The notes beneath the pieces were generated by a model. It made no database searches and had not been told where the DNA came from. It saw nothing but the letters and a program-made list of their open reading frames with translations. 54,212 nt of DNA from NCBI GenBank assembly GCA_031177355.1, contig JAPSGR010000010.1, positions 1-54,212 on the forward strand. Reading direction: 5' to 3'. The DNA is from Candidatus Nitrosocosmicus sp. GTDB lineage: Archaea; Thermoproteota; Nitrososphaeria; Nitrososphaerales; Nitrososphaeraceae. The position numbers and the translations under genes were made by a program. Each line of letters opens with the position of its first letter. The stretch's first letter is position 1. This document shows, piece after piece, positions 1 to 54,212 of this stretch.

Positions 1-86
1 GATATTATGGTAATAAGTTTTCTTTTTCTTTTTAATATAAATAATTACTTTCTATAGAATAAATATTCAAATACCGTTATTGTATT

Positions 87-431
87 ATGATTCTTATGGG
101 AAACGACAATGTCACTCATGTAACAACTGGAAATTGGGATTCCGAGGTTTTGAAATCTGCGAAACCAGTATTTGTGGACTTTTGGGCGGAATGGTGTGGT
201 CCCTGCCGTATGGTTGGTCCGGTTGTGGAACAAATAGCACAATCATATTCCGACAAGGTAAAGGTAGTTAAACTGAATGTTGATGAGAATCAAGAAATCG
301 CGATGAAGTATGGTATTCAGTCGATTCCTTCTTTGTTAATTTTTAAGGACGGAAAGGAAATAAGAAGAACCATTGGTGCAGCACCTAAAGACACTTATAT
401 CAAGTTCATAAACGAAGCTATTACATCATAG
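87..431 (+). CDS. trxA: Thioredoxin
   Basis: A 114-residue thioredoxin, a cytoplasmic protein-disulfide reductase. The active site WCGPC is visible near residue 36 after the strand FVDFWAEW, and the cis-proline segment SIPSLLIFKDGKE lies near residue 80. Length is typical of a single thioredoxin fold with a short N-terminal extension. Two starts are possible: ATG at 87 or ATG at 96 (MGNDNV); I kept the longer. An AT-rich TATA-like stretch lies about 50 bases upstream. alaS follows on the same strand after 70 bases. Identification is secure; partners are unknown. Confidence 0.95.
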   Translation: MILMGNDNVTHVTTGNWDSEVLKSAKPVFVDFWAEWCGPCRMVGPVVEQIAQSYSDKVKVVKLNVDENQEIAMKYGIQSIPSLLIFKDGKEIRRTIGAAPKDTYIKFINEAITS

Positions 432-501
432 TACTTCACAAATCCATTTTTCCACAATTTAAAAGCATTCATATCCAGTCACCTTCTAAAGAATTTTTAA
501 T

Positions 502-3300
502 TTGAATAAGTCAGAACTGCTCTCTTTATTTTCTTCCAATTATCAGAAATATTATAACGTTTCATTATTTGATAAACTTGGTTTCATGAGACAGTGTTGT
601 ACTGTATGTGGACGATTTTATTGGTCTATCTCTAGCAGAGAGATATGTCCCGATCATGAAAACTATAGTTTTATTGGGAATCCGCCGACTTCAAAAAGTT
701 TCGGTTATACCCAAACGTGGAGCGAAATAAAAAAATACTTTGAGAAAAATGGTCATGGGATTGTAAATAGATATCCTGTTGTTTGTCGATGGAGAGACGA
801 TCTATACTATACGATTGCATCTATTGTGGATTTTCAAAGAATTGCTGAAAATAAAGTCATATTTGAATTACCTACCAATCCTCTTGTCGTACCACAAATG
901 TGCTTGAGATTCAATGATATAGAAAATGTTGGCATTACTGGAAGGCATTATACGTCATTCTGTATGATAGGTCAAACATCCAATGCTGATTCGCCTGGAG
1001 GATATTGGAAAGATCGCTGCATCGAATTGGATTTCAATCTATTAGTGGATGTATTGGGAATCCCTCCAACTGAAATTACTTTTGTTGAGGATGTATGGAT
1101 CGGGGCAGGCGCCTTTGGAAGTTCACTTGAATACTTTGTACGTGGGCTTGAGCTGGGAAATGCAGTATTTACAGAGTTTGAAGGAACAGAAAATGATCAC
1201 AGAGTGATGAAAAATAAGATCATAGATATGGGAGCCGGTTTAGAGAGGCTAGCATGGATTACAAATGGGACATCAACTAGTTATGAGTGCACTTTCGATC
1301 ATGTTTTGAAAAAGATCCTTGACCAAGGTAAAATAAACTACCATAGTTCGTTTGGAAACGAGGATGCTATCAAAAATTTGTTATCTACTTACTTTAGCAG
1401 AGTATCAACAAGGCTTGAGCTTAACAATGATGTGTTACTAACAAAGAAGCAAATAGCAAATGAATTAGGAATAGAAGTAGGTATATTACAAGAAATTGTA
1501 GTTCCATATGAAAATTTGTACACAATTATTGACCATGTGCGAACTCTAGTATTTGCGATTAGTGATGGATCATTACCCTCCAACGTTGGAGGGGGATACA
1601 ATCTAAGAGTTATTTTAAGGAGAACGTTATCTCTTCTAAAACAATTAAAATTTGATCTTAAAATTTCTGACATTGTAGATTTTCATCTTGAACAACTGTC
1701 TTCTATGTATCCAGAATTAGAGAATTATCGAGACGATATTCACACTATATTAAGAATTGAATCAGATAGATACCAAGAAACTCAAAGTCGTATTACAACC
1801 ATAGCTTCAAAAATTAAAAAACAAAAAAGTAAATTGGGACTTGATGACTTGATAAGACTCTACGAATCAGATGGCGTTACACCTGATTATTTGGTTGAAA
1901 CAGGCTTAATAGAGGCGATCCCAACTAATTTTTACACCAAACTCTCTGATATTCATTTAACGAACAAGAAGCAAAAATCTGAAAAAAATGAATTTAACAT
2001 AAGTGATGACATGGATTTGGATTCTTTTGATAAAACTAAGTTACTGTATTATGAGAAGCCACTACAGTTTGTATTTGAAGCCAAAGTTCTAAAAATTATA
2101 AATAATAATTTAATAATTCTTGACAAAACTTGCTTCTATCCAAGAGGCGGTGGGCAAGAACCAGATCATGGCTATATAGGCTCATGTAAAGTAGACAATG
2201 TAATCAAAATTAAAGACATAGTTTTCCATCATATCGACAGTAAATATGAATGCCAAGAGGGCGATATTTTAAGTTGTGTAGTGGAAAAGGAAAGAAGGCT
2301 GGCCATTACTCGAAATCACACCTCAACTCACATTATAAATCATGCATCCAAGAGCATTCTTGGTTCTTGGGTCTGGCAGAATTCCGCATTTAAGGAGGAG
2401 CAATACGCTAGGTTAGACATTACTCATCATTCCTCGTTGTCGAGAACACAAATGCAACAGATAGAAAAGAGAGCAAATGAAATAGTACGACAAAATCTTC
2501 CAGTTTCAATTAATTTTTATGAACGAGGAACTGCGGAACAGAATTACGGATTCAGTATATATCAAGGTGGAGTGGTACCCTCCAACGATGTAAGAATAGT
2601 AAAGGTTGGTGGCGTGGATATAGAAGCATGTGGAGGAACTCATGTTTTGCATACAGGGGAAATCGGACTAATCAAAATTTTGAAAACGGAAAGAATCCAG
2701 GATGGAGTTGTTAGAATTGAATTTGTTGCAGGAGATAATGCATTGAGCTATATACAAAGTCAAGATGATCAAATTTATTCAGTAACAACTAAACTTGGAA
2801 CCAATCGAGAAAAAATTTTGGAGACCCTATCTAAAGCCATGAAAGAGTTTGAAATATCAAAAAAGAAGATGCGAAATCTATTGCGAAATACATCAACATT
2901 GTTTGTTGAGAGAGTGATAAATGAATCAAAAGTTTTGGAATTTGGACCAAAAATGGCAAATAATGTTATTAAGCTTTATTTAAACAATGATGAAAGCTAT
3001 GATGAAGAATTCCATCTATCTATAGGGAAACTTTCGACAGAAAAGGATCAAGATTTAGTATATATTGGAATAATAGTTTTAGAATCGAATTCCATTAAAA
3101 TATTTGTATTTTGTGGAAAATCCGTCGCGAAAATTATCGGAGCTAATCTTGTCGCTAATGGTATCGCAAGTAATTTTGGAGGTTCTGGTGGTGGAACAAT
3201 ATACTTTGGTCAAGGGGGAGGAAGACATACTGAAAGTTTAAAGGGTTTAAGGGACATATTACCTGAGCTCTTGAAAAGTCAGCTCAAAAGAGATGAATAA
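502..3300 (+). CDS. alaS: Alanyl-tRNA synthetase, archaeal type
   Basis: Charges tRNA-Ala with alanine. The 932-residue protein has the archaeal layout: an N-terminal Cys-rich segment (CCTVCG...CPDH, residues about 31-52), the class II catalytic core, a tRNA-binding region, and an editing domain with the zinc motif HTSTH (His606/His610) plus CGGTH (Cys710/His714), which removes mischarged Ser/Gly. The C-terminal DHHA1-like domain carries a glycine-rich loop (FGGSGGGT...FGQGGG, about residues 893-910). The start is TTG at 502 (MNKSELL). A single gene, it follows thioredoxin and converges on purP. No missing motif was seen. Confidence 0.97.
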   Translation: MNKSELLSLFSSNYQKYYNVSLFDKLGFMRQCCTVCGRFYWSISSREICPDHENYSFIGNPPTSKSFGYTQTWSEIKKYFEKNGHGIVNRYPVVCRWRDDLYYTIASIVDFQRIAENKVIFELPTNPLVVPQMCLRFNDIENVGITGRHYTSFCMIGQTSNADSPGGYWKDRCIELDFNLLVDVLGIPPTEITFVEDVWIGAGAFGSSLEYFVRGLELGNAVFTEFEGTENDHRVMKNKIIDMGAGLERLAWITNGTSTSYECTFDHVLKKILDQGKINYHSSFGNEDAIKNLLSTYFSRVSTRLELNNDVLLTKKQIANELGIEVGILQEIVVPYENLYTIIDHVRTLVFAISDGSLPSNVGGGYNLRVILRRTLSLLKQLKFDLKISDIVDFHLEQLSSMYPELENYRDDIHTILRIESDRYQETQSRITTIASKIKKQKSKLGLDDLIRLYESDGVTPDYLVETGLIEAIPTNFYTKLSDIHLTNKKQKSEKNEFNISDDMDLDSFDKTKLLYYEKPLQFVFEAKVLKIINNNLIILDKTCFYPRGGGQEPDHGYIGSCKVDNVIKIKDIVFHHIDSKYECQEGDILSCVVEKERRLAITRNHTSTHIINHASKSILGSWVWQNSAFKEEQYARLDITHHSSLSRTQMQQIEKRANEIVRQNLPVSINFYERGTAEQNYGFSIYQGGVVPSNDVRIVKVGGVDIEACGGTHVLHTGEIGLIKILKTERIQDGVVRIEFVAGDNALSYIQSQDDQIYSVTTKLGTNREKILETLSKAMKEFEISKKKMRNLLRNTSTLFVERVINESKVLEFGPKMANNVIKLYLNNDESYDEEFHLSIGKLSTEKDQDLVYIGIIVLESNSIKIFVFCGKSVAKIIGANLVANGIASNFGGSGGGTIYFGQGGGRHTESLKGLRDILPELLKSQLKRDE

Positions 3301-3445
3301 CCTAATGTGTTTCTGCCAAGTTTGCTATTCGGTCGGTTTGCGGTGTACTAATATGAAGTGCTATTTTACATTTCCAAATTCATAGGTTTAAAGAACTTGT
3401 AACATTTAAAATTATTGTTATTGAGTATCTAGGTAATATATTTAA

Positions 3446-4540
3446 TCATGTAATAAGCTTTGCCAAGTTTTCGTGATTTTTAAGCGAATGCTTGATTTCC
3501 ATCGCGATCCTTCTTCCTACTCCAAAAGTTTCTCCATACTTATACTTCGTATATGGCGACGTCGTTGCAAGAATGGGGTTGCCAGGAACTCTTAGTGACA
3601 CATCATAAACTATAATATCCAGATCTACTGTTACCACACTTTGTAATGAAAATGGACCGATCAGTCCAGGTGGATACTCCTTCAGACAGGTCTTTGCAAA
3701 TGAGTCACCCATTTTAAAAACTTTATCAAGTAACGATTCCCTGATACTGGCGGGAGTGTGACCAACTTCAATGTTTTGTAACTCAATTTGCATATCAAGT
3801 TGATTCCTTGCAGGCACCGATGTAGTAAAGTCATGAATATTACTTTGAAGCCGCCTTTCAATTCCTAGGAACTCGACTTCATTATCAAGAGGGGAATAGA
3901 AATAATTAAAGTTAAAGTAAGTGCCGATAAGGTATTGTTCTATTACGGCATTATTAAAAAGATCATTTTCGTTAATAATTCCAGATTTTATTTTACTTGA
4001 TGATTTTTCTTTGAAATCGCTGTAGGATGTCACAATGAAAAAAGCCCGTTCAATGTTTCGTTTGGCTTCTTGTACCTTGACTATTGATGGGCCATCAATC
4101 TCTTCTGGTGATTCATAAACTCGTGGTAACATAAGATTTGCTTCTCTCAGTAAGTGATACTGATTCCGCGGCACTCGTCTTTCTTCGGCTTTTAAGATGA
4201 ATCTATTACCAAATACTGGTACATGTAGCCTTTTTTCAATATTGTCTATTCCTAGATAAACTACAAACGATCTATGAGGAACTATAATGGTATTTAATTC
4301 ACGTAACTTTTGTTGATTTTCTTCTTTTATCAAATCTGAGAAATTATCTAAAACCAAAAGGTCGTCTGACAATCGACTAAATTTTTGATATGGAAGCTCT
4401 CGGCCTTTTTGACAAATGCAAATGGTTTTGAACCCCTCATCTTTGGCCCCGTCTAGGATTTCTAAAGCAGAGTGACTGCCTATTACTCCAATGGTAATAT
4501 TACGATGATCATATTTACGAAGGATATCAATTATTGACAT
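3446..4540 (-). CDS. purP: 5-formaminoimidazole-4-carboxamide ribotide synthetase (PurP)
   Basis: The archaeal ATP- and formate-dependent enzyme that formylates AICAR to FAICAR, the penultimate step of IMP synthesis, replacing bacterial PurH transformylase. The 364-residue ATP-grasp protein begins with the characteristic IGVIGSHSALEILDGAKDEG region, followed by the GNRF...ERR ATP-grasp entry near residue 110 and the C-terminal GNPILATTSPYTKYKYGE segment typical of PurP. Length matches the family. ATG start. tatA lies just downstream on the same strand (about 70 bases past its start side), so the two minus-strand genes may share a transcript, though purP would have to be upstream, not downstream, of tatA; in fact tatA starts at 4921 and reads toward purP. 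Confidence 0.95.
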   Translation of the reverse strand: MSIIDILRKYDHRNITIGVIGSHSALEILDGAKDEGFKTICICQKGRELPYQKFSRLSDDLLVLDNFSDLIKEENQQKLRELNTIIVPHRSFVVYLGIDNIEKRLHVPVFGNRFILKAEERRVPRNQYHLLREANLMLPRVYESPEEIDGPSIVKVQEAKRNIERAFFIVTSYSDFKEKSSSKIKSGIINENDLFNNAVIEQYLIGTYFNFNYFYSPLDNEVEFLGIERRLQSNIHDFTTSVPARNQLDMQIELQNIEVGHTPASIRESLLDKVFKMGDSFAKTCLKEYPPGLIGPFSLQSVVTVDLDIIVYDVSLRVPGNPILATTSPYTKYKYGETFGVGRRIAMEIKHSLKNHENLAKLIT

Positions 4541-4609
4541 TCTTATTGAATTGTCTTTGACATTGTATTTGTAGTATTCGAACCTATAAAATGGCGGTTA
4601 TCTTCTCGC

Positions 4610-4921
4610 TCATTGTGAGCCTTGCTTTTTTAATTCTTCATCTATGGCATTTTTTAGATCTTGGTCATTCTTATTTGAGTAATCTACACCCAACGTTTCG
4701 GCGATTGACTCTAGTTTTTCTCTATCGACTGAAGTTTGCTGTTTTTCCCTCTCAATAGATTCATTTGCAATAGTTCTTTTTGCCTCTATTCTTGCTTTTT
4801 GAAACTCACTTGTTGCTTTTCCCATCGAACGAGCCAATTCAGGAATTTTTTTGGCACCAAAGAAGATAACTACAATAACTAGAATTATTATTACCCATTC
4901 TAACCCATTAATGAATGCCAT
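4610..4921 (-). CDS. tatA: Sec-independent translocase component TatA
   Basis: A 103-residue TatA/TatB-family protein of the twin-arginine translocation pore. One N-terminal membrane helix (about residues 7-22, GLEWVIIILVIVVIFFGAKK) runs into the family hallmark FGAKKIPELARSMGKATSEF and an amphipathic helix, then a charged Lys/Glu/Gln-rich cytoplasmic tail. ATG start at 4921. It reads toward purP with a gap of about 70 bases. No tatC is in the window, so its partner must be elsewhere. TatA versus TatB cannot be separated with certainty; archaea generally use TatA-like proteins. Confidence 0.93.
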   Translation of the reverse strand: MAFINGLEWVIIILVIVVIFFGAKKIPELARSMGKATSEFQKARIEAKRTIANESIEREKQQTSVDREKLESIAETLGVDYSNKNDQDLKNAIDEELKKQGSQ

Positions 4922-5018
4922 AAAAATTTATTCGTAATCCCCATTTATAAACAAATATTAGATTTATTTTTCCTTAAAGAGATTAGTCTATTTTGGTTGC
5001 TCTGGTCTTGGTCCTTAC

Positions 5019-5031
5019 CAAATATAAATAT
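5019..5031 (+). promoter_or_regulatory. TATA-like box upstream of the 5061 gene
   Basis: The AT-rich stretch AAATATAAATATG lies about 30-40 bases before the ATG at 5061, the spacing expected for an archaeal TATA box driving a transcript with a very short leader. A second AT-rich segment (TTTATATATAG) directly before the ATG is too close to serve as the TATA box for this start. Assignment is by position and composition only. Confidence 0.4.
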
Positions 5032-5060
5032 GTAATATTGTCTTGACTTTATATATAGAA

Positions 5061-5381
5061 ATGAAGTATAACGAAGCTGCTTTTATCGGTCAAAAAAGAG
5101 CTAAAGAAGCTCAAATGAAACTATTCGATTACACAGGATTTGCAATGCTTACTTATACAATACGAAAAGAAGAAAAAGATGTCGGATTTATGCCCGTTGG
5201 CGAAGGTCTTTTTGTTGCAAAACTAATATATGAAAATAAGATGATAATTTATTTGACAGACGAAGACGGATTTGCAAAGGCTCAATCAAAGCCGTTGAAG
5301 GTAGATGAAGGTGACAAGATTTATAACAAAATTATTGAAGATGGTTTAAAAGAATATGCTGGTCAGGTTAAGACGATATAA
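5061..5381 (+). CDS. Conserved small protein of unknown function
   Basis: A soluble protein of 106 residues if started at ATG 5061 (MKYNEAAF); an in-frame TTG at 5043 would add six residues but lies inside an AT-rich promoter-like segment. It has no signal peptide or membrane helix. The sequence alternates charged helices with beta-like segments (FAMLTYTIR, LFVAKLIYENKMIIYLTDEDG), suggesting a small alpha/beta fold. I do not recognise a named domain. It converges on pyrH with a 14-base overlap of the two 3' ends (5368-5381), so there is no room for separate terminators. Function not assigned. Confidence 0.75.
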   Translation: MKYNEAAFIGQKRAKEAQMKLFDYTGFAMLTYTIRKEEKDVGFMPVGEGLFVAKLIYENKMIIYLTDEDGFAKAQSKPLKVDEGDKIYNKIIEDGLKEYAGQVKTI

Positions 5382-6057
5382 TAATTTCCGTTCCGATTTT
5401 GGCCTCTTGTAGCACTATTTTCTCAATGTTATCTACACTCGCTTTGAACACAACAGTCGGTAATTTTGACCTTTCAATAACCTTCAAACTAATAAGATCC
5501 ATCAGGTCATAGGTTCCGGCCATAGACTTTTCACTTTTCAGTATATCTATGCAGTCTTTAACTGGAATAAAGTCGAACCGGACGGCATTCGTATTTGTCC
5601 GGGGGTCTGAATCATAAATTCCGTCGACATCAGTAGCGTTAAATAACTTGACAGCTCCAATTCTTTCAGCTATTAAAGCAGATGTTGCATTTGTACTTTG
5701 GCCTGGATATATGCCCCCCGTTATGATAATCTTATTTGAAATTAGGGACGTGGATATCTCTTCCAAGTTTTTCGGGGTAACAGGATAGCAAAGATCACCC
5801 AATCCAGCAATAAGCAGTTTTGCGTTTAGATGTGAAACCTGGATACCTGTTAAATCTAAACCAGCCTCATCTAGGCCCATCTCTCGTGATATATTAATGT
5901 AAAACCTTGCGATTTTTCCTCCTCCCGTGACTATTACAGGTTGGTAATGTTCACCAATTTTTTTTATCAACTGAACATACTCTTTCAGCTGTTTGGTTGT
6001 TGTGTCAAAGCTAAATAAGCTTCCACTTAATTTCATTACTATGCGCGGCTTAACCAA
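5368..6057 (-). CDS. pyrH: Uridylate (UMP) kinase, archaeal type
   Basis: Phosphorylates UMP to UDP. A 229-residue amino-acid-kinase fold protein, the normal archaeal length. Motifs seen are the N-terminal MKLSGSLF loop, VTGGGKIAR near residue 45, TGGIYPGQSTNATSALIAE in the middle (nucleotide binding), and NATDVDGIYDSDPR, typical of UMP kinases. It is shorter than bacterial PyrH and lacks its GTP-regulatory features, as in archaea. The HD phosphohydrolase gene lies 44 bases upstream on the same strand, and tmk beyond it; a nucleotide-metabolism cluster tmk-HD-pyrH is therefore plausible. Confidence 0.95.
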   Translation of the reverse strand: MVKPRIVMKLSGSLFSFDTTTKQLKEYVQLIKKIGEHYQPVIVTGGGKIARFYINISREMGLDEAGLDLTGIQVSHLNAKLLIAGLGDLCYPVTPKNLEEISTSLISNKIIITGGIYPGQSTNATSALIAERIGAVKLFNATDVDGIYDSDPRTNTNAVRFDFIPVKDCIDILKSEKSMAGTYDLMDLISLKVIERSKLPTVVFKASVDNIEKIVLQEAKIGTEIIISS

Positions 6058-6101
6058 TAGGTCATTCTTAATAAAAAGAATATAAAAATCGTTAGAAAAT
6101 A

Positions 6102-7418
6102 CTACATGGATTCATTGATTTTGGATTCAAAAAATTTTCTACTCTCCTTTTTTGTGTATACCCTAATCATATCTAGATAACCACTAATTACATGGATGAG
6201 TGGAATCTGATCAAAAGACTTTTGGTATTCATTTTTCTTTTCAACGACCATAATAGACGAAACCTCTTCTTTCTTTGGAGCCAATGGTATAGACGGTGCC
6301 CTAGAAATATCTAAAAAAACCTGTTCACCTGATTCCTGATAAGTCTGGATAAGTGATTGTAGTTTATTGGCTTGATTGTCAAATAGGACATCTCCTTGCA
6401 AGGATGAATTTTTAATGTTCTGAGTATTGTCATCAATTAATCGTGCTGTGTGCCTATGCTTTGAGAGAGAAAAAAATTCATAAATACATTTAAGCAGATC
6501 TCTCTTCTTGTAATTTCTCGCTAATACAACGTAAGCAAATTCATGATGATTTACTGTATGACCTCCTGCATTGCAAAGCATGTCAAGTACAGATTCATCA
6601 TGCAATTCAAGAAAGTTATCTAAGCACCTAAGTTCTGTTAGATTAAGTATTTTATTTAGGACCTTCATTGCATTTAATATCATTACTTCACCCGATCTTA
6701 CAGTCTTGTGAAAGTACACTGATTTGAACATTTGATATCTGGATATGAGCATCGATTCGTAGGAGTATAAAGCAGATTTATTAATAGCTAATTGTTTTGA
6801 AGATGTTACTTCTAATGAATTTATAATCCTGTGATAATCAATTTTTCCATACTCGGTTCCCGAAAAATAACTATCTCGCGGCAGGTAATCCATTAAATCT
6901 ACGGACAATCCACCGGAAATTATTTCATTTAAGAACCGCGAATTATGTTTACCAAAGCTTAGAGATGAAATAGTTTTGGGATTGTATCCATGGCTTTTTG
7001 AAACATCAGAGATAATAGTTTCAGATATGATCCTCTCTCCTATTTTTTCATGGGAAATTGAATTAGTCTCGGCCAGTATTTCCTCAAAAAGGTGAGAATA
7101 AGGACCGTGACCAATATCATGCAACAAAGCGGCCAACCTTAAATACTGAACTGTTTCACTATTTGGCAGGTATCCTTTTTCTAATAGTGTTTGTCCAGCA
7201 AGACCTGCAAGGAACATTGAACCAATTGAATGTTCAAACCTAGAATGCAACGCTCCAGGATATACAAGGTGGGCTCCTGCCAATTGCCTAATCCGTCTAA
7301 GCCTTTGAAAAATAAATGTATCAATCAATTCCTTTTCGACAAGTGTGAATTTTATGTTTTTGTGGATCGGATCGGTAAATTCTCCAACGTATCGCAAGGT
7401 CATTTGCCTAAATCTCAT
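6102..7418 (-). CDS. HD-domain phosphohydrolase, SAMHD1/dGTPase-like
   Basis: A 438-residue HD-superfamily metal-dependent phosphohydrolase. The metal ligands of the SAMHD1-like family are visible: HSRFEHSIG (His63), HDIGHGPYSH (His100-Asp101) and a later Asp in SVDLMDYLPRDSY (about residue 174). The N-terminus (YVGEFTDPIHKNI...LIDTFIFQRLRRIRQLAG) is also characteristic. Relatives hydrolyse dNTPs to deoxynucleoside and triphosphate, or act on other nucleotides; substrate is not shown by the sequence. The position between thymidylate kinase and UMP kinase, all minus strand with gaps of 31 and 44 bases, supports a role in nucleotide pool control. ATG start. Confidence 0.88.
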   Translation of the reverse strand: MRFRQMTLRYVGEFTDPIHKNIKFTLVEKELIDTFIFQRLRRIRQLAGAHLVYPGALHSRFEHSIGSMFLAGLAGQTLLEKGYLPNSETVQYLRLAALLHDIGHGPYSHLFEEILAETNSISHEKIGERIISETIISDVSKSHGYNPKTISSLSFGKHNSRFLNEIISGGLSVDLMDYLPRDSYFSGTEYGKIDYHRIINSLEVTSSKQLAINKSALYSYESMLISRYQMFKSVYFHKTVRSGEVMILNAMKVLNKILNLTELRCLDNFLELHDESVLDMLCNAGGHTVNHHEFAYVVLARNYKKRDLLKCIYEFFSLSKHRHTARLIDDNTQNIKNSSLQGDVLFDNQANKLQSLIQTYQESGEQVFLDISRAPSIPLAPKKEEVSSIMVVEKKNEYQKSFDQIPLIHVISGYLDMIRVYTKKESRKFFESKINESM

Positions 7419-7449
7419 CTCCCTAATTAACTATGGTTAAAGGTGGACC

Positions 7450-8052
7450 TCAATCTCCCACTATATTGACAATAGTGTTAAAAATGGACATCATAGGCAT
7501 ATCTGCGCAAAGTACCTTCCATTGATATATTTTTGCCAATCTTAAATATTCAGTTCTTGCTCTCATTAGAAATTCTTGGTTTCTCTCAAATTCATCAGCA
7601 ATAAAATTATTGTTAGCAGTTCGTTTAATAGACACATCTGGAACTATATCCAATATTATTGTTATCTCTTCTTTCGGTAATCCTTTATCGAGGTTTACGA
7701 GCCAATCAAATCCAAGTCCGTTTGCTAGCCCGTAGGCAAGATTTGATTGATAATATCTATTCATAATGATGGTTTTTCCATTCTTGAGGTAATTTTCGAT
7801 AACCTCTTTTTTTTCCCATCTATTTGCTGCAAGCAACATATGTTTGGTTTCGTTATTGTAATTTTTCCTGCCTTCTAAGAAATCTCTTATCTCACTACCT
7901 ATTTTTGTAGAATAATCAGGAAAGCTCATTAATACAGCATTTCCTGAATGTTTATTATTTAGATAGTCAAGTAGTAATTTTGATTGAGTCGTTTTACCCG
8001 ATTTATCAAGACCTTCTATCACTATTAACTTGCCTGAATATGCTTTATTCAC
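7450..8052 (-). CDS. tmk: Thymidylate kinase (dTMP kinase)
   Basis: Phosphorylates dTMP to dTDP. The 200-residue P-loop protein starts with the Walker A IVIEGLDKSGKTTQS (about residues 10-24). The substrate-binding DRY-type motif appears as NRYYQSNLAYG near residue 97, with Asn in place of the usual Asp, so the residue that contacts the nucleotide is substituted. A charged lid-like region follows (NNNFIADEFERN). Length is normal. First gene of the apparent tmk-HD-pyrH minus-strand run; the gap to the divergent 8117 gene is 64 bases. Confidence 0.92.
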   Translation of the reverse strand: MNKAYSGKLIVIEGLDKSGKTTQSKLLLDYLNNKHSGNAVLMSFPDYSTKIGSEIRDFLEGRKNYNNETKHMLLAANRWEKKEVIENYLKNGKTIIMNRYYQSNLAYGLANGLGFDWLVNLDKGLPKEEITIILDIVPDVSIKRTANNNFIADEFERNQEFLMRARTEYLRLAKIYQWKVLCADMPMMSIFNTIVNIVGD

Positions 8053-8116
8053 AACTAATCGTCAGATCTAATGGTAAAAGTTTTAATTTATAAATCCTCT
8101 ATATTCAGATAATATA

Positions 8117-8446
8117 TTGAAACTTAAAGTCATAAGTCCCTTAATAATTGTCGCAAGTATTTACATCGTAATTTACTTTGCTTTTACGTCAGGTATTATA
8201 AATGCAATAATAGAGGGACAAGATTACAACAGGGCAACATTTCTGCCTTCAAGGGCAGTCCAAAATAATTATGAAACGCTCATTGGTATTACAGTATTAG
8301 CGTTTGGATTTATTGGAGCGCTTTTGACCGCCAGAGCGTTTATAGCAGATAAAATAAACGAAAAGTATGCCTTATTAGGTGGAGGATTCCTAATACTTTT
8401 GATTTCAATGATTTTCATGTATAAAATCATGGAATTGAAGGCATAG
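8117..8446 (+). CDS. Small membrane protein, unknown function
   Basis: A 109-residue protein starting at TTG 8117. Three hydrophobic helices are visible: about residues 4-24, 52-72 and 86-103, with a soluble loop (EGQDYNRATFLPSRAVQNNYE, about residues 33-53) between helices 1 and 2 that would face outside if the N-terminus is inside. No named domain is recognised. It converges on the RecA-like gene with only 19 bases between stops. Codon use and the clean hydrophobicity pattern support a real gene. Confidence 0.75.
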   Translation: MKLKVISPLIIVASIYIVIYFAFTSGIINAIIEGQDYNRATFLPSRAVQNNYETLIGITVLAFGFIGALLTARAFIADKINEKYALLGGGFLILLISMIFMYKIMELKA

Positions 8447-8451
8447 TAATC

Positions 8452-8479
8452 AAAAAAAAACATCTTCAACCTAAGATGT
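8452..8479 (-). terminator. Hairpin plus T-tract terminator for the 8466 gene
   Basis: A perfect 7-bp inverted repeat (ACATCTT at 8460-8466, AAGATGT at 8473-8479, loop of 6) is followed on the minus strand by a run of nine T (A run at 8452-8460 on the plus strand). The hairpin overlaps the TGA stop of the 8466 gene. It would end minus-strand transcription; the A-run orientation does not suit the convergent plus-strand gene. Confidence 0.5.
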
Positions 8480-9161
8480 CCTTTATTATTATGGAATGGG
8501 GATAGACTTTTCTGTGCGATGATGATGATAGAGTCATGCTGCTTTGTTTTTTTTTTAAAATAGTAACAAAGAAGTTAGAATTAAACTGATGAGACCCTAA
8601 ACACGAAATTGAGTTTGAAAACCTTCTGAAGTGGTTTCGATCAGTCATTAGACCTTCTTCCAATACAAGTAAATCTGCAATTAATTTATCCAAACCTCGT
8701 TGAGATATATACGAGGTAAGCACAATAGGTACATTATGCATACAATGACTTTGAAGTAGGATTTTTAATAGACATAGCCCTTTGTATCCGGCATTCTTAG
8801 TGTTTTCCATATTTGTCTCTTTTTTAGAAGCTCTCTTTTGGTAACTGTTAATTCCGTCATCGTAACCGTATTCGTAAGACCCAAAATAATCTATTAATCC
8901 GTTTAGCGAATCAATAACTAACACACAATCAGGCTCATCATAATCCATAAACTTGTCGACAACTTTTTCAAAAGCTATTTCATAAGGAAGAAATACTTCC
9001 GTCTCCTCAAGTTTCATAAGCTTGGAACCTCGATAAATGCTACCTCTCATATTTGTGAACTGAGTATCAAAATCTACAACAAGTATATTTTTTTCACAAA
9101 ATTCAAGAATCAAATTCCCTAAAAATGACATTTTAATGCTTGGTTCTGAATAGTATACCAA
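8466..9161 (-). CDS. RecA/KaiC-like ATPase-fold protein with degenerate Walker A
   Basis: A 231-residue protein from TTG 9161. The frame looks like a RadA/KaiC core: a beta strand plus P-loop region reading LVYYSEPSIKMS where active relatives have G-E-P-G-S-G-K-T, then VVDFDTQF, and a clear Walker B-like strand DCVLVIDSLNGLIDYFG (about residues 79-95), then PIVLTSYIS. The P-loop lacks both the Gly-rich turn and the Lys-Thr/Ser pair, so ATP hydrolysis is unlikely. In the same frame upstream of the TTG the reading TTLSEVITGGIN (to about 9205) matches what precedes the P-loop in relatives, but no ATG/GTG/TTG is there. It may be a non-catalytic paralogue or a decaying gene. Confidence 0.65.
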   Translation of the reverse strand: MVYYSEPSIKMSFLGNLILEFCEKNILVVDFDTQFTNMRGSIYRGSKLMKLEETEVFLPYEIAFEKVVDKFMDYDEPDCVLVIDSLNGLIDYFGSYEYGYDDGINSYQKRASKKETNMENTKNAGYKGLCLLKILLQSHCMHNVPIVLTSYISQRGLDKLIADLLVLEEGLMTDRNHFRRFSNSISCLGSHQFNSNFFVTILKKKQSSMTLSSSSHRKVYPHSIIIKDILG

Positions 9162-9213
9162 ATTGATACCACCTGTAATGACCTCGCTTAATGTAGTTTG
9201 AATTATTTCAGGA

Positions 9214-9230
9214 CACCTTATATAATAATA
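9214..9230 (+). promoter_or_regulatory. TATA box for the class V aminotransferase gene
   Basis: The segment CCTTATATAATAATA lies about 20-30 bases before the TTG start at 9247, consistent with a leaderless archaeal transcript. It sits in the 85-base space shared with the divergent RecA-like gene. Positional evidence only. Confidence 0.45.
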
Positions 9231-9246
9231 CGGAATCTGATATTTA

Positions 9247-10521
9247 TTGAGTAATCAAAACACTTTGACAAATCCTGATAAAGATCTATTTGATTCCATC
9301 CAATCTGATTTCCACATAACCAAAAAAAAAATTTACTTAAATAATGGTTCAATAAGTCCACTTCCAATTTCTTCGATAAAGTCCATGACAGATTTTTGTT
9401 TGCGATACTCTGAAGCTGGGCCCGACTCTATTGAGTTTAACTCCTACCTAGATAGTTTAAAAATAGAAGTTAGAAAGAGGATCGCAGACCTCGTTCATTG
9501 TCGAGAGGATGAAATTATTTTTACTCAAAGCACTACTGAGGGGATTAATATGATAGCTAATGGTTTAAACTGGAGAAAAAAAGATAAACTGCTAATAAGA
9601 CATTCAATAAATGAGCATTTCTCCAATTATCTACCATGGATCAAGAGTGCAGAGAATTCTGATTTGGTAATTGAGTTTTTCCCAAAAATAGATATATCAT
9701 GCACTGGCAGTGCGCTGATTGAAGAATTTGAAAAGATATACGACAAACAGAGCTTTAAAATGGTGTCCACCAGTCATGTAATGTATAATAATGGCTCTAT
9801 TACTCCCGTCGAATTTCTTGGTAAAGCCATTAAAGAGAGTGATGATACCTTTTATTCAATTGACGGTGCACAAAGTGTCGGAGCCATTGATCTAGATATC
9901 CAGAAGATAAATTGTGACTTTATGACATTTCCTAGTTTTAAATGGCTGTGTGGGCCCTTAGGATTAGGTATATTATTTGTTAAAAAGAAAATAATGAATG
10001 AACTAAATCCGATCTTTGTTGGCTCAGGTTCTGCAGAGGTTAGTAAAATCCCCAGAAGAAAAAGGATTGGTTCCAATGATGACTTCAAATCAATTGGGGA
10101 CATAGTTTTTTTTAAATATCCTGACAGATACCACGCGACTTTTAGAAATTTTCCCGCCCTGGCAGGTCTAGAGGCCTCATTGCGATACATACTGAGAATT
10201 GGTGTAAATAACATTCAAAGTAGGATAAAGTATCTATCATCCATACTAAGAGAAGAGATTTTAAAATCAACAGAGATAATTATTCATGAGGCAGAGGAGG
10301 AAAAATATAGATCTTCATTACTCTCATTTTCATTTAAAAGAAAAAATAATTCAAAAGTTCAAAAGTTGAATACTATGTTACAGGAACAAGGAATAATATT
10401 GGCTGAAAGGGAGATTGGAGAAAGAAAAATACTAAGAGCCTCCCCACATTTTTATAACTCTGAAAATGAAATCCAAAAAGCCTCTGAAGCAATTAAATCA
10501 TTGATAAAAAATTTGGAATAA
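9247..10521 (+). CDS. Class V aminotransferase (cysteine desulfurase/SufS-like fold)
   Basis: A 424-residue PLP-dependent fold-type I enzyme starting at TTG 9247 (MSNQNTL). The N-terminal YLNNGSISPLP and TQSTTEGINMIANGL motifs bind PLP phosphate; YSIDGAQSVGAIDLDI contains the ring-binding Asp206; the Schiff-base lysine is Lys232 in PSFKWLCGPLGLGILF. Family members are cysteine desulfurases, selenocysteine lyases or isopenicillin-epimerase-like enzymes. The Trp-Leu-Cys-Gly-Pro context is common in the epimerase-like/ SufS-related subgroup, and the Cys of the desulfurase active loop is not obvious, so the exact reaction is open. Transcribed alone, convergent with the RAM-domain gene. Confidence 0.85.
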   Translation: MSNQNTLTNPDKDLFDSIQSDFHITKKKIYLNNGSISPLPISSIKSMTDFCLRYSEAGPDSIEFNSYLDSLKIEVRKRIADLVHCREDEIIFTQSTTEGINMIANGLNWRKKDKLLIRHSINEHFSNYLPWIKSAENSDLVIEFFPKIDISCTGSALIEEFEKIYDKQSFKMVSTSHVMYNNGSITPVEFLGKAIKESDDTFYSIDGAQSVGAIDLDIQKINCDFMTFPSFKWLCGPLGLGILFVKKKIMNELNPIFVGSGSAEVSKIPRRKRIGSNDDFKSIGDIVFFKYPDRYHATFRNFPALAGLEASLRYILRIGVNNIQSRIKYLSSILREEILKSTEIIIHEAEEEKYRSSLLSFSFKRKNNSKVQKLNTMLQEQGIILAEREIGERKILRASPHFYNSENEIQKASEAIKSLIKNLE

Positions 10522-10539
10522 TGTCATGGTGCTGCAAAC

Positions 10540-10791
10540 TCAAAAATCTTTTTTGCCTTGTCCTTCAATTACTATCATAGTCAAGGTAGAACGCACTTTG
10601 TCTATTTTTCTAATCTTCCAGGTAATAATTTCTCGCAGCTTGTCCATATTATCGGATGAAACTCGTACTATAATGTCATAAACCCCAAATACCCCATTTA
10701 CCTCCACAACCTCAGGTACATCCTTAATTTTTTTAATGATTTCACTTTCAGATCCTAGATCACAATTTATCAATACATAGGCAGTAGGCAT
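10540..10791 (-). CDS. Stand-alone Lrp/AsnC RAM ligand-binding domain
   Basis: An 83-residue protein made only of the RAM (regulation of amino-acid metabolism) domain of Lrp/AsnC regulators: AYVLINCDLG...EIIKKIKDVPEVVEVNGVFG.YDIIVRVSS...IRKIDKVRSTLT. The helix-turn-helix half is absent, and no upstream HTH exists in frame. Such single-domain proteins can bind amino acids and modulate full-length Lrp proteins. A close paralogue (77 residues) is at 23390-23623. ATG start at 10791. Confidence 0.9.
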   Translation of the reverse strand: MPTAYVLINCDLGSESEIIKKIKDVPEVVEVNGVFGVYDIIVRVSSDNMDKLREIITWKIRKIDKVRSTLTMIVIEGQGKKDF

Positions 10792-10901
10792 GTTTTACAG
10801 ATCAATTTTAAATTATTAAACGTTTATCATTCGAATAAATAAAAAGCACTTAAAAACAAACATGAAATACATTTACTTCAATACGTAGATACTTTGAATC
10901 A

Positions 10902-10922
10902 TTTGCATATAATTAATATACC
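10902..10922 (+). promoter_or_regulatory. TATA box upstream of tRNA-Ser
   Basis: GCATATAATTAATATACC about 25-40 bases before the mature tRNA 5' end is a strong archaeal TATA-type element. Called on composition and spacing. Confidence 0.5.
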
Positions 10923-10945
10923 CTAATAAAAAAATAGACATTAAA

Positions 10946-11029
10946 GCGGGGGTCGCCTAGCCTGGTAGGGCGTGGGATTGCTAATCCCATGTTCGTAAGA
11001 ACTCGTGGGTTCGAATCCCACTCCCCGCG
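10946..11029 (+). tRNA. tRNA-Ser (anticodon GCT)
   Basis: Seven-base acceptor stem GCGGGGG pairs with TCCCCGC; D-arm TCGCCTAGCCTGGTAGGGCG; anticodon stem TGGGA/TCCCA with loop TTGCTAA, giving anticodon GCT (Ser, AGC/AGT codons). A long variable arm follows (TGTTCGTAAGAACTC), the class II hallmark of tRNA-Ser, then the T-arm GTGGGTTCGAATCCCAC. Discriminator G at 11029, followed by an encoded CCA at 11030-11032. No intron. A decayed integrase starts within ten bases of the CCA, so this tRNA served as an integration target. Confidence 0.97.
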
Positions 11030-11037
11030 CCATAATT

Positions 11038-11592
11038 GTGGATTCATATGATGACTTTATTAGTTCAATAATTGACAAAGGAACCGTTAAAGATTTGCAA
11101 GAGTCAAGAGAGAAACAATGACACAATTTACCAAATACAAGGTCTGATAAATTGAATGGCGCTATTGGCTTAATTTGCAAATATCAAAAGCCGTTTATCA
11201 AAAAATCTTTAAAAAAACTTGTGTAAAATTCGGTAGAAAATGCCGAGATTATATGTAAATATATAATTGCATAAGAAAATGAAATTAACATCAAAGAATC
11301 AACCAAAGAAGATAAAATTAAGGTTATTTTGGATTTGATAAAATTTTTGAATTTCAAAGATTTAAAAGAATTTACCAAAGAAGACATCCTAGTTTATCTT
11401 AATCAATATAGAAAGCCCGAAGAAATTGATCCAGATCATAGATGGATAGCAACATGAATAATAGACACTTGATATTGCTAAAATTCTTCAGATGGCTTTA
11501 TGATCTATGTAAGATGTATGAAGCAATTTCTACCTACCAGGTCTTCAAGAAGACCCAGTCAATTATTAGATCCAACGAAATTGACAACTAAA
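11038..11592 (+). pseudogene. Decayed tyrosine recombinase (integrase) N-terminal part
   Basis: Reading the plus strand gives one frame (11038 to about 11455) with four stop codons: DSYDDFISSIIDKGTVKDL, then LNGAIGLICKYQKPFIKKSL, then STKEDKIKVILDLIKFL...FTKEDILVYLNQYRKPEEIDPDHRWIAT. A frameshift then leads into LILLKFFRWLYDL ending at the TAA near 11592. This is the N-terminal SAM-like core-binding domain of archaeal tyrosine integrases (the LKFFRWLYD motif is typical of thaumarchaeal ones). The catalytic domain with R-H-R-Y is absent. Position directly after tRNA-Ser fits a former integrative element. Non-functional. Confidence 0.8.
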
Positions 11593-12100
11593 TACTTGAT
11601 ACTGATTTGAAGATTTGTCCTCTCCTTATTAAGTAACTATATACATATTGCTCACTGGGTAATTTAACCTTAAATATTAAGAACTAATTATTTTGATATG
11701 CAAATGATTAGTATAAAAAATAATATTTGATTGCATATAATTAAACTTATACAATGAGTTTTGAATAATTGGAATGATATTGATAAAAATTAGATAAGCT
11801 ATTACCTATTTTTAGAATAGGTTAAAAGTCTAGACTTTTAAATTTAGAGATTGTTTGTTCTTGTTTTTGTCCTCTCCTCATCATGACTAAAATCTTCCAA
11901 TCTCAATGATGTAATCTCGTCACTTGTTATCAAACTGACTTGTAAAGTCTAAACCAATGACTACCTGACATGTGAGCAAATCCCACCCCTTCTATAAATT
12001 ATAGTTTGTTTGATGACTCCACGAGTATACAGTATGGATTCGAATGCCCAACTACGTCTGGTCATTTTTATATGAAAGACTATTTGATTTAACATCATAA
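11593..12100. other. Spacer with first copy of an imperfect repeat
   Basis: AT-rich, no open gene seen on either strand. The only structure I find is the first copy of the direct repeat (about 11965-12063) described separately. The sequence is likely degraded element DNA. Confidence 0.5.
11997..12054 (+). repeat. Imperfect direct repeat, copy 1
   Basis: The core TTTGATGACTCCACGA is followed by a diverged stretch and then TATGGATTCGAAT..CCAACT.CGTC. The same order occurs at about 15581-15634, with about 85% identity across roughly 55 bases. The preceding 40 bases (AAATCCCACCCCTTC) also resemble the corresponding stretch before copy 2. The ATTCGAAT and AAATCCC pieces resemble T-arm sequences of tRNAs, but the stems do not pair properly, so this is not a functional tRNA. 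Confidence 0.6.
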
Positions 12101-12103
12101 TAA

Positions 12104-12247
12104 CAGGGTCAAAGCATTTCTGAGTGTTTTTATTGGGATATGAAAGATCAGTCAGATTTTGAGTTAGCAAGAATTGATCGGCTGATTCAAAAACCGGTCC
12201 ATTTTGCTGACCTAAGGGAAATAATAAAGAAGATATGGGAAACTTGA
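12104..12247 (+). pseudogene. Possible response-regulator receiver-domain relic
   Basis: An open stretch ending at TGA 12245-12247 reads SDFELARIDRLIQKPVHFAD then LREIIKKIWET. The pattern hydrophobic-Q-K-P-hydrophobic...LxExIKKI is how CheY-like receiver domains end (conserved Lys-Pro before the last helix). No phosphoacceptor Asp half is found upstream in any frame, so only the C-terminal third remains. Neighbouring MEDS and histidine-kinase genes make a former signalling cluster likely. Tentative. Confidence 0.35.
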
Positions 12248-12319
12248 GTTAACGTTAGAATTTATTCGGAAGGCATTATAACGCCAAAGTCAATTTAATT
12301 TATCTTTTTTCTTAGTTAT

Positions 12320-12868
12320 TCATATTTTAATTGCGGTTTCATGATGATCTATTATTGTTTGCCTCATATCTTCTGGCAAACTGTCAAAGTCTTTTTGATG
12401 ATACATGCATACACCTTTTAGGTTCATTTCAAAACGTGTAGATAGATTTAATTCGTAATCAACAAGATCTCGTAGTCGATTTTCAAAAATAAAGGAACCC
12501 ATATCTCCCAAAATAGAAACTCCATTTTTCCTTAATTCATTAGCATATGTAACCAAATCTCTACTGGTCTGCCATACTGATTCAATATTTGTTTGACCAA
12601 TATATTTTCCCAAGGAACCAGCAATTAACAAAGTTTTCTCCTCCTTTTCAATTTTATCTATTTCGATTTTTTTTAAATAGGGCTTCTCTAACTGGATTTT
12701 CTGTCTCATAAAATGGCATCATTTGAATAACTTCTTCTTTGTTTTTGATTTGTTCAGGTATGTAATGAGTATAAAATTTTCTTAATATAGTCAAATCTGA
12801 ATAAATAAGTAGACAATGCAGACCACAATCATATTCTGATATTTTTTTGCTGCAACCTTAGTATCCAT
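12320..12868 (-). pseudogene. MEDS-domain (DcmR-like sensory) protein, frameshifted
   Basis: Two frames join into one MEDS protein of about 180 residues. The N-terminal part starts at ATG 12868 (MDTKVAAKKISEYDCGLHCL, then LIYSDLTILRKFYTHYI...MMPFYETEN) and runs to about 12705. The rest continues in the neighbouring frame from about 12690 to the TAA/TGA end at 12320: IDKIEKEEKTLLIAGSLGKY, GVSILGDMGSFIFENRLRDLVDYE, KGVCMYHQKDFDSLPEDM. MEDS domains are found in archaeal signalling proteins and the DcmR regulator. A single indel near 12690-12710 breaks the gene. The downstream part also has its own ATG at 12709, so a 129-residue product could still be made. Confidence 0.7.
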
Positions 12869-13426
12869 GGATATTATACTATTGTTAGTTTGAATAAAAC
12901 AACACTACTTAATCCTTTTTTCATCAAAGGTCATTAATGACTACACATAGTCATTTAGTAAAAATTATTCATATCGTAGATATACTAGATGATATGGAAA
13001 AATAATCAGAAAAATTATATCCTTTCACTCTGTCAAGTTGCAAAAAGTACCATAGAAATTTTTCTCTAAAGTTTATGAATACAATATCTTTAAAAAAAAC
13101 CATAATCAAAGTCGTATATTATAATCTATTAACTAGTTGTCTCCTCAAGCATCGTTGTGGAGTTAAAATCACTCTGTTGGTTCTATTAGACTATTGGAAC
13201 AATTTACTCTCTTGATGATGGCCTTAAGTAACACAATCCCAAGATAACCTAATGGGTTTGAATGCCAATCTTTATATAATATTTTAATCAAGTCTAGATC
13301 TTAAACAATTGTTTGTTTTTAGGATCAAATAAATTAATTTCACTTTCTCCTAACTTTCTATGATATCATAAAAAAGATAATAAAGGAACAAGACTCTACT
13401 GTTGTTTATTTTACAAGATTATAGTT
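12869..13426. other. Gene-free AT-rich spacer
   Basis: No gene seen. One short segment (about 13235-13256, ATGGGTTTGAATGCCA) resembles a tRNA T-arm but has no acceptor or anticodon partner. The segment sits upstream of the MEDS relic and downstream of the histidine kinase. Confidence 0.45.
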
Positions 13427-15100
13427 TCATTTAGGAAGGCTAAACACAAAAGTACAGCCAATCCCATCATTGTTGTTAAAAGCCCAAATCCTTCCACCGT
13501 GAGCCTCAACTAGTTTCTTGGTAATATAAAGTCCAAGACCAGTTCCAAAATAAGAGTCTGTTGCAAACTTTTCAAATAACTTTGGCATTATCCCTGGAGA
13601 TATTCCTTTACCAGTATCAGAAATTCCAATATATACCATCTTCCCTTCTTTTTTTTCTCTTATGTCTTCTTTTTCCTCTGCTATGTTGTTATAAGTAATA
13701 TCTTTTGTTCCATCAATTTCTGTTTGATTTAAGTTAAGGTCAAAATCATCGTTATCTCTTATGATGATATTGATAACATCATCTCTTTTAGAAAATTTGA
13801 TACCATTATCTATCAGATTAATCAGAATTTGATTTAATCTCAGTTTATCCGCATAAATCGAACTATGATCATCTATACTATTATCTATAAAATTCAATAT
13901 AATGCCTTTATCTCTAGTTTTTTGATTAAATTGTCCCTCAATAATTTCATTAATCTCTTTGACCAAATCTACTTTCTCTTTCTGAAGTAGATCACCAGTA
14001 CTATCTGACTCAAACCTAGCGACATCTAAAAGATTATTTGTTAAAATATTTAATCTTGATGCATTTCTAGAAATACTTTCATGGTGCTCATAAAGTTTAG
14101 CCAATATTGTTGCTATTTCTTCGAATGTCAGATTTTTTTTATTCCTCAAATAATTGTCAAACAGTTCATCATTTAGTTCAGAATATCCCGTAATGGCTTG
14201 AGTTGGAGTTCTCAATTCATGTGCTGCAGTATTTATGAAGTCGTCTTTAATTACTCCTTCATGCTTTAGTTCTTGAGCAAGAATACTTTGGTTAAGTATC
14301 ATTTCGAATATTGAACAATACGATATCACTGTTGGAATACTATTAGAAAAGATAGAGAAACCAATTGGTGGGTTTACTTTTCCCTCATCTAATGTCTTTA
14401 TTTCCATGATAAGACATTCTTTTCTGTCTACTACTAACGATTTTATATTAATGTCTATGTTCGGTGCAATATCTTGAATTTGAATATTGTTATTTCGAGT
14501 GTTAGTTAAAAGTGCAAGAGATAAGGATTTTTTAATTGAAGAGTCTATTGGCACAAGCATGTTAATTTGTAGATTTTCTTTTTGATCAGACATTTCCTTT
14601 AAAAGTTCAAGAGTGCCACTTTTCTCTTGAAGATGAAATGCACTGGCAGTAGAATACATTATTTGTATTTCCTTCTTGGCTTCTCTAATCATGTCAAATT
14701 CTTTTTTCTCTGCTCTCTTGTATTCATTAAAAACAGTGGTAACAGGAGAGACTATTCCTGCTTCTAATTCTCTTATCCTTTGTTCTGACGGTATGGCCTT
14801 ATCCCATAACGTATCAAAAACAAACTGTTGTTGTTCTACAATTTCAGGCACATTACTAAATATAAGTTGGGGTATAGGTTTTGCTTTGTGAAGAGTTGCT
14901 ACAGCCACGTATTCTTTTTCATCTGCTACTTCAAAATTTCCTTTCATTCCTTCTAAATGTCTGATTTCAGAGAACTCGAGCATCTCTTTACAATACTCTA
15001 AGTTATCTCTGGTTACCTCAATCACGTATCTAAGTTTCACACCTCTGTTTTTGAATGCAGCAATTCTCGTGTTTTTAATTGCTTCTATCTCTATAAACAC
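13427..15100 (-). CDS. Sensor histidine kinase with archaeal N-terminal sensor domain
   Basis: From GTG 15100 the protein has 557 residues. The N-terminal half is a soluble sensor with GVKLRYVIEVTRDN, RHLEG..GNFEVADE and SNVPEIVEQQQFVFDTLW, a fold shared with the 19520 fragment and resembling TrmB/PLD-like sensor modules; no membrane helix is seen. The kinase half has the H-box HELRTP (His294), N-box LNQILINLIDNGIKFS, G1 ISDTGKGIS and G2 FGTGLGLYITKKL, all intact. In the same frame, coding-like sequence continues upstream to about 15300 (GNSTTKEDNKF, IHGVEDADKTIIEFVN) but contains no ATG/GTG/TTG before the stop near 15310, so the natural start is missing or unusual. No response regulator is adjacent apart from the 12.1 kb relic. 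Confidence 0.85.
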   Translation of the reverse strand: MFIEIEAIKNTRIAAFKNRGVKLRYVIEVTRDNLEYCKEMLEFSEIRHLEGMKGNFEVADEKEYVAVATLHKAKPIPQLIFSNVPEIVEQQQFVFDTLWDKAIPSEQRIRELEAGIVSPVTTVFNEYKRAEKKEFDMIREAKKEIQIMYSTASAFHLQEKSGTLELLKEMSDQKENLQINMLVPIDSSIKKSLSLALLTNTRNNNIQIQDIAPNIDINIKSLVVDRKECLIMEIKTLDEGKVNPPIGFSIFSNSIPTVISYCSIFEMILNQSILAQELKHEGVIKDDFINTAAHELRTPTQAITGYSELNDELFDNYLRNKKNLTFEEIATILAKLYEHHESISRNASRLNILTNNLLDVARFESDSTGDLLQKEKVDLVKEINEIIEGQFNQKTRDKGIILNFIDNSIDDHSSIYADKLRLNQILINLIDNGIKFSKRDDVINIIIRDNDDFDLNLNQTEIDGTKDITYNNIAEEKEDIREKKEGKMVYIGISDTGKGISPGIMPKLFEKFATDSYFGTGLGLYITKKLVEAHGGRIWAFNNNDGIGCTFVFSLPK

Positions 15101-15310
15101 TGACGGGGCAGTAGAATTAACACAGGAGTCGATTTTTTCTCTAGTCCTATTAACGAATTCAATTATTGTTTTATCTGCGTCTTCTACACCATGAATTACC
15201 TTAGTGAACTTATTATCTTCTTTTGTAGTTGAATTACCTGAATCTATTATTTCAGATTCATAAAAATGTTCACTGTCTTTGTTTTTTTTAATTAATATGG
15301 GACACTCTCA

Positions 15311-15840
15311 AATCATTATCATGATATATTTCAGTAATGTTAATCAATTTATACATACCATAATATGGCTTTCATAGTATAATAGTATGACCTAATTTCG
15401 TACACTTACTTCATTTTTGAATAAATAAAAAAATAAAGAATTAAAAATTCAAGTAGTTTTAATTACTTTTATAAAATGCTCTAGATTTCTTGTCATTTAT
15501 TCTTCAGACCACTACTCTTCTGTATACCGTGAGTGCAAGAAAGTGGTTTAAATCCCCTTCCCTACAATAGATAAAAAAGTTTTATTTGATGACTCCACGA
15601 TTTTACGGTATGGATTCGAATCTCCAACTTCGTCCCATTTATGAGTATCAATCAATCCTACGATTATTAATAAAAAAGCAGCAAACCATCAGAAGTTTTT
15701 TGTTAGTAAATTCTTTCTAGGTATTATCTAATCTAATTTAATAATGTGAAGATTATCCTTATCTTTTTTATTTAAAAATAAATATGGTTAAAGATATTGA
15801 ATAATAATCTAAAAATAATACCTCAAAAGGTAAAATTTAC
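15311..15840. other. Spacer with second repeat copy
   Basis: No gene. Holds the second copy of the imperfect direct repeat (about 15540-15640) and long A/T runs. The last part is the upstream region of the secreted-protein relic. Confidence 0.5.
15575..15634 (+). repeat. Imperfect direct repeat, copy 2
   Basis: Matches copy 1 near 12 kb: TTTGATGACTCCACGA, then TTTTACGGTATGGATTCGAA and CCAACTTCGTCCC. The bases before it (GTGGTTTAAATCCCCTTCC, about 15549-15567) resemble the T-arm and 3' acceptor strand of a tRNA and align to the flank of copy 1. The two copies lie either side of the MEDS relic and kinase. Confidence 0.6.
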
Positions 15841-16283
15841 TTGACTGTAGTAGCAATGGCATCCTTGCTATTGATGGCCTTCAACGTAAACTCAAATATG
15901 AGTGCATATGCATCCATATTTGAAAACATTCAAAATGCAGACGATGTTGGACAAAGTTTAGAATGTGTCATTATTGTAGTAGGTTGTGAGGCTGTTGGTT
16001 CGTTGGTAGCAGTGGCGATGTAATTGTTGGTAGCGGGGATAACAACGGCGGCGATGATCCACTAACATGTGAAGAATGCTTTAATGAATAGCTAACACCT
16101 ACACAAATCCAAGTACTTGTAGCTTCTTTTGGAGATTCGAGTTCACTCGCAGGGTTTTATGCTGAAGTAATGGCAGATCCCGAACTTTTACTCCAAATCG
16201 AAATATTCCTATTGGACGTTGTTGAAGTTGATGCAACTGCAGTTGAGGAGCTGATAGACTGTATAGAAGCACACTTAGCTTAG
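15841..16283 (+). pseudogene. Small secreted protein, frameshifted and with an internal stop
   Basis: The first frame starts at TTG 15841 with a signal-peptide-like stretch (VVAMASLLLMAFNVNSNMSA, cleavage expected after AYA), then ECVIIVVGCE, and ends at TAA 16021. The neighbouring frame continues: VIVGSGDNNGGDDPLTCEEC, an in-frame TAG at 16087-16089 after FNE, then LTPTQIQVLVASFGDSSSLA...LLDVVEVDATAVEELIDCIE, ending at TAG 16281. The Gly/Asp-rich linker followed by a Cys-containing helical domain reads as one former secreted protein with paired cysteines. One indel near 15990-16020 and one nonsense change inactivate it. Confidence 0.6.
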
Positions 16284-16476
16284 TAATTCAAAAAATCAAA
16301 ATATGTATCGGACAGATATTTTCTCTTTTTTTACAAGTGTCGAATTATATAGTTCACCGATACCGTTAATTGAATAATTATATCTTGTAAACGTGTGATA
16401 GCAATGATTCGCTAAATACTTCTAGCGTAATAGTAATAGTCCATTAATCATGAATTTTAGATTGAACAGCAAAATA

Positions 16477-16755
16477 TTAGAGTAATTTTGTCTGTCTGGA
16501 ATACATGCGAATTATATTATTATTATTATTATTATTAGATTCCTTATTGTCTACAGGTAAATCATCAATTAATACTGCCATGATTCTAGCTCTGAAGATT
16601 TTTAATTCTTCTCTATACAGACCAAAGCCCTCATTAACAACTTCGCCATTATCATGATAGATTTTTTTACCTACAGAGTAAAAACCCTCGAAAATCTCCT
16701 CTCTATTGTGCTTTTTGTATAAATCTCTAACGTAAACCTCTTCTACGTCAACCAT
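16477..16755 (-). CDS. Small hypothetical protein with poly-Asn tract
   Basis: A 92-residue charged soluble protein from ATG 16755 (MVDVEEVYVRDLYKKHNREE). No known domain. Seven consecutive Asn near the C-terminus (about residues 74-80) are encoded by a perfect (ATT)7 microsatellite on the plus strand, which would make the last segment length-variable without shifting the frame. Isolated gene; function unknown. Confidence 0.55.
   Translation of the reverse strand: MVDVEEVYVRDLYKKHNREEIFEGFYSVGKKIYHDNGEVVNEGFGLYREELKIFRARIMAVLIDDLPVDNKESNNNNNNNIIRMYSRQTKLL
16516..16536. repeat. (ATT)7 trinucleotide microsatellite
   Basis: Seven perfect ATT units on the plus strand, read as Asn codons (AAT) in the minus-strand gene that contains it. 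Confidence 0.85.
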
Positions 16756-17188
16756 GTTCTTTTACATTGCCTGAAAATTATCAAGATTTGAGCAATAACA
16801 AGAAAGATTAAACTTTGTCAGGACTAGACCTGACTTGATTAAATATGATAAAAATGAAAGTCTGTCACATATGTGTCAACCCCTGAGTGGCAGCGTTGAA
16901 TGAGTAATAAATTTACGTTTTGCTCGTTTAATATCTTGCAACTAAATTAAAATCGTTTTCTAATACTAATCTCCTAACGTTATTAATTCATAGAATTAGA
17001 GTCTCACTTTATGCTTTCATCATCTTATAAAAATTAACATAGTTTTACTCATAGAAGGTGTATAAATAAGATGTGTTACTCTTTACTAATAGAGAGTATA
17101 GTTTAAGTAGATCATTTTGAGGTTCTCTTTGCGTAATGACGAATAGGATCCTATATTTTAAAACCAAGTAAAAGATGGTAGATAACTT
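16756..17188. other. Gene-free spacer
   Basis: About 430 bases without a recognisable gene on either strand; AT-rich, no clear hairpin. It separates the small Asn-rich gene from the split propeller gene. Confidence 0.45.
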
Positions 17189-18997
17189 CTAACAATTCAA
17201 TATTTCTCGAATGTTAGATATTGTTTCTTCATCTTCAGAACCTATTAAATCACAAACGATCTGGTCGTTGTCACGATTGTTATCTGTTAAAATCTCCTTA
17301 ATTTCATTTGCTGAATCAATGGAGTTTGTCACATTCAGTGGATTTTGAATAATTGCTTTGATAAGATCACCGATTGTGCTAGGCTGTTCTGGTGGCGGGG
17401 AGATAACCGGATTTACAGTTATCATCACTTCATCAGGTTCGCTTGTTATGCCTTCATTGTTAGTAACAGTTAATTCAAAAATAAGTTCAGTTAACTCATT
17501 TACTTTTGGCGCAGTAAATGTCGGACTTGACGAACTTGAATCGCTTAAACTAACTTCCGGTCCTTTAGTTTGGATCCAGTGATATCTCAACGACAAAGAA
17601 TCATTAGGGTCAGAGCTGTTAGTTCCATCTAGTTGGACAATATCGTTACTTTTTACAGATTGATTAGGGCCCGCATCGGCAATTGGTTGAGGCCTTGTTG
17701 ATTCTGAAATAGTCCATACGAATATGGCAGGGTCAGGATCTTTATTTCCCTCAGTGTCTACTGCGACTACTTTGAATTCATGCTGCATGTTTCAAGCTAA
17801 ATCATTATATGTTATCGTAGTAGGATTAGAATTAGAACAATTGCTAAATTCGCTACCATCCAGGCTACACTCAAATCCAACTATAGGGTTTGTACCCGCG
17901 TCTGCTTGAACCTTGAAGGTAATTGAAGTAGATGTGGTTGAGCTTTCGTTTTGAATCGGCATACTCATATCGTCGACAGCCGATATTATACCTGTGTTTA
18001 TAGGCGGTTCCAATATGTTATCAGGAGCAAGAACCGAAATAGAGTGTGAAGCAGAGTTGGTAACGTACATATAACCGTTAAATGGATTATGCGCCATGGA
18101 CCTCGGTGCTTGTCCAACATTGATGGTGTCTACTAGAGTGTTAGTCGAGCTGTCAATCATGTAGACGCTGTCAGGGGAGTAGCCTGCATACATATAATTA
18201 TTGTCTGGATTATATGCCAGACTCGTGATACATGGAACCTGATCGCCTTCACAAGACAAAGGTAGGGTATCTACTACAGTGTTAGTCGAGCTATCTACCC
18301 AGGTAATACCATAATATCCTCCTCCATACATATAGCTATTAAAAGGATTAAAAGCTAAAGAACTGGACCCCATAGCAACGCTTGCGACCACACTATGGGT
18401 CGAGGTGTCGATAACATAAGCTCCTCTTTCCCCCGTAAGATATCGCGTTATATACATATCGTTGTTCGCCGGATTATACTCAATTTGTGATAGTATACCC
18501 TCTAGGGTAAAATTTCCTGCCACAGCATTAGTATCGGTATCTATGAACGAAACGAGATCATTGAAACCATCATATCCATTATAAATAACGTACACATAAT
18601 TATTTTCAGCTTTATAAGCAATACTTCCATGGCTTAGTACATTTATGTTCTCAACCACAGTGTTAGTCGAGCTATCTATTACTGTAATTCCCCCCGAGGA
18701 ACTAGTAACATACATGTCATTATTCATAGAATTATATACAATAGATTCAGCATTGGGGATAGGTATAGTATCGATAATAGAGTTGGTTGAGCTATCTATA
18801 ACTACTACTCCCTCAGCACTAGTTACATACATGTATTTGTTGTCTGTATTATACGCTATATCGCGAGGAGCAGAGCCAATTTCAATTGTATCAATAACTG
18901 TATCAGCAAAAGATTCTTTGATGGTAGGAAGGGAAACCACTACTGCCAACGTTACTATTGTAAATAGCAGATATATACAATAATCCGTATTTTTCAT
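17189..18997 (-). pseudogene. Secreted beta-propeller/PKD protein split by one in-frame TGA
   Basis: A single frame of about 602 codons from ATG 18997 to 17189 is interrupted by one TGA at 17789-17791. Part 1 (401 residues): an N-terminal signal peptide (LLFTIVTLAVVVSLPTI), then seven or so YVTN/YncE-type repeats (pattern IDSSTNTVVDTI..G..P..AYNP.NNYMYV) to about residue 330, then a C-rich Ig-like domain (FECSLDGSEFSNCS). Part 2 continues the same domain (HEFKVVAVDTEGNKDPDPA) and a PKD/Ig domain (ADAGPNQSV...LDGTNSSDP...YHWIQTKGP), then a helical C-terminal segment. It is an extracellular surface protein of the type common in thaumarchaea. Part 1 alone could still be secreted. Confidence 0.75.
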
Positions 18998-19519
18998 TTA
19001 AAACCCATATTAAACCAACTTATTAAAGGGTAAATAAAATTATTTTCGAATTTGTTACTATCTGAACAAGGTTGGAGGGTAATCCAAAAAAAATTCAATG
19101 ACAGTAAAGAAGCAAGGCTGAAACAAAATATATACATTAAAGGTATCTATTCAATTATTAACAATTACTATAGTAATTTATTATTATTTCTGTGAGTCAA
19201 TTTACCTAGGATTATAATCTATAGTATCAACCTAATCATTTTAGATTCCAAATAATCTTTTAATCCTGATCAAAATGATTTATTAGCCTTACTGTTTGCA
19301 GTATACTGTTGTTTTATTCATTTTAAAGATGAACGAAAAGTTGTAGACATCATATAAGATACAAAATAAAGATTCTAGCATATGTGATTAGTTTTAGTGG
19401 AATTGTATTTTTTTAGACTATTTGGAACAATGTCCGATATCGCCAAACCATTAAAATGAAATTTGAAAGTTAAAACGATATTCATGATTAATAAATGATG
19501 TTGATCAATTGAAAATGCT
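18998..19519. other. Gene-free spacer
   Basis: About 520 bases, strongly AT-rich, no gene recognised. It contains the upstream regions of both the propeller gene (minus) and the sensor-domain fragment (plus). Confidence 0.45.
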
Positions 19520-20005
19520 TTGGATACAATGACAGTTAAGAAACTAAAAGATTCAGAATACAAACAACCTGTTATTACAACAGTACTTTATAATCCCGAT
19601 ATCCTACTAGCTATATTATTAGATTCATTCTATTTACCATTAGAGCAATTAAATATTATTTGGAATAAAATGATGTTCGACTTTATCATGAAATATTTTA
19701 GAGAATCAATACAACGCATAGAAAAAGAATGTAGAAGAAAAGACGTCGAATTTAAGTTAATAGTACAATCATCTGATGAGAATAATAAATTTTTGAAATC
19801 AATGAGATATTGTGACAAGAGGCATCTAGACAATGTTACAGAAAGCCTTCAGATATCCGATGATAGATTATACCTAAAACCTTTATTCAATAAGTTTAAT
19901 GAAGAGCCCACTCATGTTATATTGAGTAATTTACCCCATCTGGTAACACAAAAACAACATCTATTTGATAACTTATGGCAAATAGCCAGACCACTTCAAC
20001 CTTAA
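19520..20005 (+). CDS. Orphan sensor domain related to the kinase N-terminus (kinase half missing)
   Basis: A 161-residue reading frame whose second half matches the sensor of the histidine kinase at 13.4-15.3 kb: VEFKLIVQSSDEN, FLKSMRYCDKRHLDNVT..LQISDDR and NLPHLVTQKQHLFDNLW, against VKLRYVIEVTRDN, RHLEGMKGNFEVADE and NVPEIVEQQQFVFDTLW there. It stops 20 residues later with no HisKA or HATPase domain in any frame downstream. It may be a truncated kinase gene or a stand-alone ligand-binding protein. The first ATG is at 19526 (in-frame); the ATG at 19520 is not needed. Confidence 0.55.
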   Translation: MDTMTVKKLKDSEYKQPVITTVLYNPDILLAILLDSFYLPLEQLNIIWNKMMFDFIMKYFRESIQRIEKECRRKDVEFKLIVQSSDENNKFLKSMRYCDKRHLDNVTESLQISDDRLYLKPLFNKFNEEPTHVILSNLPHLVTQKQHLFDNLWQIARPLQP

Positions 20006-20029
20006 TAAGTGAGTCAAACTTCTAGTAAA

Positions 20030-20782
20030 TAGATACATTATTCCCCAAGGCTGTCCTTTCGATACATCACCACAATCATCCCTCGGTTTCTCTGTTAATG
20101 AATAGCGATCAATACAATCACCACGAATACCACAACAATAACAACAACAAAACATAGATATCAACCAAGATCCAAATACATTCAATAGTCCAAGGATCGA
20201 TAGTGACACTGCAAACACGAATAACATTCCTCAAGCTGAAACGTCAACTCCCATTCAAAGATCTTTTAATCCCGCTGGTCAATATGAGCCAGGCTCTTGA
20301 CAAACAGAATTATCTATTTTCGAAAAATCTAATAGTTCGGCTAATTCCTATACTCCTGATGCTGGAAATTCCAGCTAGAGAGATCTCAGTCTCAACCAAA
20401 CCCAAGTCCTCAAATACCGATAGCGCCTGGAAACATACCAACCACTATTCTAGATGAGACTTCTCTTACTGTAATTACAAAAATGATGAATTTCTATACA
20501 GGATCTCTTAAAGTTTCTGATTTTTGAGATTTGTGTAAAGAGGACTATTCAAACTAATGGAAAGTTTAGATATATAGATGCTATACCAAGATGTGCTATT
20601 GGCTCGGTTCAGGATTTCAATATACAGTCCAGACGCCTGGTTCTAAAACAATATGGATAAATAATCTGTGCAAATTAGGTGTTAAATCTGTAATGGTCGA
20701 AACTCCAAATCTTAGCAATAACATAGATGCTTTTGAAACAAAGTCAAGTACTATCTCTATTTCTCCATATTCTTCACAGTGA
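20030..20782 (+). pseudogene. Relic of an Asn/Gln/Ser/Pro-rich protein
   Basis: One plus-strand frame reads PQGCPFDTSPQSSLGFSVNE, then (after stops) INQDPNTFNSPRIDSDTANT, NNIPQAETSTPIQRSFNPAG and FEKSNSSANSYTPDAGNSS, interrupted by TAG/TGA codons; a shift near 20405 leads to PQIPIAPGNIPTTILDETSL and MMNFYTGSLKVSDF, and later YTVQTPGSKTIWINNLCKLG. The consistent low-complexity composition and the single direction suggest a decayed coding region. I do not recognise the family. Confidence 0.35.
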
Positions 20783-21544
20783 TTGTGAAATACAAACTCA
20801 ACGCCTTTTTCTTTCTCTGTAATACGACGGTCATGGTTAATTATGACTTTGGTTGATTAGAATAGTATCAAAACAGTTTTGTCTTTTAGGATTCTTATCC
20901 TGTTTGATTTCGCGATTGATATCGACTACAGAACTATATCAAAATGGTCTAATTTTACAGCTAGCTTCTCAATGAAATGTACGGATAACTAATGCAAAAT
21001 AATATAATAAGCAATTGAAGAGATCAAGATAGAAAGAGTAAGAGGATTACACTCTTCACTAAATAATATTAAATCAGATATTCAGTTATGTGACTAACTA
21101 ACCTTGTTTTCCATGGGACAATGCCTTCAGATAACATCTTCGTCTTCTTCATAATCATCCATGAACAGAGACTTTACACGTCTATCATATAATTAAAAGT
21201 AAATGATATATCCATTTTAGTCTATCTGGCTTTGCAATACTTTTGTCATCTTCCTAGTTAAATTAGAAGAGTGTGTTCTTACTTATCAAGTAAATAATCG
21301 GAGTAACATGCTTTATTAAACTACATAATGAAATCAATATGCGCCGCCCTTTCCAGGAGACACTATAAACTCTATTTCCGCCTATACGAATCGAAAAATA
21401 AATATATATATCCATTATAAACCCCTGTTTTTTTTTATTAGATAAATGACTAATCAAAAATATCTTTTTAACCTACATTGGTTGGCTATATTTTCCTGTC
21501 ACAGACAATACATTTTTTAATCAAAGACATTTTTCATTTTTATA
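20783..21544. other. Gene-free spacer before the ferritin-like gene
   Basis: About 760 bases without a convincing gene on either strand. It may include further decayed sequence from the preceding relic. An AT-rich segment just before 21545 can hold the ferritin promoter. Confidence 0.4.
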
Positions 21545-22192
21545 ATGTCTATAGGATTGCCAAAGAAAGAAGATGAAACCCTGGTAAACACAACGCCTTC
21601 TGAAAAAATTGGAAATGAATCATACAACGTAGTAGGCGTCAATGTATTAAATCAAAACGGCGTTAATGTGCAGCAAATTATTCAGATGCTGGTTTACAAT
21701 GCTTCTGTAGAATTTACTGCCTACTATTATTTTACGAATCTTCGCTTGCATTGCACCGGAGCTGAAGGCGAAAGTATTAAAGAAGTCATTGAAGATGCAC
21801 GGCTTGAGGATCTAAGTCATTTTGAGTCTTGCTTGTCAAGAATTTATGAACTTGGCGGCAGTATACCTAATAATGCTGAAGAATTTATTAGAATGTCTGG
21901 ATGCGAATTTTTGCAGTTACCATCACCAAACAGAACTGACGTGAAAGAGATCCTCAAGAAATGTCTAAAGGCTGAACAGGGAGCCATAGTCAACTGGAAC
22001 AAACTTTGTAATATTACCTTTGGCAAGGATCATGCCACATATGATTTAGCAAAGGACATACTTAGAGAGGAGTTAGAGCATGAATCTTGGTTTATTGAGC
22101 TACTGTATGGAAGACCATCTGGTCATATGAAAAGGAAATATCATGGTGAATCACCACATACAGCCAAACACTCTAGAGCATTGGATAGATAA
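21545..22192 (+). CDS. Dps-like ferritin-family protein (DPSL/thioferritin type)
   Basis: A 215-residue four-helix ferritin-like protein. The di-iron ligand pattern is visible: Glu in ASVEFTAYYY (about residue 56), the ExxH set in EDARLEDLSHFE (about 86-97), Glu in KAEQGAIVNW, and ExxH in REELEHESWF. Two cysteines that mark the DPSL (thioferritin) group are present in MSGCEFLQLP and ILKKCLKAEQ. Such proteins oxidise and store iron using peroxide and protect against oxidative stress. ATG start at 21545; N-terminal 35 residues are an extension. It is intact, unlike most neighbours. Confidence 0.85.
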   Translation: MSIGLPKKEDETLVNTTPSEKIGNESYNVVGVNVLNQNGVNVQQIIQMLVYNASVEFTAYYYFTNLRLHCTGAEGESIKEVIEDARLEDLSHFESCLSRIYELGGSIPNNAEEFIRMSGCEFLQLPSPNRTDVKEILKKCLKAEQGAIVNWNKLCNITFGKDHATYDLAKDILREELEHESWFIELLYGRPSGHMKRKYHGESPHTAKHSRALDR

Positions 22193-23389
22193 GGGCATAA
22201 TCAAATTTTCTTTTTTACTTTCTTATTCTCCCGCCTCCTTTCGAAGTGGGTTATGGGCTTTTGTTCTTCAAAATACATCTGCTTATATTTAAAAATAAAG
22301 AGAACTATATCTTAGACCTATGCAGTAATAGGTTTTTTTTCGACTTGTTAAGTTAGAAATTCTGTTCTCGATTTTCCCGTTGTTAGTCGATCGTTTTATT
22401 AGTACAAGCAAAATAATATTGGTATTAAGTAAAAATCATATCCTATACAAACTACATCTCTATACCAATGGAATGACAACGATATCAAATGTGAGAAAAT
22501 AGAATTACCTTCCAATTGGAGATTTAGCCTTATTATCAGATATCACTGCTTTTTAATTGTATTCTAAATGTTTTAATTATATTAATAATATAAAATACGA
22601 AAAACCCCGACGCAACTGTCTAATTTCAATTGTATTGGATAAATCTCAAAATGCAATATTTTAAGTTAAAATTTCAAATCTATTAACCCCTTTTTTTGGC
22701 TATTGCTACAATGATTCTGTCTATGTTTGACACAAATAGAAATTTTCATTGTGCTATATAATACTTCTCAACTTTTTTTTAAAAATGCAGTTTTTTTCGT
22801 CTGTGTCTTGTTTGTGTTTTTTGGGGTTTTTGTTATAATTTATAAGCTAGATTTGTGCCACATCACTGGCTCGTTTAGGGGCATTTTTGTTAAGTTTTTT
22901 TTATTTTTTATAACAGTTAACACTCTTTGAAAGTCAAATTCTATTATAGCTATACCTCGTATTCGCACCATATCTTTACAGTTTTGCAAAATATGGATAA
23001 GCTTGATTTAACATTAATAATATATCAAAATGTTATCATACGATATTAGTGCTATATGAAGCTGAAAGTCGTAGCCTTTGATTTGCTTATTTGTAGAACC
23101 AGGTGTAGGCATATTAGTGAAAATTAATTAAAAGTTTGTGTTGAAATTGACACAGGTATAAATTTTTCTCAAGGTATACGAATTTAATTTATGCAGGAGA
23201 TGGATTTTTACATCTAATCGATTTCTTAGTATGTCAAACAATAAGTTAATAAGTTAACCAATTTATAAAAAGTACTGATGAAGAGTTGAAATATTCTTAT
23301 CTAACCAAGCCGCTAAGAATTTTTTCGCACGATAATAAAGTCTCTTCTTTCTGTAAAAAAATCTAGCCCTGAAATAAATTCAAGCGTAA
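22193..23389. other. Long AT-rich gene-free stretch
   Basis: About 1.2 kb with no supportable gene. A plus-strand frame at 22727-22930 is Phe/Val-rich because of poly-T and is not convincing. A 25-codon minus-strand frame (22201-22278, MYFEEQKPITHFERRRENKK) is too short to judge. Confidence 0.45.
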
Positions 23390-23623
23390 TTATTCCTCGT
23401 TTTTTATTATGGTTAGGACCGAGTGGACTTTATCTATTTTTCTAATCTTCCATGTAATAATTTCTTTCAATTTATCCATGTCATCTGACGAAACTCTTAC
23501 TATTATATCATAAACTCCAAATACTCTATTTGTTTCTTCGACCTCATCAACTTCACTGATTTTTTCTAATATTTCGTTTTCTGATCCTAAATCACAGCAT
23601 AATAAGACGTAGGCCGTTGGCAT
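23390..23623 (-). CDS. Stand-alone Lrp/AsnC RAM domain, paralogue
   Basis: A 77-residue RAM domain, aligned end to end with the 10540-10791 protein (AYVLLCCDLGSENEI...EVDEVEETNRVFGVYDIIVR, DKLKEIITWKIRKIDKVHS). It lacks an HTH domain. The two genes have the same orientation and lie on either side of the accessory island. Cys-Cys replaces Ile-Asn in the first strand. Likely binds a small ligand and works through association with other Lrp-type proteins. ATG start at 23623, preceded by an (TAA)-rich segment. Confidence 0.88.
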   Translation of the reverse strand: MPTAYVLLCCDLGSENEILEKISEVDEVEETNRVFGVYDIIVRVSSDDMDKLKEIITWKIRKIDKVHSVLTIIKNEE

Positions 23624-24423
23624 GCTTTGTAATAATAATAATTTATATAGACTTTATTTAAGTATCGGAAGGTTCAAACATAGCAAAAATAATATAAATA
23701 GTCAACAAAAAACCTAAGCATCTTTAAAATAAAATGTTTTTGCAGTAGTTTAAACTAAATATCAATATAAAAAAGTTTTTTTTAACTCTTAGGTGCTGGT
23801 TCATTCAGACTTCTTATCATTCACCCAAATATTGGTTGCTATTTCATCTCACTACTTGATATTACTCTGCCGCGACAATCTAGTTTCTTCTCTTCAGAGG
23901 ATAACACTGGAATTTTATATTGACATTTTCAGAGTTTGACGTTTTTATGCTATCTCCGCATGAAATTTCGCCTTAATATCTCAAATTATATCACTCCAAG
24001 AGAATGTTTGAATTGTCATTTGAGAAGAAAATATCTAATCTCTTTTTAGTAATTATATTTGCCTGTCTGTAGAATTTAATAGTTAAATCATCATCATCAT
24101 CACTTAACGTCTGCTGCAGAATGATAAAGGAAATACAAGTGGTTATTACTTAGACCCGTCTCTATAACTTATTTTTTACGAATTAAGTATTACTAAATTA
24201 ATAAAATGTGGAACTTTTGAAACTGGGTTTTTATTTATTATAGCGCTTTTTGGTAGGATACTTTTTTTGTGTTCATGATAAAATTCAGACAATTCGAAAA
24301 AGTAAACAAAAATGTAAAAAATGAAAAGGAATGTGGTAGTAATAATATAGTTAATACTTCATAATTTTCGAAATAGTGCTTGTGTAGGCAGAAAATAAAG
24401 AAAACGACGAACACAAATATAGT
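23624..24423. other. Gene-free spacer
   Basis: About 800 bases, AT-rich, with no gene I can support. A minus-strand stretch near 23870-23970 reads GEISCGDSIKTSNSENVNIK without a start or end and could be a fragment of a secreted-protein gene. Confidence 0.35.
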
Positions 24424-24972
24424 TTATATCAGCGTGTTTCTATTTTTTTCTCCTGTAATACCTGCTGAAATAATATGTATGCTTGTTATCAATAGGGCTA
24501 TTCCAATCAATATCCCTGCGATTGCAAGTCCAATTCCTGGATATACAATTACTACTACGGCGAGAATAATTGACACAATTCCTACTCCGATGCCAAAGTA
24601 TTTTGACCATCTACTGCTTTGTGGGTCCTTTATACCATGAACAATTCTTGAAATTCCGTCTATCAGTAAAGCAATACCTAAAAGTAAAACGACAACAATG
24701 CCTGCTCCTACTGGGTAAACTAATGCTATCACGGCGACAATAACTACCAAAATGCCCAGACCGACGCTAACAAATCTAGATCTTCCAGAAAATACTATCC
24801 CACTTACAATCTTTTCAATTCCGGCAAACAACAACAAGAATGCTAAGAATATAACAATGGAGATAGAACCTAAGATGGGATTTATTAACACTATAATCGA
24901 TAATATTAATATGATAATACCTAAGCCGATCTGAGCCATCCTTACCCATGGGGGCGACTTTTCAATCGCCAA
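24424..24972 (-). CDS. HdeD-like (DUF308) membrane protein
   Basis: A 182-residue integral membrane protein with about six helices in three tandem pairs: IGLGIIILILSIIVLINP, ISIVIFLAFLLLFAGIEKIV, VGLGILVVIVAVIALVYPV, GIVVVLLLGIALLIDGISRIV, IGVGIVSIILAVVVIVYPG and AGILIGIALLITSIHII. The repeated G(I/L)G..xIIL..I...P followed by (I)xLLxxGxxxIxxG pattern is the DUF308/HdeD signature (acid-resistance membrane protein in enterobacteria, function in archaea unknown). ATG start at 24972. Stands alone. Confidence 0.88.
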   Translation of the reverse strand: MAIEKSPPWVRMAQIGLGIIILILSIIVLINPILGSISIVIFLAFLLLFAGIEKIVSGIVFSGRSRFVSVGLGILVVIVAVIALVYPVGAGIVVVLLLGIALLIDGISRIVHGIKDPQSSRWSKYFGIGVGIVSIILAVVVIVYPGIGLAIAGILIGIALLITSIHIISAGITGEKNRNTLI

Positions 24973-26024
24973 TTATTTTACCACCTAAAGTAATTCCATG
25001 TAGGTCCTGGCTGTTGACTCCCGACAATTCAGAATGTTGAATTTGAATAATAATACATTCTATAAACGGAATGTACTTCATCATTACCACATTACTAGTT
25101 TAGGGATATAATATTTAATTTTTTAGAATAACTATTATAGAAACAAATACTATAATATCTATTGTATACCCTCCGCTCTTTGGATTCCATTCGTTATTTT
25201 GCTACTATTGAGAGAAAGATAAGACCAAACAAATTCTTTTATGCTCTATCAGTCACTATATCAAAATGAAAAATTTTTTAAAGATATTATCTTAGATGCT
25301 ATTTTGCTTTCTCGACCATATCTACGAGAATTTTTATTAGGATGACAAAATGTTCATGTGGTGTATATGCCATATCGATTGACGACAAGACCTTAACATT
25401 AATACAAGTATAGTTGTTTGATGTTCTCGCCAAGGTTCGTTGGTACTGACGCGATGGTATTTCCGAAAATTACCATGTTACAAAAAAAATGTTGACTCAG
25501 CAGTGTTTTGCTTCCCAAATGCATTTTGCTAATACCTTGTTCTCTATAATAGTTGACTTAGAAAATCAAATGAATTTCAGAAGGTTTATCAAAACTTGTC
25601 ATGGAAGCTTGGTTACTCCTTCAGTGATAGCGTATAGTTCATTTTGGATAGGTCCAATGACCTTCCATAAGTAGGATAACTAAAGACCGAGAATAAAATC
25701 GGAAATAAGGGTGGTAGAATTTAAACGGATACCTGAAGAAATATTAGGTGGATACGAAGGAGTGACCCGCAACATAGCACTAAATACTCCAATAGATATA
25801 ATTAGTGAAATTATGATTATTGGGTTGTTTCAGAAGTAATGTAACTGAGCAATATGAATGGCATAATGAGAACAGTGTGAATATTACAAATACATATTCA
25901 GTTCATTAACTGTTCCCATCTTACTCTTTATTATTTTTACTACTCTTATGTCATAATTCATGTCATAATTGCCAAATTTTATTTTGATCTTTCTTATATA
26001 CTTGGCTGACTTATTTATAACAGC
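24973..26024. other. Spacer with two doubtful short frames
   Basis: Mostly gene-free. Two plus-strand frames look partly coding: 25489-25674 (MLTQQCFASQMHFANTLFSI..VDLENQMNFRRFIKT) and a GTG frame at about 25710-25838 (VVEFKRIPEEILGGYEGVTR, ending LFQK). Neither has a recognised domain, and both may be relics. Confidence 0.3.
25992..26003 (+). promoter_or_regulatory. TATA-like box for the 26025 zinc-ribbon gene
   Basis: TCTTATATACTT lies about 25-30 bases before ATG 26025, consistent with a leaderless transcript. Position and composition only. Confidence 0.4.
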
Positions 26025-26204
26025 ATGATGTCAAATATCATGAAATGTAAGTGTGGACAGAAAGACATCATAAAATTAAGGCATAATGAAACAATAGAAC
26101 AATTAATGCGGAGACGAAAATGTCCGAGGTGTGGTACTGTTGGGGTATGGAAACAGCTTTCGCAAGATGAATACATGTGGGAAAAAGCAAGTCATCAAAA
26201 ATAA
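26025..26204 (+). CDS. Small zinc-ribbon protein
   Basis: A 59-residue frame (or 58 from the second ATG at 26028): MMSNIMKCKCGQKDIIKLRH, then RRRKCPRCGTVGVWKQLSQD. Two Cys pairs, CxC near residue 8-10 and CxxC near 35-38, can bind one zinc. Basic residues between the pairs fit nucleic-acid binding. The gene converges on the C2H2 gene 40 bases away. No named family recognised. Confidence 0.65.
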   Translation: MMSNIMKCKCGQKDIIKLRHNETIEQLMRRRKCPRCGTVGVWKQLSQDEYMWEKASHQK

Positions 26205-26244
26205 GAAAATATAGTCTGCTAATTACCTAATTATCTTTGTTATT

Positions 26245-26466
26245 TTATTTTTTGTAGGAGTGATACTGACGAATATGATTCTTCAGCAAATCCATGTCAT
26301 TAAATCTCTTTCCACAATTAGAGCAATCATATGTTTCAGACGTTGTGTGATATAATAGTTGATGATGCATTACGTTTTCAATTTTCCGATATTTTTTGCC
26401 GCATACTGGACAACGATGTTTCTTAAAAATATTTAACAAAACAACAGTTCCGGATCCTATTGACAT
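26245..26466 (-). CDS. Two-finger C2H2 zinc-finger protein
   Basis: A 73-residue protein with two classical C2H2 fingers: finger 1 HRCPVCGKKYRKIENVMHHQ with its second His in LLYHTT, and finger 2 YDCSNCGKRFNDMDLLKNHI ending RQYHSYKK. Spacing C-x2-C-x12-H-x3-5-H is as in eukaryotic TFIIIA-type fingers, linked by TSETY. Small C2H2 proteins occur in thaumarchaea and in Sulfolobus viruses and may bind DNA. The first 15 residues are hydrophobic (TVVLLNIF) but short. ATG start at 26466. Confidence 0.85.
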   Translation of the reverse strand: MSIGSGTVVLLNIFKKHRCPVCGKKYRKIENVMHHQLLYHTTSETYDCSNCGKRFNDMDLLKNHIRQYHSYKK

Positions 26467-26645
26467 TGATAAAAAAAATGAGACGGATATGTCCTCACAA
26501 AAAGAAATGAATATGTTCCATTAAGTTTATACAGTGCATACGAAAAATCCATGTCTTCCATTCAATGTTATAGTGGGTGTAACATGTGCCACATGGATCT
26601 TAAATTTTGACTAGCATTTATCCAATTCAATTACAGCGAAATTAT

Positions 26646-26786
26646 TTACTCAGTTGTCCTGTTCATGATAATCTGCTCTACAGCTTGGCTAAAATTCAAT
26701 AACCCATTTTCCTTGGCATACTTTTCTATCAATTTCACCTGCTGTGGTGTAAAACAAACTGGTATGGTTCGTCTTTGATTATTCAT
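26646..26786 (-). CDS. Ribbon-helix-helix-like mini-protein
   Basis: A 46-residue frame: MNNQRRTIPVCFTPQQVKLI, then EKYAKENGLLNFSQAVEQII and MNRTTE. The pattern basic tail, beta strand (RTIPVCFT), helix (PQQVKLIEKYAKEN), short turn, helix (SQAVEQII) is that of MetJ/Arc/CopG-type ribbon-helix-helix DNA-binding proteins. ATG start at 26786, TAA at 26646-26648. Near to two zinc-finger mini-genes. Confidence 0.65.
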   Translation of the reverse strand: MNNQRRTIPVCFTPQQVKLIEKYAKENGLLNFSQAVEQIIMNRTTE

Positions 26787-26880
26787 ACGATTAAACTGTT
26801 AGTATCCTATATTAATATATTTTCTACGAAAGCCAGATAGGATACTATAAATTAACGGAGATCATCCTTCTGGTTTCTTA

Positions 26881-27210
26881 TCAATCTCTCTTCATTATAT
26901 TTATAATTAATGATTCTCCTACCTGAGGTTTTCCATAATTTTCGTATGTTCGTCTTGGCATAGTGATAGTAATGCTTGTTTGAGGGTATGATTGGATAAT
27001 CGTTTGTGGCTGCGCTCGTAACATAGCCTCCATTATTGGCTGCAATTGATCTTTCATCTCCTTATCTGGTATGGCCCTGTTGATGGCTTCTAACATCATT
27101 TGTTGTTGTGAAACAGGCTCTAATTCAATATCTTCTATAAGCGTAAGGGTTACAGCTACTCCATTATCATTTAAATTCTTGATCTTGTATACATTTTCTC
27201 TAACTTCCAC
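26881..27210 (-). CDS. Conserved hypothetical protein downstream of mce
   Basis: A 109-residue soluble protein from GTG 27210. It begins with beta-strand-like segments (VRENVYKIKNLNDNGVAVTLTLI), then a Gln/Met-rich helical middle (SQQQMMLEAINRAIPDKEM), and ends with strands (TSITITMPRRTYENYGKPQV). No cofactor motif. It lies 70 bases downstream of methylmalonyl-CoA epimerase on the same strand and may be co-transcribed. Family not recognised. Confidence 0.65.
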   Translation of the reverse strand: MEVRENVYKIKNLNDNGVAVTLTLIEDIELEPVSQQQMMLEAINRAIPDKEMKDQLQPIMEAMLRAQPQTIIQSYPQTSITITMPRRTYENYGKPQVGESLIINIMKRD

Positions 27211-27280
27211 AATTTTTTATGGAATTATTATTTATATATTCGTAGTTATAGGTATTAAAAATAATTATTCCCGATGGGGT

Positions 27281-27685
27281 TTAATCCATAGCCGGTGGAG
27301 CCTGGCAGAATTCGACTAAAACCCCATGAAGGGACTTTGGGTGTATAAATGTGATTTTTCGACCGTAGGAACCAGAACGAATATTTCCCAAAAACCGCAT
27401 TCCCTTGTCCATTGCATTTTTTACATCCGATTCTATTTCATCAGCAGTAATTGCAATGTGATGGATACCCTCACCTCTATCTCTGAGAAATTTGCTAATA
27501 GGACTATTATCATCCAAGGGCTCTAAGAGCTCTAATCTAGTGTCCTCCAGATTTAGCATTATAACCTTTACTTTTTCGGCTTCAACTTCCTCAAAGTCGA
27601 TTTTGTCTATCCGTAGAACTTTCTTGTAATTTTCCAATGCCAAATTCGCATCATTTACAGCTATGGCGATATGATCAACACGCAT
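27281..27685 (-). CDS. mce: Methylmalonyl-CoA epimerase
   Basis: Interconverts (S)- and (R)-methylmalonyl-CoA. The 134-residue vicinal-oxygen-chelate (glyoxalase-fold) protein has the metal ligands of the family: His in RVDHIAIAV (His4), Glu in LELLEPLDDNSPI, His in GIHHIAITAD, and Glu in GVLVEFCQ. The segment SPISKFLRDRGEGIHHIA is diagnostic. In ammonia-oxidising archaea this enzyme supports the 3-hydroxypropionate/4-hydroxybutyrate cycle between propionyl-CoA carboxylation and methylmalonyl-CoA mutase; those partners are not in the window. ATG start at 27685. Confidence 0.94.
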   Translation of the reverse strand: MRVDHIAIAVNDANLALENYKKVLRIDKIDFEEVEAEKVKVIMLNLEDTRLELLEPLDDNSPISKFLRDRGEGIHHIAITADEIESDVKNAMDKGMRFLGNIRSGSYGRKITFIHPKSLHGVLVEFCQAPPAMD

Positions 27686-27965
27686 ATCAAGATAATTTAT
27701 TATACGAATATATATATTAAAATCGTTGGTCTAGAAAGAGAACGGATCTTTCTAGACAATTGAGTCTATCCAATAAAGCTAAAAAAAACAAGTTTTCATA
27801 GTACAGTTTAGAGAGAACAAATTTTTCCTAACTATATATACAAATAAGATACAATGAATAGCTACCTATCAACCTTATATTTTATCTCATTTTTCATTCT
27901 GTATTCTTTTTGCTAATACTATAAATCCTTAATAGGTTTATAAGATAAATTGGTCTCACCCAAAC

Positions 27966-28359
27966 TTGAATAATTCGAACATTCTTCCAGGTTACCTTAA
28001 TTGCTTTATTAATTATACCAAAAATCAATGCAAAGATTGCCCGCCCAATAGTATTACATTCAGTTTGGAAAGTTTTGTTATTGACAACAAGGACTTATCT
28101 AAAGACCTAAAGATGTATATAAAATCTTTGAAAAGTCGCTACGAGGAATCTCTATTATAGAATCATCTGAAATTCAAACTAATCCTACCAACACCACAGT
28201 CCTTTATTTGCAAAGTTTGTTACTAAAAAGTGAATTAGACGTCCAAGAATTAGGGGTGATTACAAGTGTCCCAAGTAACATCAATCAGACCAACTCAACT
28301 ATTGTACCTGGTAAAAATCTTCACATAATGCATCAGCCGTTGATAAATAATAAATAATA
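27966..28359 (+). pseudogene. Frameshifted hypothetical gene
   Basis: Frame 1 (27966-28160) starts with TTG or ATG-like MNNSNILPGYLNCFINYTKN, QCKDCPPNSITFSLESFVID and SLKSRYEESLL, with a CxxC pair. After a shift near 28150, the adjacent frame reads IIESSEIQTNPTNTTVLYLQ, SLLLKSELDVQELGVITSVP and HQPLINNK, ending at TAA 28357-28359. Asn/Thr-rich composition resembles the 20-kb relic. One single-base indel appears to separate the halves; function unknown. Confidence 0.45.
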
Positions 28360-28594
28360 ACTCATCAAGTCAAATAGCTATAGCAATTGTAAATTTAGCG
28401 TCAAAAAGCGCAGATTTATTTACAAATTCAGTTTGTGTTATCTATAAAATTAACGAATACTCGAATCTATCATATGATATAGCATAACAAAGCAATGGCT
28501 AAATAATCTTCTTTTTAGAAAAATAGTGGGTTGCCAAATATCAGGAGTACGTGCTTTTTTTGGCATCTATAATTCCTTCATGAATAATTTGATT

Positions 28595-29014
28595 CTATGG
28601 GTTCATGTACTTTAATAAAGGAATAGATATGTGAAATACTTTCTGAGGTCTAATCTTCAATATCACTCTTTCCTCAAATGGATTTGAAATAGGGTATTTT
28701 TCAAGGTTCATATACTTTTTCGTGAGATGATCAAAGTGCTCTTGAGCACCCATAGTTATCTTTTCAACAACTTCGCCCATTATAGAGGCTGTTTCGTAAG
28801 GATTGGAGCTATTAGTTATTGATATTGCAACTTTTTTGTTTTTACGAGTATTCTTTTCCTTCACTCTGCCCATAGCAGTATTAATCAGAATATTGTGGTC
28901 AACGTCATAATCGATCCAAACGTTAGTTACCTGAGGCGACCCATCAGGCAATACCGTTGCTATTGATGCAAAATTCTTTCCCGCTAATAAACTAAGAACT
29001 TCTCTACTTAACAT
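28595..29014 (-). CDS. PPOX-class pyridoxamine-phosphate-oxidase-fold protein
   Basis: A 139-residue split-barrel flavin-binding protein of the pyridoxamine 5'-phosphate oxidase-like/F420-dependent PPOX class: FASIATVLPDGSPQVTNVWI, then ILINTAMGRVKEKNTRKNKK and VAISITNSSNPYETASIMGE. The TAxGRxKxxN.....VAI motif is the phosphate/cofactor-binding signature of F420-dependent members, so a coenzyme F420 reductase role is likely, F420 being made by ammonia-oxidising archaea. Substrate unknown. ATG start at 29014. Confidence 0.85.
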   Translation of the reverse strand: MLSREVLSLLAGKNFASIATVLPDGSPQVTNVWIDYDVDHNILINTAMGRVKEKNTRKNKKVAISITNSSNPYETASIMGEVVEKITMGAQEHFDHLTKKYMNLEKYPISNPFEERVILKIRPQKVFHISIPLLKYMNP

Positions 29015-29176
29015 TCAAAATTATAATTAGTGTTGATTTATAATCTTATATAAATTAATTTCCTGACAGAAATTGTAACCTCGACACCCTTGTAACTGAT
29101 TTTATACTGATAATATTCGTTTTAGTAACACTTTACATAAAGCTTAATAGTTTAAAGTGCGTATAATAAAATACAA

Positions 29177-29389
29177 TTGGGTATCCTCATAACTCTCATA
29201 TTAGTAGTAATAATTGCCCTAGTTATATTGGGTATAGGCTGGACAAACTTCTTCGCTGCAATAATGAAAGGAGCTGACAAAGTAAAGGAAATTCCAGTCA
29301 TTAGAAATATTACAGATACAGCACAAGTCGAATTTAACAAAATCCTTAACAATGTGACTAGTAATGTGGTAAATAATATAGGAAAATAG
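29177..29389 (+). CDS. Small single-pass membrane protein
   Basis: A 70-residue protein from TTG 29177. A strong N-terminal membrane helix (LITLILVVIIALVILGIGWT) is followed by an amphipathic helical tail (GADKVKEIPVIRNITDTAQV...NVTSNVVNNIGK). No named domain. Conserved-looking composition; role unknown. Confidence 0.65.
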   Translation: MGILITLILVVIIALVILGIGWTNFFAAIMKGADKVKEIPVIRNITDTAQVEFNKILNNVTSNVVNNIGK

Positions 29390-29516
29390 TTTAATAAATT
29401 GAAGAGTAATTAAATATCATTTTTTTAAAATATACGATTTAATAAGACTTGGTATTGATCCACGTTATAATTTCTCAAGAGATTAATAATCTAGAGTAGA
29501 TGTTTGATCAAAAAAA

Positions 29517-29660
29517 TTAATGGCTATGTCCACAGCCACAACCAGCATGTCCCTCAAAGGTATTACCTTGCTCTACACAAGTAGGACACTTTGATTGTTG
29601 AGTCTCTGACATAAACATCGTTCCACAAGTAGAACATTTCAGTTTTAACATTCCTTCCAT
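29517..29660 (-). CDS. Small Cys-rich zinc-ribbon-like protein
   Basis: A 47-residue frame too short for most gene callers: MEGMLKLKCSTCGTMFMSET, QQSKCPTCVEQ, GNTFEGHAGCGCGHSH. Two CxxC knuckles (Cys9/12 and Cys25/28) form a zinc ribbon; the tail adds CGC plus three His, a possible extra metal site. It follows the last ATP synthase gene (I subunit ends at 29739) in the same orientation with a 78-base gap. Confidence 0.65.
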   Translation of the reverse strand: MEGMLKLKCSTCGTMFMSETQQSKCPTCVEQGNTFEGHAGCGCGHSH

Positions 29661-29738
29661 AATAGACTGTACAAATTTTTTCCAATTAATAGTTAACTAT
29701 TAAGATAAAAAGAATGAGAAATAAAAGATAAAAAGGAT

Positions 29739-31766
29739 TTACTTTGTTGTAGTTGGTATTTGGTATTGATACTGTGTATACCTTCGTCGGCTGCCAAACG
29801 GTTTAAAAGGTTTCCCCATTCCATGGTAGAATTTTGAGAAAAATTCCACATACATAAGCCTAGAAGCCTGTATTCCGGGCTCAAAGACTCCCAGTATTGT
29901 ATTGGACAAATGGCCCACAACCAAAATGACCACACCTATCGCAGCCCAAATAAATCCGTTATCAATGACTCTTAGAAAGACATAATCAATGACATCTGCC
30001 AGAATTACCGACGCCATAAGGATACCAATAATCCTAGTAAATGACAAAATGTGACTGATGATAGATGGTAATTCCATCAGTGAGCGAACTCCTTCTCCTA
30101 TAAAAAGCAGTCCGATTCCAGCAAATAGGATGGCAAAGTAGATCAACGCAGTCATGTTGCTCGTTGGATCGAGATTTTGTTTTCCAATTAGCGCTAGCCC
30201 AATTAACACAATTCCCCATCCTACAAAGAGCCATCCTGCTTTACCTATAGCATGTTTCCTATTCTTTGCACGTATCGAATTAGCTAGACCTAATAGTAAT
30301 CCTAGTGTGGCCATGCCTAATCCGATGTATCCACTTACTAGCAAAAGTTTTCTTAGTCCATCTGCAGAAAGGGGATCTAATAGTAAAGATCCTTCAACTG
30401 GGGCGTTTACTCCTATACTGTTGAGAAATGGAAAGAACACAAGCTCATTCAATCGGAAGCCAAAATACAGATCGTAGTTGAAACCCAAAATCATTGCTAT
30501 AATGCACCCAGGTATGATTGCTTTGGCTATCTTGACCATCTGACTAGGATATAATATAGTCTTTCCGAAATTCCTAAAGAATTTTGGCGCAATTGTAAAG
30601 TTACGCTTGCCCTTTTCAATTCGTCTGATTACCCATAGAGAAACTAGTAGAATTGTCAGGCCATAACCAAAATCTCCTAGCATCATACCATAAAATACAG
30701 GAAATATAAATGCAAAAATTACTGTAGGATCAAATTCATTTCCTTGTGGAAGAGAATAGAACCGTATAAATGATTCATAAACTTTGGATCTTTTGGGGTT
30801 CTTTTGAAGAGTAGGAGGGACTTCATCAGTTTTCATCAAATATAGTATTGTTCCTTCAGTATGCTTACCAAAGGCCTCTTTAGTCATTGCAATTCTATTG
30901 GTGGGTATCCAACCTTCGAGAGAAAACGAATCCTGCGTGACTCCAAGGTCATCTATTACTTCAAGTTTTTTGTTCTCTATTTCTAATTGTTCTTCTAAGG
31001 CTTTCAGAAGAGAATAATATTCCTTCGAAATAGAGGACAGCTTTTTATCGACATCTTGAATTTTCTCCTTAACTTGTTGTAGTTTAGTTTGTTGATTCTT
31101 AACTACATCTGGGACTTTTCCCTTTAATTTTGGAACGGCCTCAAGATGGACATTATATAGATTCACTATCGAAGCCAAAGCATTGGAAGGAAAATGTGGC
31201 AAAACTACAAGTACAAACCTAGTTATCTTAGAATCATCTTTTGAATACAATATAATATCTTGATTATTTGATTCTAATTTTTTTTTCAACTCTTGGTAAT
31301 TTTCGGTTTTTACTCTTCCAAAGAAAGAAAGTGTGGACCTAAGATGAAGAAGTTCGAGGTCATCTGGGAAGAAGGAGTATTCTTCGAGTAATTTGATATT
31401 GTTTTCGATTTCCTTAGATTCTGTCAACATGTTCTCCTTTTGGTATTCAAGACCGGAAATCTCGTTATCAATTTTGATATTTTCCAAGGAGTTAAATAAT
31501 TCATCTATACTAGTAAAATGAGTTCTTTTAACAGGTTCGGTAACCGGCAAGGCATTGAGAAGGCCACGTATTCTCAATAACTGTTCTGATATTCTCTTGT
31601 GAACGGTACTCTCCTTTTCGGTAGTCAAATAAGGAACAGCCTCCTTAGACAGTGGTTCTAACTGAATAGTATTCATTTCCTGAAGTATCGTTACTATTTT
31701 TTCTCTGTGCTTTTTTAGCCCCACAATAGCTATTTTAGTCATTGGTTCTGGCTGTAATAACGCCAT
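29739..31766 (-). CDS. atpI: A/V-type ATP synthase subunit I (a)
   Basis: The membrane stator subunit (V-type subunit a homologue) with the proton/sodium half-channels. 675 residues: a long N-terminal cytoplasmic part with coiled coil (about 1-320; EQLEIENKKLEVIDDLGVTQ) and a C-terminal membrane domain of about seven to eight helices (GMMLGDFGYGLTILL, IIPGCIIAMILGFNYDLYFG, ILSFTRIIGILMASVILADV, GHLSNTILGVFEPGIQASRL). The Arg in SFTRIIG is at the position of the essential channel arginine. It is the last core gene of the operon, 15 bases after the H/G-like gene; in many euryarchaea I comes near the start. Confidence 0.95.
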   Translation of the reverse strand: MALLQPEPMTKIAIVGLKKHREKIVTILQEMNTIQLEPLSKEAVPYLTTEKESTVHKRISEQLLRIRGLLNALPVTEPVKRTHFTSIDELFNSLENIKIDNEISGLEYQKENMLTESKEIENNIKLLEEYSFFPDDLELLHLRSTLSFFGRVKTENYQELKKKLESNNQDIILYSKDDSKITRFVLVVLPHFPSNALASIVNLYNVHLEAVPKLKGKVPDVVKNQQTKLQQVKEKIQDVDKKLSSISKEYYSLLKALEEQLEIENKKLEVIDDLGVTQDSFSLEGWIPTNRIAMTKEAFGKHTEGTILYLMKTDEVPPTLQKNPKRSKVYESFIRFYSLPQGNEFDPTVIFAFIFPVFYGMMLGDFGYGLTILLVSLWVIRRIEKGKRNFTIAPKFFRNFGKTILYPSQMVKIAKAIIPGCIIAMILGFNYDLYFGFRLNELVFFPFLNSIGVNAPVEGSLLLDPLSADGLRKLLLVSGYIGLGMATLGLLLGLANSIRAKNRKHAIGKAGWLFVGWGIVLIGLALIGKQNLDPTSNMTALIYFAILFAGIGLLFIGEGVRSLMELPSIISHILSFTRIIGILMASVILADVIDYVFLRVIDNGFIWAAIGVVILVVGHLSNTILGVFEPGIQASRLMYVEFFSKFYHGMGKPFKPFGSRRRYTQYQYQIPTTTK

Positions 31767-31781
31767 ATACTACCCCACCAA

Positions 31782-32114
31782 TCATAGTTTCGATAAAAGA
31801 ATTTGTATTAATTCTTTTATCATTTTTGGATCGCTCTTATATGAAAAACTCTTTGATTTTTCTCTTGCCTCATTTATAATAGAATCTGCTTCAAGTGACG
31901 CTTTCCTTCGAGAATCTTCTATACTATCATTTACAAGCTTTTTACCATTCTCATTAGCAACCGTAATCGCATTTTTCAATTCTTGATCGAGTTTGATAAT
32001 TTCTTTTTGTACCTTCTCTCTAAGAGCATCAATTTCAACCTGTGTTTCATCCTCAACTGCCTTAATCTGTTTAAGGGTCTTTATGTACTCATCTTGTCCT
32101 TGAACTTCCGACAT
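31782..32114 (-). CDS. atpH: A-type ATP synthase peripheral-stalk subunit H (G-like)
   Basis: A 110-residue, almost wholly coiled-coil charged protein (KQIKAVEDETQVEIDALREK, VNDSIEDSRRKASLEADSII), matching subunit H (V-type G), which pairs with subunit E in the peripheral stalk. Identification rests on composition, length and operon position between the small membrane gene and subunit I. Confidence 0.75.
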   Translation of the reverse strand: MSEVQGQDEYIKTLKQIKAVEDETQVEIDALREKVQKEIIKLDQELKNAITVANENGKKLVNDSIEDSRRKASLEADSIINEAREKSKSFSYKSDPKMIKELIQILLSKL

Positions 32115-32120
32115 CTTTAA

Positions 32121-32279
32121 CTAAACCCCAAATAGATACTTAGCTGCAATGATACTAAAAACAAGAATAATAGTTACATTTACCATTTTTAAGATCCTCT
32201 TAATTGCAAGGAATTTTTTTTGGTTTATATTCCAATCTTCTTTATTGTCTATATTATTGGAACTATTTCTTTTAAACAT
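32121..32279 (-). CDS. 52-residue membrane protein inside the ATP synthase operon
   Basis: A short frame between subunits D and H, too small for ordinary gene calls: MFKRNSSNNIDNKEDWNINQ, KKFLAIKRILKMVNVTIILV, FSIIAAKYLFGV. A polar N-terminal half is followed by one membrane helix (VNVTIILVFSIIAAKYLF) with positive residues just before it, so the N-terminus likely faces the cytoplasm. ATG at 32279 lies 4 bases past the D stop; an in-frame GTG at 32288 would overlap it. The stop is 6 bases before the H start. Spacing argues it is translated as part of the operon. No family recognised. Confidence 0.7.
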   Translation of the reverse strand: MFKRNSSNNIDNKEDWNINQKKFLAIKRILKMVNVTIILVFSIIAAKYLFGV

Positions 32280-32283
32280 GTAT

Positions 32284-32937
32284 TCAGGCACCTACCTCCT
32301 TCAAAGTTTCCTGCTCTCTTTCACCCATCTTTCTCTTTACAGTCTTAAGCATAATAAATGTGTCACGCTCTATCTCATCCAATCTAAAAGTAATAAATTT
32401 AACAGCAGCCATAAGTCTAGGTACAAATACGTTCTCAATAGCATTTGATTTTCGTTTGGTGCGTTCAATTTCGTATAAGAGTTTACGTAAAGCAGTCTCC
32501 TTTTCTGCTATGTCAAGCACTATCTTGTGAACCTTGTTAAAAGAAGATATGGCTGCAGTTATCGAAGTTGGCAGTTCTAACAGGTATTCTTCATATATTT
32601 CTGTTTGTCCTCCCTTCAATCTTGGAATATGTACACCCATAATGCTCTTAGACATTACTTGCAAGTTACTCATCATGGGTAATTTCATTGATTCATTTTC
32701 CAAGCGCATTGCACCTGCCAACATCTCGGCAAGTTTAATAGCCTCATATCCTTGTCTTAGTTCGGTTTGAAGACTCTCTCTCAAAGCAGCGGCTGTTTTA
32801 CTAGTATTAAAAAACTCCAAGATGAGAGCTTGCCGTTTAAGTTTAAGAAGCTTTAACCCCTTTTTAGCAATCAGAATGCGCCTCTTTGTCCTAATGTATT
32901 CTAACCTCGTAGGTCTAATGTTAGAACTCGTTGTCAT
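32284..32937 (-). CDS. atpD: A-type ATP synthase subunit D
   Basis: Central rotor-shaft subunit (V-type D). 217 residues with the hallmark N-terminal helix (PTRLEYIRTKRRILIAKKGL, KLLKLKRQALI) and C-terminal partner helix (KSNAIENVFVPRLMAAVKFI, RLDEIERDTFIMLKTVKRKM). Subunit D forms a coiled coil inside the A3B3 head. Start ATG at 32937, 18 bases after subunit B. Confidence 0.95.
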   Translation of the reverse strand: MTTSSNIRPTRLEYIRTKRRILIAKKGLKLLKLKRQALILEFFNTSKTAAALRESLQTELRQGYEAIKLAEMLAGAMRLENESMKLPMMSNLQVMSKSIMGVHIPRLKGGQTEIYEEYLLELPTSITAAISSFNKVHKIVLDIAEKETALRKLLYEIERTKRKSNAIENVFVPRLMAAVKFITFRLDEIERDTFIMLKTVKRKMGEREQETLKEVGA

Positions 32938-32955
32938 TGCGGTCTCTATTTTCCC

Positions 32956-34350
32956 TTAAGATTCTTCTAGACCTATTCGGTTTCGCTTATACTTTGCTAT
33001 AAACTCAGGTTTGATACGTTTCATCTCTGACTCTGGAAGTTCACTAATGAGATCCCAACCGATATCCAACGTTTGTTCTATTGATCTACTTTCATCAATA
33101 CCTTGATTTACAAATTTTCTCTCAAAATCATTCGCAATTTTCAGAAATTTTCTATCATTATCACTCAGAGCTTCTTCTCCAACGATGGCTGCAAGCGCTC
33201 TTGCATCCTTCCCTTGTGCATATGTTGCATAAAGTTGGTCAGCAAGATTTCTATGATCCTCTCGAGTTCTACCACTTCCAATTCCTTGGTTCATCAATCT
33301 AGACAGAGAAGTAAGCACATCTACCGGCGGTTGGACATTTAGTCGGTGCAACTCTCTACTCATAACAATCTGACCTTCAGTGATGTACCCTGTAAGATCT
33401 GGTATTGGGTGGGTTATATCATCTGCAGGCATAGCAAGAATTGGAATTTGAGTCACAGATCCGTTTCTGCCTTTAATTTTCCCAGCTCTTTCATAAATAG
33501 AAGCCAAATCCGTATACATGTAACCGGGATATCCTCTTCTTCCAGGGACCTCTTCACGGGCGGCAGAGATTTCTCTAAGTGCTTCACAATAATTAGTCAT
33601 ATCTGTCAAAATTACGAGTACGTGCATTTCCTTTTCATATGCTAAGAACTCGGCAGTAGTGAGTGCTAATCTAGGGGTCATTATTCTTTCCATGGAAGGA
33701 TCAGACGACAAATTCAAAAACAGAACACTCCTGCCCAACGCTCCACTCTCCTCGAATTGCCTGACGAAAAAGTTTGCCTCTTCACTAGTGATCCCTATGG
33801 CAGCAAAGACAACAGAAAAGTTTTCAGATGAACCAAGCACTTTTGCCTGACGTGCAATTTGGGAGGCCAGTAAGTTATGAGGCAGGCCAGCACCAGAGAA
33901 GATAGGTAGTTTTTGACCCCTCACCAGAGTATTCATCCCATCGATATTTGACATACCAGTCTGAATAAATTCAGATGGCTCCTCTCTAGAATAGGGATTA
34001 ATACCAGAACCAACCAAGTCGAATTTATGGCTAGATATTATTTTAGGTCCACTGTCTCTAGGATTGCCTAGTCCATCGAATGTTCTACCCAACATTTCGT
34101 CAGATACTGATATCATTGCTGTTTCCCCTGTAAATCTCGTTGACGTATTTGATGAACCCAATCCATATGTTTGACCAAAGACTTGAACAACAGCTAACCC
34201 TGCTCTGGTATCAAGTACTTGTCCCTGGCGACGTTCTCCATCCTGCGTTTTTATTTCCACCATTTCTCCATATGCAGCATTTTCCACACCTTCGACAAAG
34301 ATTAATGGTCCAGCAATCTTTCCTAGATTCTTATATGCAATATTGGACAT
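32956..34350 (-). CDS. atpB: A-type ATP synthase subunit B
   Basis: Non-catalytic nucleotide-binding head subunit, 464 residues, the usual length. Seen: [20 protein letters not shown] at the N-terminus, the degenerate P-loop region ([20 protein letters not shown]), and [28 protein letters not shown], diagnostic of the A/V-type B subunit. It abuts subunit A (34351) with no gap, as in a tightly coupled operon. Confidence 0.97.
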
Positions 34351-36117
34351 TTAATGAGTAACCTCCATCATCAAACTTTCGAATTGTGTTTTCATATTCG
34401 TTCGAATTTCATTAACTTTGGCTTCTACTTCTTCCTCTCGAGTCCACTTTATCATTGACAAGTCCTTCCTAACGCTCAATGAACTTATCTTTTGAGAAGT
34501 TGCTCCCTTTCTTATTGCTTCCGACTCTAACTTGCCGAATTCTAATATTGTAGACAACATGAGCATTTGTTTCCTAATTGAGGTATATGTGTCAACTTCA
34601 TCGTATGCGCTCTGTTGCAAGTAATCTTCCCTTATCGACCTAGCTGTGTCCAATATTCCTTTTTCAGGTTCTGGCAAGGCATCATACCCAATTAATTGAA
34701 CAATTTCCTGTAATTCTGACTCCCTCTGTAATATCTCAAGAGCTTCACGACGTAATGTAGTCCAATCTGATGAAATATTTGATTTATACCAATCATCCAT
34801 ATCATCGGCATACAAAGAATAACTTGTCAACCAATTAATAGAAGGAAAATGTCTCCTCGATGCTAGGTTAGCGTCCAAAGCCCAAAAGACTCTCGTAACT
34901 CTCAATGTATTTTGAGATACTGGTTCAGAGAAATCACCGCCAGGAGGAGATACAGCACCCACCAAAGTTAAAGAGCCTATTCGTCCTTCAGGGGAAACTA
35001 CAACAGCTTTGCCACCGCGTTCATAAAACTCTGCCAAACGTCTACCTAAATAGGCGGGGTATCCTTCTTCACCAGGCATCTCTTCTAATCTACCAGATAT
35101 CTCCCGGAGTGCTTCTGCCCAACGCGAGGTACTATCAGCCATTAGTGCTACGTCGTAGCCCATATCTCTATAGTACTCTCCCATTGTAATCCCAGTATAT
35201 ATACTGGCTTCTCTTGCGGCCACCGGCATATTGGATGTATTTGCCACAAGGACGGTTCTTTCCATCAATGGTCGCTTTGATTTTGGATCCTCTAATTCAG
35301 GGAAAGTAGTCAATATTTCAGTCATCTCGTTCCCTCTTTCACCACAGCCAATGTAGACAATAACATTGCTATCAGCCCATTTTGCGAGTTGTTGCTGGGT
35401 GACGGTTTTTCCGCTACCGAATGGACCAGGTATTGCAGCCGTCCCGCCCTTTGCTACTGGGAAGAACGTGTCCAAGACACGTTGACCGGTAAGCAAGGGT
35501 GATTCTGGCGGTAATTTTTTATGTACTGGTCTGGGAGTTCTAACCATCCACCAACTTGATAAGCCTATTTGAGATTTTCCGCTGGATGTCTTGATCTCTG
35601 CTACATTATCATTGACAGTAAATTTACCTTCAGATATTGAAGCCAATTCTCCACTCATATTATAAGGGACCATTATCTTGTGATTAATCAGAGGGGTTTC
35701 TTGTACAGTTCCTATAATTTCACCTGGCCTAACTTCCTCGTTTTTCTTCTTTATAGGTATGAATTCCCATTTTTTAGTCTGGTCAAGAGCTGGGATCACT
35801 ACTCCTCTCCCTATGAAATCCCCACTTTTTGCTCTCAAAACATCCAGCGGACGCTGGATACCATCATAAATTGACTTTAACAGGCCAGGACCAAGTTGCA
35901 TTGACAATGGTCTCTTGGTGTTAGTGACTTTTTCACCTGGCTTAATCCCGGTTGTATCTTCATAAACTTGAATAGTGGCTTTATTACCTTCCAATCTAAT
36001 TATCTCGCCTAGTAAACCCATTTCTCCTATGCGAACAACATCATACATTTGAGCGTCTTCGACACCAGTTGCTACAACAACTGAACCCGAAATACGTGAA
36101 ACAATAGAGTCCAACAT
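34351..36117 (-). CDS. atpA: A-type ATP synthase catalytic subunit A
   Basis: Catalytic head subunit, 588 residues. The Walker A GPFGSGKT is at about residues 231-238, followed by [19 protein letters not shown] and [27 protein letters not shown]. The about 90-residue bulge domain specific to A/V catalytic subunits sits between the beta barrel and the P-loop. Start ATG at 36117. No intein is present. Operon member between F and B. Confidence 0.98.
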
Positions 36118-36137
36118 GCTACTAATCTTAACCTTTG

Positions 36138-36491
36138 TTATCCCGTTTTAATACTTATCCCAAGCACCCGTTTTGCCAATGCCGCCAAAGATTCCTCTTG
36201 CATGTTGCCAGTTAGTGAAGGCATAAATATCACCAATGGATCTATGGAAGATTCAACCTTAGCTTTTGTAATAGGCGATAATGCATCTAATACTAAGTGA
36301 CTAGCCACGACCAAATTATAGTCATGTGATGAAAGTAATTGTTCCATTTTCTTAGAGGCTTCGTTTTTCTCAGTCACTAAAAATGTATCTTCAATGCCTA
36401 AGAGTCTATAACCTAATACCAATTCCCTATCACCGATTACAGCAATCTTACCTTTTGACTCTATCCGCTTATCTTGACTCATTTCATTCAC
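36138..36491 (-). CDS. atpF: A-type ATP synthase subunit F
   Basis: Central-stalk regulatory subunit, 117 residues with a CheY-like Rossmann fold: KIAVIGDRELVLGYRLLGIE, NLVVASHLVLDA, PLVIFMPSL. The GDxxxxxGFxLxG-type motif is the family mark. Start overlaps/adjoins the stop of subunit C (36492). Confidence 0.93.
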   Translation of the reverse strand: MNEMSQDKRIESKGKIAVIGDRELVLGYRLLGIEDTFLVTEKNEASKKMEQLLSSHDYNLVVASHLVLDALSPITKAKVESSIDPLVIFMPSLTGNMQEESLAALAKRVLGISIKTG

Positions 36492-37559
36492 CTAAGCCTC
36501 AAGGATTAACATGGAATTGATCCTATCCTCAGTAAAGCCATAACGTTTACCATATGCAATCCTCTTAACATTATCCCACTCATTTTCTGCCTTTAATATA
36601 AAGTAAAAAATGGTTCCTATTGACAAAGCAATATTCTTTAATTTCCTCACAAAATTTATATTTATATATTTATCCAATGCCACTTCAAAATCAATCAAAT
36701 TACTAGATTTCTTATAATATTCAAGTAAAGTCCCTAACTTCAAAATCTCATCTATCCTATTAGCCAATTCCAATGTAGTATTTGTACCATATAGGTCTGT
36801 TAATTCATTAACTGATAAATTTCCGCCCGCTATAAGGTGTTTTTTGACAATTTCTTTATCAAGATTTGATTCCTTTCCTTTCATAGCGGTTAGTATATTT
36901 TTTTTATCCATTTGCATTCTTACTAGATCTCGAATTGTTCCTTCGTCACCCTGATAGAATTTGAGCATATCTAGCAAATTTGTAAAATAAAATTCCATCA
37001 AGTCGGCAATCATAGGACTCAAATTGCCTGTTTTCTGGTAGGTATCTAAATGCTGGATTAAAATTACACCATACCTATATTTAACTAATTGATTTACAAC
37101 GCCTTCAAATGTAGGTTGTGCCAATATAATTTTCATCTCGTCATGTGATATGTTTCCAGCAGTAATTCCTGCAGGAAAATTTCTGCTAGAAACCAAAAAA
37201 GGCTCAGTTTCCGTTATGGTTCTCCCAATAGCTTTTGAAGAAAGAATCAGTTCTATGTTATATATATCCCATTTGGATAGGTAGGCCTGAATCGCTGTTC
37301 TTCTGCTAAATGGTGTCACTTGAAGGGCTACTCGATTTGTATCGACTATATGACGGTTCATTGCTACTTCCAATAATTCAGGTCCTGAATACATCGAAGC
37401 GGCCCTTTCAATTTCTGGACCATACCAAGTAGTTTCCAATTTACGTATCATCGCATTCAAATCTTCCGACTTTACCAGATTATTCATAAAATCTGTAGTC
37501 AAAAAATTCATCGACAGGGCTTGGATACGACCATACGACGCAGAATATGGTGACGTCAA
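36492..37559 (-). CDS. atpC: A-type ATP synthase subunit C (V-type d)
   Basis: Links the rotor ring to the central stalk. 355 residues, all helical, typical for the AC39/d family: YSASYGRIQALSMNFLT at the start, EPFLVSSRNFPAGITAGN, and the C-terminal WDNVKRIAYGKRYGFTEDRI. Abuts subunit E at 37561 and F at 36491. Confidence 0.92.
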   Translation of the reverse strand: MTSPYSASYGRIQALSMNFLTTDFMNNLVKSEDLNAMIRKLETTWYGPEIERAASMYSGPELLEVAMNRHIVDTNRVALQVTPFSRRTAIQAYLSKWDIYNIELILSSKAIGRTITETEPFLVSSRNFPAGITAGNISHDEMKIILAQPTFEGVVNQLVKYRYGVILIQHLDTYQKTGNLSPMIADLMEFYFTNLLDMLKFYQGDEGTIRDLVRMQMDKKNILTAMKGKESNLDKEIVKKHLIAGGNLSVNELTDLYGTNTTLELANRIDEILKLGTLLEYYKKSSNLIDFEVALDKYININFVRKLKNIALSIGTIFYFILKAENEWDNVKRIAYGKRYGFTEDRINSMLILEA

Positions 37560-37560
37560 T

Positions 37561-38127
37561 TCACTTCATTGCTTTTTCCATGAGCAAAGTCTTAAGTTCA
37601 TCCTCATGGTTTCTAATAAGCTCCTCAAAAGTCATGTCTATTTCGCGCAAATCCTTTTTATCTGAGGCGATAAGACCCCCAATAGTATTGATATTACCAC
37701 CAATACCTATCCCCAATTTCTTTATAATTTCTACATCCTCTTTCCTGCACTTTATAACTATATCATTCCCAAGCTGAGCTTTTGCACTCTCTACCATTTT
37801 TTCTAAAATTTTTTTATATTCTGCTTTCTTTACAAAATTTCTCAATTCTTCTTTTAAAGCTTGGAAAGTAGTTTCCATATTTTCATTTATTGAATCAAAA
37901 ATAATCTTCTTTGCCGTAAGCCTGGCAGATTCCCTTATACGAGCAGCTTCTCTCTGGGATTTTAATATAGATTCGGTTCGATACTTTTCTTCGATCGACT
38001 TGGTCGAATTGGCAATATTAGTTTCAATTTGCGATTTTTTTTCATCAAGAGTTTGATTAAGGGAATTAATTTCCCTTCTCTTCCTATCCTCTATTTCTTG
38101 TATGAAGGGGTTCAATATCGCGGCCAT
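37561..38127 (-). CDS. atpE: A-type ATP synthase subunit E
   Basis: Peripheral-stalk subunit, 188 residues: a long N-terminal coiled coil (IEDRKRREINSLNQTLDEKK) and a globular C-terminal domain (KLGIGIGGNINTIGGLIASD, then MTFEELIRNHEDEL) typical of V/A-type E. It pairs with H. Second gene of the operon. Confidence 0.92.
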   Translation of the reverse strand: MAAILNPFIQEIEDRKRREINSLNQTLDEKKSQIETNIANSTKSIEEKYRTESILKSQREAARIRESARLTAKKIIFDSINENMETTFQALKEELRNFVKKAEYKKILEKMVESAKAQLGNDIVIKCRKEDVEIIKKLGIGIGGNINTIGGLIASDKKDLREIDMTFEELIRNHEDELKTLLMEKAMK

Positions 38128-38139
38128 TAGAGTATGCCT

Positions 38140-38484
38140 CTATAGTATGCCCAAGAGCAATATTATACCAAGTACGAATCCAATAATCCACAGAGTTTCA
38201 GGAATAACAAAGAAGAAGAGAACTTGACCGAATTTTTCGGGCTTCTCAGCTATTATACCCATACCTGCAGCACCAATACCCTGTTGGGCAATACCAGTTC
38301 CTATCAATCCTGCAGCTATTGCAATAGCTGCAGCTATTGCTAAGAGAGATTTATTAAGACCGGCATCAGCAGTTGCATGTTCCTGTGCAAAAACTTGTGG
38401 CGTCAAGAATGTGAAGACCAACATTGCTGCGCCAAAAACAATTGGTATCATGAACAATTTTGAATAACGAGATGATCGATTCAT
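38140..38484 (-). CDS. atpK: A-type ATP synthase proteolipid subunit K (c ring)
   Basis: The rotor-ring proteolipid with a single hairpin of two membrane helices. 114 residues: an N-terminal hydrophobic leader (IPIVFGAAMLVFTFLTPQVF, with A-Q after it, a plausible signal-peptide cleavage site), helix 1 (LIGTGIAQQGIGAAGMGIIA) and helix 2 with the ion-binding Glu96 in VIPETLWIIGFVLGIILL. It is the first gene of the operon; ion specificity (H+ or Na+) cannot be decided by eye. ATG at 38484. Confidence 0.95.
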   Translation of the reverse strand: MNRSSRYSKLFMIPIVFGAAMLVFTFLTPQVFAQEHATADAGLNKSLLAIAAAIAIAAGLIGTGIAQQGIGAAGMGIIAEKPEKFGQVLFFFVIPETLWIIGFVLGIILLLGIL

Positions 38485-38873
38485 TTGTAACTAATTTCGT
38501 CCAGTGGCATATTAATAGGTTTTTTTAAAATTATCTTAATTCGATAAGATTATAGATATTTTTTATTTAATTCGTTAGAAATTTATTACATATAGATAAT
38601 CTATATTATATTAAAGCCAAATTAAGGCAACACCGAAGATAATCTGCGTGTATATATATTCACCCTTCTGTCAAAATCCACATTCAATGTAGTATTTTAT
38701 CCAATAAATATTACCAAAAGCATTAGTACTCTACTGGATCTATTATCAAAATCAGATCTATTGTTGTTTCCAAGATAAAATCACTAGTAATTACAGATCT
38801 TGTTATCACATAAATTTTACTACTAGGGAAGCACTTTTATTTATTAATGCCTTTTTAACAGAACTGTCTTCAT
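38485..38873. other. Divergent promoter region of the ATP synthase operon and methyltransferase
   Basis: About 390 bases, very AT-rich, no gene. On the minus strand a TATA-like TATTAATATG lies about 25-35 bases before the atpK start. The plus-strand promoter of the methyltransferase is expected near 38820-38850 (TTTATTTATTAATG). Several TATATA runs make exact placement uncertain. Confidence 0.45.
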
Positions 38874-39791
38874 TTGTTCTATAGAATAACTTGGTTAGCT
38901 TTACTTTCGTTACTGCGGCGAAATGACAAAGATGTAATCAAGATATATGACATATTCGGTGATTTGATGAAAACAACCACTGGAGGTAACATGCTTAATT
39001 TTGGATACTGGGACAAAGAAGTTAAAGATCCTTTTGAGGCCCAGATCAAACTCACAAATATGCTCGGAACCTTTGGATCTTTTTTTAACGCAAAAAACAT
39101 TTTAGACGTCGGAAGTGGTTATTCTATCCCAGCCTTAAAATGGTTAGCAGAATATCCTAATTTGAATTTATGTTGTATAGACATTAATTACAACCAAATA
39201 ATTGAGGGAATGCACCTTTTGAAAGAAAATCATAAATTAAAGCAGGAAACACTTCGAATATTTTCGGTGATCAATTTAGAAAATCGATTGTTTCATATCA
39301 ATTCGACCTCCACCTTTTTAGCTGTAAAGAATGATACTATGGATAGGATTGTGGCATTTGAATCTGCACATCACTTTAGACCATTAAAACAATTTATGAG
39401 AGAAGCAAGACGGATCCTTAAAAGATTAGGATTCTTGGTAATAGCAATACCGGTCATCGTCAACAATTCCCAGGGGTCAAGGCTCACCAACCTAAAAGAT
39501 CTTGGTATTTTAAAGATTACATGGGCTTCCGAGCACTATGAGCTTGAATTTGTCAAATCATTAATAGAAGAGAATGGTTTTAAGATAGATGAAATTCGTC
39601 TCATAGGCTCAAGTGTATATCAGCCATTGGCTAGTTACTATCTTAAAAATCGAACTCATATAAGGAATATAATTCTGACACATTATCCTAATTTTTTAGA
39701 AGTAATTATTAACAAGTCAATGTCAAGGATGAAAAGGGCTTCCGAAAATGGAGTCATTGAATACGCCCTATTTAGATGTACAAAATACTAA
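38874..39791 (+). CDS. SAM-dependent methyltransferase, class I
   Basis: A 305-residue Rossmann-fold methyltransferase from TTG 38874. Motif I is ILDVGSGYSIPALKWLA (about 77-93), with the acidic end of strand 2 in CCIDINYNQI. MLNFGYWD before it is the pattern seen in small-molecule C/O-methyltransferases of the UbiE/sterol type; DRIVAFESAHHF.PLKQFMREARRILK matches motifs for methyltransferase-11/25. Substrate unknown. Monocistronic, divergent from the ATP synthase operon. Confidence 0.85.
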   Translation: MFYRITWLALLSLLRRNDKDVIKIYDIFGDLMKTTTGGNMLNFGYWDKEVKDPFEAQIKLTNMLGTFGSFFNAKNILDVGSGYSIPALKWLAEYPNLNLCCIDINYNQIIEGMHLLKENHKLKQETLRIFSVINLENRLFHINSTSTFLAVKNDTMDRIVAFESAHHFRPLKQFMREARRILKRLGFLVIAIPVIVNNSQGSRLTNLKDLGILKITWASEHYELEFVKSLIEENGFKIDEIRLIGSSVYQPLASYYLKNRTHIRNIILTHYPNFLEVIINKSMSRMKRASENGVIEYALFRCTKY

Positions 39792-40137
39792 GATACGTTC
39801 TCACCCTTATTCCAAAATAAATTTAAAGGCTTAAAGAGTTGCGTATTTATACAGAACTTTCAAAACTTCTGGGCAAATATCAATAATTGACGTAATGTAC
39901 ATTCTAAACGATAGTATAAACAAGCAAATTGGATTAAGTTCCGCTTATGATAGCATCAGAAATACTATTTTATGGTGACAACAGGTCATTTAAAAAGTAT
40001 CAATCGATTTAACTAAATGAGTATATAATCAAATAAATTGAGTGTCGTATCTTGGATATCCAAACAGTACCTTTTTGCTGATTTTAGTGTCAGTAAGTAA
40101 ATCAGTATTTAAATAGCATTTATTTTTAATTTAGATA
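39792..40137. other. Gene-free spacer
   Basis: About 345 bases, no gene seen. AT-rich segment just before 40138 can serve as promoter (AAATAGCATTTATTTTTAAT). Confidence 0.4.
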
Positions 40138-40818
40138 ATGTCCACCTCAATTGAGCAAAAGACTGCAAATCATGACGAGACTACCACAGCATCAATAAAA
40201 AATGCGGATAAAGAAAAAACCGTGGATGTTTCTGCTAATTCCCCTAAATATATCAAAAAATCAAAATTTGAAGAACTATGCGGATGGCTTTTAAAGTGGG
40301 GTTTTAAGGTAATCGATAAGAGTGGTAAGAATACTGCGTTAGGTATTGAATTTCAAGCTGAGGTATTTCCTCAAATTCCATATTCATCTGGACTTAATAC
40401 ACCATTCTACCTCGAATTTCAAGATGATTTGGATGATGGTTTTATTATAAGAACTACATTCGAACTTGACAAGAACATTGAAATATTTCTAAATAGCCAA
40501 AATAGGGCCCGAGAAATTGAATTAACATATATAGAAATCAATCACCTAGTATTGCCTCTAAGAATTTCTATTATTAGGGATCATCCGTATATCAAACTGT
40601 ATAAAGTGATTTTTTCTGATAATCTTCAAAAACAATTTTTCCTAGATAGCATTCATGATTTGATCAACTCGATGACAATAATAATCGGAAAATGGGACCA
40701 AAGATATTATCAAAGTAGGCCGTCGGAATATAAAGCAATTAAAGACAGAAAGATTAACGACCCGGAATTAGAAAGAAAGATTAACGACCCGGAATTAGAT
40801 AAAATATTAAAAAACTAA
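40138..40818 (+). CDS. DUF2299-like protein with C-terminal 9-residue repeat
   Basis: A 226-residue soluble protein. Residues 1-40 are a disordered Thr/Lys/Ala-rich leader; residues about 43-190 form a domain (FEELCGWLLKWGFKVIDKSG, FYLEFQDDLDDGFIIRTTFE, SIIRDHPYIKLYKVIFSDNL) that parallels the 49.7-kb protein and the DUF2299 family. The C-terminus carries two copies of RKINDPEL(E/D). Its biochemical role is unknown. A J-domain gene follows 110 bases downstream on the same strand. Confidence 0.7.
   Translation: MSTSIEQKTANHDETTTASIKNADKEKTVDVSANSPKYIKKSKFEELCGWLLKWGFKVIDKSGKNTALGIEFQAEVFPQIPYSSGLNTPFYLEFQDDLDDGFIIRTTFELDKNIEIFLNSQNRAREIELTYIEINHLVLPLRISIIRDHPYIKLYKVIFSDNLQKQFFLDSIHDLINSMTIIIGKWDQRYYQSRPSEYKAIKDRKINDPELERKINDPELDKILKN
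40747..40800 (+). repeat. 27-bp tandem duplication inside the DUF2299-like gene
   Basis: Two consecutive 27-base units starting AGAAAGATTAACGACCCGGA, in frame and almost identical; they encode the doubled nonapeptide RKINDPELE/RKINDPELD. A recent in-frame duplication. Confidence 0.85.
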
Positions 40819-40928
40819 AAGTTCGGAATTAAATAATTATGCAAAATTATCCTAGGAAATGGTATTGACGATCCGTACGAATAATAAAGTTAATAAATAA
40901 AGCATGAAGTATAACTTGTCTGTTTAGA

Positions 40929-41306
40929 ATGGTCAACGTGGATCATTATCAAATTCTGGGCGTTTCTAGCTTGGCATCATCTAGAGAAATAACAGCTGCA
41001 TATAGAAAGCTTGCCCTACAGTATCACCCTGACAGGAATAAGAGCCCATTCGCTAATGATATGATGCTAAAAATAAATACAGCTTATGGAATCTTATCCG
41101 ATCCTAGAAAAAGAGAGGAATATGACTATTCTGTGCACAGTGCAAATGCTATTTATCGCAGGAATCGCCCTAACTATTCTTCACACAGCAATAATGAGGT
41201 AGTAAGTTTATTATTTAAATTGCTTACTTTAGCTAGGATATCAATAACAAATATTCTTAGAGTCTTAAAGGCCATTATTAAGATAATTCAAGGCAAATTA
41301 ACTTGA
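40929..41306 (+). CDS. J-domain mini-protein
   Basis: A 125-residue protein: an N-terminal J domain (DHYQILGVSSLASSREITAA, HPD at residues 33-35, INTAYGILSDPRKREEYD) that stimulates Hsp70/DnaK ATPase, then a Ser/Asn-rich linker and a C-terminal amphipathic-hydrophobic segment (VVSLLFKLLTLARISITNIL) that could bind membrane or a partner. It lacks the Gly/Phe, zinc-finger and substrate-binding domains of DnaJ, so it is a specialised co-chaperone, not DnaJ. No dnaK nearby. Confidence 0.88.
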   Translation: MVNVDHYQILGVSSLASSREITAAYRKLALQYHPDRNKSPFANDMMLKINTAYGILSDPRKREEYDYSVHSANAIYRRNRPNYSSHSNNEVVSLLFKLLTLARISITNILRVLKAIIKIIQGKLT

Positions 41307-41507
41307 TTATTCTAAAATGTTTTGACTCTCCTTTCTTTTATTTTATTAAATTGGATGTTACTAAGTTAAAAGCTATAAGAAAATTATAAGAGTTAAGATT
41401 AGAATAAGTAAATCATATTCAAATTTAAATCCATTCATATAATATTTTAATTTAGAAGCATGGTTGGCGATACAAAATCAAAATAAACCCTTCAGAGGGA
41501 TTTTATT

Positions 41508-43211
41508 TCATTTCTTTCCAATTGTAGGCAAAATGTTGGTTGCAATCTCCTCCAAATACATTTGGATATGCGGTTCGATATTCCATATTTTTTCACTCTC
41601 AAATAAGTGTCCATAACGCTGTGAACTACCCATTAGTTCTCTGCTATTTAATTTATCAAGGTAATTACTTTTTACTGACAATTCCGTGAAACCATTTTTT
41701 CTGGCAATGGAATCTAGTAAGCCGTGTATTCCAGATCCATGCTGAGCTGCTTCCTTGATTCTATATGCTATTTCTTTTGGAATACCTAACTTTTCTGCCA
41801 ATCGTCTGTGAACCCTTTTTCCGAGAGTATCAAAAACATCAACACCCTCATTTTGAATATTCAACCTTGGATCTATGCGCAAAACGGTGTCTATTAAGCT
41901 AGGGTCGAGGAATGGTTCCCGTAATTCAATACTCTGGGACATTGTTATTTTATCCTCTCTTTCAAGTGTCTCTTTGTACAAGAGCTGAACATCTTTGATC
42001 ATATATTCAAGGATTTTATCATAGCCATACTTTTGGACGATTTTTGAATACCATGAATAACCTCCAAATATTTCATCCGCTCCCTGACCTGTCAACATAA
42101 CCCTTATACCTTGCTCCCTGGCCAACTTTACTGCTGCGTAAATAGGGATTGCAACCTCAACTTGTCCCATGTTATCGTCCTCAATAACATTTATTATATC
42201 TGGAATCATCTTTTCAACATCATCCTGTGAAAGCTCGTTAATTTGTAAATTCAAATCTAATTTTTCAGCAATCTCTATTGAATTTGTGATGTCATTCGAT
42301 CCTTTTATTCCTGCTGTGTAACATATCACCTCTGGAACCATTTGCTTTGCCAAATATGCAACAATAACACTGTCAATACCACCAGAAAAGACTATTCCTA
42401 TTCTATCAAAATCACGCACCCTTTTTTTGACTGATGTGATTAAGGCAGTATTATATGCACTTAAAGCAGAATCAATATCTTTATAGGTAACTGGATATTT
42501 TGTTCGTATGGACTTGCTTGTATTCACGGTCACCGGATGCAATGCAGTGTGAAAGGTCTGCTCACCTGAATTCTGAGAAATAAAGAGGGCATATCCGGGC
42601 AGTAAACGATGAATCTTGTTGTCCATATTGATCTTCCATAAAGCCTTTTTCTCAGAGCCAAAGGCAAAGAATCGTTCGTCTTCACCGTAATAAATTTGTC
42701 TTACCCCAATACCATCCCTTACTAAGATAATATTTCCTGATGATTGTTCTCTAATAGCTAGGATGTAAATCCCATCCAACTGAAATACTGTCCGTTTGAC
42801 GGCTTCAAGCAAATTTCCCTTCGTTTTTAAATAATGGTCCTCAAGTAAGTGAATGATTACTTCGCTATCTGTAGATGTCTTAAATTTATGACGGCTCTCC
42901 AAACTCTTTCTTAGTTCTTTGTAGTTATATATCTCCCCGTTATGTTCTAATACAAGTTTTTTGTCACAACTGAGAAACGGCTGAGAGCCACAGGAGCCGC
43001 CCACAATGGCTAAACGTGAATGAGCTAATACATTAAATGCACTAGTTTGAGAAAAAAATAGCTTATTAAATGTATTAGAATAAACAATTTCGTCTTCAGT
43101 CGCCAACCCAACACCATCAGGACCACGATTTCTCATACACGACAACATTTTCTCAATCAGGGGTGTTACGTTTTCTCCTTTTTTACTTAATATTCCTACT
43201 ATTCCACACAT
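41508..43211 (-). CDS. asnB: Asparagine synthase (glutamine-hydrolysing)
   Basis: Converts aspartate to asparagine using glutamine and ATP. 567 residues: N-terminal Ntn glutaminase domain with nucleophile Cys2 (MCGIVGILSKKG), NHR-like RNRGPDG and HNGEIYNYKELR; C-terminal synthetase domain with PP-loop FSGGIDSVIVAYLA, then MLTGQGADEIFGGY and ELREPFLDPSLI. All active-site motifs are intact. Start is ATG at 43211, preceded by an AT-rich segment. Divergence from the HAD gene is not direct: both are minus strand, with 86 bases between. Confidence 0.95.
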   Translation of the reverse strand: MCGIVGILSKKGENVTPLIEKMLSCMRNRGPDGVGLATEDEIVYSNTFNKLFFSQTSAFNVLAHSRLAIVGGSCGSQPFLSCDKKLVLEHNGEIYNYKELRKSLESRHKFKTSTDSEVIIHLLEDHYLKTKGNLLEAVKRTVFQLDGIYILAIREQSSGNIILVRDGIGVRQIYYGEDERFFAFGSEKKALWKINMDNKIHRLLPGYALFISQNSGEQTFHTALHPVTVNTSKSIRTKYPVTYKDIDSALSAYNTALITSVKKRVRDFDRIGIVFSGGIDSVIVAYLAKQMVPEVICYTAGIKGSNDITNSIEIAEKLDLNLQINELSQDDVEKMIPDIINVIEDDNMGQVEVAIPIYAAVKLAREQGIRVMLTGQGADEIFGGYSWYSKIVQKYGYDKILEYMIKDVQLLYKETLEREDKITMSQSIELREPFLDPSLIDTVLRIDPRLNIQNEGVDVFDTLGKRVHRRLAEKLGIPKEIAYRIKEAAQHGSGIHGLLDSIARKNGFTELSVKSNYLDKLNSRELMGSSQRYGHLFESEKIWNIEPHIQMYLEEIATNILPTIGKK

Positions 43212-43297
43212 TTTAATAATTTCCTAAACAATTACTATTGTATAACAAGATATAATAATAACCTCATTACTCAAATTTAAGTATTACACTTTATATA

Positions 43298-43951
43298 CTA
43301 CATGTAATTCATTATCTCATTAAGATCGGGATTAAGAATTATGTTTTTGCTTTGACTGATAATGTCTTTATCTTTGGGCATAAAAGCTATCCCTAGGCCA
43401 GCCTGTTTTAGCATACATATATCCCCTCTAGTATCTCCGATTGCAATAGTATCTTCGATATTAACTCCGTATTTGTTTGAATATTGGTTCAAGTGAAATC
43501 TTTTGCAGATAGAAATAGTACAGGGGCAGTTTATTTTTTCCCAACCCAGGGGCATTTTTATCTCCCCCGTTAAGACTTCGTTTTCAACTACTAATTCATT
43601 GGCGGCAAAGAATTCAATCTCAAGTTTGTTTGCGATTACCTCAGCGGCTATTGTATAACTGTCTGTTATAATACCAGTTCTGTACCCATTCTCCTTAAAC
43701 CAGGTAACAATTTTATCAGCGTTTTTCATAACTGGGATTGAATCAACTGCTTTGACAATCTCATTAGCTTTTATTCCTCTAAGTAAAGAGGCGATCAATT
43801 TGGTTTTTTTATATCCCTGCAGTGAACTGTCAGATTGAATAGCAACAACCTTCTTTGTTAGGTCATATTTCCTCGAAATTACCTCAATGAGTCGACCTCT
43901 AATCAAGGTTCCATCCATATCAAATACAACAAGTTTAGGTCTGCTAGTCAT
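43298..43951 (-). CDS. HAD-superfamily phosphatase (SerB-like), possible MPG phosphatase
   Basis: A 217-residue HAD hydrolase with motif I VVFDMDGTLI, motif II TGIITDSYT, a Lys in the KINCPCTISICKR region, and motif III/IV IGDTRGDICMLKQAGLGIAF. The helical cap and length fit the phosphoserine-phosphatase (HAD-IB) group. It is divergently transcribed from mpgS with 95 bases between starts; it could dephosphorylate mannosyl-3-phosphoglycerate, although classical MpgP enzymes are HAD-IIB, or it may be SerB. Role inferred from context. Confidence 0.8.
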   Translation of the reverse strand: MTSRPKLVVFDMDGTLIRGRLIEVISRKYDLTKKVVAIQSDSSLQGYKKTKLIASLLRGIKANEIVKAVDSIPVMKNADKIVTWFKENGYRTGIITDSYTIAAEVIANKLEIEFFAANELVVENEVLTGEIKMPLGWEKINCPCTISICKRFHLNQYSNKYGVNIEDTIAIGDTRGDICMLKQAGLGIAFMPKDKDIISQSKNIILNPDLNEIMNYM

Positions 43952-44046
43952 ATAATGTCGTAGATATAATTGCAGTTAGCTGTTATTATATGATTTTCCT
44001 ATCAATTGGAGAATAGGTATTATTATGAGAGCAATTATATGAAGAT

Positions 44047-45249
44047 ATGAAGCTAGATTTCCCCCCAAGATTTTCTGAGAGGATTGGATCTATTAGCCTG
44101 CACGCAGTACAGAAAATTTATGAATTAGATTCTGGAAAATCTCCCGAATTCCATGGTGGGCACAGAACCATAAGAGCTTTTGATTATGATGAACTCGCTA
44201 GCATCTTCAGAGACTTGGCAATTATTATACCTATAAAAAACGAGAGGCTAAGGTTAATTGAAGGGGTACTAAGCGGGATCCCCAACGAGTGTATGATCGT
44301 GATTGTCTCTAATAGTCAGATCTCACCGGTAAACCGTTATTCTATGGAAGTTGAAATGATAAAACAATATTCACAATTTGCAGATAAAAAAATTATTTTA
44401 ATTCATCAAGGAGATCCTGATCTTGCTAAAACATTTGAAGAAGTCGGCTATAGTTCGATATTAGATTCAAAGAAACAGATTCGTGATGGCAAAGCAGAAG
44501 GAATGATAATTGGGATACTGATGGCTAAAATGCATAACAAAAAATACGTCGGATTTATTGATAGTGATAATTATTTTCCTGGAGCTGTAAATGAATATTG
44601 CAAAATTTATGCAGTTGGTTTTGGAATGGCATCCACTCCATACAGTAATATAAGAATTTCTTGGTTGTACAAACCCAAGATCAGAAATAATATTTTAAAA
44701 TTTCCAAAGTGGGGTAGAACATCTGAAGTGACTAATAAATACCTAAATGCACTTTTATCATATATTACGGGTTTCGAAACGGATATCATAAAGACTGGAA
44801 ATTCTGGTGAACATGCCCTTTCAATGTCCTTAGCAGAGAATTTGAACTATTCAAGTGGTTATTCCATAGAGCCATACGAGTTTATCAATATTTTAGAAAA
44901 GTTTGGTGGTCTCCTTCCAGCCGATTCACCGGATATCGTAGAGAAAGGAGTTGAAATATTTCAGATAGAAACTAGAAATCCACATTTTCATGAAGAGAAG
45001 GGAAAAGATCACTTGACAGAGATGTTACAAGCTTCGCTTTTAGCTATCAGCAATAGCAAGGTGTGTCATTTGGAGTTGGCAAAAGAAATAAAGGAACATT
45101 TATCAAGATTGGCAATTATTTACCGAAAAGATAAAGGTACGAAAATGGAAGCAAAAAAGTATGTTATTATGGATCCTATTAAATCAATCCCTATTGAAAA
45201 ATTTGGTGAGCTCGTAAAGAAAAATGCCAAAACATTCAACAAAATTTAG
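44047..45249 (+). CDS. mpgS: Mannosyl-3-phosphoglycerate synthase
   Basis: Makes mannosyl-3-phosphoglycerate from GDP-mannose and 3-phosphoglycerate, the first step to the compatible solute mannosylglycerate. A 400-residue GT55-family enzyme: MKLDFPPRFSERIGSISLHA, then FGGHRT-like EFHGGHRTIRAFD, PIKNERLRLIEGVLSGIP, the DxD-type motif in VGFIDSDNYFPGAVNEY and TGNSGEHALSM. Length matches the family. ATG start at 44047. The facing HAD phosphatase may supply the second step. Confidence 0.93.
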   Translation: MKLDFPPRFSERIGSISLHAVQKIYELDSGKSPEFHGGHRTIRAFDYDELASIFRDLAIIIPIKNERLRLIEGVLSGIPNECMIVIVSNSQISPVNRYSMEVEMIKQYSQFADKKIILIHQGDPDLAKTFEEVGYSSILDSKKQIRDGKAEGMIIGILMAKMHNKKYVGFIDSDNYFPGAVNEYCKIYAVGFGMASTPYSNIRISWLYKPKIRNNILKFPKWGRTSEVTNKYLNALLSYITGFETDIIKTGNSGEHALSMSLAENLNYSSGYSIEPYEFINILEKFGGLLPADSPDIVEKGVEIFQIETRNPHFHEEKGKDHLTEMLQASLLAISNSKVCHLELAKEIKEHLSRLAIIYRKDKGTKMEAKKYVIMDPIKSIPIEKFGELVKKNAKTFNKI

Positions 45250-45370
45250 GTGTTATAAAAATTACGATCAAAGAAGATGGTAAAGGTATGTTAACCGAGG
45301 TTTTCCATCCCGAAATAAGATAACCTGTTAGCTATAACCGTTTAGAAAAAGACTATCAGGATAAATAGAA

Positions 45371-46597
45371 TTGGCGTCACCGAATAGTGAAACAAAAGGG
45401 ATTGAAAATGTACTAATACTTCAGGGTGGCGGTTCATTAGGTGCTTTTGGATGCGGCGTCTACAAGGCAATTGAAAAACAAGGATTCAATTTAGATATTG
45501 TGGCTGGAACGTCTATTGGTGGTATAAATGCTGCCATCATAGCAGGAACAAAAGATAAAGATAATACAGCCCGAAAATTGGAAGAATTTTGGATCGAACT
45601 TTCAGAAGGGTTCGTTCCAACTGGTGATCCCATTAATAGTAGCCTTTTTAATCCATTAAACATCTTTTTTCAAAATCAAATCTATTCTTCTCCCATAAAC
45701 CATACATTTCCAGATTTAGCTAAGACAGCGAAGGAACAACAAGTTAAGTTAAATCAGATTAAATCATTTTACAGTTCTGTAATATATGGTAACAGCAAAT
45801 TTTTTAAACCACGGTGGTTACAACCTCAGAATTATTTGGATTTTGAATATCTTACACCTTCAGAATGGACCTATTTGTATGATCATAGCCCGCTAATAAA
45901 AACTCTTGAAAAGTATATTGATTTTGAAAAATTAAATCCTAATTCCCAAAATAACACACGATTAATATTGACAGCGGTAAACGTACTTAATTCACAGGCA
46001 TTAACATTTGATAGTTACTCCCAGCAAATCAAACCAAAGCACATCCTAGCAACATCTGCCTATCCGCTATATAATTTTCCTTGGGTTGAAGTAGAAAAGG
46101 GAGTATATGCTTGGGATGGTGGACTTTTAAGCAATACTCCAATGCGTGAAGTTCTTGATGCGTCACCTGTAACAGATAAAAAGATATTTTTGGTTGAAAA
46201 TTATCCTAAAACAGTTGCCAAATTACCAACAAATCTAGGTGAAGTGTATCACAGAGCAAGAGATATTATCTTTTCAGACAAGACAGAGCATAATATAAAG
46301 ATGGCCGCAATAATAACAAGGTACCTTGACTTTATCGAAGAATTATATCAAATTATCGAAAAGAACAAAGACAAATTAGATTTAAATAAAAATGTCGAAA
46401 AAAAAATAAATCGAAAATATAAAAAATACCGTAAAGACCATGGCGCTGAAATCAAGGAGATTTATTATATTTCTAGAGATGAAGAATTTCCCCATATCTT
46501 TGAAAATGCCGATTTTTCCCCACAGACCATCCTAAGTTCTATAAAGGAAGGCGAAGATAAAGCAACAAAGGTGATCAGGGGGCGTTCTCACCGCTAA
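45371..46597 (+). CDS. Patatin-like phospholipase
   Basis: A 408-residue patatin-family lipid acyl hydrolase from TTG 45371. The oxyanion hole LQGGGSLGAFGCGVYKAIEK, the nucleophile elbow GTSIGGIN (Ser in GxSxG, about residue 48) and the catalytic Asp in WDGGLLSNTP are all present, so the Ser-Asp dyad is intact. A charged, Lys-rich C-terminal tail follows (KNVEKKINRKYKKYRK). Substrate may be membrane lipid or acyl ester; archaeal ether lipids make a classical phospholipase role uncertain. Confidence 0.9.
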   Translation: MASPNSETKGIENVLILQGGGSLGAFGCGVYKAIEKQGFNLDIVAGTSIGGINAAIIAGTKDKDNTARKLEEFWIELSEGFVPTGDPINSSLFNPLNIFFQNQIYSSPINHTFPDLAKTAKEQQVKLNQIKSFYSSVIYGNSKFFKPRWLQPQNYLDFEYLTPSEWTYLYDHSPLIKTLEKYIDFEKLNPNSQNNTRLILTAVNVLNSQALTFDSYSQQIKPKHILATSAYPLYNFPWVEVEKGVYAWDGGLLSNTPMREVLDASPVTDKKIFLVENYPKTVAKLPTNLGEVYHRARDIIFSDKTEHNIKMAAIITRYLDFIEELYQIIEKNKDKLDLNKNVEKKINRKYKKYRKDHGAEIKEIYYISRDEEFPHIFENADFSPQTILSSIKEGEDKATKVIRGRSHR

Positions 46598-46617
46598 TAA
46601 ATCATATAAAATTCTTG

Positions 46618-46635
46618 GCCTTAATCAAGGCTTTT
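46618..46635 (+). terminator. Hairpin terminator after the patatin gene
   Basis: GCCTT (46618-46622), loop AATC, AAGGC (46627-46631), then TTTT; 21 bases after the stop of the patatin gene. A perfect 5-bp stem with a T-run. Confidence 0.45.
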
Positions 46636-46989
46636 AATACATCCGATAATAATAGTTCGGACTTCATGTTGTATCTAATTTATGCAATCAGTAGCACTCC
46701 TTCACTAAAAAGATAAATTATAATGCGTGTCTAATATTTGGTAGTTCTTGGAAAGCAGAATAACTACTATTTTTAAAAGTTCACTGGGGCTTTTAGTCGA
46801 TCTATTACGGCCAATTCAAAAAAATAAAGAAGACGGAATGAATTAGGTTTAAACAATTTAGTCAACTCTACATATCTGATATTTAATAACAGTTAAAGAT
46901 AATGTTATTCATGCACTGAATCTAATTATAGAAGGTTGTGACAACTCCCTTTATACTTTTACCTAAAATCATCACTATATCTATAAATT
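46636..46989. other. Gene-free spacer
   Basis: About 350 bases of AT-rich sequence, no gene on either strand. Confidence 0.4.
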
Positions 46990-47202
46990 CTATGCGAGGG
47001 ATCGGTTAAAGCAATAAATGGCTTCGCCGTATTCTTGAAGGTGGTAAAAGGCATTCCCTTTCATGTACCATATATCAAATTCATTAGTTGATGAACTTTC
47101 GAGGGATCTATTAAAACATCTTATTGCTATTTCATATGCTTTCTTTTTGTAATATTCCAAACCTTTTTCAAACCAGTAATTTTCTAATTCCTTTTTCATC
47201 AT
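46990..47202 (-). CDS. Two-repeat TPR mini-protein
   Basis: A 70-residue protein made of two TPR-like units: YWFEKGLEYYKKKAYEIAIR with CFNRSLE, and IWYMKGNAFYHLQEYGEAIY with CFNRSL. Tetratricopeptide repeats mediate protein contacts. Could be complete or the N-terminal remnant of a longer TPR gene; after the second repeat the frame stops immediately. ATG start at 47202. Confidence 0.65.
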   Translation of the reverse strand: MMKKELENYWFEKGLEYYKKKAYEIAIRCFNRSLESSSTNEFDIWYMKGNAFYHLQEYGEAIYCFNRSLA

Positions 47203-47499
47203 ACGGGTATTTAATACAACTCCGTATATTTAAGATTTTGGGATATATTGTCAAAGAAGCGTCATAACGTATTCTAATTTTTAATTCTCATAATTTCGAT
47301 TGTATCTGCAGGTTAAATATCTTTGATTTATGCTTATAAATATCAAGTAATATTACTACCAAAATCTAATGTGAATTTGCCATTAATGACCCGCGTCAAG
47401 TAATTTCAGGATTCTTTTGCCATGTTTTTTATAATACGTAAAATGATTTATGTACACCACTATAATGAAATTTTTGAAATCATTTTATAGAATTGAATA

Positions 47500-49017
47500 T
47501 CAACAAACAAGATCATAAGTGTCAGTAACTATTTTTTGATATAAAGAATTATTTAGATCGATTCTATAATAATCTAATTTATCGGGGTCGTACTTTTTCA
47601 CGATCTCTATAAGTTCCATCTTCTTCTTACGCTCTAAAATCACTTCTCTGTGAGCATAGCCTGTGACATATTTATAACCACTGTTAATCGCTTCGTTCAA
47701 GAATTTTATCCTTAGAAAATGGCCACCAGTCCCTCCCCAGAAACCCTCTATTACACTCACACCTTCTAAATATGCGGTATTTTTTAGCCCAAAGTTAAAA
47801 TCATTGGTCCCAGGACGCAGTTTGTAATTTTCCAAAGGTCCTCCCTTAGCATATCCTATTATTTTCCCATTTGCGGTATCAACCCTTAACGTTACTATAA
47901 TTGTAGAATTATCTAAAAGCGTTTTAACAAAATCATCCTCATTTGTTTGAATTAAAGTAGGAACACTTTTGTGGATCTTAATCAATGCCTCTATTGTTTC
48001 ATTCTTTAACTTCTCTGTGTCATTTTCAATTACAAAAACCAGTCTGGTTCCTTTTTTCATATCTCTAAGCCCAAGTTCCTTGTTCCATGATTTTCTAAAT
48101 CCTGTTACATTAGAATGAAAATTCCTTCTTAACTCAGATGGCAAATTTTCCATGATCAGTTCAAACATTTCTTTCTCATTCATCATTATATGGTCAAAAT
48201 ATTTTACAGAATTCTTGTTGATAACAGATGGATGCCATCCCAACGCGTGTGCATTGCGTCTTGCCATGTCCTTGGCATGCTCAAAGTCCCCAAGAGCATA
48301 GCCAGCAATTCTTTCGGACACTGAAAGAAACCATCCTAGTTTCAGATATCTTTCCTTGGTTTGATTGAGGCTCTCATGGAAAGCAGCTTTATCTAATAGC
48401 TGGTTTATTTTAACTTTTGAATATTCTGCTATTCTGCCTTCAAATGGATATGCGGTTCTATGAATAAGAGCCATCACAATATCCAAGTCTAAGCCAGCTT
48501 GCTCAATGAACTTTCTAATTTTTGAATCATTCCTAATGAAATATTCAACGCTATCCTCATTGGGTTTGTCAAATTCTTTTAAAGGATCATAATCATGAAA
48601 CAGCGCAGCCACAAAAAGATAGATTGTTTCTTTTTGAGAAAAATTGAATTTATTGAATTTATTAATTGCACCAATAGCAATCAATATAAAATATGCCGAT
48701 TCTAACTCATGTTGGATGTTATGATAACCGTAATAGTCATTACCTAAACCCTTTTTTGAAAATTCAGAGACGGTATGACGAAGAATATTCTTCAACCATT
48801 TTTCATCCAAGCCTAATTCCCTTCCGACTCTGATAATATTATTGCGTAATTCTGACTCAACAGTATCTCCCTTATGATAATGAAGCCACCAAGGGAACAG
48901 TTTTACTCTATTGTAGAATTCTTTGCCAAAATGAATGCCTTTGACCCGGAGGTTCGATGAGAATATGTTATTGGTTCCATAAAAAGGGCTCTTCTCACTA
49001 TCTTCCTCAAAGGACAT
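47500..49017 (-). CDS. HD-domain protein fused to a GNAT-like C-terminal domain
   Basis: A 505-residue protein with two parts. Residues about 60-260: an HD/PDEase-like domain with YHNIQHELESA (His99, His103), VAALFHDYDPL (His141-Asp142) and a later MALIHRTAYPFEG, the pattern of metal-dependent cyclic-nucleotide phosphodiesterases. Residues about 320-500: a region resembling GNAT acetyltransferases, with RLVFVIEND, ATI..VDTANGKIIGYAKGG and the acetyl-CoA-loop-like GVSVIEGFWGGTGGHFLRIK at 419-438. Between them is a helical linker with a second His/Asp set. A cyclic-nucleotide- or nucleotide-linked acetylation enzyme is conceivable; substrate is unknown. ATG start at 49017. Confidence 0.7.
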   Translation of the reverse strand: MSFEEDSEKSPFYGTNNIFSSNLRVKGIHFGKEFYNRVKLFPWWLHYHKGDTVESELRNNIIRVGRELGLDEKWLKNILRHTVSEFSKKGLGNDYYGYHNIQHELESAYFILIAIGAINKFNKFNFSQKETIYLFVAALFHDYDPLKEFDKPNEDSVEYFIRNDSKIRKFIEQAGLDLDIVMALIHRTAYPFEGRIAEYSKVKINQLLDKAAFHESLNQTKERYLKLGWFLSVSERIAGYALGDFEHAKDMARRNAHALGWHPSVINKNSVKYFDHIMMNEKEMFELIMENLPSELRRNFHSNVTGFRKSWNKELGLRDMKKGTRLVFVIENDTEKLKNETIEALIKIHKSVPTLIQTNEDDFVKTLLDNSTIIVTLRVDTANGKIIGYAKGGPLENYKLRPGTNDFNFGLKNTAYLEGVSVIEGFWGGTGGHFLRIKFLNEAINSGYKYVTGYAHREVILERKKKMELIEIVKKYDPDKLDYYRIDLNNSLYQKIVTDTYDLVC

Positions 49018-49696
49018 TATCTAAGCTCCACTCTGAAAATGCAATTCCACGATATATAAGTTGCTTTTATGAATGGTCTGTTCGCCAAATTATGTAAATT
49101 TTAATATAAACATAGATAGATGATACAATATTTAATAATAATGTGTAATATTTAATATCCGTTTTAAGTAGTATTCTATTACTTTTTTTATTAGTGCAAT
49201 AAAGTCTATCATTATGTAACCCTTTTTTTATTATAACTGCCTCAAATCTTGGTTATATGAATAAAGAAATTAATCAAAATCACCGACTAAGAATTAATAA
49301 TTCATTTATAAATATTCTAATAAATATTCATTGATCTTTTCCATGAAACCGATTCAACTAGAATATTAGTTGAACACCTGTAATTGTCAAACCATAAAAA
49401 GCATATGATAACCATGACAAAAACTAGAATCAAAATTGTAATTGTTGATTACAATCTTTTCTCAGATTCTGTAAATTACTAAAAAAGTCCTTTTAAGATG
49501 GACCGAAAATTTTACTTGCCAACTGACGAAAATAAAAACCGCATTGATACAAGTGATTTTAGAATCCCTGGAATTACGACTATCAATCTTCAGACAACTT
49601 AATAATATCAAGTATAACTCAATATCCCATATGATCTTTGTAATACAAAGGTTAATTAACTATTTAATAAGGAAAACTACAAAACTAAATAAGGAC
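49018..49696. other. Spacer with a doubtful 34-codon frame
   Basis: About 680 bases, no clear gene. A plus-strand frame at 49498-49602 (MDRKFYLPTDENKNRIDTSD then FRIPGITTINLQTT) is too short to decide but has a plausible composition. Confidence 0.35.
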
Positions 49697-50182
49697 TTAT
49701 CGATCCTTCTTTGGAAATAAGTTATCTATAAACTCAAAAAAAGTTAATTCTATTAGATACATCGCATTTGACATTTCTATAACGCTGTCCCAAAAATATT
49801 GTTTACATGTGATCGAATTTACATCGATAAATAGATATTTTTCAACACTGATTACAGAATTTTCAATTTTGCAAAGTAATCGAATGGGTGATAATACCTT
49901 GTGCATTCGAATGAACAAATCATTCTGTACATCTTCTTTTAAATGTTCAAAATCGGACCTATCTTTAGGAGTAAAGGCAACACTCATTCTGAGTAAAAAG
50001 CCATCTTTAAATTCCTCGTCAGATACGATTTCAAAAAATTTAATACTCTCATTGGGTGGAAAGATCTTTGCATAGTATTCAAGATGATCTTTTTTGCTTT
50101 TATCCTCCTTAATCGTATAACCATAATCCTTTAACCACTGTAGTATCGTTTTATAGACTTGCTCCTTGTTACTATCAGTCAT
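49697..50182 (-). CDS. DUF2299-like protein, second paralogue
   Basis: A 161-residue soluble protein: YKTILQWLKDYGYTIKEDKS, YYAKIFPPNESIKFFEIVSD, DGFLLRMSVAFTPKDR, then VISVEKYLFIDVNSITCKQY and FWDSVIEMSNAMYLIELTFF. The pattern W-L-x-x-x-G-(Y/F)-x-(V/I)...D-G-F-x-(I/L)-R is shared with the 40.1-kb protein. Without the disordered N-terminal leader of that paralogue. Function unknown. ATG start at 50182. Confidence 0.7.
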   Translation of the reverse strand: MTDSNKEQVYKTILQWLKDYGYTIKEDKSKKDHLEYYAKIFPPNESIKFFEIVSDEEFKDGFLLRMSVAFTPKDRSDFEHLKEDVQNDLFIRMHKVLSPIRLLCKIENSVISVEKYLFIDVNSITCKQYFWDSVIEMSNAMYLIELTFFEFIDNLFPKKDR

Positions 50183-50891
50183 TATATTGTGGAACTAAAT
50201 CAAATATTTAAGTAAATTGCAAGTGTTAATAACTTCCTACGCATAGGATAATCCCATTAAATAGTAAGAAATCTTTTTCAAAAATTCTCTTTATGATTGC
50301 AAAGGCTAATTAGTATAAAACTAAATTGAAGAACTCTGAACCTTAAAGTTCTTTTTCTGAGTAACAATGAATAATTAAAAGGCGTGATAACTTTCATACT
50401 ATAAAGTGCATATGATATAACGTAAATTTTTATGAATAAAAAAATTTACCATTTAACATTATAATCATCGAACAATATTTAGTCCTAAAGATGACCTTTA
50501 GAACTTGATTGGTATTTTAATTCAACAGATTATTTAATATTCCCACGTAATTTGAAAATTTATCCCACTAAAGGATTTCTCTTGCTGGGCGATTTTTTGC
50601 TTAATCAAGAAAATGAGTATATGTCACTGTTTCTACACTATATTAATTATAATAATAAATAATTTGTGTTTTTTTACAAGACAGTTATTTACTGATTCAA
50701 CAATATTTTCTAAGAGGGTAATTATGTTTAAACAAAATACATAATAGATTTTATAAAAATACAAACTGAACTACAGCTTAAATTTTAGGTGTTTAACATA
50801 AATTTTCAGAAGAAGATTAAATCCTACGCTGTCGTTGTAATATTGCATTGGGATTTTGGATAAAATTATCTCATAAAAAAAGTTAATTACA
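50183..50891. other. Gene-free spacer
   Basis: About 700 bases, strongly AT-rich with long A/T runs; no gene and no clear hairpin on either strand. Confidence 0.4.
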
Positions 50892-51080
50892 GTGCTAATC
50901 GTCTGTGGACTTGTATTTATATTGGCAGGGACAATATTTCAGCTGCAGAGTATTTCAATTCTTGGCCCTCAGTCCTCATTCATGTATGAAAATAAAAGTT
51001 GGACATTTAACGGGATGATCATCGTTATATTAGGTATCATCGTGCTTTTGATTGGTGTCATAGGCAAGTTTAAGGCATAA
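50892..51080 (+). CDS. Small two-helix membrane protein
   Basis: A 62-residue protein from GTG 50892. Helix 1 (LIVCGLVFILAGTIFQLQSI), a short external loop (GPQSSFMYENKSWTF), helix 2 (GMIIVILGIIVLLIGVIG) and a KFKA tail. A hairpin membrane protein with no recognised family; spacing and hydrophobicity support reality. Confidence 0.55.
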   Translation: MLIVCGLVFILAGTIFQLQSISILGPQSSFMYENKSWTFNGMIIVILGIIVLLIGVIGKFKA

Positions 51081-51177
51081 ATAACGATAATTCTCTTTGA
51101 GGTAATGGAAAAGAAATCAGTCAAATATATGTAACTCTGACGGTCTAATATTCCTTTTAATCAGATTTTATCATACT

Positions 51178-51780
51178 TTAAGTTATTTTTTCTAATAAAA
51201 GCGTTAACACTTTGATTCGGTTTGTATCATGTTTAAATTGATCTAAGTAGTATGAAGAAAACCCTGAAGGGGAGTCATCTAATGCTAAAAGAATTCTATA
51301 ACCCATATCGATAAAAGAAGAGGTAATCCAATTTCTCCACTTTTTATACTCCTCAATACTAACAGGTGAGAAGAATTCGTTTGTGCATTCAGTTATCAAC
51401 AAAAATTGACCATGATCCTTCATTTTTCTTAACATTTTTATGTAAAAAGGTTTCCACTTTGTGACGTTTTCAGATCCTATAAAGGTAGGGTGAGGAAGAA
51501 TTGAAATGAACATATTGACCGTGTCATCTTCTAATTTTGTAACTACATTTTCTATATCATCATTTACAAATAATATGTTACTAGCTGCACTTGTTGTCAA
51601 AGCACATGATTCTTCATACTGTAACCGGTCAATTTCAATGCCAATAAAGAAAATATCTTTATTCTTATTCCTATTTGACAAATCAAAAAGCATTTTCCCG
51701 TTGCCTGAACCCAATTCGAATACCAATTCCCTATAAACAAAAGGAAGTCTTTGTTTCGTATTCACCCATGTTTTTAACAA
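51178..51780 (-). CDS. TrmB-like class I methyltransferase
   Basis: A 200-residue SAM methyltransferase resembling tRNA (guanine-N7) methyltransferase TrmB: VFELGSGNGKMLFDLSNRNK, FIGIEIDRLQYEESCAL, NILFVNDDIENVVTKLEDDT, and ILPHPTFIGSENVTKWKPFY where bacterial TrmB has the PDPW...RH motif. The loss of the Arg/His-rich PDPW signature makes the exact substrate uncertain. Start is TTG or ATG at 51780 (MLKTWVNTKQRL). Confidence 0.7.
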   Translation of the reverse strand: MLKTWVNTKQRLPFVYRELVFELGSGNGKMLFDLSNRNKNKDIFFIGIEIDRLQYEESCALTTSAASNILFVNDDIENVVTKLEDDTVNMFISILPHPTFIGSENVTKWKPFYIKMLRKMKDHGQFLLITECTNEFFSPVSIEEYKKWRNWITSSFIDMGYRILLALDDSPSGFSSYYLDQFKHDTNRIKVLTLLLEKIT

Positions 51781-51966
51781 ACCTGATGAATTAAAATATT
51801 ATGAAACTTAAAACAACAGCATCCTTCTATTATATGAGATACAACGAAATTTTTGACTTGGTTACAGATGTGTTCTTTTTTGCGTATTAGGTTATGTATT
51901 TTAAGATCATAAATTGCTTAGTATTTGGATAGAAAGGTAAATTCAATACTTTAGATATTATTAAAT

Positions 51967-52716
51967 ATGGATTATAGTTTTCAAGGTCAAATCATACTAG
52001 TTACGGGTGGTACAGGCGCATTAGGAACAAAAGTAATAGAGTGTTTTGCAAAATATTTACCAAAGGCAATTGTGGTTACATACAGGTCTGAAACCGAGAG
52101 ATCAAATACCGAGAGGGTATTAAATATTCAAACATCGAAAAAGGATATAGACAATAGTAGAACAAAAATAGAGTTTATTCAGACAGAATTGACTGATTCA
52201 GAAGATGTAGAAAACCTAGTAGGAATTTTGATTGAAAAATATGGGCAAGTGCATGTTCTGGCAAATATAGTAGGCGGATATTTTGGCGGAAAGACAGTAG
52301 ACGAAACACCGGAGGTTGAGTGGGATAGGATGATGGATATGAATTTAAAATCTGCATTTTTCATTAGCAAATACATACTGATATCAATGAAGAAACACCA
52401 ATTTGGAAAGATAGTCCATGTAGCTTCGGTGGCAGGTATTAAGGCAAATGGAAGAGATGCAGCATACGCTTCATCAAAGGCGGGTCTAATTAGACTCGTT
52501 GAATCAGTTAAGGAGGAGGTCAAAGAATTTAACGTGAATGTCAATTGTATCTTACCGACTATAATTGACACTCATGCAAACCGAGTGGCTATGCCCTCAG
52601 CTGATTTCTCGAAATGGATACCACCAGAAAATTTGGCCAAAGTCATTGTATTTCTTTGTTCTGACGAATCAAAGGCTATTAATGGAGAAGCAATCAAGAC
52701 TTCCGGTTATGCATAG
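51967..52716 (+). CDS. Short-chain dehydrogenase/reductase (SDR)
   Basis: A 249-residue classical SDR: cofactor motif LVTGGTGALGTK (about 11-22), NAG-like LANIVGGYFGG, catalytic Ser154 in HVASVAG, Tyr167 and Lys171 in YASSK. The TGGTG(A)LG spacing TGxxxGxG fits NAD(P)H-dependent oxidoreductases (3-oxoacyl or ketone reduction). Substrate is not evident. ATG start at 51967. Confidence 0.92.
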   Translation: MDYSFQGQIILVTGGTGALGTKVIECFAKYLPKAIVVTYRSETERSNTERVLNIQTSKKDIDNSRTKIEFIQTELTDSEDVENLVGILIEKYGQVHVLANIVGGYFGGKTVDETPEVEWDRMMDMNLKSAFFISKYILISMKKHQFGKIVHVASVAGIKANGRDAAYASSKAGLIRLVESVKEEVKEFNVNVNCILPTIIDTHANRVAMPSADFSKWIPPENLAKVIVFLCSDESKAINGEAIKTSGYA

Positions 52717-53028
52717 CAATTATGAATATCTAATGTTTTCCTTCAAAAGGCAATGCTGCACTAATTGTTGAATTTTGTAGGTGAAAGGAACATAACAAAC
52801 TACAAAGTTTTGACATAACTATACTAAAAACTCTTGAAAGATCGATTAAGAAACTGATATTAATGTAAATCTTCTGTTTGAAAAATCATTCGGAAATTAG
52901 CCTTAATTTAGTTTGGAAAATACGTAGTGGATGTAGCTCTCAAAGTGCATCTTTCTTTCCAAGAATGATCAGATATCTATCCGAATTAGAGTTTATTTAT
53001 CCAGTACCCATAAAATAAGTAATCTGGA
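52717..53028. other. Gene-free spacer
   Basis: About 310 bases between the SDR and hemerythrin-like genes; no gene or strong hairpin seen. Confidence 0.4.
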
Positions 53029-53622
53029 TTGAATTCCACTCAAGAGTTGAAAAAAGATCATGTAACTTTAAGGAGAATCAAGAACATTGCGTTTAGATGT
53101 TCAGAATTATTATATAATAAGCAATGTGTTCCAATCGAGGATATTGAAATTATAAGTGTACTTGTTGAAGAATTTGTAGATCAATTTCATCATGGAAAAG
53201 AAGAAAAAGCTTACTTTCCTGAAACGAGAAATAAGGTAGCTTTATCGGAAGATGTGAGGAAATTTTTGATTGAGCATGAATTTGGCAGAAGAATTGCAAT
53301 AATGCTTAGAAGGGCTATATCAAAATGGAAAGAGAACAATAGTGAAGACGGTATAGATGATCAAAAGACTAGCATATTAGTTGAACCCATAGCTAGGTTT
53401 TTAAGGACATATGCGATATTTATCGAAGATCATACGAGTAAAGAAGATCTCTTTTTTGATCAAATAGAGGAACGTAAAATTATCTCAGACGAAGAGGATA
53501 AAGTTCTCAATAAACTTTATGAGTCATGTAAGAGCGGTATTGGAGGTGATGAGAAAATCTCACAATTATTAAAATTAATAGATTACTTAGAGGCCCGCAA
53601 GTGGATGAAAGGCTATATCTAA
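53029..53622 (+). CDS. Hemerythrin-like (HHE) metal-binding protein
   Basis: A 197-residue helical protein from TTG 53029 (MNSTQELKKDHVTLRR). Metal-ligand candidates: His11, the HHGKEE set after FVDQF (about 53-58), His in LIEHEFGRR, and HTSKEDLFF in the last third, matching the H...HxxxE...H...HxxxE/D pattern of hemerythrin HHE-cation-binding domains with a di-iron centre. Likely oxygen, NO or redox sensing/iron handling. Monocistronic. Confidence 0.85.
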   Translation: MNSTQELKKDHVTLRRIKNIAFRCSELLYNKQCVPIEDIEIISVLVEEFVDQFHHGKEEKAYFPETRNKVALSEDVRKFLIEHEFGRRIAIMLRRAISKWKENNSEDGIDDQKTSILVEPIARFLRTYAIFIEDHTSKEDLFFDQIEERKIISDEEDKVLNKLYESCKSGIGGDEKISQLLKLIDYLEARKWMKGYI

Positions 53623-53992
53623 TCATGACATTTATTACAGATACTGAGATGTGTTACGCAATGACCAACCGTCTTATTTTTAGGACTTGGGTTATTGTAT
53701 AGGTATTATCTAGGAAAGGCAATTAATTCAATAGTAGATGCAATAAGTTATGTAAAATTTTTGCTTGCCTGTCGGTTATTAAATGTACTCTTTTGATATA
53801 AACTAATAAAATGAGGTTGTTATCAGAATCATCTAATGAGGTAAACAATGTATAAGTCTCTATTCTACATACTTGAAACCAGAGGCAATTTTATTGAAAA
53901 TGGGTCTCTAACTCAAAAATTCAAAAAATTCGTGTTTGTCTAATGCAAAAAATAGGTAGTTGTTTTTTTTGACTAATATTAGTGGAGTCAGA
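53623..53992. other. Gene-free spacer
   Basis: About 370 bases after the hemerythrin-like gene; no gene, with T-runs near 53960 just past the end of the edge gene. Confidence 0.4.
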
Positions 53993-54212
53993 CTAATTAA
54001 AACTAAAATCGAGGCCTGCCAACCTCATTGTGTCTTCGACATCGCCTAAGATGTCATCAATTCCTGAATTTTCGGACCACGAGGTATCTGAGTCGCGTTC
54101 ATCGTCGTTGTTGTTGAAGTCAAATCCGAAGTCGATATCATCCATTCTATTTGAAAGGTCCAATGAATCATCATTTCTGTTGCTGCTGCTGCTACTACTG
54201 TCGTCATCGTCA
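53993..54212 (-). CDS. C-terminus of an Asp/Asn/Ser-rich protein (truncated by the window edge)
   Basis: The last 73 codons of a minus-strand gene, stop TAG at 53993-53995. Composition is low complexity and very acidic: DDDDSSSSSSNRNDDSLDLS, FDFNNNDDERDSDTSW, ending in a more ordered helix-like tail GIDDILGDVEDTMRLAGLDF with SFN. The upstream part lies outside. Looks like a disordered acidic tail with a short C-terminal motif; the protein cannot be named. Confidence 0.6.
   Translation of the reverse strand, partial: DDDDSSSSSSNRNDDSLDLSNRMDDIDFGFDFNNNDDERDSDTSWSENSGIDDILGDVEDTMRLAGLDFSFN

Follow-up and report, generated by a model that had tools for sequence, protein, structure and literature searches.

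The window, that is, the whole 54,212-nucleotide stretch of Candidatus Nitrosocosmicus sp. DNA analysed here, carries a gene whose product joins an HD/phosphodiesterase (PDE)-like N-terminal half to a GNAT-like C-terminal half (Table 1). The frame opens with an ATG at 49017 on the minus strand and ends at 47500, which agrees with the coordinates that an earlier sequence-only reading of this DNA had assigned to the 505-residue gene. The start codon is backed by starts of equal length among the closest relatives, and the frame is coding and not a chance one, with 71 of 72 family ORFs spanning both halves. The full-length structure model reached a pLDDT of 84 and a pTM of 0.75. Scans of the window protein against Pfam, NCBIfam and PADLOC gave no match, and the sole return of a phmmer search against PDB was a lipocalin (E 0.68); NCBIfam matches across 50 relatives were weak and scattered.

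Table 1. Features of the HD(PDE-like)-GNAT locus; positions are those of the window, residues those of the 505-aa protein.
Feature	Position	Strand	Basis
HD(PDE-like)-GNAT fusion gene P0001, 505 aa	47500..49017	-	ORF, translation, family, model
HD / class I PDE-like domain, residues 56-322	48052..48852	-	fold, profiles, hhalign to paralogue family
HNxxH motif, His99-His103	48709..48723	-	H99 and H103 invariant 50/50; aligned to PDE5 HNWRH
His141-Asp142, HD metal ligands (putative)	48592..48597	-	invariant 50/50; aligned to HD of PDE5
Glu235, candidate fourth metal ligand	48313..48315	-	E 26, D 24 of 50
GNAT domain, residues 323-490	47548..48051	-	model, Foldseek, VIA, Acetyltransf_1 in relatives
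Glu418, start of beta4, candidate general base	47764..47766	-	invariant 50/50; role inferred
WGGTGG loop, residues 427-432, place of acetyl-CoA loop	47722..47739	-	conservation, alignment
DUF2299 protein, upstream neighbour, 679-bp gap	49697..50182	-	context
Patatin-like phospholipase, downstream convergent	45371..46597	+	context

Gene order was compared across the window and 40 fetched loci (genomes, loci and families are designated by our handles G, L and f). The patatin gene adjoins or sits near the family gene in some other loci too, and a 70-aa TPR ORF lies between the two in the window (46990-47202, minus strand). As read from the neighbours, complex I genes are convergent with the fusion gene in f2 and f3, and in Nitrosocosmicus the patatin gene is the recurrent neighbour; a gene for a GlcD-like FAD-linked oxidase follows downstream on the same strand, separated by no more than 9 bp or overlapping as called, in 7 of 21 f9 copies (L041, L044, L045, L046, L047, L048 and L049). 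Frames of about 940 aa, considered as a longer fusion, were rejected as such, the GNAT gene stopping and the FAD oxidase following closely in the loci examined. No neighbour conserved across all lineages, and no operon pointing to a substrate, was found in the window and the 40 loci; since order is kept only within lineages, we claim no functional link from neighbours.

The N-terminal half, as modelled, folds like class I cyclic-nucleotide PDEs. Foldseek gave PDE5A as the best match (E 4.6e-5), and the best 50 VIA matches listed were all cyclic-nucleotide PDEs (Z 16.9-17.9), with 223-248 residues aligned, rmsd 3.2-4.6 and identity of 12-17 percent; a list of 50 leaves room for HD families other than PDEs. 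HMM alignment laid the YHNxxH...HDYD of the family on PDE5 (E 0.003). PDEase_I (PF00233) was the commonest Pfam match among the 50 relatives (35/50 at E<=1, best 8.6e-4); the window protein itself does not reach the PF00233 gathering score and has no match to this model at E<=10. These results confirm the HD/PDEase-like N-terminal domain of the sequence-only reading, and the translation and the alignment of 50 place His99, His103 and His141-Asp142 exactly where it had put them. The HD motif that it reported is present, in the class I PDE form HNxxH...HD and not as a plain HD. In class I PDEs the HNxxH motif provides the general acid and a metal ligand. Residues H99, H103, H141, D142, P145, K147, P152 and E154 are invariant in 50/50 family members, N100 is kept in 46/50, and the Glu235 column aligns by hhalign with an Asp that is invariant in 7/7 members of a paralogue family (see below). 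The half also has a motif of its own, RTxYPF. Because the class I signature HDxDHxG is replaced by HDYDP-x-K, with P145 invariant in 50/50, we use the term PDE-like and refrain from assigning the half to the class I PDEs.

Folded alone with 41 family sequences, the C-terminal half gave a confident model (pLDDT 90.4, pTM 0.86) that is predicted to be a GNAT fold across nearly the whole domain. Of the 619 PDB chains that Foldseek returned at E<=0.001, the best 50 were all GNAT proteins; the best 50 VIA matches listed were likewise all GNAT-fold by title (Z 14.2-16.2). NatC came first (Z 16.2, 149 aligned, rmsd 2.8), tied, within about 1, with FeeM (15.6), LasI (15.4), RimI (15.3) and Ard1 (15.3). 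Pfam Acetyltransf_1 gave no match in the window protein; 26/50 relatives match at E<=1 (best 4.1e-7), and L061 and L060, scanned singly, exceed the cut-off. The isolated fold and both structure searches uphold the GNAT assignment that had been made from the letters, and a C-terminal fold of some other kind did not emerge. The segment quoted as the acetyl-CoA loop, GVSVIEGFWGGTGGHFLRIK (residues 419-438), fared less evenly: it stands where a GNAT has this loop, yet of the three fixed positions of the consensus it keeps one. The consensus for GNATs is Q/R-x-x-G-x-G/A; in WGxxGG the first and fourth positions are changed (no Q/R, no middle Gly) and the sixth is invariant. The altered loop is nonetheless conserved (W427 46/50, G428 49/50, G431 48/50, G432 50/50). 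In an alignment with thialysine acetyltransferase, weak when taken alone (E 0.34), WGxxGG falls on RGVGAG and Glu418 sits where the YLE of that enzyme lies. Residues E418, R436, R457, D482, Y483 and R485 are invariant in 50/50.

Each time the family was found, its two halves came as a pair. The family was assembled as 72 ORFs from fetched loci, several of which contain one gene twice; the main alignment holds 50 of the 72 (omitted were genes already present under another locus id, sequences closely related to one retained, and L072), and alignments A3 and A4 comprise 42 and 41 of those 50 sequences. Both halves aligned in 71/72 ORFs, the exception being L072, which is cut by a contig end, and of the 35 invariant columns in the alignment of 50, the HD half contributes 24 and the C-terminal half 11. 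Half-specific profiles run against 300 genomes of the phylum found 53 GNAT and 53 strong HD matches, which on comparison of the two tables pair in 53/53 cases, of which 52 are in one frame and one (G162) is spread over two contigs; the remaining HD-profile matches in these genomes were only four paralogues and one sliver. The sequence-only reading had proposed to check both halves in Nitrososphaerales, where they are kept together in the family, and its counter-proposal, that they make up one known non-enzymatic family, finds no support, the window protein being without a Pfam or NCBIfam match. The divergence of the halves is correlated (r 0.87, with an identical nearest neighbour in 29/50), which is no evidence of coupling because shared ancestry predicts it.

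A search of 300 genomes of the order gave matches in 199 at E<=1e-3; 25 of these were weak (E about 1e-5 to 1e-10), those examined carrying the paralogue only, and 174 genomes of the 300 had strong fusion-family matches. In the phylum search of 398 genomes 72 matched, a few of them with the paralogue only, and none of the matches listed lay outside the order. Viral contigs and plasmids yielded no relative at the limits used, and a scan of genome contigs yielded one close relative, a number to be read in the light of the single protein used as query. AmoA (PF12942) was found in 21 of 61 order genomes, and the fusion in 18, all within those 21; it was present in 0/40 AmoA-negative order genomes, and G022, G043 and G056 have AmoA but not the fusion. 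Ammonia oxidisers form one clade, and for that reason the co-occurrence with AmoA is a lineage marker and does not prove that the fusion takes part in ammonia oxidation. Two candidates at the edges of the family were examined and discarded: frames of 540-580 aa, taken for a paralogue with another C-terminal domain, have the same GNAT after an insertion, and L086, which matches PF00233, reads as an unrelated dNTPase-type HD protein. Two copies of the fusion each occur in the f9 genomes G105, G114, G120, G126 and G150, those of G150 about 10 kb apart.

The same HD subfamily occurs a second time in the window genome, in an 807-aa paralogue (L002:493-2913 = G000:C51:4056-6476; also L082). Its HD domain matches that of the fusion with an hhalign probability of 99.3 (E 3.8e-20, 240 columns), and both share HNxxH, HDYDP and RTxYP. 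The paralogue differs by two apparent N-terminal membrane segments, read from the sequence, and by a TrmB-like domain that replaces the GNAT: Methyltransf_4 matches the C-terminus of L002 above the Pfam cut-off and is found in 4/5 further members scanned, and the profile of the paralogue family (seven aligned members, L002 and six orthologues) matches TrmB structures (E 4.7e-4). The SAM loop appears degenerate in some members. As judged from these profiles and motifs, one HD subfamily is joined to two different transferase folds within one genome. G022 and G056, which are without the GNAT fusion, carry the paralogue. A stand-alone TrmB-like protein is also encoded near the fusion gene (window 51178-51780, minus strand; Methyltransf_4 E 6.4e-6), and in a two-sequence comparison part of it weakly resembles the C-terminus of L002 (E 3e-4).

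The window genome (97 percent complete) has 11 matches to the class III cyclase model PF00211 in 9 frames, some frames being matched in several pieces. A search of it for the PF00027 cyclic-nucleotide-binding (CNB) domain found none. Cyclase L074 retains both metal Asp residues and the Asn/Arg pair of the cyclase motif. Among the 61 order genomes PF00211 occurs in 32, namely in 18/18 fusion-bearing genomes vs. 14/43 others (Fisher 3.9e-7, uncorrected for kinship). This link may reflect kinship, because cyclases occur in fusion-less lineages as well (families f8 and f10 and, likewise, the three AmoA-positive genomes without the fusion). PF00027 was missing from all five f9 genomes with the fusion and from the window genome, G002 and G032. 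The remaining 10 of the 18 have it, so that receptors besides the fusion may exist. Cyclase and cAMP phosphodiesterase genes of Thaumarchaeota are remarked on in a passage of a published work (PMC9289680).

Taken together, the fusion is best explained as a two-domain enzyme peculiar to ammonia-oxidising archaea, in which a nucleotide-binding and probably hydrolysing HD half gates acyl transfer by the GNAT half. Resident class III cyclases would make the ligand, most likely a cyclic mononucleotide; the HD pocket would bind this nucleotide and probably hydrolyse it with metal ions; the bound ligand would switch the GNAT domain, which would acylate a protein or a small-molecule amine; and hydrolysis of the ligand by the HD half would end the signal. 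We assign this reading a probability of about 0.4, since the GNAT loop is unusual and since, starting from the observed folds, conservation and distribution, we infer the ligand, the activity of either half, the substrate and the direction of coupling. A more elaborate version appears doubtful. In it, the product of the cyclases would be read by a receptor of PDE fold that is joined to an acetyltransferase and acts as a self-resetting switch by destroying its own ligand, with the TrmB-like sister protein as the membrane branch of the same system.

The signal could also run in reverse, the GNAT-fold half sensing acyl-CoA without transfer and tuning the PDE-like half, whose nucleotide hydrolysis would then be the output. 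A non-catalytic acyl-CoA sensor stays a live rival because the loop is unusual, WGxxGG standing nearly invariant in place of Q/R-x-x-G-x-G, and the paralogue, where the HD domain is joined to a TrmB-like domain with a degenerate-looking glycine loop, fits an HD output served by cofactor-fold sensors. The invariance of E418, which occupies the customary place of the base, and of R436, R457, D482, Y483 and R485, however, goes beyond the needs of a sensor, and we consider this arrangement rather unlikely, if the most probable of the competing explanations. It is unlikely, too, and slightly more so, that the protein is a bifunctional metabolic enzyme free of signalling, in which the HD half would cleave or dephosphorylate its substrate, a nucleotide or a phosphorylated amine, and leave the product to be acylated by the GNAT half. 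Weak matches to YfbR-like HD 5'-nucleotidase models (5/50 relatives), the presence of the fusion in 18/21 AmoA-bearing genomes, as would suit a housekeeping step, and the closely spaced GlcD-like oxidase gene of f9 are all consistent with such an enzyme; the exclusively cyclic-nucleotide PDEs among the best 50 VIA matches listed argue against it, and the oxidase neighbour is not retained in other lineages.

That the GNAT-fold half is of the acyl-homoserine-lactone-synthase or N-acyl-amino-acid-synthase type and makes a signal molecule is improbable: LasI (162 aligned) and FeeM (156 aligned) are among the longest VIA alignments, but their Z scores are tied with those of NatC, RimI and Ard1, and ordinary GNATs rank first in Foldseek. 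That the likeness is due to chance, or that a faulty assembly or gene call has merged two genes, has nothing in its favour, is already contradicted by the fusion in 53/53 pairs and 71/72 ORFs and can be dismissed.

Should the preferred reading of a nucleotide-gated acyltransferase hold, the fusion would be, to our knowledge, the first PDE-type, not CNB, domain controlling an acetyltransferase. Several sampled ammonia oxidisers (the window genome and the five fusion-bearing f9 genomes) have class III cyclases and no canonical receptor domain that we could find; for these nitrogen-cycle organisms the fusion is a concrete candidate receptor, which could combine nucleotide sensing with acetylation of a target, and through it the acetylation of proteins or metabolites may come under the control of a small signalling molecule. 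The two folds are known and their pairing is undescribed in the literature searched, where neither an HD-GNAT nor a PDE-GNAT protein was found, in accord with the initial impression that the combination is uncommon; it may exist elsewhere, because the search outside the phylum consisted of one close-relative scan, viral contigs and plasmids.

Compared with class I PDEs (PDEase_I, e.g., PDE5, PDE9 and PDE10), the protein shares the predicted fold of residues ~41-322 and the HNxxH...HD pattern and differs by its low identity, the HDYDP and RTxYPF motifs and the GNAT partner. With GNATs such as NatC/Naa30, RimI and Ard1 it shares the predicted fold of the whole C-terminal domain and the Glu at the start of beta4, whereas the WGxxGG loop, a C-terminal DYYR motif and a long conserved beta3-beta4 segment (KGGPLExYxLRxGTxDxNxG) set it apart. 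The closest parallel in domain layout is provided by type III GNATs, in which, according to passages of PMC8556138, a ligand domain controls GNAT activity, a precedent for ligand gating. Like the cAMP-gated mycobacterial Pat (Rv0998 / MSMEG_5458) described there, the fusion has a C-terminal GNAT preceded by an N-terminal domain of ligand type, although ligand binding is in this case a prediction, and gating is proposed here by analogy with Pat. Pfam finds no CNB domain (PF00027) of the Pat kind in the fusion; its ligand-type domain is not a CNB, ACT or Rossmann domain but has the HD/PDE-like fold, whose putative metal site could hydrolyse the very ligand that the domain binds.
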